Positions 1 through 32,678 of a stretch of 32,678 nt of DNA are shown here, in pieces. A model generated the notes under the pieces. The model was not told the DNA's origin. It searched no databases and worked only from the letters and a program-made list of their open reading frames with translations. Made by a program: the position numbers and the translations under genes. The stretch's first letter is position 1; each line of letters starts with the position of its first letter. Origin of the DNA: an uncultured Bacillota bacterium (GTDB taxonomy: Bacteria > Bacillota > Clostridia > Christensenellales > Borkfalkiaceae); NCBI GenBank assembly GCA_949283775.1, contig CASDTU010000064.1, positions 1 to 32,678 on the forward strand, in the 5' to 3' direction.

Positions 1-43
1 GAGAAAAATACTGTAAAAGGATCTATCTTATCCTAAAAAATAA

Positions 44-72
44 TTGACAAATTTTGATAGGCTTAGTATAAT
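44..72 (+). promoter_or_regulatory. Sigma-A type promoter of the leader RNA / polyamine operon
   Basis: A perfect -35 box TTGACA lies at 44-49 and a perfect -10 box TATAAT at 67-72, with a 17-base spacer. Transcription should start near 79-80. It is the only strong promoter I see upstream of the gene at 531, but the terminator at 427-462 lies in between. Confidence 0.85.
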
Positions 73-79
73 GCAAAGG

Positions 80-462
80 AATGGATAACTTCTAAGCATT
101 AGAGTCTTCCAAGCAATTATTGGGACCACTTTTTTAAAAAAAAGTTGAGGCCATACGGACAGCCGGGTCCACTGCCGATCGGCGGTTTTCCGCCTTATTG
201 ATTGAGTTAAAAGCTCAAATTTTATAAGTTGGTTACTTTATAACCGAAATGCGTTGTATACGCAAACTTGTGAAACGGTCAATAAGAGTAGTAAAAGTTG
301 TTGCTATATAGACTCTGTATGCCAAGCCAATTTTGCCGGAAGGACAATTCGGCAATTCGACGATCAGACATAGAAGTTTTCCTGTCCGCAGTATGCCGGA
401 AAAGGGGAATATGTTTTGAAAGCGGCCGCGCAAGTTGTGTAATTACAGCTTGCGCGTTTTTT
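80..462 (+). ncRNA. Structured, terminated leader or small RNA upstream of speA (raiA-motif candidate)
   Basis: About 380 nt lie between the consensus promoter and an intrinsic terminator, with no convincing gene inside. By eye it folds into a multi-branched structure. GGC/ATAC at 149-156 pairs with GTATGCC at 317-323, with C152 bulged. GGAC 157-160 pairs with GTCC 167-170. GGCGG 181-185 pairs with CCGCC 190-194. TTATTGA 195-201 pairs with TCAATAA 279-285 and encloses hairpins at 202-218, 231-245 and 251-263. A further hairpin pairs TTGCCG 333-338 with CGGCAA 350-355. The size and branched form resemble the raiA-motif RNA of Firmicutes, but I cannot confirm this without a covariance search. 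It could instead be a cis-regulatory leader for the polyamine operon. I found no match by eye to the SAM, THF, glycine or c-di-GMP riboswitches. The RNA limits are inferred; the helices are visible in the sequence. Confidence 0.65.
427..462 (+). terminator. Intrinsic terminator between leader RNA and speA
   Basis: CGCGCAAG at 427-434 pairs perfectly with CTTGCGCG at 449-456. The stem extends inward by four more pairs (TTGT/ACAG, one of them G-T) and six T residues follow at 457-462. It lies 69 bases before the speA start, and no clear second promoter follows it. The operon is therefore likely transcribed by read-through or regulated antitermination. Confidence 0.9.
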
Positions 463-530
463 ATTGCAAGCGAAAGAGCCGCAGGGATCGGACAGACTTG
501 CGGCAGAGCATGGAATGAGGAAGGAAAAAA

Positions 531-1988
531 GTGGAAAACAAAGGAAAGCTGGATCAAAACAGGGCGCCTATTTATGAAGCGTTGGAAATGTTTCGGGATA
601 TGCGCGTGGTACCGTTCGACGTGCCGGGACACAAGCACGGCAGGGGCAATCCCGAACTGACGGCATTTTTGGGGGAACGCTGCGTAAGCATCGACGTGAA
701 CAGCATGAAACCGCTGGACAATCTTTGCCATCCCGTTTCGGTCATCCGTGAGGCGGAAGACTTGGCCGCCGAAGCGTTTGGGGCGGCGCATTCTTTTTTA
801 ATGGTAGGCGGCACGACGAGCGCGGTACAGAGCATGGTTCTGTCCGTCTGTAAACGGGGGGATAAAATCATTCTGCCGCGCAACGTGCATCGCAGCGTCA
901 TCAACGCGCTCGTCTTGTGCGGCGCGATCCCCGTCTATGTGAATCCGGAAGTTGATGTCAATCTCGGAATTTCGCTGGGAATGAAGCGCGATCAGGTAGC
1001 GAAAGCCATTTCGGAAAATCCGGACGCGGTAGCGGTTTTGGTAAACAATCCGACCTATTATGGTATTTGCAGCGATTTGAAAGCGATCGTGGATATGGCG
1101 CACAAGGCGGGAATGTACTGCCTTGCGGACGAAGCGCACGGAACGCACTTTTATTTCGGGGAGGATCTTCCAATATCCGCAATGGCGGCCGGGGCGGATA
1201 TGGCGGCGGTGTCCATGCATAAGAGCGGCGGAAGTTTGACTCAGTCCAGCCTGCTTTTGACGGGGGCAAATATCAATGAGGGGCACGTTCGGCAGATCAT
1301 CAATCTTACGCAGACGACGTCGGGCAGTTATCTTCTTATGTCGAGTCTCGATATCAGCCGCAGGAACTTGGCGCTGAAAGGAAAAAAGATCTTTGCGAAA
1401 GTCATTGCAATGGCGGATTACGCGCGGGAAGAGATCAACGCGATCGGGGGATATTACGCTTTCGGACGGGAGCTGATCAACCGCGACTCGGTTTATGATT
1501 TTGACAGTACGAAATTGAGCGTCCACACCCGCGATATCGGGCTTGCCGGTATCGAAGTGTACGATCTTCTGCGTGACGAATACGATATTCAGATCGAGTT
1601 CGGCGATATCGGAAATATCCTCGCCTATCTTTCCATCGGCGATCGGATGCAGGAGCTGGAACGGCTGGTCAGCGCGCTTGCGGAGATCCGCCGCAGGTAT
1701 CAAAAAGACACCGCCGGCCTTTTAAGCCAGGAATATCTGGCGCCGGAAGTGGTGATCAGTCCGCAGGAAGCCTTTTATGCGAACAAAAAAAGCATCCCGA
1801 TCCATGCGAGCGAGGGGTACGTTTGCAGTGAGTTTATCATGTGCTATCCGCCGGGAATTCCGATCCTGGCGCCGGGCGAGCGGATCACGAAAGACATTAT
1901 CCAGTATATCGAATATGCCAAAGCCAAGGGCTGTTCCATGACGGGACCGGAAGATCCCGAAATCGAAAACGTCAACGTGTTGGCGTAG
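531..1988 (+). CDS. speA: Arginine decarboxylase (Orn/Lys/Arg decarboxylase, SpeA type)
   Basis: PLP-dependent decarboxylase of the aspartate-aminotransferase-fold Orn/Lys/Arg family, predicted to convert arginine to agmatine in the cytoplasm. The 485-residue length is close to Bacillus SpeA. The N-terminus carries the family block FDVPGHKHGRG near residues 26-36. The cofactor lysine is K231 in SMHKSGGSLTQSS, and DEAHGTH lies just upstream. Arginine is preferred over lysine or ornithine because an agmatinase-family gene lies two genes downstream. The start is GTG at 531, chosen because GAGGAAGG at 517-524 sits six bases upstream; the next ATG codons have no comparable site. It is the first gene of a tight five-gene polyamine operon, and SpeE begins 12 bases after its stop. 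Its expression should depend on passing the terminator at 427-462. Substrate is inferred from family and context. Confidence 0.93.
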   Translation: MENKGKLDQNRAPIYEALEMFRDMRVVPFDVPGHKHGRGNPELTAFLGERCVSIDVNSMKPLDNLCHPVSVIREAEDLAAEAFGAAHSFLMVGGTTSAVQSMVLSVCKRGDKIILPRNVHRSVINALVLCGAIPVYVNPEVDVNLGISLGMKRDQVAKAISENPDAVAVLVNNPTYYGICSDLKAIVDMAHKAGMYCLADEAHGTHFYFGEDLPISAMAAGADMAAVSMHKSGGSLTQSSLLLTGANINEGHVRQIINLTQTTSGSYLLMSSLDISRRNLALKGKKIFAKVIAMADYAREEINAIGGYYAFGRELINRDSVYDFDSTKLSVHTRDIGLAGIEVYDLLRDEYDIQIEFGDIGNILAYLSIGDRMQELERLVSALAEIRRRYQKDTAGLLSQEYLAPEVVISPQEAFYANKKSIPIHASEGYVCSEFIMCYPPGIPILAPGERITKDIIQYIEYAKAKGCSMTGPEDPEIENVNVLA

Positions 1989-2000
1989 GAGGAAGTAGAA

Positions 2001-2852
2001 ATGGAATTATGGTTCAGTGAATTTCATGCGCCGGACGTAAAACACAGCATCCGCGTGAACCGGCATCTGTATTCGCAGAGAAGCGAATATCAGCAGATCG
2101 ACGTGTTTGAAACGCCCGAATTCGGTAGAGTGCTCACCCTCGACGGAAACGTTCTTTTGACCGAGCGGGACGAATTTATATACGACGAAATGATCACGCA
2201 CGTTCCGATGTCGGTGCATCCCTGTGTGCGCGATGTCTTAGTGATCGGCGCGGGGGACGGCGGCGTCGTGCGGGAACTGACGCGCTATGCCTGCGTGGAA
2301 AAGATCGATCTCGTGGAAATGGATCCGCAGGTCGTGGAAGTCTGCCGCACTTATCTTCCGGAAAATGCCTGCAAGCTGGACGATGCGCGCGTGCACATTT
2401 ATTACGACAACGCTTTGCGGTTTTTGCGGCGGTGTACGGCAAATTATGACCTTATTATCGTGGATTCCATCGATCCGTTCGGGCCTTCGGAAGGCTATTT
2501 TACCCGCGAATTTTACGGGATCTGTTACAACGCACTCCGCGAGGACGGCATCATGGTCAATCAGCAGGGAAGCCCCTTTTATAAACATGATGCGGACGTC
2601 ATGCGGCGCAGCCATCATAAAATCGTAAACACCTTCCCGATCAGCCGCGTGTACCAGGCACACATTCCGACCTATGCGGCCGGATATTGGCTGTTTGGGT
2701 TTGCAAGTAAAAAATATCATCCGATCGCTGATTTTCAGGCGGAAAAATGGAAGAGTTTGAATTTGGAAACAAACTATTATACAACAAAATTGCATATAGG
2801 TTCCTTTTATCTGCCCGCTTTTTTGGAAAAGATGCTCAAAGAGGTCGAGTAA
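2001..2852 (+). CDS. speE: Polyamine aminopropyltransferase (spermidine synthase)
   Basis: The SpeE family moves an aminopropyl group from decarboxylated S-adenosylmethionine to putrescine, or to agmatine in some members. The 283-residue protein has the Rossmann nucleotide motif GAGDGG at 83-88, the acidic motif VEMDPQ near 105-110 and the active-site block VDSIDPFGP containing D155 and D158. Its C-terminus (ETNYYTTKLHIGSFYLP) is typical of the Bacillus enzyme. An AGGAGG site at 1987-1992 overlaps the speA stop and supports the ATG at 2001. The odd point is that no S-adenosylmethionine decarboxylase (SpeD) gene is in this window, although the next genes encode a route that does not need it. 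Whether the acceptor is putrescine or agmatine cannot be told from the sequence. Confidence 0.93.
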   Translation: MELWFSEFHAPDVKHSIRVNRHLYSQRSEYQQIDVFETPEFGRVLTLDGNVLLTERDEFIYDEMITHVPMSVHPCVRDVLVIGAGDGGVVRELTRYACVEKIDLVEMDPQVVEVCRTYLPENACKLDDARVHIYYDNALRFLRRCTANYDLIIVDSIDPFGPSEGYFTREFYGICYNALREDGIMVNQQGSPFYKHDADVMRRSHHKIVNTFPISRVYQAHIPTYAAGYWLFGFASKKYHPIADFQAEKWKSLNLETNYYTTKLHIGSFYLPAFLEKMLKEVE

Positions 2853-2853
2853 A

Positions 2854-3708
2854 ATGAAACAGAACATAGAGACATTTATCGGTTGCGGCGCGGAATATAG
2901 AGAAGCAAAGATTGTTTTATTCGGAGCGCCGTTCGATTCGACGACGAGTTTTCGCCCGGGGGCGAGGTTCGGCTCTTCGGCGATCCGACACGAGAGTTTT
3001 GGTTTGGAAACGTACAGCTTGTATCAAGATAAAGATTTGAGCGAATGCCGAATCTTTGACAGCGGGGATTTGGAGCTTTGTTTCGGCGATCCGACGCTCG
3101 CGCTTTCCGCCATCGAAAAGCATACGGCGAAAATTATAAAAGACGGAAAACTCCCCTTTTTGATAGGAGGGGAGCATTTGGTAACGCTCGGTGCGGTTCG
3201 CGCGGCATTCAAAAAATATCCCGATTTGCAAATCGTGCATTTTGATGCGCACGCGGATCTGCGCGAGAAGTATCTCGGCGCAAGATACAGCCATGCGTGC
3301 GTATTGCGAAGGTGCCATGATTTGCTGGGGGACGGAAAGATCCATCAATTTTGTATCCGCAGCGGAGAGCGGGAAGAGTTTGCGTTTGCAAAGGCGCATA
3401 CAAACCTGCACCCGTTTGATTTCAGCGGGCTGGAAGAGACCGTCGCCGCGCTTGCGCAAAGCGGCGCTCCCGTCTATGTGACCGTAGATCTGGATTGCCT
3501 TGATCCGTCTGTGTTTCCGGGAACGGGTACACCCGAAGCGGGAGGAGTCAGCTTTTTGCAGCTTCTTTCGGCGCTGCGCAGCGTGTGCAGTTTAAACGTG
3601 GTCGGCGCGGACGTGAACGAGCTCGCGCCGATGCTGGATAGCAGCGGCGCTTCTACGGCGACGGCTTGTAAAGTCGTGCGGGAATTTTTATTGGCATTAT
3701 ATCATTGA
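2854..3708 (+). CDS. speB: Agmatinase-family ureohydrolase
   Basis: Manganese ureohydrolase of the arginase/agmatinase family, 284 residues. It should remove urea from agmatine to give putrescine, or from aminopropylagmatine to give spermidine. All metal-ligand positions are present: H108 in GGEH, D131, H133 and D135 in DAHAD, and D212 and D214 in DLDCLDP. This is the same spacing as E. coli SpeB. It starts one base after the speE stop, with GAGGTCGAG as a weak ribosome binding site inside the end of speE, so it is probably translationally coupled. The gene order (decarboxylase, aminopropyltransferase, ureohydrolase, dehydrogenase, decarboxylase) leaves two possible substrates, so the agmatinase name is a family-level call. 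Confidence 0.92.
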   Translation: MKQNIETFIGCGAEYREAKIVLFGAPFDSTTSFRPGARFGSSAIRHESFGLETYSLYQDKDLSECRIFDSGDLELCFGDPTLALSAIEKHTAKIIKDGKLPFLIGGEHLVTLGAVRAAFKKYPDLQIVHFDAHADLREKYLGARYSHACVLRRCHDLLGDGKIHQFCIRSGEREEFAFAKAHTNLHPFDFSGLEETVAALAQSGAPVYVTVDLDCLDPSVFPGTGTPEAGGVSFLQLLSALRSVCSLNVVGADVNELAPMLDSSGASTATACKVVREFLLALYH

Positions 3709-3725
3709 AAACGGAGGACAAAGAA

Positions 3726-4984
<1,259 letters not shown>

Positions 4985-4985
<1 letters not shown>

Positions 4986-6352
4986 TGAAAGCCTGCTCCA
5001 TCGATTCGCCCGTTTTCCGTGCGCTGGGGAGGCAGGATCCGAAGGCCGTTTTTGGAGATCTTCCGACGCCCTGTTACGTCATTGACGAAGGGCAGCTGAT
5101 CAAAAACTGCGAAATTCTTTCCAAAGTCATGCGGGATACGGGCTGTAAAATATTGCTGGCGCAAAAAGCGTTTTCCAATTTCGCCTTTTATAAACAGATC
5201 GGGAACTACCTGAGCGGTACGGAGGCGAGCGGCTTATTTGAAGCGCGCCTCGGCAAAGAGGAAATGCCCGATAAAGAAGTGCATGTGTTCAGCGCCGCAT
5301 ATAAGGAAGAAGAATTTGAGAAGATCCTGCTCTACGCCGATCATATCGTCTTTAATTCGCCTTCGCAACTGAAAAAGTATGTCCGCCGCGCGAAAGACGC
5401 GGGCAAGAGTATCGGGCTTCGGATCAATCCGGAGCACTCCACGCAGGAAGGGCATGCAATATATGACCCGTGCGCGAAGGGGAGCAGGCTGGGCACGACG
5501 CGCGATGTCTGGGATAAGCAGATGACGAAAGAGCTTATCGATTGCCTGGACGGCTTGCATTTTCATACCCTCTGCGAGCAGAATGCGGACGCACTTGCCG
5601 CAACGCTGTATGCGGCGGAGGAAAAGTTCGGCGACGTGCTTTGTCGCATGAAATGGCTGAACATGGGCGGCGGACACCATATCACAAAAGAGGGATATGA
5701 CATTCCTTTGCTCGAAGAAACCGTTCGGTATGCGCAAAAAAAGTGGAACGTACAGGTATATTTGGAACCGGGAGAAGCGGTTGCCCTCAATGCAGGATTT
5801 CTTTTGACCCGCGTGCTGGATATCGTGGAAAACGGCGGCGCGCAAATTGCTGTTTTGGATGCGAGCGCCGCCTGTCATATGCCGGACGTGATCGAAATGC
5901 CGTATACGCCGCCGCTGCTCGATCCTTTTGCCGGGCGGAAAAACGATTGCGCCGGCGGAAAGCAAAATGCGGAATGTGGCGCCGCGGAATACGCTGAAAG
6001 CGGGGCAGAGGAGAAGATCGGCGCGGCTGCAAACGATACGGCATCGGAGAAGATCGGCGCGGCGGAAAGCGGCAAGGCGGAAGAAAAACACGAGAAGCGC
6101 GGCGACGGATGCGTTTATTCCTTTGGCGGGCCGACCTGCCTTTCGGGCGACATGATCGGATCGTATGTGCTGCGAGGACAGCTCTGTGTGGGCGATCTTC
6201 TGGTGTTTGGCGATATGGCGATTTATACGACCTGTAAAAACAACACCTTCAACGGAATGCCGCTGCCTAATATCTATATGCGCGGCAAAGACGGACAAAT
6301 TTCTCTGTTAAAGCGATTCGGCTACGAGGATTTTAAAAACAGATTGGGCTGA
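4985..6352 (+). CDS. nspC: Carboxynorspermidine decarboxylase with an Ala/Glu-rich insertion
   Basis: PLP-dependent decarboxylase of the alanine-racemase-fold family. It should remove CO2 from carboxy(nor)spermidine or a similar carboxylated triamine, giving the polyamine. Visible motifs are TPCYVIDE at the N-terminus, the cofactor lysine K61 in LLAQKAFSNF, HFHTLCEQ, LNMGGGHH and, near the C-terminus, SFGGPTCLSGD. The protein has 455 residues, about 70-80 more than usual for NspC. Most of the excess is a low-complexity Ala/Gly/Glu/Lys-rich stretch at about residues 318-373, between the PDVIEMPY and GGPTCLSGD blocks. It contains a 12-residue direct repeat (EKIGAA...). The insertion keeps the frame and all core motifs flank it, so the enzyme is probably intact with an extended loop. 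The start overlaps the previous stop (TGATG at 4983-4987). This is the last gene before the terminator at 6374. Confidence 0.9.
6011..6063 (+). repeat. 36-bp-period direct repeat inside nspC
   Basis: A 17-base unit beginning GAGAAGATCGG occurs at 6011-6027 and again at 6047-6063. The 36-base period equals 12 codons. It encodes the two EKIGAA segments of the low-complexity insertion and suggests growth by in-frame duplication. Confidence 0.8.
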
Positions 6353-6373
6353 GCGGCATCATCAAAGCGAAAC

Positions 6374-6409
6374 AAAAAGAAGGCTTTCCGTAGGGAAAGC
6401 CTTCTTTTT
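6374..6409 (+). terminator. Terminator of the polyamine operon
   Basis: AAGGCTTTCC at 6380-6389 pairs with GGAAAGCCTT at 6394-6403 around a GTAG loop. Flanking A and T runs extend the stem, and TTTTT ends it on the plus strand. The symmetrical A/T flanks mean it could also stop transcription from the other strand. Confidence 0.9.
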
Positions 6410-6479
6410 GCTTGTCCTTTTTGCATCGATCGTAAAGACAATGGAAGTACAGGCAGAAACAAAAAAATACAAAACGCGC

Positions 6480-6508
6480 TTGCGCAGCGCGGTTGGCTAT
6501 GGTATAAT
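6480..6508 (+). promoter_or_regulatory. Probable promoter of the sigma factor operon
   Basis: An extended -10 TGGTATAAT lies at 6500-6508, with a poor -35-like TTGCGC at 6480-6485 and a 17-base spacer. The 5' untranslated region would be about 140 bases of A-rich sequence before the start at 6658. Apart from this promoter I see nothing else in 6410-6640. Confidence 0.55.
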
Positions 6509-6657
6509 TTTTTTTGCAAAAAGAGTTTGAAAAAAATTTTTTGCAAATGTGTAAGGATCTGCGAAAAAATCCTACTATAAAAGTGAAGGGATAAAACTAT
6601 CAGAGGAAAGGGATTAAAAATAGTTCCGTGAAGGGACCAGGGAAAAGGGGGCAAACG

Positions 6658-7209
6658 ATGGAAGACGGCGCGATTTTGGATCTGTTCTTTTTGCGCAGCG
6701 AAGAAGCATTAAAGGAGACCGATCTGAAATACGGAAAAAAACTAAACGGGGTAAGCTACCGCATCACGCGCGATTGGAGCGAGGCGGAAGAATGCGTGAA
6801 CGACACGTATTTGGCGGCATGGAATTGTATTCCGCCCAAGCGCCCGACGTATTTTTCGGCATTTTTGTGCAAGATCGTGCGCAACATTTCCTTTGACCTT
6901 GTCGACAAAAAGACGGCGCAAAAGCGAAATGCCGTCGTTGTATCGCTGGACGAAGAGCTGGCGGAAATCTTGTCCGATCCAAAGATCGAGTCCGTGGAGG
7001 AAAATGCGCTTGCGCGCGCGATCGGGAAATTTTTGAAAAAAACGGATAAAACGTCGAGAATTCTCTTTATCCGCCGCTATTTTTACGCCGATTCGATGAC
7101 CGAGCTTTCCTATCTTGCGGAGATGAGCGTCAATGCCGTGACCGTGAAATTGTCGAGAATCCGAAAAAAATTGAGAGCGTTCCTGCGCAGGGAGGGATTT
7201 GACCTATGA
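6658..7209 (+). CDS. RNA polymerase sigma factor, ECF-like (sigma-70 family)
   Basis: A small sigma-70 family protein of 183 residues. Region 2 spans about residues 12-78, including the YRITRDWSEAEECVNDTYLAAW helix with its typical acidic/aromatic pattern and the CKIVRNISFDLVDKK segment. Region 4 is near the C-terminus (FYADSMTELSYLAEMSVNAVTVKLSRIRKKL), a helix-turn-helix for the -35 element. The frame is open from GTG 6628, but AAAAGGGGG at 6643-6651 is well placed for ATG 6658, which I chose. The stop overlaps the next start by four bases (ATGA), so the downstream membrane protein is translationally coupled, the usual layout of a sigma factor with its regulator. The signal and regulon are unknown. 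Confidence 0.88.
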   Translation: MEDGAILDLFFLRSEEALKETDLKYGKKLNGVSYRITRDWSEAEECVNDTYLAAWNCIPPKRPTYFSAFLCKIVRNISFDLVDKKTAQKRNAVVVSLDEELAEILSDPKIESVEENALARAIGKFLKKTDKTSRILFIRRYFYADSMTELSYLAEMSVNAVTVKLSRIRKKLRAFLRREGFDL

Positions 7210-8678
7210 ACAACAAAATTTTGCGCGCGCTCGGCGAATTGGACGAACAGCAGATTTTCGAAGCGGAACGCGACAATGCGGAAGCCTATTTTGAAAAGCG
7301 GAAAAAGCGGGTGCGCGGCAACCTGTTCGGGGCGGCCGTATGCGTCGTTTTGTGCCTGTTTTTTTGCCTGCCGCTGCTGATCAACGGGCTGGGCGGCGAA
7401 ATCGGTTATGGCGGCAACAACTCTTCGCCCGAGGGCGATCCGACCTTGTCGGAAAAGGGCGTGGGCGGAACATATTCCAACGAATACGGGAGCATAACGT
7501 TCGAATCGCTTTCGGATGCCGAAGTTACGCTCCTGTTTGAGAAAAAAACGGAAGATGCGTTTTCTGTCGTGTTTTACGGCCGTGAACGGGCGCAGGAGGG
7601 CGAGCTTTGGGTAGATTTTTATGCCTGTACCGATCCGAATTACGTAGAGCCTGACAAAACCGGAAAAGAAGGCGTCTTATCGCTTACAGTAAACGGTGTC
7701 AAGGCGGCGTCTTTGCCGACGGCGGCGGGAAAGTACCGCATCGAGATCGATTTTTCAAAGCTGGTCGGGGAAAATATCGAGATGGATCCGCAGTTTTCCG
7801 TGAGCGGCATGGGGGATTTTTCTATGGATCGCATCGAGAAAAATTCGACGATCGAAGGGATTTCTGTCTGTTTGGAGTCCATTTATGCCGATCCTGAAAA
7901 GAATTGCGATACTCTGCTGTTACGGCTGCAAGTCAACGAGCGTATTTCCGCGCCCGATCAATATGTGCGGCAGCTGTATGTCTTTGATGCGCTCGGAGCT
8001 TTACAGGGGGTGAGCGCGTTCGGGGAAACATTTTCTGACGTATCGGTCGATCAAAAGAAATATTTCGGTTTGGACTTGTCTTTTGTCGGCGCCGTATATA
8101 AGACAACGATCTATTTGCAGCTAACATATGCGCAAGGCACGTTTACGGGAGCAGACGCCGCGCGGTCCGGGAAGCTGGAAATCTTGCTCAACGGAACGGA
8201 CGAATCCTGCCGCGGCGAGTTTCGGTTTCTGTACAAAACGAAGGACGAGCAAAAAAAGATCATGCTCTTTTCGAGTGTCGATTTGCTTGCGCAAAACAGA
8301 GAGATCGTCGTGCCAGCATCGTTTCCGTGCGAGGTCGCGCTCGTCAAACAAATTCTGTTCGAACCCGAAACGGGGGGATTTTCGTATGCGTATACAGTGC
8401 CGAAAGGAGAGTCTGTGTGGCTCGGCGTGAAGGTTTCCTCTTTGAATCGGCTGCAATACGAGAGCCGCGTGCAGGCGTATTCGGAAACATATACCGTCAA
8501 CGGCATTGTATATTACGTTTCGGATTTGGCGACGGACAGCGGATATCCTGCGTATGAGATCGCATACGAATCGAACAAAAATTATTACAGCGTGGAGGTC
8601 GAGCTTCCGACGGAGTTTGCTATGGAAGAATTTTTGAGCGGATTTCAAAAACTGGAAAAGGAAGCGGGATCAATTTAA
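7206..8678 (+). CDS. Single-pass membrane protein, putative anti-sigma regulator
   Basis: A 490-residue protein with a short charged N-terminal cytoplasmic part (about 1-38), one membrane segment at about 39-61 (rich in Val, Leu, Cys and Phe), and a large outside part of about 425 residues that looks beta-rich. I recognise no catalytic motif. The overlap with the sigma gene and the topology suggest an anti-sigma factor or sensor. The cytoplasmic part is shorter than a normal zinc-binding anti-sigma domain and lacks its His/Cys motif, so the role is inferred from context. The outer domain could sense an envelope signal. The ATG at 7206 lies within the sigma stop and is the only sensible start. 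Confidence 0.8.
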   Translation: MNNKILRALGELDEQQIFEAERDNAEAYFEKRKKRVRGNLFGAAVCVVLCLFFCLPLLINGLGGEIGYGGNNSSPEGDPTLSEKGVGGTYSNEYGSITFESLSDAEVTLLFEKKTEDAFSVVFYGRERAQEGELWVDFYACTDPNYVEPDKTGKEGVLSLTVNGVKAASLPTAAGKYRIEIDFSKLVGENIEMDPQFSVSGMGDFSMDRIEKNSTIEGISVCLESIYADPEKNCDTLLLRLQVNERISAPDQYVRQLYVFDALGALQGVSAFGETFSDVSVDQKKYFGLDLSFVGAVYKTTIYLQLTYAQGTFTGADAARSGKLEILLNGTDESCRGEFRFLYKTKDEQKKIMLFSSVDLLAQNREIVVPASFPCEVALVKQILFEPETGGFSYAYTVPKGESVWLGVKVSSLNRLQYESRVQAYSETYTVNGIVYYVSDLATDSGYPAYEIAYESNKNYYSVEVELPTEFAMEEFLSGFQKLEKEAGSI

Positions 8679-8695
8679 AAAGGGGGAGAAATAAG

Positions 8696-10009
8696 ATGTT
8701 GAAACGGAAAGTTTTTTTGGTTTGGAGTTTAGCGCTTGCAATCTTTGCGGTCGTTTTGACGGGTTGCGAGAATAGAGGAAGGAGCACTCTTTTAAAAGAT
8801 GCCGCCAATTCGCAGGAATTTTCGTATCAGGAAAAAATGGAACCGGAGTATCTGGAAATATCCGAAAGTGCGGAGCGCTTTGCGGCGGCGTTTGCGGCGG
8901 CGGCAGGGGGCGGAAAGCAGGAAAATTTCGCCGTGTCGCCCGTATCCGTGTATGCGGCGCTCTCGCTTGCGGCGGAGTGCGCAGACGGGACAACGCGGGA
9001 AGAAATCCTATCCGCTCTCGGTCTTTCGTGCGATGCGTTGCGGGCAGATTTTCCGTATCTGTACCGCTCTTTGAACAGCAATTTTGTGTCGGGAAAGCTG
9101 ATCACGGGCAATTCCGTCTGGGTCAACGAGGGGACTAAGACGCAGGAAGATTGTCTGCAATCTCTTTCCGACAAATTCTTTTGCACTTCGTATATGGCGG
9201 ACTTTGCGAAAGACAACGGGGCGGCAAACGATGCGGTGCGCCATTTTGTAAAGGACAAAACGAACGGGCTCATCGATAAAGATTTTGATCTGTCGACGGA
9301 TACCTATTTTGCACTGATCAATACGCTGTATCTCAAAGATTCCTGGAATACGGACGGAAACGACCTTCCCTACACCGATCAAGAGTATACGTTTACAAAA
9401 GAAAACGGCGAGGCGCATTCGCAGAAATTTTTGCGGGGCTACTACTTTGAAGGCCGCGCGTATGAGGCGGAAACGTTTACTTCCTTCTTTACGGCGACGG
9501 CGGCAGGATTTCGCATCAAGTTTCTTCTGCCGAAGGAAGGGTACGCCCTTTCGGATGTGTTCACGGCCGAAAATCTGGCGCTTGCCAACGGGATAAACGA
9601 TTATCGGGCGATCGATGAAACCGGTCAGATCCTGTACAAGACGCGCTGCCTTTTCCCCGAATTTCACGCTTCCTACGATCAAGACGTGCGCAAGATCCTC
9701 AAAGAAGGCTTCGGGATCGACGCGCTCTTTGACAGCGATGAATGCGACCTTTCCAATCTGATTGCAAAGCGGGATATGACCGACGGCAACGCTTTTTGCT
9801 ATAAAATTCAGCACGTTACCGATTTGACGGTCGATAAAAAGGGTATTGAAGGGGCTGCCGTGACCGTCGTCGCAAACGGCGGGGAGTCTGCGCCTTACGA
9901 ATACGAAACGGTGCGGCAGGATTTTGTCGCGGACAGACCGTTCGGCTATATCGTAACCAACCGCTACGGCACGACGCTCTTTTCCGGAGCGGTGTACTCA
10001 ATCGATTGA
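8696..10009 (+). CDS. Serpin-family protease inhibitor, lipoprotein
   Basis: A serpin of 437 residues that should be anchored outside the membrane. A signal peptide ends in the lipobox LTGC with lipidated C24. The serpin signature NFAVSPVSVYAALSLAAECA follows at about residues 79-98. Near the C-terminus are the reactive-loop hinge KKGIEGAAVTVVAN and the closing block FVADRPFGYIVTNRYGT. The small residues in the hinge fit an inhibitory serpin, although P14 is Ile rather than the usual Thr/Ser. Counting from the hinge glycine puts P1 at about the Glu of GGES, but the loop is about seven residues longer than in alpha-1-antitrypsin, so the cleavage site is uncertain. AGGGGGAG at 8681-8688 supports the ATG. 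Only 17 bases separate it from the membrane protein gene, so the sigma factor probably co-expresses it. Its target protease is unknown. Confidence 0.92.
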   Translation: MLKRKVFLVWSLALAIFAVVLTGCENRGRSTLLKDAANSQEFSYQEKMEPEYLEISESAERFAAAFAAAAGGGKQENFAVSPVSVYAALSLAAECADGTTREEILSALGLSCDALRADFPYLYRSLNSNFVSGKLITGNSVWVNEGTKTQEDCLQSLSDKFFCTSYMADFAKDNGAANDAVRHFVKDKTNGLIDKDFDLSTDTYFALINTLYLKDSWNTDGNDLPYTDQEYTFTKENGEAHSQKFLRGYYFEGRAYEAETFTSFFTATAAGFRIKFLLPKEGYALSDVFTAENLALANGINDYRAIDETGQILYKTRCLFPEFHASYDQDVRKILKEGFGIDALFDSDECDLSNLIAKRDMTDGNAFCYKIQHVTDLTVDKKGIEGAAVTVVANGGESAPYEYETVRQDFVADRPFGYIVTNRYGTTLFSGAVYSID

Positions 10010-10033
10010 ATTTTTCTAAAACTCGCCTGAAAA

Positions 10034-10063
10034 GAGGGAATCGTTTGTTCGGTTCCTTTTTTT
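10034..10063 (+). terminator. Terminator after the serpin gene
   Basis: GGAATCG at 10037-10043 pairs with CGGTTCC at 10050-10056 (one G-T pair) around a TTTGTT loop, and seven T residues follow. Confidence 0.8.
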
Positions 10064-10143
10064 GATTTGCCGATAGGGGAGCAAAAATTTTTTCTCATCG
10101 TAAAAAAAAGTAAAAAAATTTTTAAAAATTTTGCTCAAAATAC

Positions 10144-10171
10144 TTGACACGTATTTCAGATGTGCTATAAT
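10144..10171 (+). promoter_or_regulatory. Sigma-A promoter of hsp20
   Basis: Consensus TTGACA at 10144-10149 and TATAAT at 10166-10171 with a 16-base spacer. The CIRCE operator begins two bases after the -10 box, so repressor bound there would cover the transcription start. Confidence 0.9.
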
Positions 10172-10172
10172 A

Positions 10173-10199
10173 TTAGCAATCAAACAAAGAGAGTGCTAA
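10173..10199 (+). promoter_or_regulatory. CIRCE operator (HrcA site)
   Basis: TTAGCAATC at 10173-10181 and GAGTGCTAA at 10191-10199 are separated by exactly nine bases. This matches the CIRCE consensus TTAGCACTC-N9-GAGTGCTAA with one mismatch in the left arm. It predicts repression of the Hsp20 gene by HrcA, released on heat shock. Confidence 0.92.
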
Positions 10200-10218
10200 C
10201 ACTTACGAGCAGTAAGTG
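10200..10218 (+). repeat. Small hairpin with a second CIRCE-like half site
   Basis: CACTTAC at 10200-10206 pairs with GTAAGTG at 10212-10218 around GAGCA. The bases that follow make a second GTGCTAAC, repeating the right arm of the CIRCE element 22 bases downstream. It may be a 5'-end hairpin of the hsp20 mRNA or a partial duplicate of the operator. Confidence 0.6.
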
Positions 10219-10247
10219 CTAACCTTCTGAATAAGGAGATGATATAT

Positions 10248-10667
10248 ATGAAAAACGAAATGACAAGACGAAGCGATTTTGATTTCTTTGACGAGGCGAT
10301 GCATGATTTCTTCCCTGTATTTTACGGCGGAAAACACAGTCAGAAGTATATGCGCACGGATATCAAAGAGACGGACGATGCGTATGTAATGGAAGTCGAG
10401 GTCCCCGGCGCGGATAAGAGCGATATTCAGCTCGATCTGAAAGACGGATATCTCAAAATCTCTGTCAGCAAGAGCGAGAAAGAAGACGGCGGCAAGAAGG
10501 ACAATTACATTCACCGCGAGCGCAGTTATTCCTGTCAGAGAAGCTATTATATCGGCGACGTCGACAGGGATTCGATCAAAGCAAAATACGAAAACGGTAT
10601 CTTGAACGTGACCATTCCGAAAGAAGCGGAAAAGAAGGAAAAAGAGAGCCGAATTTTGATCGAATAA
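10248..10667 (+). CDS. Small heat shock protein, Hsp20/alpha-crystallin family
   Basis: A 139-residue ATP-independent holdase chaperone that binds unfolding proteins in the cytoplasm. The alpha-crystallin domain runs from about residue 35 (YMRTDIKETDDAYVMEVEVPG) to about 130. It includes the conserved closing motif GILNVTIPK, and a charged tail with an ILIE end (an I-x-I type oligomer motif) follows. An upstream ATG at 10239 is in frame but overlaps the ribosome binding site AAGGAGAT at 10233-10240, so I chose ATG 10248. Regulation is visible: a consensus promoter followed at once by a CIRCE operator. It is a single-gene unit closed by the terminator at 10702. Confidence 0.95.
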   Translation: MKNEMTRRSDFDFFDEAMHDFFPVFYGGKHSQKYMRTDIKETDDAYVMEVEVPGADKSDIQLDLKDGYLKISVSKSEKEDGGKKDNYIHRERSYSCQRSYYIGDVDRDSIKAKYENGILNVTIPKEAEKKEKESRILIE

Positions 10668-10701
10668 GAGCCAATCAGCTTTTTTTGCTGAGGAATAAGA
10701 G

Positions 10702-10740
10702 AAAAGAGGGGGAGACGCAAGTCGCCCTCTCTTTATTTTT
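10702..10740 (+). terminator. Terminator of hsp20
   Basis: A GC-rich hairpin in which AGAGGG...GAC at 10705-10716 pairs with GTCGCCCTCT at 10721-10730 around a GCAA loop, with a one-base asymmetry. A T-rich tail (TTTATTTTTT) follows. Confidence 0.75.
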
Positions 10741-11105
10741 TGCGACGAAGCATATTCTCTTTTTGCGAGCGGTATTGGAGCCGTGGGCGGAAAAAAGCGG
10801 TATTCAGGTTACGGCCGGACAGGGACAGCGATATTCGGAAGCGGCTCGATCGTTTTTTTACGGCGCGGCGCATAAATCTGGCCAGCGTTCTTTGCCCGGT
10901 GAAGCGCATAACCGGACCGGCGGCCTTTGCCCGGCGAGGCGGTCCGTCCGTGCCTTGCAGGATCGTTTGACGATCGAAAAGAGAAGGGGAAGAGGGCATG
11001 GCCGATATATTTTTTTCAGAGATCGTCCGCTTTATTTTTCGAATTTGCCCGTTTTGTGTCGGTAAATTTTTGAGACGGGCGGCGGAAAAAATTTTTCAGA
11101 AAGGA
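10741..11105 (+). other. Non-coding GC-rich spacer with a direct and an inverted repeat
   Basis: I find no convincing gene in these 365 bases. A 17-base unit starting CTTTGCCCGG occurs at 10890-10906 and again at 10925-10941 with two differences. GGACCG and CGGTCC flank the second copy and can form a hairpin. An ATG at 10998 with AAGGGGA at 10984-10990 is in frame with the response regulator. If used it would extend that protein by 56 hydrophobic and basic residues, which is unusual for the family. Confidence 0.5.
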
Positions 11106-11134
11106 TGGACAATTTCAAAAAATGCTGTTACAAT
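11106..11134 (+). promoter_or_regulatory. Probable promoter of the two-component operon
   Basis: TGGACA at 11106-11111 and TACAAT at 11129-11134 with a 17-base spacer, one mismatch in each box. If correct, the response regulator must start downstream, since an ATG at 11133 would lie inside the -10 box. Confidence 0.6.
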
Positions 11135-11165
11135 GAAAAAGAATCAGCAAAAGAGGCAAAAGGGA

Positions 11166-11942
11166 TTGGAAAAGAAGATTTTATTGTGTGATGACAATCA
11201 ATATGAACTGAAAGGGCTGGAAAAACTGATCCGGCGGCATTTCAGCGACTGCGAGGTGGTGATGTTCAGCGACAGCCAGCGCGCTTTGGATTATATGAAG
11301 CAAAATGTCGTCGCTATTTTATTGACGGATATCAAAATGCCGCTTTTGTCCGGATTGGACCTGGCGATTTTAGCGAAAAACGTACAACCCGGATTGGAAG
11401 TGATCCTTTTGAGCGCTTATCCGGAATTTAAATTTGCACAGCGCGCAATCAAGATCGGCGTTCGCGAATATCTTACAAAACCTGTGGAAGAAGATCAGCT
11501 TGTCGAACTTTTAACGCATCTGATGGGCGAAGAGGAACAAAACGGTTTTTCCGTTTCCTTGCAGAGCAGGGAGATTTTGGAGACGTTTGCGCAGGGCAAG
11601 AATATCGATGCCAATACCTTTACGGGGAATACTTTGAAATGCATTCATTTTATCGAAGAGCATTATTCGGATCCCGAACTCGGCTTGGATATGCTCGCGA
11701 CCAATCTCTTTTTATCGGTCAGTTATCTTTGCAGTATCTTTAAAAACGATTGCGGCGTGAGTATTGTGCGTTTTTTGAATCAGTTTCGCATGAACCGCGC
11801 AAAGGAATTGCTGACCGAAACGAACTTGCCGGTCAAAGCGATCATGGAAAAAGTCGGATATTCGAATTTCTCCTATTTTTCCAATGCGTTTTACAAGATG
11901 TTTCATTTTTATCCGAGTGAGATACGCGAACAGCGGGAATGA
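11166..11942 (+). CDS. Response regulator, YesN-like (receiver domain plus AraC-type HTH)
   Basis: A cytoplasmic DNA-binding response regulator. The receiver domain covers about residues 3-118, with the acidic pair D9-D10, the phosphoacceptor D55 in LLTDIKMP and the lysine in YLTKP. A linker leads to an AraC-family double helix-turn-helix at about 155-255, ending in the typical AIMEKVGYSNFSYFSNAFYKMFHFYPSEIR block. I chose TTG 11166, which begins right before the receiver strand KKILLCDD, has AGAGG at 11152-11156 nine bases upstream, and lies after a good promoter. Starts at ATG 11133 (inside the -10 box) or ATG 10998 (with its own ribosome site) are possible. It pairs with the sensor kinase that follows and probably activates the sugar transport operon at 13998. 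Confidence 0.87.
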   Translation: MEKKILLCDDNQYELKGLEKLIRRHFSDCEVVMFSDSQRALDYMKQNVVAILLTDIKMPLLSGLDLAILAKNVQPGLEVILLSAYPEFKFAQRAIKIGVREYLTKPVEEDQLVELLTHLMGEEEQNGFSVSLQSREILETFAQGKNIDANTFTGNTLKCIHFIEEHYSDPELGLDMLATNLFLSVSYLCSIFKNDCGVSIVRFLNQFRMNRAKELLTETNLPVKAIMEKVGYSNFSYFSNAFYKMFHFYPSEIREQRE

Positions 11943-11961
11943 GATGCGCGAACAGCGGGAT
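11918..11961 (+). repeat. 22-bp tandem duplication across the response regulator stop codon
   Basis: Two adjoining 22-base units at 11918-11939 and 11940-11961 (both TGAGAT-CGCGAACAGCGGGA- in form) differ at two positions. The first encodes the last residues of the regulator, and the TGA at 11940-11942 begins the second. A third TGAG follows. Confidence 0.85.
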
Positions 11962-11991
11962 TGAGCCATGCAGGGGAAAAAGCGGCTTTGA

Positions 11992-12019
11992 CGCTTGCGG
12001 CGGGGGAAAACCGCAAGTG
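11992..12019 (+). repeat. Hairpin in the regulator-kinase spacer
   Basis: CTTGCGG at 11994-12000 pairs with CCGCAAG at 12011-12017, extended outward by two pairs (one G-T), around a purine-rich loop. No T run follows, so it is not a clear terminator. It lies in the 198-base gap between the regulator and the kinase. Confidence 0.5.
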
Positions 12020-12140
12020 GCGAAGACAGGAAAGGGAAAAGACGGAGCGCGGTCGAACGCGCAGGCTGCTTGTTTCAAGCGGATACGCAGGCAGATTTTG
12101 CAGAGCGGGTGCGAAAGTTGTTTTGGATGAGGGGAAAAAG

Positions 12141-13775
12141 ATGAAGCGACAAACGATAGCGAAAAAAATGATGCGCGGATATTTCGGCGTCGTACTTTTG
12201 GCAGCCATCTGCATTTTATTCACCATAGTGTTTATGATCGTGCGCAATTTGCAGATCGAAGATAAATATCAAAGCAATGCAAAGCTGAGTTCGATCGGAA
12301 GACAGCTTGGAGATCAGGTCAGTTTATGCGACAACGGTCTGCAAAGTCTGGCGTTTAATGCGACACTGCAAGAATTTCTTTCCCATGACTACAAGACGAC
12401 GGAAGATATCGAATATTATCTTCAAAATATCAACAACATCACCAACTTGTTTACGGTAGCCGGATTTTTGGTTTCGGACATGGGAGGGCAGTACACGCTG
12501 TATCAGCAAAACGATATGCCCGAGCGATCCCCGTATATCTACGACGGCACAAGGATAGCGGAATTTTCTTTTTTCGATTCGCTGCTGCAAGAGGATGATC
12601 GGTTGCGGCAGACCTATATTTATTCGGAAAACGGTATGCTGTACATGGTCAAATCGGTCTTTATGCTCCAAGATCAGACCTTTTTGGGGTATTTGGTGTT
12701 CAGCGCATCCGTTGATCGTTTCTTTTCGTTGGCCAAGGATATGCTTCTCGCAAATGAAAGCCTGCAAGTCCGTTTACAGGGCGGAGAACAAGTCTATTCC
12801 GCTGCGGAAGAGAACGTTTCCCATCGATACAGTGCGTCGGCAACAGAAAAAAACGGATTTATGAACATAACGCTCCAATACGATTCGTACGGCAGTTCGG
12901 ATATGCTGGTTCGGCTCATTTTACTCTATTCGCTGCTCATGCTTTTGCTGTTTGTCTTTTTGGTGATCTATTTGTTTCGGTTTATCCGCTCCATCAGCTC
13001 CCGTATCGAAAACGTGCACGCAAAAGTCATGACGATCTCAAACGGAAATTTCCAGGTGAAAGTAGAGGAGGATGACGACGACGAGATCGGTGAACTTGCA
13101 AAGGGCGTCAATTCTATGACGGAAAATATCAATCGCCTGATCGAGGAGGATTACAAAAAAAAGATCCGGATGCGCGATGCGGAATTTGAATTGCTGCAAA
13201 ATCAGATCAAGCCGCATTTTCTGTACAACACCCTCTCAATGCTGCGTTGGAAGGCCGAAGAACAGGGCAACATGCAACTTTCGGAACTGATCTTAAACTT
13301 AGCCAAGTTTTACCGGACGTCTCTGTCTGACGGAAGGTCGGTCATTTCCGTGCGCGACGAGATCCAAAATATTTCCGGTTACTTATATATTCAAAACTGC
13401 ATGCACGATGAAAGTCTGCTGTACGAATTTGCCGTCAAAGAGGCGGTCAAAGATAAAAAAATTCCCAAGATGAGCCTTCAACCGATCGTGGAAAATTGCA
13501 TCGAACACGGTTTATTCCCCGTAGCGGAAGGGAAAATCGCCTTGATTCGGATCACGGGCGACATTCGGGACGATAAGACGGTTTTGGAAATATACGATAA
13601 CGGAAAGGGGATCCCTTCCAATAAGATCTCCGGAATATTGCTGAAAGACAGCGGCGGTTTCGGTTTGAAGAATATCGACGCACAGATCAAAAATCAATTC
13701 GGGCCGGAGTTTGGCTTAAAAATCGAGAGTAAATACGGCGAATATACAAAGGTATATGTTATTTTGCCGGCATAA
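12141..13775 (+). CDS. Sensor histidine kinase, YesM-like
   Basis: A membrane sensor kinase of 544 residues. A first membrane helix lies near residues 17-38 and an outside sensing domain of about 210 residues follows. A second helix is near 258-282, then a HAMP domain to about 335 (RIENVHAKVMTISNGNFQVKVEEDDDDEIGEL). The YesM-type phosphorylation block QNQIKPHFLYNTLSML has the reactive H359. The ATPase domain shows N and G boxes (PIVENCIEHG, DNGKGIPS, GGFGLKN). The frame is open from a TTG at 11961, but AGGGG at 12130-12134 is well placed for ATG 12141, and the extra upstream stretch is basic and unlike a signal. It is the partner of the upstream regulator. The ligand is unknown; the adjoining transport operon suggests an oligosaccharide or its binding protein. 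Confidence 0.93.
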   Translation: MKRQTIAKKMMRGYFGVVLLAAICILFTIVFMIVRNLQIEDKYQSNAKLSSIGRQLGDQVSLCDNGLQSLAFNATLQEFLSHDYKTTEDIEYYLQNINNITNLFTVAGFLVSDMGGQYTLYQQNDMPERSPYIYDGTRIAEFSFFDSLLQEDDRLRQTYIYSENGMLYMVKSVFMLQDQTFLGYLVFSASVDRFFSLAKDMLLANESLQVRLQGGEQVYSAAEENVSHRYSASATEKNGFMNITLQYDSYGSSDMLVRLILLYSLLMLLLFVFLVIYLFRFIRSISSRIENVHAKVMTISNGNFQVKVEEDDDDEIGELAKGVNSMTENINRLIEEDYKKKIRMRDAEFELLQNQIKPHFLYNTLSMLRWKAEEQGNMQLSELILNLAKFYRTSLSDGRSVISVRDEIQNISGYLYIQNCMHDESLLYEFAVKEAVKDKKIPKMSLQPIVENCIEHGLFPVAEGKIALIRITGDIRDDKTVLEIYDNGKGIPSNKISGILLKDSGGFGLKNIDAQIKNQFGPEFGLKIESKYGEYTKVYVILPA

Positions 13776-13856
13776 CGCATTGCAGTGCAAAAAAATTCAG
13801 GATTCCATGCAGACAGCGCGGCGAGGCTTGTATGAGGATATGCAGAAATACAGACA

Positions 13857-13899
13857 TAAAAGTACGCGGAAACAGTTTTCTGTCTCCGCGTACTTTTTC
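13857..13899 (+). terminator. Terminator of the two-component operon
   Basis: A 15-base stem, AGTACGCGGAAACAG at 13861-13875 against CTGTCTCCGCGTACT at 13880-13894 with one mismatch, a TTTT loop and TTTTTC after it. Preceding A residues make it usable on both strands. Confidence 0.92.
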
Positions 13900-13933
13900 G
13901 TAAGAAAATGCAAGTAATCATAAAATTTTACAA

Positions 13934-13962
13934 TTGAATCAGGACGGTGAGCGTGGTATGAT
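13934..13962 (+). promoter_or_regulatory. Promoter of the glycan uptake operon
   Basis: TTGAAT at 13934-13939, a 17-base spacer and an extended -10 TGGTATGAT (TATGAT at 13957-13962). The permease start is 36 bases beyond. I cannot identify the AraC-type regulator site by eye. Confidence 0.7.
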
Positions 13963-13997
13963 AGTATTGTGATAAAATAAAAAAAGGAGGCGCCGGT

Positions 13998-14987
13998 ATG
14001 CGTGCAGAAGAGAGTGGCGCGGAAGAAGCGTTGCAGCAGACAGAAAAGAAAAAACGCAGTATTGCTGTTTTAAAAAAAGTCGGCGGCGGATTTAAAAAAT
14101 TCGGAAGACAGTGGGAATTGCAGTCCATGGTTATCCCGTGGCTGGTCGTGATCTTTGTCTTTTGTTATCTTCCGATGTTCGGCATCATCATCGCTTTTAA
14201 AGATTTCCGCTTTAACTTAGGGGTTTTCGGCAGCCAATGGGTCGGCTTTGAAAATTTTTTGGAGCTTTTTAAGGACAAAAGTTTTTTTCTGTCCATTCGA
14301 AACACCCTGGCGATCAACCTCTTGAAATTGGTGTTTTCATTTCCGCTGCCCATTGTTTTTACGATTTTACTCAATGAAATGAACATCGTGGGGCTGAAAA
14401 AGGCGACCCAAACGCTTTCTTATCTGCCGCACTTTGTTTCGTGGGTCATCGTTGCGGGAATTTTCGGAAACTTATTTGCCTTGGACGGCCTCATCAATGC
14501 GATCCTGGTCAATATGCATATCGTGGACGGCCCCGTACAGTATTTGGCCAAGGAATGGTTCTTTTGGCCTTTGATGGTGATCAGCGGCGTTTGGAAAGAG
14601 ACGGGCTGGAATGCAATCATTTACATTGCGGCTTTGGGAAACGTGAATCCGGAACTATATGAAGCGGCAGAAGTGGACGGTGCCGGGCGCTTTGCAAAAA
14701 TATGGCACGTTACCTTGCCTGCGCTTGTTCCGACTATTCGCATTACTTTGCTTTTTACGCTGGCAGGACTGTTCAATGCGGGGTTTGATCAGATTTATCT
14801 GTTCCAAAACGATCTGATCCTGGACGTTGGGGAAGTGCTGGATACTTATATTTATCGCTATGGTTTGAGCAAAGGATTGTATTCCTTTGCGGGCGCTGCG
14901 GGACTTATACAATCGGTCGTGAATTTCAGCATTATTCTCGCAGCCAATTTCATCAGCAAAAAGGTTTCCGGAAGCGGATTGTTTTGA
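13998..14987 (+). CDS. ABC transporter permease, LplB-like (carbohydrate uptake)
   Basis: An inner-membrane permease of 329 residues for a sugar or oligosaccharide ABC importer. A charged N-terminal tail of about 48 residues is followed by six predicted membrane helices. The cytoplasmic EAA loop that docks the ATPase is visible as ELYEAAEVDGAGRFAKIWHVTLP, at about residues 219-241. The N-terminal core WLVVIFVFCYLPMFGIIIAFKDF is typical of the LplB/YteP family. AAGGAGG at 13984-13990 supports the ATG. It is the first gene of the operon. No ATPase gene is present in the operon, which is usual for this class because they share an MsmK-like ATPase encoded elsewhere. Confidence 0.93.
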   Translation: MRAEESGAEEALQQTEKKKRSIAVLKKVGGGFKKFGRQWELQSMVIPWLVVIFVFCYLPMFGIIIAFKDFRFNLGVFGSQWVGFENFLELFKDKSFFLSIRNTLAINLLKLVFSFPLPIVFTILLNEMNIVGLKKATQTLSYLPHFVSWVIVAGIFGNLFALDGLINAILVNMHIVDGPVQYLAKEWFFWPLMVISGVWKETGWNAIIYIAALGNVNPELYEAAEVDGAGRFAKIWHVTLPALVPTIRITLLFTLAGLFNAGFDQIYLFQNDLILDVGEVLDTYIYRYGLSKGLYSFAGAAGLIQSVVNFSIILAANFISKKVSGSGLF

Positions 14988-14996
14988 GAGGTCAGT

Positions 14997-15911
14997 ATGG
15001 AAAAGATCAAAAGGAAAAGAAATTGGCGCAAATACAGCGCAGCGGACTGGATCTTCAATATTTGCAATGTTTTGATCTTGCTCGTAGTCTGCGTCGTGAG
15101 TTTGTACCCGTTTTATCAGATGTTCATGATATCTTTAAACGATCCGATCGATGCGGCGCGCGGCGGAATTTATTTCTTTCCGCGCAAGTTTTCCCTGGAA
15201 AGCTATGTTGCCGTTTTTCAGAATGAAATGCTGGCGACCGCTTTTGCGGTAACCATCGCGCGCACCGTCATCGGTACGGTCACTTCTCTGCTGGCGACTT
15301 CGCTTCTTGCATACGGTTTGTCGAAACCGAAATTGATGTTCAACAAATTTTATATGATCTTTGCACTCATTACGATGTTCTTTTCGGGCGGAACCATCCC
15401 GTATTTTATTGTCATGGAAGGGTTGGGATTTGTCGATAATTTTCTCGTTTTCATTCTTCCCATGCTCATCAGCGTCTGGAATATGATCATCTTAAAGGCA
15501 TTTTTTCAAAATATTCCCGGAAGTTTGGAAGAATCCGCGCAGTTGGACGGCTGCGGCTGGTACAGAATGTTTTTCAGCATCGTGGTTCCGCTCTCCGTAC
15601 CCGCGCTGGCTACGGTCGGCCTGTTTAATGCCGTGACGCAGTGGAATTCCTGGTTTGACGCCAATATTTTTATCTTTGATAAGACGTATCTGTATCCGTT
15701 GCAGACGATCCTGATGCAGATCATCAATCAAAATGAGGCAAAAGTGCAGATGGATCAGATCATGGGTTCCGCCGGAGGGGCGATCAAAGTTACCAGCGAA
15801 TCGCTCAAAATCGCAACGATGATGGTGGCAACGCTTCCGATCGTTCTCGTCTATCCCTTCATTCAGCGCTTTTTTGTCAAAGGGATCATGCTCGGATCCG
15901 TAAAGGAATAA
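14997..15911 (+). CDS. ABC transporter permease, YtcP/LplC-like (carbohydrate uptake)
   Basis: The second permease of the importer, 304 residues with six predicted membrane helices. Its EAA loop reads SLEESAQLDGCGWYRMFFSIVVPLS, at about residues 179-203. The C-terminal FIQRFFVKGIMLGSVKE is a hallmark of YtcP/LplC proteins. The start at ATG 14997 is nine bases after the lplB-like stop, with GAGAGGT in the gap as ribosome site. It forms the membrane pore with the upstream permease, and the binding protein follows after a strong hairpin. Confidence 0.93.
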   Translation: MEKIKRKRNWRKYSAADWIFNICNVLILLVVCVVSLYPFYQMFMISLNDPIDAARGGIYFFPRKFSLESYVAVFQNEMLATAFAVTIARTVIGTVTSLLATSLLAYGLSKPKLMFNKFYMIFALITMFFSGGTIPYFIVMEGLGFVDNFLVFILPMLISVWNMIILKAFFQNIPGSLEESAQLDGCGWYRMFFSIVVPLSVPALATVGLFNAVTQWNSWFDANIFIFDKTYLYPLQTILMQIINQNEAKVQMDQIMGSAGGAIKVTSESLKIATMMVATLPIVLVYPFIQRFFVKGIMLGSVKE

Positions 15912-15934
15912 AAAGATCGGTTTTAATATTAAAA

Positions 15935-15963
15935 CCCCCCGCCGCTTAAACAGCGGCGGGGGG
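15935..15963 (+). repeat. Intercistronic 12-bp GC hairpin between permease and binding-protein genes
   Basis: CCCCCCGCCGCT at 15935-15946 pairs perfectly with AGCGGCGGGGGG at 15952-15963 around TAAAC. No T run follows on the plus strand, so it should not terminate efficiently. It could protect an upstream mRNA 3' end or mark a processing site that allows more binding protein than permease. An isolated extended -10 (TGGTAAAAT, 15987-15995) after it might be a weak extra promoter. The rest of the 15912-16110 gap shows only the AAGGAGG site of the next gene. Confidence 0.85.
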
Positions 15964-16110
15964 AACAGAGTTGATAGCTTAAAAAATGGTAAAATAGAAC
16001 CGTGAGTTCGAAAGCGCTACAAATAAAGAAGCAATATTTCGTATTTTTGATTTTCGGCGCGTTACGTCGATCAAAATTTTTAAAGCAAAAATTAAAGAAG
16101 GAGGAAAGAG

Positions 16111-17754
16111 ATGAAAAAAATTCTACTCAAACTTTTTACGCTGGTTCTTTCTTGCGTGATGCTCTGTTCCATGTTAGCAGGCTGCGGAAACGAGAAAGTC
16201 GATCTGGATTCCAATTTGTCCGACTACGTAAAAGAACTGCGTGAAAAATGGTATATCGGGAAGGATAAGACACTGTCCTGGTATATCGGACTGAACTGGT
16301 GGTCGTACAATAAGGCGTGGACAGATTATCCGGTTTTAAAAGAAGTTTCGCAGATCACGGGGGTGATCCCGAAAACGACCATCGCGCCCGATACGGACGG
16401 ACAGAAACTGCGCCTCATGATGAGTACGGATCGGTTGCCGGATTACATCACGGTCAGTCCCGACGATCCCATCGTGGAAGAATTGATCACGGGCGGATAT
16501 GTGTACAGTTATGATGAATTGATCGAAAAGTATTGTCCGGAATTTGCAGACGAGATCGATCCGCTCCTGCGCAGCTATACGGAATACGACAGTTCGAATC
16601 CGCTGTATCAGCAATACGTAGGAAAACTATACGGGCTGAATTGTTTCTTTGTGCCGGACGCGAGTAAGCTCGGCGCAATCAGCTTTAACGTGCGCGGCGA
16701 TATTTATGAAGAGATCGGAAGTCCGGATATGACTTCGCCGGAAGGCTTTAAAAATGCGTTGCAGGCGGTAAAAGACAAATATCCCGACATGATCCCTCTG
16801 ACGCTCGGGGATTCCTGGTATCGTTTTGTCATGGAAGAGTGCTTTGGCATTCACGCTTATTATGAAAACGATGAGGGGACCATAGAAATGCGCATGAAAG
16901 ATCCCGCTTACCGCGATTTTGTGGTGTATATGAACGATCTGTACAACAGCGACCTGTTGGATCCGGAAGTATTCACGAAAAACACGCAGGCGCTCGAAGA
17001 GGACCTTGCGGCGGGAAAGATTTTCTGTTATCCCTGCACGTTCTGGGGCCTGGATACGGCCACTGCGGCGCTGAATGCGGAAGACCCCGGCTCGAACTTT
17101 ATTTCCGCAGAGCCGATGCACGCGGAAAACGTAACGGTGCGTTTCCCCGGACAAAGCCGCAGAGGCTGGCTCACCACGCTGATCTCCAAGCGCTGCGCCG
17201 ATCCCGAAACGGCGATCAAATTTGCGCGGTTCATGTGGAGCAGGGACGGAAATTTGCTTGTCTGCTACGGGCATGAGGGAGAACATTACACGATCGATGA
17301 GGAGACCAATACGATTACGAGAACGCCTGCGGTGGAAAAGGCGAGAAAGGAAGATCTGACGAAGTTTGAGAACGAAACGGGTATTTTTACCCAGCGTCTG
17401 TTCCAATATCCGTATTACAGCGATGCGCCGAGCACCGATCCGGCACGCTTGCAAAACGAGGACGTGGCAAACCGCTATTGTTATGACAATACGATCTATC
17501 AATATAAGATGTCGCCGGAATCGACGAGTACGGAAGGAAAAATTTCTACGAAGATCTGGGTCAAATACGACACCGCGTATCCGAAAATGGTAATGGCGTC
17601 TTCGGCGAACGAAGCGCTCAAAATTTTGGATGAGACCATTGCGGAGATGGAAGATATGGGGCTGTCGATATTGGAAGAGTATTGGACAAATCAATTTGCC
17701 GCCAATATAGAAAAATTCGGCTGGCCTGATAATTTGCCCAGAAATAATACATAG
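16111..17754 (+). CDS. Extracellular solute-binding lipoprotein (LplA-like, carbohydrate ABC importer)
   Basis: A lipid-anchored substrate-binding protein of 547 residues, acting outside the membrane to deliver sugar to the two upstream permeases. The signal peptide ends in the lipobox MLAGC with C25. The mature part is the large type used by LplB/YtcP systems. It has an early core (WYIGLNWWSYNKAW), then VLKEVSQITGV and KLRLMMSTDRLPDYI, where such proteins align with cluster-B sugar binders. The late segment RRGWLTTLISKRCADPETAIKFARFMWS is also typical. AAGGAGG at 16098-16104 supports the ATG. Its length suggests an oligosaccharide ligand rather than a monosaccharide, but that is inference. 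Confidence 0.92.
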   Translation: MKKILLKLFTLVLSCVMLCSMLAGCGNEKVDLDSNLSDYVKELREKWYIGKDKTLSWYIGLNWWSYNKAWTDYPVLKEVSQITGVIPKTTIAPDTDGQKLRLMMSTDRLPDYITVSPDDPIVEELITGGYVYSYDELIEKYCPEFADEIDPLLRSYTEYDSSNPLYQQYVGKLYGLNCFFVPDASKLGAISFNVRGDIYEEIGSPDMTSPEGFKNALQAVKDKYPDMIPLTLGDSWYRFVMEECFGIHAYYENDEGTIEMRMKDPAYRDFVVYMNDLYNSDLLDPEVFTKNTQALEEDLAAGKIFCYPCTFWGLDTATAALNAEDPGSNFISAEPMHAENVTVRFPGQSRRGWLTTLISKRCADPETAIKFARFMWSRDGNLLVCYGHEGEHYTIDEETNTITRTPAVEKARKEDLTKFENETGIFTQRLFQYPYYSDAPSTDPARLQNEDVANRYCYDNTIYQYKMSPESTSTEGKISTKIWVKYDTAYPKMVMASSANEALKILDETIAEMEDMGLSILEEYWTNQFAANIEKFGWPDNLPRNNT

Positions 17755-17766
17755 GTGAGGTGGAAA

Positions 17767-19230
17767 ATGAAAAAATATCTGGCGGCGGTCCTTGCCGTCG
17801 TCCTGTTGGCTGCCTTGTTCTGTTCGCAGTCGGTTACCGTTCTGGCGGCGGCTGTCTGCTATTCGGGAAAGGCGCCGGGGCCGGTTACGATCGACGGGAT
17901 CAAAGACGATGGATATGATGCGTCGATGATCATCGAGTTCGGTTCCAACGATGCCGGCAGAGCAAAAGCCTGGACGATGTGGGACGAAAACAATATTTAT
18001 GTGTATTGCGACGTGTATGATACCAATGTCGTGGAAACGCCGCAAAGTTTGCTCGACAGTCAGTACGGGCTTTGGAACAGCGACAGCTTGGAAATTTTTA
18101 TCGATCGCGATTTCGGGCGGTATCAGGGTTACGATTACGATGACTTGCAGTTCCGCGTGGATTGCGACGGAAACGTTTCCGGTATGAACCGCGCCGGTAT
18201 GTCTGCGGACGACTTAAAGCATGAGATCGACAATATTTCTTCCGCGGCCAAACGGCAGGAATACGGTTACAGCATCGAAGTGCGGATTCCGCTGAGCGTG
18301 ACGGTTCCGGGCGAGGAGCCCGGCTCCGAACCCGTCTATACTTACAGCAAGACGGGAAAAGACGGGGAAAAGATCGGCTTTGACTTCGAGCTGAACAATG
18401 CGGACGAACCGGGCGTCCGTTCCGCGCTGGCAGTTTGGGGCGGCGGCGGAAACTCTAACGCCTCCGGTTGGAATACCTTGCAAATGATGGATACAGTGCC
18501 CGAAGACCTCCTTGTGCCCAGCAGTACGGAAGTCAAAATCGACGAGGGCGAAAATGTGGCGTCCAGAAAGCTGTGTACGATGTCGTGCGGAACGGCTTGG
18601 AGCAATTATGCTTCCTGTGCAGTAGACGGGGATCCGCTCACCTATGCGATGGGAAACGTCAACGATCTGTGGGAACTCACCATCGATTTGCAATACGAAG
18701 TACAGATCAATCGGATCAGCGTTTTGACAGGCAAAGATCATTACGCAAGTTCGTATAAAATGGTATATTTTGATTCCGAACTCGGGATCTGGCGCGATTT
18801 GTATACGGTGGAGAGCAACGACGGGAAATCGACGATCGAACGGACGTTCGACGAGGTCAAGACGAGATATATCCGCTTTATCCCTCTGTCTTTGGTAGGG
18901 GGCGGACAGACGGCGGAAGACCGTTACGGCCATACGATCTGCGAGATCGGCGTGTTTGCGTCTACGGCGCAGACGATTTTCCTGGATGCAAAGAAAGACG
19001 TTTCCGCCGTTATGGGCAACGACGGAATTACGCAGGGCGATCTGCTTGCTACGGAGAGCAAAGAAACGGTGACGCAGCGCGACGGGGCAAACGATTCTCC
19101 GCTCAACATCAAGGCGCCCGCGCAGCCGCTCAACACCGTGCTGTACTGCCTTATCGGCGTATTCGGCGCGGCACTGATCGTGTTTGCGGTGCTTTCGGCT
19201 GTAAAGGGGAGGAAAAAACATGACAAGTAA
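17767..19230 (+). CDS. Membrane-anchored carbohydrate-binding protein (CBM9-like plus F5/8C-like domain)
   Basis: An exported protein of 487 residues. The signal peptide spans about 1-28, ending near VLAAA. A CBM9/DOMON-like domain covers about 35-240, with the ITIDG...DGYD start, WTMWDENNIYVYCDV and NSDSLEIFIDRD motifs. A discoidin/F5/8C-like domain lies at about 258-402 (AVDGDPLTYA, WELTIDLQYEVQINRISVL, TRYIRFIPL). A linker, a C-terminal membrane helix at about 458-480 and a basic tail (KGRKKHDK) follow. It is thus held in the membrane with its binding domains outside. The frame is open from GTG 17755, but that GTG is part of the ribosome site GTGAGGTGG, so ATG 17767 is chosen. No catalytic residues are evident. 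The role is probably glycan capture beside the ABC importer. Confidence 0.82.
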   Translation: MKKYLAAVLAVVLLAALFCSQSVTVLAAAVCYSGKAPGPVTIDGIKDDGYDASMIIEFGSNDAGRAKAWTMWDENNIYVYCDVYDTNVVETPQSLLDSQYGLWNSDSLEIFIDRDFGRYQGYDYDDLQFRVDCDGNVSGMNRAGMSADDLKHEIDNISSAAKRQEYGYSIEVRIPLSVTVPGEEPGSEPVYTYSKTGKDGEKIGFDFELNNADEPGVRSALAVWGGGGNSNASGWNTLQMMDTVPEDLLVPSSTEVKIDEGENVASRKLCTMSCGTAWSNYASCAVDGDPLTYAMGNVNDLWELTIDLQYEVQINRISVLTGKDHYASSYKMVYFDSELGIWRDLYTVESNDGKSTIERTFDEVKTRYIRFIPLSLVGGGQTAEDRYGHTICEIGVFASTAQTIFLDAKKDVSAVMGNDGITQGDLLATESKETVTQRDGANDSPLNIKAPAQPLNTVLYCLIGVFGAALIVFAVLSAVKGRKKHDK

Positions 19231-22200
19231 GATCAAAAAAAGCTGTCTGATTTCCCTGTTGGCGTTTCTGTGCCTGGCGTTGATCGGAGCGTGGCTTTCG
19301 ATGCCGCGGATCCCTTCCGTCAAGGCGGAAACGAGCGTGGTTTCGGCAGGGAAATATGCGGAATTCCGCGACGCCGAAACGGGCGAAGTCGTGGGCGCCG
19401 GCTGGGGAAACGTAGCGACGAATATGACGAGTTCCTCGGGCGGCTGTGCGCAGCCCGATCCCAACCACACCGGTTTGGTGGATATTGTCATCGATCTGGG
19501 GAAAGCGGCGGACGGCACGGTACAGGATGTGACCGAGTATTATATTTCGAAAATCTATCTTAACTGGGATGCGAGCAACTATGCGTCCGAGTATGAAGTA
19601 CAGGTATCGGCGGACGATTCGCAGTATCAGACGGTAGCGACGGTTACGGGGCATACCGGCGGACCGAAGACGAGTCTGTTTACGGAAACGAAGGCGAGAT
19701 ATGTCCGCGTCGCGGTGAAAACCGTGGTCTGCGCACCCGGAATGCCGTACGGCGTTTGGGGCGCGGAGATTACCGGTTCGCAGCAGCAAGAGTCCGGCGC
19801 GGTTTCCGGTATTGTTTCGGCAGAAAAATATGCGGAATTCCGCGATGCCGAAACGGGCGAGGTCGTGGGCGCCGGCTGGGGAAACGTAGCGACGAATATG
19901 ACGAGTTCCTCGGGCGGCTGTGCGCAGCCCGATCCCAGCCACACCGGTTTGGTGAATATCGTCATCGATCTGGGAAAAACATCGGACGGAACGACGCAGA
20001 GCGTGACGGAATATTTGATATCCCAGGTCTATCTCAACTGGGATGCGACCAACTATGCGTCCGCGTATGAAGTGCAGGTATCGACGGACGATATGCAGTA
20101 TCAGACGGTAGCATCGGTTACGGGGCATACCGGCGGGCCGAAAACGAGCACGTTCACCGAAGCGAAGGCGAGATATGTGCGCATCGCCGTGCAAGAGGTC
20201 GCCTGCGCACCCGGAATGCCGTACGGCGTTTGGGGCGCGGAAATCACCGGCCGTGAAGTGCCGGGAGCGGCGAACCTTGCCGCCGGAAAGGCGGCCGTTG
20301 TCGATGGTACGGAGACGGTGTATACGCTCACGGATGCGAGCGCGGCTACGGTGTATTCTAAGGCGCAGGCATTCGACGCGGTCGTGTATTTCGGCGGCGT
20401 GATGCAGATTTCGCAGCTGACGATTGTCAATCCCGAAAGTGATTATGTCGCCAAAGCGGACATTCTGCTTTCCGACGATTTGAAGACTTGGACGCCGTAT
20501 ATGGCAGACTGTGCGCTGACGGCGGGTGAAAACGTATTGCCCGAAAAGACGGCGAACGTAAAATATTTAAAAATTTCAGCAAAGGAATCGTCCGGTTCCG
20601 CCTTTTCCTTGGCAGACATTGAGGCGAGCGGCATTATTTTGCGCGAAGACGCCGACGTTGCACTGGAAAAAGACGCATACATCGAATATCCGGCCGGCGC
20701 ATCGGGCGGCGTATGGGGCGAAGCGGAAAAGATGAACGACGGGGATGCGGCGACCTATGCGCAGGGTACGACCAATCAGGCGATCATGCGCATCGAGCTG
20801 CGCGACTTGTTCCGCATCCATGCCTTGCAGGTAAACTTTTACAATGTAGGGTACGCGACGGAGTTTACCGTCGAGGGATCGTTTGACGGGCAGGTCTGGC
20901 AGCCGCTCGCCGCTGTAACGAACGGAAACATTTCCAATAAAATCTATCTTTCCGAAGAAGCTTGCGTGCGTTCGGTGCGGCTTACGGTCAGCGCCGCGAC
21001 GGGCGAAGCGTATGCCGTAACGGATTTTTGCGCATACGGCGTCAATCAGACGAACCTTGCCAACGCGGATAATTCGCAGGCGATCTTGTTGGAAGAGGGC
21101 GGCAGGTCGATGTCCATCTGGGATACTCAGCCCCTTTCGCAGGCATTTGACGAGGACGACAAGACGTTGGCGCAGTCGAGGGAAAATAAACCCTGGGATA
21201 TCGTGACCGACCTCGGCGGCTATTATAAGATCGACGCGGTGCGGTATTTGGGCGATTGGACTAACAAGATCGAAACGGGCTGGTTGGAATTTTCCAACAA
21301 CGGCGTGACGTATGAAAAAATATTCGAGATCAAGGACGGAACGCTGGATCCCTATCAGCATTATTTCCTGTTCTTCCCCGATGAAGAACTGGTTGCCCGC
21401 TATGTCCGGCTGAATGTTTTATCGAACGTGGGCGGCGGCGGAGATTTCGGCCATGCGGTCGGAGACTTTGCCATTTACGGAACACCTGCCGAAAAACCGA
21501 ATATCGCGGCGGAAAGCGTGCAAATCACGAATAAAGAGGAGATCCCCGATATGCTGTATCCGGGCGAAACGTTCCGGCTGGAACTCGAATTCGGCAACAA
21601 CCTTTCCGCGGACAATATCGTATGGACGTCTTCCAACGACAAGAGGCTGGAAGTGGACGCTTCCGGTCTGGTAACGGCAAAGATGCTCGGCGGAACGTTT
21701 ACGGTCACGGTAACGGTCGGCGATTCTTCCGATTCGGTAGATTTCTCCGTATACCGCGTGATGAATTTGGCGAGCCGTTCGGCCGTCTCGATGGAAAAGG
21801 GCACTCCCGGCTGGGGCAATGTGGCGAGCAAGGTCGTCGACGGGGATTACAATACGTTTTCACAGTCGTTCGGCAACAGCGCGTACGATCTCGTCATCGA
21901 TATGTACGGAGAATTGAAGGTCGGAAGAGTTGTGGTCTATACGTATGACGGGCCGCCTTCCTTCACGCTTTCCGTCTCTTCCGACGGCGTCAATTATACC
22001 GTTGTGGAAACGGAACCGAATGCGAAAGCGTATTCCGAATATGCTTACGATTGGGAAGAGGACGGCGGAAAAACTTTCCGGTACTTAAAATTCTCCGGAG
22101 AAAAGCTTCCTTTGGAGGGCATCGATTACGGTTATTCCATTCGGGAAATAGAGATTTATAACCATACATCGCAGAGCTTGGATAATTTGCCGTCGGCGCC

Positions 22201-22441
22201 TGTTCCCGACAACGGACCGTATATTAACGACAATTATCAGCCGCAGGCAAATTCGGAAGATATCCCGATGTCCGGATACGATTTCGGAACGGGCAACGCG
22301 CCCGTAAAATCGCCGTATCCCGAAGAAAAAGGGATCAACGTTCCCGCGATCGTTGCGGTATGCGTCTTGTTCGTCCTGGCCGCGGCAGGCGTGACAGTAT
22401 TCAGCACTATTATGAAAAATAAGAAGGGGAAAAAAGAATGA
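19220..22441 (+). CDS. Large membrane-anchored multi-discoidin (F5/8C-like) surface protein
   Basis: A 1073-residue exported protein. The signal peptide covers about 1-35. Two nearly identical discoidin-like domains (about 41-186 and 199-344) are followed by further F5/8C-like beta-sandwich domains at roughly 350-470, 480-612 and 615-755. An Ig-like Big_2-type domain lies at about 757-845 (WTSSNDKRLEVDASGLVTAKMLGG). One more F5/8C-like domain covers about 847-990. A Pro-rich linker, a C-terminal membrane helix at 1041-1065 and a basic tail complete it. Domain limits are by eye. Such domains usually bind sugars, and I see no hydrolase module. The start overlaps the previous gene by 11 bases, with GGGGAGG as ribosome site. 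The stop overlaps the next gene's ATG, so all three are coupled. It probably gathers glycan at the surface. Confidence 0.85.
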   Translation: MTSKIKKSCLISLLAFLCLALIGAWLSMPRIPSVKAETSVVSAGKYAEFRDAETGEVVGAGWGNVATNMTSSSGGCAQPDPNHTGLVDIVIDLGKAADGTVQDVTEYYISKIYLNWDASNYASEYEVQVSADDSQYQTVATVTGHTGGPKTSLFTETKARYVRVAVKTVVCAPGMPYGVWGAEITGSQQQESGAVSGIVSAEKYAEFRDAETGEVVGAGWGNVATNMTSSSGGCAQPDPSHTGLVNIVIDLGKTSDGTTQSVTEYLISQVYLNWDATNYASAYEVQVSTDDMQYQTVASVTGHTGGPKTSTFTEAKARYVRIAVQEVACAPGMPYGVWGAEITGREVPGAANLAAGKAAVVDGTETVYTLTDASAATVYSKAQAFDAVVYFGGVMQISQLTIVNPESDYVAKADILLSDDLKTWTPYMADCALTAGENVLPEKTANVKYLKISAKESSGSAFSLADIEASGIILREDADVALEKDAYIEYPAGASGGVWGEAEKMNDGDAATYAQGTTNQAIMRIELRDLFRIHALQVNFYNVGYATEFTVEGSFDGQVWQPLAAVTNGNISNKIYLSEEACVRSVRLTVSAATGEAYAVTDFCAYGVNQTNLANADNSQAILLEEGGRSMSIWDTQPLSQAFDEDDKTLAQSRENKPWDIVTDLGGYYKIDAVRYLGDWTNKIETGWLEFSNNGVTYEKIFEIKDGTLDPYQHYFLFFPDEELVARYVRLNVLSNVGGGGDFGHAVGDFAIYGTPAEKPNIAAESVQITNKEEIPDMLYPGETFRLELEFGNNLSADNIVWTSSNDKRLEVDASGLVTAKMLGGTFTVTVTVGDSSDSVDFSVYRVMNLASRSAVSMEKGTPGWGNVASKVVDGDYNTFSQSFGNSAYDLVIDMYGELKVGRVVVYTYDGPPSFTLSVSSDGVNYTVVETEPNAKAYSEYAYDWEEDGGKTFRYLKFSGEKLPLEGIDYGYSIREIEIYNHTSQSLDNLPSAPVPDNGPYINDNYQPQANSEDIPMSGYDFGTGNAPVKSPYPEEKGINVPAIVAVCVLFVLAAAGVTVFSTIMKNKKGKKE
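19341..20250 (+). repeat. Two 436-bp direct repeats (474-bp period) in the discoidin gene
   Basis: Copies at 19341-19776 and 19815-20250 are in frame and very similar. The stretch around 19388-19480 matches 19862-19954 almost base for base. Each encodes one discoidin-like domain beginning KYAEFRDAETGE and ending VWGAEITG. The higher identity compared with the other domains of the protein points to recent duplication or gene conversion. Confidence 0.93.
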
Positions 22442-24573
22442 AAAAAAGTTTTAAAGCCGCTGTAGCTTGTATTCTTGCAAGCGTCGTGTTATGTGGGTGC
22501 GCGTCTGCGGGCGTCGGCGCCGTAAAACCGAAGCCGTTCAACTTGTCCGCGCCCACCGAAGAGTTTAAAGTCGCGCAGTACAATCAGGATTCTGTATTGA
22601 AGGATTATCCGCTCCTTGTCGGCGGTCATGCGCACGGAGCAGAGAATATTCGTATTTTAAAAGACTTGGGACTCGGCAATTTTGTCTGGATCCCGAAATA
22701 CGGCTATGCTTTGGGCAATACGCCGTGGGATGCCGAAAACGGATATGCGCAGGATATCGATGCGGCGCTGGAAAGCGATTTCTATTATATGGTTTCGCAC
22801 AAGCGCGGCCTCGGCGATGAATTCAAAAAGGGCGGTTCGCTTTCGGGCGGCGATACGGCTACCATCTATCCCAATACGGAAAAGGATATCGCAAAAGTCG
22901 TTTCGGGCGGCGATAAGTTTATCGGCTGGCAGGCGGAAGAATTGGATGCGGACTTTTTGCAGACGGGGCTTCGCCCGGCATTTGCGGACCGCGTACCCGA
23001 GGTGTATAATTTCGATACGCCCGCTCAGGCGCGCATCAATTATGAGACGGAATTGCAGCGTCTGCAAAAACAGGCATACGATATGGGAGGAAACTTCATT
23101 TCCAATCAGCTCGTTACTCATCAGCTCAATGCATTCCGTGCCGGAAACGATATCGTTATGAGCGAACTTTTGGAGCACGGCGTCAATACGGAATTGCAGC
23201 TCGCGTATATGCGCGGAGGTAAACAGCAATTCGGGAACGATTGGGGCGTATGGATCAGCCCGTGGTATTACGGCACGATCCCGACGGCGGATAAAGCCCT
23301 CTGGACGAACGATATCGCTCAGATCGGCGGCGGACATAAGCCTTCCTCGTATAAACGCGCTCTGTATGAATCGTATGTTTCGGGCGCGCGCGTTCTGACC
23401 AATCAGGAGACAGAGCCGCTCTTTGCACGGGATGAACTCAACGACGGGTACAAGACCGTTTTGTGGGGCACGGAGCTCAAAAATTTCTGGAATTATGCGA
23501 AAAACAATCAGGAAACGATGAAGCCCGCTTCTTCTTTTGCGATTATGGTCGATCGCGATAACGGTTGGGAGCCGGCGCACCTGTGGCAGGATATGAATAT
23601 CCGCGACAGCAGGTGGGCGCAGCTTCCCATCACGGACGGCGATCGGATGCTTTCGGAATATCTCAACGCTTTCCTGCCCGGCTATAAAAGAACGAGCGAA
23701 GCCGTACAGCAGAGAAAGGATCTGTATCCCGGATATTTCGCTTCCACGCCGGTCGGGAATTTCGACATCGTTGCGACCGACTGCGATCCTTCCCGCCTTG
23801 CGCAATATGACACGGTCATTCTGCTCGGCGATATCTCCATGAACGATATCTTGATGAATACTTTGCAGACGTACGTCAACGGTGGCGGCGAGCTCGTCAT
23901 CAATGCGTACCAGAGCATGCAGGATCATCAGTTCTATGAAGCTCCCGATTTTTACGGCTATTCCTTCTCCCGCTATGACGGTTGGCTCGCGTCCGACCGC
24001 GTAAACGGCGCCGGATCCATCCGCATGAATACGACGATGGCGTATATGCCCGAAGAAGTGTATTCCGCAAATTGGTTCTTTACGGTAAACGGCGTTGTGG
24101 ACGGCGCGGAGATCGTTGCGTACACCGAAAACGGCGTGCAGAAGGATCCTGCGGTTGTGAAAAACCAATTCGGCCGCGGCACCGTGTATCTGACTCTTAC
24201 CGAAAACATGATGACGGGCCTTACCGAAGTGCCGGAACCGATGTCCTTCTATATGGATTTCCTGCGCGCAGTCGTTTTGGATAATAATTCGTATGTGAAA
24301 TCCATGCCGGCGGCGAGCGACGCGGGCGGTACGGACGATTACTCCTGGATGGCTTCGTACCAGGGCGACGATTTGGTAGTGTTGCTTTCGAACCACGGCG
24401 CAAGCGACGGCAGCGTTACGGTGACATTGGACGATGAGATCGCCAAAGAGAATATTTCCGTCGACGTCGGCGCGTATACCGATTTTGAAACGCAAAACAT
24501 CGACGGCAAGACGGTCATTACGTTAAGATTAAAGACGGAAGACATTACGCTTCTGCGCGTGAAGATCAGCTAA
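22438..24573 (+). CDS. Putative glycoside hydrolase-like lipoprotein (TIM barrel plus amidotransferase-like domain)
   Basis: A surface lipoprotein of 711 residues; lipobox VLCGC with C21. The first two thirds look like a beta/alpha barrel: alternating segments such as LLVGGHAHGAENIRILKDLG, NFVWIPKYGY, FIGWQAEELDADF, ELQLAYMRGG and GVWISPWYYG, with YVSGARVLTNQETEPLF later. The E-E pair in WQAEELD and the glutamates in NQETE are candidate acid/base and nucleophile, but this is inference. Residues about 450-520 (YDTVILLGDIS...LQTYVNGGGELVINAYQ) resemble the amidotransferase-like domain that follows the barrel in GH42-type enzymes. The C-terminus is a beta sandwich. I cannot assign it to a named GH family. 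It is coupled to the discoidin gene by a four-base ATGA overlap and probably acts on the captured glycan outside the cell. Confidence 0.72.
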   Translation: MKKSFKAAVACILASVVLCGCASAGVGAVKPKPFNLSAPTEEFKVAQYNQDSVLKDYPLLVGGHAHGAENIRILKDLGLGNFVWIPKYGYALGNTPWDAENGYAQDIDAALESDFYYMVSHKRGLGDEFKKGGSLSGGDTATIYPNTEKDIAKVVSGGDKFIGWQAEELDADFLQTGLRPAFADRVPEVYNFDTPAQARINYETELQRLQKQAYDMGGNFISNQLVTHQLNAFRAGNDIVMSELLEHGVNTELQLAYMRGGKQQFGNDWGVWISPWYYGTIPTADKALWTNDIAQIGGGHKPSSYKRALYESYVSGARVLTNQETEPLFARDELNDGYKTVLWGTELKNFWNYAKNNQETMKPASSFAIMVDRDNGWEPAHLWQDMNIRDSRWAQLPITDGDRMLSEYLNAFLPGYKRTSEAVQQRKDLYPGYFASTPVGNFDIVATDCDPSRLAQYDTVILLGDISMNDILMNTLQTYVNGGGELVINAYQSMQDHQFYEAPDFYGYSFSRYDGWLASDRVNGAGSIRMNTTMAYMPEEVYSANWFFTVNGVVDGAEIVAYTENGVQKDPAVVKNQFGRGTVYLTLTENMMTGLTEVPEPMSFYMDFLRAVVLDNNSYVKSMPAASDAGGTDDYSWMASYQGDDLVVLLSNHGASDGSVTVTLDDEIAKENISVDVGAYTDFETQNIDGKTVITLRLKTEDITLLRVKIS

Positions 24574-24595
24574 TGTAAAAACGGAAAAGAGTTAA

Positions 24596-24629
24596 AGAGG
24601 AGAAAGAATTCGTTTCTCCTCTCCTTTTT
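24596..24629 (+). terminator. Intrinsic terminator-like hairpin inside the glycan operon
   Basis: AGAGGAGAAA at 24596-24605 pairs perfectly with TTTCTCCTCT at 24613-24622 around GAATTCG. CC and five T residues (24625-24629) follow. It stands between the hydrolase-like gene and the URO-D-like gene. The T run touches that gene's GGAG ribosome site (24630-24633), and TCTCC at 24620-24624 can instead pair with GGAGA at 24630-24634. Confidence 0.8.
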
Positions 24630-24639
24630 GGAGAAAAAC

Positions 24640-25716
24640 ATGATCAATTTTTGTGAAGACAGATGGAAGCGGATAGAAGAAGTCTACGGCAAATGGTGGA
24701 ACCATACTTTGGAAAGGCCGCTTGCGGGGGTGGTTGTCGTGAAGGATCGATATACGATCCGGCCGCACCTTCCGTACATCACACAGGAGAACAGTTTGGA
24801 TCTGACGATCACGCCCGAACAGATCGTCGATCGGTTTGAAGCGGAATTTTCTCGCTATGAGTTTTACGGCGACGCTTTTCCCATGATGAACATGGATATG
24901 TTCGGACCGGGCGTTGCTGCGGCATTTTTGGGTGCGCGGATCGAGAATCCGACCGGCAGGATCTGGTTTCATCCGCCGCAGGAAAAAGAACTTGCCGAGT
25001 TTGCCTTTCGCCTGGACGAAGAGAATATTTGGTGGAAACGGTTGCAGGAAATTTATGCCGCGGCAAATCGTCGGTTCGGCAAAAATGCGGTGATGGGAAT
25101 GACGGATCTCGGCGGTGTGATCGATATTTTGTCGACCTTCCGTCCGGGGGAAAAATTACTGCTGGATCTTATCGATTGCCCGGAAGATGTGAAGCGCCAG
25201 CACCATATCGTGGCCAAACTTTGGATGGAAGCGTACAATAAATTGCAGCAAAAAAACGTCCGCGGCTATACCGATTGGTCTACCGTTTTCAGTAAAGAAA
25301 AGAGCTACGTGATCCAGGCCGATTTCAGTTACATGATCAGCAATGCAATGTTTGAAGAGTTCATTTTGGACGATTTGGCAAACAGTTGCCGCGAACTTCC
25401 GCATACGCTCTATCACCTGGACGGCGCGGGGGAGATCAAACATTTGGACAGTCTGCTTCGTATTCCGGAGTTGGATGCCGTGCAGTGGATCCCGGGCGAC
25501 GGCGCAAAGCCGGCACAGGAGTGGATGGATATCTATGCTCGGATTATCCGTGCAGGAAAAGGTGTGCAGACCAATTGGTGTGATTTTGATGCCTTCAAAG
25601 AAATCGTGCGCGGCGTTGAAAATCCCGGTGCGGTGGCGCATCCGCTCTTTTATGTCGCAGAAAAGGATAAGAATATTGCCCTTAAATTTTTGGATGAATT
25701 AAAAATAGAGAGGTAA
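24640..25716 (+). CDS. URO-D/methyltransferase-like protein of unknown function
   Basis: A soluble protein of 358 residues with no signal peptide. Its overall pattern resembles the uroporphyrinogen decarboxylase (URO-D) superfamily, which also contains corrinoid-dependent methyltransferases. It has a repeated barrel-like layout, and the LYHLDGAGEIKHLDSLL block occupies the place of the His-x-Cys-Gly zinc segment of MtaA-type enzymes. The cysteine there is not present, so a zinc methyltransferase is not supported. Heme synthesis is unlikely given the neighbours. Such proteins occur in sugar-use loci of gut Firmicutes, where their substrate is unknown. The frame is open from TTG 24628, but GGAG at 24630-24633 sits six bases before ATG 24640, which I chose. 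The GH2 gene begins five bases after the stop. Its role is probably in cytoplasmic processing of the imported sugar. Confidence 0.7.
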   Translation: MINFCEDRWKRIEEVYGKWWNHTLERPLAGVVVVKDRYTIRPHLPYITQENSLDLTITPEQIVDRFEAEFSRYEFYGDAFPMMNMDMFGPGVAAAFLGARIENPTGRIWFHPPQEKELAEFAFRLDEENIWWKRLQEIYAAANRRFGKNAVMGMTDLGGVIDILSTFRPGEKLLLDLIDCPEDVKRQHHIVAKLWMEAYNKLQQKNVRGYTDWSTVFSKEKSYVIQADFSYMISNAMFEEFILDDLANSCRELPHTLYHLDGAGEIKHLDSLLRIPELDAVQWIPGDGAKPAQEWMDIYARIIRAGKGVQTNWCDFDAFKEIVRGVENPGAVAHPLFYVAEKDKNIALKFLDELKIER

Positions 25717-25721
25717 AACCG

Positions 25722-27914
25722 ATGCGAAAAGTGCTTTGTATGAACTACGGCTGGAAGTATTCGCCGACCTATGCGGAAGAGATGACCAAAACGGATTTTG
25801 ACGATTCCGCCTGGGAAAAAGTGACTCTGCCGCATACCAATATCGAGCTTCCCTTTAATTATTTTGACGATAAATTGTTTCAGTTCGTTTCCTGTTACCG
25901 CACCTCTTTTTTCTTGCGACCGCAATATGCCGGGAAAAAAGTGGCTTTCTTATTTGAAGGAGTCATGACGTACGGAAAACTGTATGTGAACGGCCAGTTT
26001 GTTTCGGAAAAAAAGTGCGGGTATACCGATTGGCTCGCAGACGTTACCGATTTTCTGCACGTCGGCGTAAACAGCATTGCGGTCATGGTAGACAGCACCG
26101 AGCGGCCGGACATTCCTCCGTTCGGCGGCGTGATCGATTATCTTACCTACGGCGGAATTTATCGGGACGTTTCGGCCATAATTACGGACAAGGAATCGAT
26201 TGAAGATATTGTATGCACGACGCAAAATGTGTTTCCGGATGCAGATCTAAAAGTGCAGGTTTGCGTTTCGGAATCCGCAATCGGCGGCAAACTAACGGTA
26301 ATGGTGCGTAAGGACGGGAAAATCCTCGCGCAAAAGACTGCCGTCGCGAAGCAGAGGGAGACAGATATTCAATTTCAGCATTTGAAAGTAGCGCTCTGGG
26401 ATGTCGAAGCCCCCAATCTGTATGAAATCTGCGTTCGCTTGAAAGGACATGACGTGCGCAGGTTCCGATATGGTTTCCGCACTGCAAAATTTACGACGGA
26501 AGGCTTTTTCCTGAACGGAAAACGCTTGCAGCTTTGCGGATTGAACCGCCATCAGGCGTTTCCGTACGTCGGATATGCCATGCCGAAAAATGCGCAGGTC
26601 AAGGATGCCGATATTCTGAAAAAAGAACTTTGCCTCAATCTTGTCCGCACTTCCCATTATCCGCAATCGCGGTATTTTTTGGATCGGTGCGACGAGATAG
26701 GGCTGCTTGTGTTTGAAGAAATACCCGGTTGGCAGCATATCGGGGACGAAAAATGGAAAGCACTTGCCGTACAAAACGTGAAGGATATGATTGTGCGCGA
26801 CAGAAACCGCCCGAGTGTCATACTTTGGGGGGTACGTATCAACGAATCGGATGATGATCACGATTTTTATACGGTCACAAACCGCGTTGCACATGAGACG
26901 GATCCGACGCGGCAGACGGCAGGGGTGCGCTGGAAAGGATGCAGCGAATGCCTGGAAGACGTGTTTGCGATCAATGATTTTATGACGGTGGACGATCCTC
27001 TTCCGATCCGCGATACGCGCTTTATGACGGGCTTGGATCACGATATTCCGTATTTAGTTACGGAATATATGGGGCATATGTTCCCGACGAAGATCTATGA
27101 CAACGAAGAGCGGCTCGTGCGGCACGCAGTGCGGCACGCGGAGGTGCAGAACAGTCTGTGTTCCGATCCGCGCAAGAGCGGCGGGATCGGCTGGTGCGCT
27201 TTCGATTACAATACGCACCGCCATTTCGGTACGAACGATAAAATTTGCTACCACGGTGTCATGGATATGTTCCGCACGCCGAAATATGCCGCCTGTTTTT
27301 ATGCCAGCCAAGGCGATGAAAAAATTGTTTTGGAACCAGCCACCATTTGGGGATTCGGCGAACGCAGTATCGGCGGCGTGGTGCCTTTGCCGATCTTTAC
27401 CAACTGCGATAAAGTCGTCTTTTGCGTGGAAGGCCGCGAGCCCTTGGAGTTTTTCCCGGACAGCGAACATTTTCCGTATTTAAAACATCCGCCCGTCGTG
27501 ATCCGCGAAATGCCGGACGTATGGGGGGACAGCTGGCGTCCTGTCCGTTTTGTGGGGTATAAAGACGGCAAAGTCGTTGCCGAAAAGCGGTATACGCCCA
27601 GCCCGTTTGCGTCTCGTTTAGAACTTGTTCCGGATGATTCGGAAATCTTTACGAACGACGTCACGCGAGTCGTTGTGCGCGCGGTGGACCAGGTCGGCAA
27701 CGTCATGAAATTTTTTCAAGAACCGATTTTTATCCGCGTAAGGGGAGCAAAGAGAATCGGGCCGGAAATTGTGAGTTTGCAGGGCGGCGTATATGCCTTT
27801 TGGATCCGTTCCCAAAGAAGGGGCAAGGCCGTGATAGAAGTCGGGTGCAATTCATTGCAAACGGAAACGGTAACGGTCGCAATAAAGGGCAAGGAGCAGA
27901 AAAAGAATCTGTAA
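25722..27914 (+). CDS. Glycoside hydrolase family 2 (beta-galactosidase/glucuronidase-like)
   Basis: A cytoplasmic glycosidase of 730 residues without a signal peptide. An N-terminal sugar-binding jelly roll (about 1-155) shows DFDDSAWEKVTLPHT, LYVNGQFVSEKKCGY and YGGIYRDVS. An Ig-like middle domain reaches about 260. The TIM barrel follows, with FFLNGKRLQLCGLNRHQAFP, LVRTSHYPQSRYFLDRCDEIGLLVFEEIP and IVRDRNRPSVILWGV. The acid/base is predicted as E375 in WGVRINES (the family NE pair) and the nucleophile as E448 in PYLVTEYMGH. Further beta domains complete the C-terminus. The ATG follows GAGAGG at 25709-25713. The specificity (beta-galactoside, glucuronide or other) cannot be fixed by eye. 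It is the last gene of the operon and probably cleaves imported oligosaccharides. Confidence 0.93.
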   Translation: MRKVLCMNYGWKYSPTYAEEMTKTDFDDSAWEKVTLPHTNIELPFNYFDDKLFQFVSCYRTSFFLRPQYAGKKVAFLFEGVMTYGKLYVNGQFVSEKKCGYTDWLADVTDFLHVGVNSIAVMVDSTERPDIPPFGGVIDYLTYGGIYRDVSAIITDKESIEDIVCTTQNVFPDADLKVQVCVSESAIGGKLTVMVRKDGKILAQKTAVAKQRETDIQFQHLKVALWDVEAPNLYEICVRLKGHDVRRFRYGFRTAKFTTEGFFLNGKRLQLCGLNRHQAFPYVGYAMPKNAQVKDADILKKELCLNLVRTSHYPQSRYFLDRCDEIGLLVFEEIPGWQHIGDEKWKALAVQNVKDMIVRDRNRPSVILWGVRINESDDDHDFYTVTNRVAHETDPTRQTAGVRWKGCSECLEDVFAINDFMTVDDPLPIRDTRFMTGLDHDIPYLVTEYMGHMFPTKIYDNEERLVRHAVRHAEVQNSLCSDPRKSGGIGWCAFDYNTHRHFGTNDKICYHGVMDMFRTPKYAACFYASQGDEKIVLEPATIWGFGERSIGGVVPLPIFTNCDKVVFCVEGREPLEFFPDSEHFPYLKHPPVVIREMPDVWGDSWRPVRFVGYKDGKVVAEKRYTPSPFASRLELVPDDSEIFTNDVTRVVVRAVDQVGNVMKFFQEPIFIRVRGAKRIGPEIVSLQGGVYAFWIRSQRRGKAVIEVGCNSLQTETVTVAIKGKEQKKNL

Positions 27915-28035
27915 AGCAGGTTCGGACAGAGCTTTTGCCTTTTGCAATGCGTGCGGCAAAGGTTTGGGGATTCTTTGCTGGGCACGGAACACGGCAAGTC
28001 ATGCTCCTGCCGCGGTAATACAGAAAAAGTTTATT

Positions 28036-28067
28036 AAAAGAGCGCGGCGATTTCGCCGCGCTCTTTT
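28036..28067. terminator. Bidirectional terminator between convergent operons
   Basis: AAAAGAGCGCGGCG at 28036-28049 pairs with CGCCGCGCTCTTTT at 28054-28067 around a four-base loop. A tracts on one side and T tracts on the other let it end both the GH2 operon (plus) and the ABC exporter operon (minus). The remaining 27915-28035 stretch shows nothing I can support. Confidence 0.93.
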
Positions 28068-28109
28068 CGTATACAATTTAAACAAGCCCTCTATGGCTTT
28101 TCAAAATTC

Positions 28110-28159
28110 TTCCGCCTGTTTTTTTCAAAGGGTTTTCGTCTTTTGAAAAGGCGGCGGAA
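28110..28159. repeat. Nested imperfect inverted repeat after the ABC exporter gene
   Basis: The outer arms TTCCGCC (28110-28116) and GGCGGAA (28153-28159) are perfect. The inner arms TTTTCAAA (28122-28129) and TTTGAAAA (28142-28149) are also perfect. It lies just past the minus-strand exporter stop and may be a second, weaker transcript end. Confidence 0.6.
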
Positions 28160-28180
28160 AAAATTTTGCACATACGGCCG

Positions 28181-30061
28181 TTATTCCAACTCAAATGCGC
28201 CCGTGTACAGCTGATAGTAGGTCCCGTGCTTTTCAATCAGGCTTTCGTGATTGCCGCGTTCAATGATCCTGCCGTGATCGAGGACCATGATAACGTCCGC
28301 GTTTTGAATGGTTGAAAGCCTGTGTGCGATGACAAACGTTGTCCTTCCGTTCATCAGCTGATCCATGCCGGACTGTACCAGCTTTTCCGTTCGCGTACCG
28401 ATCGAGGAAGTCGCCTCGTCCAAGATCATGGCGGGAGGATTCGCGACGGCCGCGCGCGCGATCGCAAGCAGCTGGCGCTGCCCCTGCGAAAGCCCTGCGC
28501 CCGCTCCCGTCAGCATCGTATTGTAGCCGTCGGGCAGCCGGCGGATAAAGGCATCGGCGTTTGCAAGTTTTGCGGCAGCGATGCATTCTTCGTCCGTGGC
28601 ATCGGGTTTTCCGTAGCGGATGTTGTCCATCACCGTTCCCGTAAAGAGGAATGTATCCTGCAACACGATGCCCAGCGAGCGCCGCAGATCCGCCTTTTTG
28701 ATCTTGTTGATGTTGATGCCGTCGTAGCGGATCTTTCCGTCGGCGATGTCATAAAAGCGATTGATGAGATTGGTGATCGTTGTCTTTCCTGCACCCGTTG
28801 CGCCGACAAAGGCTATTTTTTGTCCCGGTTCCGCGTACAAAGTTACATTGTGCAGGACGATTTTTTCGGGCGTATAGCCGAAATCTGCGTCCACCATGCG
28901 GATATCGCCTTTTAATTCCGTATACGTGACGGTGCCGTCCGCTTTGTGGGGATGTTTCCAAGCCCATTTGCCCGTGCGCTCTGCGCTTTCGGTGATGGTG
29001 CCGTCTTCCGCTATTTTTGCGTTGACAAGCTGTACGTATCCGTCGTCCGTTTCGGATTCTTCGTCAATGAGTTTGAAGATGCGGTCCGCGCCGGCGAACG
29101 CCATCGAGAGCATGCTTACCTGCTGGGCAATTTGCTGGAAGGGCATCGAGAAGGATTTGGAGAGCATCAGAAAAGCGACGACTACGCCTGCCGTAATGCC
29201 GCCGAAATCGTTGATCGCCATCACGCCGCCGATAAAGGCGAGCAAAACGTACTGAATATTTCCGATCTGGTTGAGAATGGGCATCAAGACGTTGGCGTAT
29301 CGGTTTGCCGTGCGGGAATCGCGGAAGAGCTCGTCGTTTTTTTCGTCGAATCCTTTCTGCGAACTCTCTTCGTGGTTAAACACCTTGATGACTTTTTGTC
29401 CGTTGAACATCTCTTCGATATACCCGTTCACGCCTGCGAGCGAAGTCTGCTGACGAATAAAGAAGCGCGTGCTTCCGCCGGAGATCTTAGCGGTTACGAT
29501 GAGAATGACGGCCGTAACGGCAACGACGACGAGGGAGAGGAGCCAGCTGTAATAGAGCATGATGCAGAAGGAGGCGATGACGGTGATCACGCTTGCGAAT
29601 ACCTGGGGCAATGCCTGAGAGATAAACTGCCGAAGCGTATCGGTGTCGTTTGTGTAGTGGCTCATGATGTCGCCGTGCGAATGCGTGTCGAAATAGCGGA
29701 TCGGCAGCGTCTGCATATGGTTGAACATATCGTCGCGGATATTTTTCAGACAGCGCTGGGACACAAAAACCATAAGACGGCTGTATGCGAGCGTGCACAA
29801 AACGCCGATCAGGTACATTCCTGCCATAAAGCTCAGCACTTTTGCAAGTCCCGTGAAGATTGGGTTGACCGATGCGAGCAGGGGAGCAATATAGTCGTCT
29901 ACGATCACCTGTATGAAAATCGATCCGCCCACATCGGTAAGAGTGGCGAGAAGAATGCAGAGGACGGATACGGCAAAGATGCCTTTATTATGTACGACGA
30001 TGTATTTCATCAGGCGCTTCACGGTTTTGCCGCTGAAACGCTTCTGTTTCCTTTCATTCAT
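28181..30061 (-). CDS. ABC exporter half-transporter (membrane plus ATPase domains)
   Basis: A fused ABC exporter subunit of 626 residues. Six membrane helices lie in about 1-330, including the PIRYFDTHSHGDIMSHYTND coupling region. The ATPase domain starts near 380: Walker A GATGAGKTT near 418, signature LSQGQ near 525, Walker B MILDEATSS near 545, and the switch histidine in FVIAHRLS. The D-loop reads SSIGTRTE, with Gly in place of the usual Asp. The insertion before the ATPase core and the partner upstream fit a heterodimeric LmrCD-like exporter. The frame is open from TTG 30091, but AGGAGGAG (30068-30075 on the minus strand) is placed for ATG 30061, which I chose. It overlaps the end of the partner gene by eight bases. 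The substrate is unknown; multidrug or peptide export are both possible. Confidence 0.92.
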   Translation of the reverse strand: MNERKQKRFSGKTVKRLMKYIVVHNKGIFAVSVLCILLATLTDVGGSIFIQVIVDDYIAPLLASVNPIFTGLAKVLSFMAGMYLIGVLCTLAYSRLMVFVSQRCLKNIRDDMFNHMQTLPIRYFDTHSHGDIMSHYTNDTDTLRQFISQALPQVFASVITVIASFCIMLYYSWLLSLVVVAVTAVILIVTAKISGGSTRFFIRQQTSLAGVNGYIEEMFNGQKVIKVFNHEESSQKGFDEKNDELFRDSRTANRYANVLMPILNQIGNIQYVLLAFIGGVMAINDFGGITAGVVVAFLMLSKSFSMPFQQIAQQVSMLSMAFAGADRIFKLIDEESETDDGYVQLVNAKIAEDGTITESAERTGKWAWKHPHKADGTVTYTELKGDIRMVDADFGYTPEKIVLHNVTLYAEPGQKIAFVGATGAGKTTITNLINRFYDIADGKIRYDGININKIKKADLRRSLGIVLQDTFLFTGTVMDNIRYGKPDATDEECIAAAKLANADAFIRRLPDGYNTMLTGAGAGLSQGQRQLLAIARAAVANPPAMILDEATSSIGTRTEKLVQSGMDQLMNGRTTFVIAHRLSTIQNADVIMVLDHGRIIERGNHESLIEKHGTYYQLYTGAFELE

Positions 30062-30350
30062 GATTTTCTCCTCCTTTTTGCTGTGAATCAAACACTTCCC
30101 GATAGATGCTGTTGCTCATCAAAAGATCGTCGTGTTTTCCGACGGCGTCGATTTTTCCGCCGTCCATGACGATGATCATGTCGGCATCCTCCACGGAGGA
30201 AATGCGCTGGGCAATGATGATCTTGGTCGTGGAGGGCAGGTCTTCCCGGAATGCCTTGCGAATCAGTGCATCTGTCTTGGTATCGACGGCGGAGGTCGAA
30301 TCATCGAGGATCAGGATTTTCGGCTTTTTCAAGAGCGAGCGGGTGACGGC
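30054..30350 (-). pseudogene. Truncated ABC exporter ATPase, C-terminal fragment only
   Basis: The last ~100 residues of a second ABC exporter ATPase domain: VTRSLLKKPKILILDDSTSAVDT (Walker B with Asp-Asp instead of Asp-Glu), then IIIAQRISS (H-loop with Gln-Arg) and a normal end. A degenerate catalytic Glu is typical of one half of a heterodimeric exporter, so this is the partner of the downstream gene. Upstream, similarity stops abruptly at about 30345-30355. The signature motif, Walker A and all membrane helices are missing, and a TGA at 30369-30371 is in frame. The break falls on an inverted repeat (30345-30370) and near the shift to AT-rich DNA. Either the gene was cut by a rearrangement or the contig is mis-joined here. 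Confidence 0.85.
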
Positions 30351-30370
30351 GCGGCAATAGCCGCACCGTC
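30345..30370. repeat. 11-bp inverted repeat at the ABC gene breakpoint
   Basis: GACGGCGCGGC at 30345-30355 and GCCGCACCGTC at 30360-30370 are complementary except for one position (a G-T pair on the minus strand) around AATA. It coincides with the point where the ABC ATPase similarity ends. Confidence 0.85.
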
Positions 30371-30571
30371 AGCTCCGCCGCCGACTTGTATAAAGCCAAG
30401 CGCACGCCTTACTGCCTTTTGAAAAAATTTTAAGTCAAAATATATTTTTAAGGTATATTATTAAGTACAATTTAAATAAAGAGTTCAATAAATTAATAAA
30501 AAGTATAGATAAAAAATTCAGTTTGTGGAGGGTAAACTGTTATATTCATTTTAATAATATTTTTGAAATAC
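30371..30571 (+). other. Junction region, GC-rich then AT-rich, no gene seen
   Basis: The part from 30371 to about 30420 is still GC-rich and encodes nothing I recognise in any frame. From about 30420 the DNA becomes strongly AT-rich and stays so. I see no transposase, attachment site, tRNA or insertion-sequence ends here. Confidence 0.5.
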
Positions 30572-30600
30572 TTGTATTAAATTATGCATTATGTTAAAAT
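30572..30600 (+). promoter_or_regulatory. Possible promoter of the surface lipoprotein gene
   Basis: TTGTAT at 30572-30577 and the extended -10 TGTTAAAAT ending at 30600, with a 17-base spacer. In such AT-rich DNA this could occur by chance. Confidence 0.45.
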
Positions 30601-30653
30601 ATAAAAAAAGACTATTATGTTAGCACTTAAATTTTATTTCATTGGAGAGTTTT

Positions 30654-32678
30654 ATGACCAAGAAGATTTTTATGAGAAAGTATTTTTTTATAATAGTAAT
30701 TTGTGCTGTACTTATTAGCACAATTATGGTCTTATGCGGTTGTAATGGTACTGAACCGACATATTATGGTACATATCATTCAGGGACAAACTCAGCGCGT
30801 GAAACGATCACTTTTAATAAAGATGGAATGTATGTGGGGACTGAACAAGATTACTATACTCATAAAACAGACTATACTTATAATAATGGTGTTTTACACA
30901 ATAGTGTTGTTGGTTCACTCTATCTATATGAAGATGATGAAGTAATCGTTGGTGACCTTAATAGCGCACAAGGTACAACAGACCAATTTTATGTACGTAA
31001 CGGTTTCTTTAATAATACTATTAGATTTATGCAAAACTATACAATAACAAATTTTATTGAGTTCAATGATGATGGAACATATATTATATGCAAAATCGAA
31101 CCGTTAACAAAAGTAACTGGAACATACACGCTCAATAATGGTGTGCTTATATTTACTGTACAGACAAAATATGGTCCAGGTGTTATTCATGATATAGGTG
31201 ACAAAATGTATGCCTATATTGATAGTGATTTTAATTTCTATACAATTGCCTATATCAAGCACCCGGAACTTTTTGAAGGAAACGGGATAGACACTCAAGA
31301 ACCAGAACCTGAGCCTAATCCCGGAATTTACTATTTAAATTATTTGGCGGATGAAGGCGGTAATGTCGAAGGAGAAACTTTTCAAACGATATATGAAAAT
31401 GGAAGCGGATTAACCGTTACGGCAATTGCGGATGAAGGCTTTACGTTTATTGGATGGTCAGATGGGGTGCTGACTGCTGAGCGTACGGATGAAAATATAA
31501 CCGCAAATTTAACGGTTACTGCACAGTTTGAAAAAATTCCGGAATATACTTTGACGTATAAAGCACAGGAAGGCGGATATCTTGAGGGTGAAACAACACA
31601 AACTGTGCAACAAAAAGAAAGCGGTACTGCAGTTAAAGCAGTTGCAAAAGAAGGCTATACTTTTATCGGATGGTCAGATGGAGTGCTGACTGCTGAGCGT
31701 ACAGAACAAAATGTAACGGAGAATATTTCTGTTACGGCAATGTTTGAGTCAGATGCTGTACCCAAATTTGCCGGAGGTTGTGGCACTGCCGATGATCCTT
31801 ATTTAATTGAAACGGAGCGCCATTTAAAAAATATTTCGTATGATCCATTGGCACACTATCAATTGATGAATGATATTGTTTTTGGTAAGGTGGCGGACGG
31901 ACAATCTAATTTTATACCGTTATTTAACGATGAAATTATGTTTAATGGCATATTGGATGGTAGCGGATTTTCCATTAAAAACTTAACAGTTTGTAACAAG
32001 GATACTCAATATGCAGGTTTATTTGCTTGTATTGGCGAAAATGGAATAGTCCATAATCTTACAATTGAAAACGCTAAGATGTGTGGTGTAAATTATGTTG
32101 GGGGCATTGCTGGTTATTCGCTTGGTAGCATAACGAATTGCCGAATAACTGGAATGATAACTAATTTGCCAGGAAGTAGCTCTTCTGTTTATATTGGTGG
32201 CATTGTTGGATTTTTGCGAAGTTCTTTAAATGGATGTTCAGCAGAAGTTACAGTGAATGCAAATGGACTGAACACAACGAACAACTTGGCACTGGCTTGT
32301 ATAGGCGGTGTGGCTGGTTATTGTGCCAATGATTCAGTAGGCAAAACAAGTTATACGGCTATATCTGATTCAATTATTTCTGTTGTGTCCGATGGTAATA
32401 GGGATCTCTATGTTGGAGGTATTTTTGGATGTGCAGGAGGACTCTTTGATGGAGCATACTTTATGGAATTGCAAAATTGTTATTCTACGGGGGAAATAAC
32501 GATTGTTACGGAGGATTCTTATCTTTACGATACAATATTTGTAGGAGGAATCGCTGGATATTCCATTGCAATGATGAATGATTGTTATGCAAATTGTAGT
32601 ATAGCTATTGATTCCAATATGGATACATTCCCTCAGGGTTCCATACATGCAGGGGGATTAATCGGCAAGAGTGATAAT
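30654..32678 (+). CDS. Large surface lipoprotein with InlB-type and GLUG-like repeats, partial (runs off the window)
   Basis: An open frame of 675 codons without a stop to the last base. The ATG follows GGAG at 30644-30647. A signal peptide ends in lipobox VLCGC with C30, so the protein is lipid-anchored outside. Next come two beta-rich lipocalin-like segments (about 36-205), with TGTYTL-type turns, and a short EPEPEP linker near 215. Two 72-residue repeats of the InlB B-repeat/Flg_new type follow (about 225-360), each containing TFIGWSDGVLTAERT. From about 365 the protein has GLUG-like repeats (YVGGIAGYS, YIGGIVGF, YVGGIFG and similar) after a short ADDPYLIE motif, as in adhesin beta-helices. 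Codon use is AT-biased, unlike every other gene here. The role is probably adhesion or surface binding; the C-terminus is unseen. Confidence 0.88.
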   Translation, partial: MTKKIFMRKYFFIIVICAVLISTIMVLCGCNGTEPTYYGTYHSGTNSARETITFNKDGMYVGTEQDYYTHKTDYTYNNGVLHNSVVGSLYLYEDDEVIVGDLNSAQGTTDQFYVRNGFFNNTIRFMQNYTITNFIEFNDDGTYIICKIEPLTKVTGTYTLNNGVLIFTVQTKYGPGVIHDIGDKMYAYIDSDFNFYTIAYIKHPELFEGNGIDTQEPEPEPNPGIYYLNYLADEGGNVEGETFQTIYENGSGLTVTAIADEGFTFIGWSDGVLTAERTDENITANLTVTAQFEKIPEYTLTYKAQEGGYLEGETTQTVQQKESGTAVKAVAKEGYTFIGWSDGVLTAERTEQNVTENISVTAMFESDAVPKFAGGCGTADDPYLIETERHLKNISYDPLAHYQLMNDIVFGKVADGQSNFIPLFNDEIMFNGILDGSGFSIKNLTVCNKDTQYAGLFACIGENGIVHNLTIENAKMCGVNYVGGIAGYSLGSITNCRITGMITNLPGSSSSVYIGGIVGFLRSSLNGCSAEVTVNANGLNTTNNLALACIGGVAGYCANDSVGKTSYTAISDSIISVVSDGNRDLYVGGIFGCAGGLFDGAYFMELQNCYSTGEITIVTEDSYLYDTIFVGGIAGYSIAMMNDCYANCSIAIDSNMDTFPQGSIHAGGLIGKSDN
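31452..31707 (+). repeat. 216-bp-period repeat in the AT-rich lipoprotein gene
   Basis: The segment starting GGATGGTCAGATGG at 31452 recurs at 31668, and both copies continue with the same GTGCTGACTGCTGAGCGTAC. The 216-base spacing equals 72 codons. The repeats encode the InlB-type modules, and the flanking parts have diverged more. Confidence 0.85.

Follow-up and report, generated by a model that had tools for sequence, protein, structure and literature searches.

The question raised by this locus is whether the structured, terminated RNA that separates a promoter from a polyamine operon is an independent small RNA or a leader controlling the genes behind it. The locus opens the window analysed here, that is, the whole stretch of 32,678 nucleotides (contig CASDTU010000064.1, positions 1-32,678, forward strand; assembly GCA_949283775.1) from an uncultured Bacillota bacterium (Clostridia; Christensenellales; Borkfalkiaceae). 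Its signals and genes are arranged as follows:

44-72, + strand: sigma-70-type promoter, TTGACA-17-TATAAT, 12/12 match to the consensus
427-462, + strand: intrinsic terminator, 13-bp stem (427-456) followed by T6 (457-462), -20.5 kcal/mol
531-1988, + strand: speA-type Orn/Lys/Arg decarboxylase gene, first after the leader (PF01276, E 2.8e-71)
2001-2852, + strand: speE, spermidine synthase (TIGR00417, above cut-off)
2854-3708, + strand: speB, agmatinase (TIGR01230, above cut-off)
3705-4985, + strand: CANSDH, carboxynorspermidine synthase homologue (NF043000, E 5.7e-124, below the curated cut-off)
4985-6352, + strand: nspC, carboxynorspermidine decarboxylase (TIGR01047, above cut-off)

The perfect promoter that a preliminary description of this DNA had placed at 44-72 is indeed present, and the decarboxylase gene follows the terminated RNA directly, as had been proposed. 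This promoter is the only site found when both strands of 1-3000 are scanned for the sigma-70 consensus, shuffled sequence giving on average 3.5 sites with 9/12 or better in the same scan. From 462 to speA the scan shows no further promoter, so that the claimed absence of one holds within the reach of a consensus scan. Judging from the promoter position, transcription would start at about 79. The RNA from 80 to 462 folds at -121.8 kcal/mol (z = -4.95), none of 100 shuffles being equally stable. The terminator lies where it had been described, with a stem of 13 bp instead of the 12 bp first counted, and none of 200 shuffles is as stable. Further downstream, speE and the CANSDH/nspC route stand in one row (2001-6352), with no speD among the five genes examined, and the nspC frame includes a low-complexity stretch at about residues 315-375, containing EKIGAA twice, the NCBIfam profile matching this frame in two stretches.

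To which known RNA, if any, does this leader belong? When 1-600 is searched by cmscan against the whole of Rfam (4227 families) with E up to 10, SpF59_sRNA (RF02440) alone matches, over 123-178 (56 nt) and all 54 model positions, with 71.3 bits, above the gathering cut-off of 37.2 by which membership of this family is decided. The label of the family, "ldcC RNA", names a decarboxylase gene, as is found at the window. The family is, however, restricted to the 5' domain and typed as a Streptococcus sRNA (Gene; sRNA), whereas the conserved RNA described below is about 200 nt long; the Rfam model is devoid of the 3' core, pseudoknot, terminator and antiterminator, all four of which are present in the window RNA. 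The preliminary description had counted a significant Rfam match to an unrelated RNA as evidence against a new regulatory leader; the match is formally significant, but SpF59 is a piece of the same RNA rather than an unrelated one.

Its best guess, the raiA motif, is not supported, since raiA (RF03072) gives no match in 1-600 at E up to 10. The raiA motif/ModT is likewise of about 200 nt (model of 209 positions); it is a structured RNA found in Bacillota, described as noncoding, very abundant and stable (PMC11706538). A search of the whole genome with the raiA model also gave nothing, which is a weak test as control genomes gave nothing either. 6S RNA is rejected, no 6S model matching 1-600 at E up to 10, and so is a SAM-family identity at the same threshold, with the reservation that the Rfam SAM-I model may or may not detect the spermidine variant discussed below.

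The Rfam family leads to the pneumococcus, where we take SP0916 to be a lysine/arginine decarboxylase gene. The pneumococcal RNA F59/srn235/SN20 lies between SP0915 and SP0916, in sense to SP0916 (PMC3395615), and carries the entry "Lung" in a table on sRNAs and virulence (PMC4387999). In 2025 it was reported as M7, a 327-nt interval with synteny in 385 genomes, and counted among candidate sRNAs after removal of cis-regulators from the list (PMC12323649). This pneumococcal RNA is tied to the window RNA through the Rfam family name alone. No description of this RNA as a riboswitch was found in the open PMC literature, subscription papers and bioRxiv lying outside this search.

Homologues were gathered by RNA sequence alone, no gene being used. 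Contigs of named genomes were scanned with a pattern of 21 specified bases from the 5' domain, giving at least 119 stretches; at least 157 loci had enough flank, and at least 123 were left after removal of near-identical ones, all these counts being lower bounds in a set that leans to exact 5'-domain matches. Among the matches listed, the sources are Paenibacillus, Bacillus, Neobacillus, Lactococcus, Blautia, Faecalibacterium, Acidaminococcus, Phascolarctobacterium and many Clostridia metagenome-assembled genomes (MAGs). Single members were also found on contigs labelled as other phyla, in a Spirochaetes MAG (L093, with speA-speE-speB-CANSDH downstream) and a Synergistaceae MAG (L126), a placement that could be due to horizontal transfer or MAG mislabelling. 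A promoter match of at least 10/12 is present in 94 of 115 homologues, in the region 180-50 nt upstream of the 5'-domain motif, as compared to 4 of 115 after one mononucleotide shuffle each.

The distribution is patchy. RF02440 matches 18 of the 398 genomes of a phylum sample and 41 of the 391 genomes of a class sample, one of these 41 below the family cut-off; within the class sample, it is found in 2 of 13 other genomes of the window's order and in none of the five other genomes of its family. The window's own genome has a single copy of the RNA. A covariance model built for the core from 44 sequences (174 positions; alignment A2, which holds 44 of 91 loci) matches 23 of the 398 phylum-sample genomes, i.e., all 18 Rfam-positive ones and five more. 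The exact 3' core occurs in 15 of the 391 class-sample genomes, 13 of them already known from their Rfam match and two without such a match (loci L200 and L205).

The RNA shared by these homologues is about 200 nt long and corresponds to about 113-316 in the window; its elements, with a possible outer strand 5' of them, are the following:

101-106, + strand: AGAGUC, possible 5' strand of an outer P1 that could pair with 311-316 (weak)
113-120, + strand: P1 5' strand, partner 297-304 within the 3' hairpin loop (own-versus-swapped duplex energies)
123-170, + strand: 5' domain P2-P3-P4, the part modelled in Rfam as SpF59 (match 123-178; two-sided changes in P2, P3 and P4)
181-194, + strand: P5 hairpin, two-sided changes in all 5 pairs
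195-285, + strand: P6 (195-202/278-285), nearly invariant, enclosing P7-P10
204-216, + strand: P7, two-sided changes
221-274, + strand: P8 (221-229/266-274), nearly invariant
231-245, + strand: P9, two-sided changes
250-264, + strand: P10, two-sided changes
267-316, + strand: 3' core CUUGUGAAACGGUCAAUAAGAGUAGUAAAAG..UUGCUAUAUAGACUCU, with hairpin 286-289/312-315, strongly conserved

The alignment consensus ends at about GACUCUGA (316-318), and nothing is kept further 3'. The stem-loops within 317-426 show no conservation in the homologue alignment, and were dropped from the model of the conserved RNA because the consensus holds none of them. Of the branched RNA with at least six helices initially described at 149-355, the branching is retained in the homologues, but the extent is not.

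Covariation in homologues, a check suggested by the preliminary description and carried out here, gives a positive answer. In 65 aligned homologues, two-sided changes are seen at 25 pairs, spread over 8 of the 11 helices (P1 to P5, P7, P9 and P10). Over the 11 helices and their 57 pairs, 93.6% of cells are paired, versus 31.7-43.0% with slid partners, a comparison that favours the counted structure, as it had been derived with RNAalifold and from the first sequence; none of 500 covariation shuffles matches any of five measures. Hardly any variation is present in P6, P8 and the 3' hairpin AGAGU/ACUCU, which have zero two-sided changes in the 65-sequence alignment, and P10 aligns poorly (pairing in 67% of cells). 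This alignment (A1) holds 65 of the 94 length-eligible loci, the potA-type loci being mostly absent. Inspection by eye shows UGAGC/GCUCA in place of AGAGU/ACUCU, and one P6 A-U pair changed to G-C, in L126 and L188, as well as P4 GGC/GCC swapped for GCC/GGC in L038, L041 and L045. The segment 195-285 folds at z = -3.65.

P1 is a pseudoknot, because the 5' end of the RNA pairs inside the loop of the 3' hairpin. Its strands form a duplex of -6.0 kcal/mol with their own partners and of -3.81 kcal/mol with swapped ones (n = 100), a difference reached in 0 of 20,000 shuffles, which ignore ancestry; a segment 20 nt further upstream, taken as control, gives no pairing signal (n = 100). The outer P1 (101-106/311-316), which comes from RNAfold, was kept only as a weak element, since AGAGT or GAGTC is present at its position in just 53 of 100 homologues, and AGAGU at 285-289 is the more likely partner of the conserved ACUCU.

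The 3' core is made of two blocks separated by a short variable stretch. The first, CUUGUGAAACGGUCAAUAAGAGUAGUAAAAG, is found with at most 8 edits in 117 of the 123 non-redundant loci, and the second, UUGCUAUAUAGACUCU, with at most 4 edits in 100 of those 117; the six loci without a recognisable 3' core are L060, L087, L093, L109, L112 and L117. Conversely, three members keep the 3' core, while their 5' domain is missing or not recognisable, as seen by eye. P2-P4 are absent from L200, where P1 and P5-P10 seem intact (about 1400-1545); P2-P7 are unrecognisable in L205, where the 3' core is kept (about 1300-1545); and P2-P7 are not seen in L189, where P1 and the 3' core are present (about 1600-1710). 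L189, L200 and L205 still precede speD, speA and potA, and are possible minimal aptamers. The 5' domain modelled in Rfam is thus dispensable in some members, since it is gone in L189 and L200 and unrecognisable in L205, and by this comparison the sensing core is probably the 3' half of the RNA.

Some members are altered in other ways. In L112, the RNA seems to be interrupted shortly after P7 by a sequence unrelated to it, which could be a mobile element that entered the leader, and L107 and L137 have inserts of more than 100 nt with inverted-repeat-like stretches in the P9/P10 region, the RNA being otherwise normal. In the window itself, the covariance model also matches weakly (20.8 bits) on the minus strand of 221-275, the reverse strand of P8-P10, for which palindromic hairpins are the most likely cause.

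The genes that follow the RNA are strikingly uniform. Among the matches listed, a first ORF is readable in 119 of the 123 non-redundant loci (four are without one), and it is speA, speD, potA or CANSDH in 115 of these 119: speA in 44, speD in 31, potA in 28 and CANSDH in 12. The first ORF is here the first one of at least 90 aa accepted by the script, so that short or overlapped genes may be skipped; gene clusters were obtained by single-linkage BLAST and named after one representative each, checked with NCBIfam and Pfam. L075 is counted as speA even though speA starts more than 1.1 kb downstream, and the potA-like gene of L120 scores below the curated potA cut-offs. The other four first ORFs are an ABC-transporter case (L105/L110, with an ABC permease, potB-like by eye, next in L110), a misread locus (L163, read in a wrong frame; its speA lies 1138 nt further on, in line with the speD-speA arrangement), a P-II gene and an M28 peptidase gene. 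L109 and L164 are accordingly the two loci in which the RNA stands before a gene for a P-II nitrogen regulator or for an M28 peptidase, neither of them known for polyamines.

The same association is observed outside this set. In the five genomes found by the covariance model only, which were not used in building it, the next gene is speA (two genomes) or speD (three genomes), and all 15 exact-3'-core loci of the class sample precede speA, speD, CANSDH or potA. The window's polyamine genes, when searched by tblastn, are always downstream and on the same strand in every locus with a match. Two copies of the RNA are found in one Lactococcus genome, the first preceding speA-speE and the other a potA-like gene. 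Spermidine can be made by SpeD/SpeE or, through a different route, by CANSDH/NspC, and it is imported by PotABCD. Because both spermidine routes and the importer carry the RNA, what is common to all four targets is the putrescine/spermidine pool.

How could the RNA control these genes? The 5' arm of the terminator is complementary to a strand of the conserved RNA itself:

259-270, + strand: antiterminator strand 1, UACGCAAACUUG, formed by the P10 3' and P8 3' strands, complementary to 431-441
431-441, + strand: antiterminator strand 2, CAAGUUGUGUA, the terminator 5' arm, complementary to 259-270

The duplex has 11 bp with one bulged A. In homologues, a terminator candidate was selected by script for 116 of 117 loci (none in L160), some of these picks being doubtful, and the antiterminator duplex reaches -8 kcal/mol or better in 106 of the 116, with both strands varying; the ten weaker ones could partly reflect doubtful terminator picks. 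Own pairs average -12.58 kcal/mol versus -9.50 for shuffled ones (n = 116), none of 20,000 shuffles being as low, whereas the 18 nt just downstream, used as control, carry no signal (own -3.59, shuffled -3.76 kcal/mol). As for P1, these shuffles ignore ancestry, a point that is answered, for the antiterminator only, by repeats on clustered loci: the signal holds with 64, 42, 26 and 20 representatives (85, 80, 75 and 70% identity), at 0/20,000 each. The own terminator arm is within the best 5% of arms in 21 of 116 loci and within the best 10% in 43; swapped partners pair well too (-9.50 on average), because most loci share a CUUG/CAAG core.

The terminator and antiterminator structures exclude each other through their shared arm (431-441), and the aptamer and the antiterminator are also mutually exclusive, because the antiterminator strand overlaps P8 and P10. 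Gene association, covariation and an antiterminator tracking the terminator strongly support the proposal, one of two made in the preliminary description, of a leader controlling polyamine genes through termination. As the 5' arm of the terminator pairs with the P10/P8 3' strand of the RNA itself, the RNA is, as far as sequence alone can show, almost certainly a cis-acting attenuator. It combines three of the properties looked for in a riboswitch, i.e., a conserved, covarying structured domain in the 5' leader, a consistent association with genes of one metabolite and an expression platform with mutually exclusive structures.

We therefore propose that the polyamine operon has this RNA as its 5' leader, and that the leader probably acts as an OFF riboswitch by premature transcription termination. 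The region from about 113 to 316 would fold as a pseudoknotted, multi-branched aptamer. Its ligand would hold P8 and P10 together and leave the arm 431-441 free, hairpin 427-456 would form, and transcription would stop at the U run. In the absence of ligand, 259-270 would pair with 431-441, the hairpin would be blocked and speA-speE-speB-CANSDH-nspC would be made. The OFF logic follows from the fact that whatever stabilises the aptamer frees the terminator; this direction, and a small molecule rather than a protein as the signal, are the most likely choices. In the window 80-444, nearest-neighbour energies computed without ligand are -106.1 kcal/mol for the aptamer fold and -97.4 kcal/mol for the antiterminator; the aptamer is thus favoured even in the ligand-free calculation, which goes the other way, and an ON switch is possible.

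Given a cis-acting attenuator, direct sensing of a polyamine by the predicted aptamer is quite probable. Spermidine in particular is our best guess, as the RNA is common to the two spermidine routes and the importer, and end-product repression, considered with general knowledge of these pathways, points to it as well; taken overall, this choice of ligand is only slightly more probable than the contrary.

The alternative that survives best is an attenuator run by a protein or another macromolecule, which would bind the conserved RNA and report the polyamine status. The long conserved sequence, rich in invariant A/U stretches, would suit a protein site too, and the antiterminator evidence is silent on what stabilises the aptamer. 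The RNA, however, spans distant lineages (Paenibacillus, Lactococcus, Clostridia, Spirochaetes- and Synergistaceae-labelled MAGs), and a regulator is the first downstream ORF, the only ORF considered in this count, in just one of 119 loci (the P-II gene of L109). Riboswitches usually combine a pseudoknotted, branched core and a terminator switch, as the window RNA would. A protein-run attenuator is regarded as unlikely.

Less likely still, the riboswitch would respond to a precursor or to a cofactor, namely arginine, lysine, ornithine, agmatine, SAM or decarboxylated SAM. This would agree with the use of arginine/lysine/ornithine and SAM by the speA and speD products. It would also agree with the known spermidine riboswitch being a SAM-I variant (PMC10853860). 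Precursors would nevertheless not be expected to shut the polyamine importer, nor SAM or decarboxylated SAM the CANSDH route, and no SAM riboswitch model of Rfam matches 1-600 at E up to 10. The idea of an independent trans-acting small RNA lying before polyamine genes by chance is the most improbable of all. In its favour are the RNA's own promoter and terminator and its filing as SpF59 in Rfam and as F59/srn235/M7 in the pneumococcal sRNA lists. Against it, the same four gene types come next in 115 of 119 loci, every polyamine gene matched by tblastn being on the strand of the RNA, and an antiterminator tracks each terminator, as expected of a cis regulator; a terminated leader would, moreover, itself resemble an sRNA in RNA-seq.

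With a polyamine riboswitch as the preferred reading, the closest functional counterpart is the validated spermidine riboswitch, a SAM-I variant (Salvail et al., 2023). It is associated with ldcC, speE and speB genes and is an off switch acting via premature termination; it thus does a similar job to the window leader but is a different RNA, and its authors state that further polyamine riboswitch classes must exist (PMC10853860). It is the single validated spermidine riboswitch class found in the open PMC literature. We consider it reasonably likely that the present RNA is a second, structurally unrelated class, unusually well conserved over about 200 nt, which would control import together with synthesis by either of the spermidine routes, is scattered among Bacillota (23 of 398 sampled genomes), was filed as an sRNA and has its sensing core in the 3' half, outside the Rfam model.

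If this is true, the selective binding by RNA of a highly charged and flexible ligand would be of structural interest. The filing as an sRNA could perhaps be due to accumulation of the terminated leader; a conserved pneumococcal "sRNA" listed with a lung phenotype would then become a cis-regulator, and this phenotype would have to be re-read. The same RNA would also explain how polyamine synthesis and uptake are balanced in a range of Bacillota, including Lactococcus, gut Clostridia and Paenibacillus.
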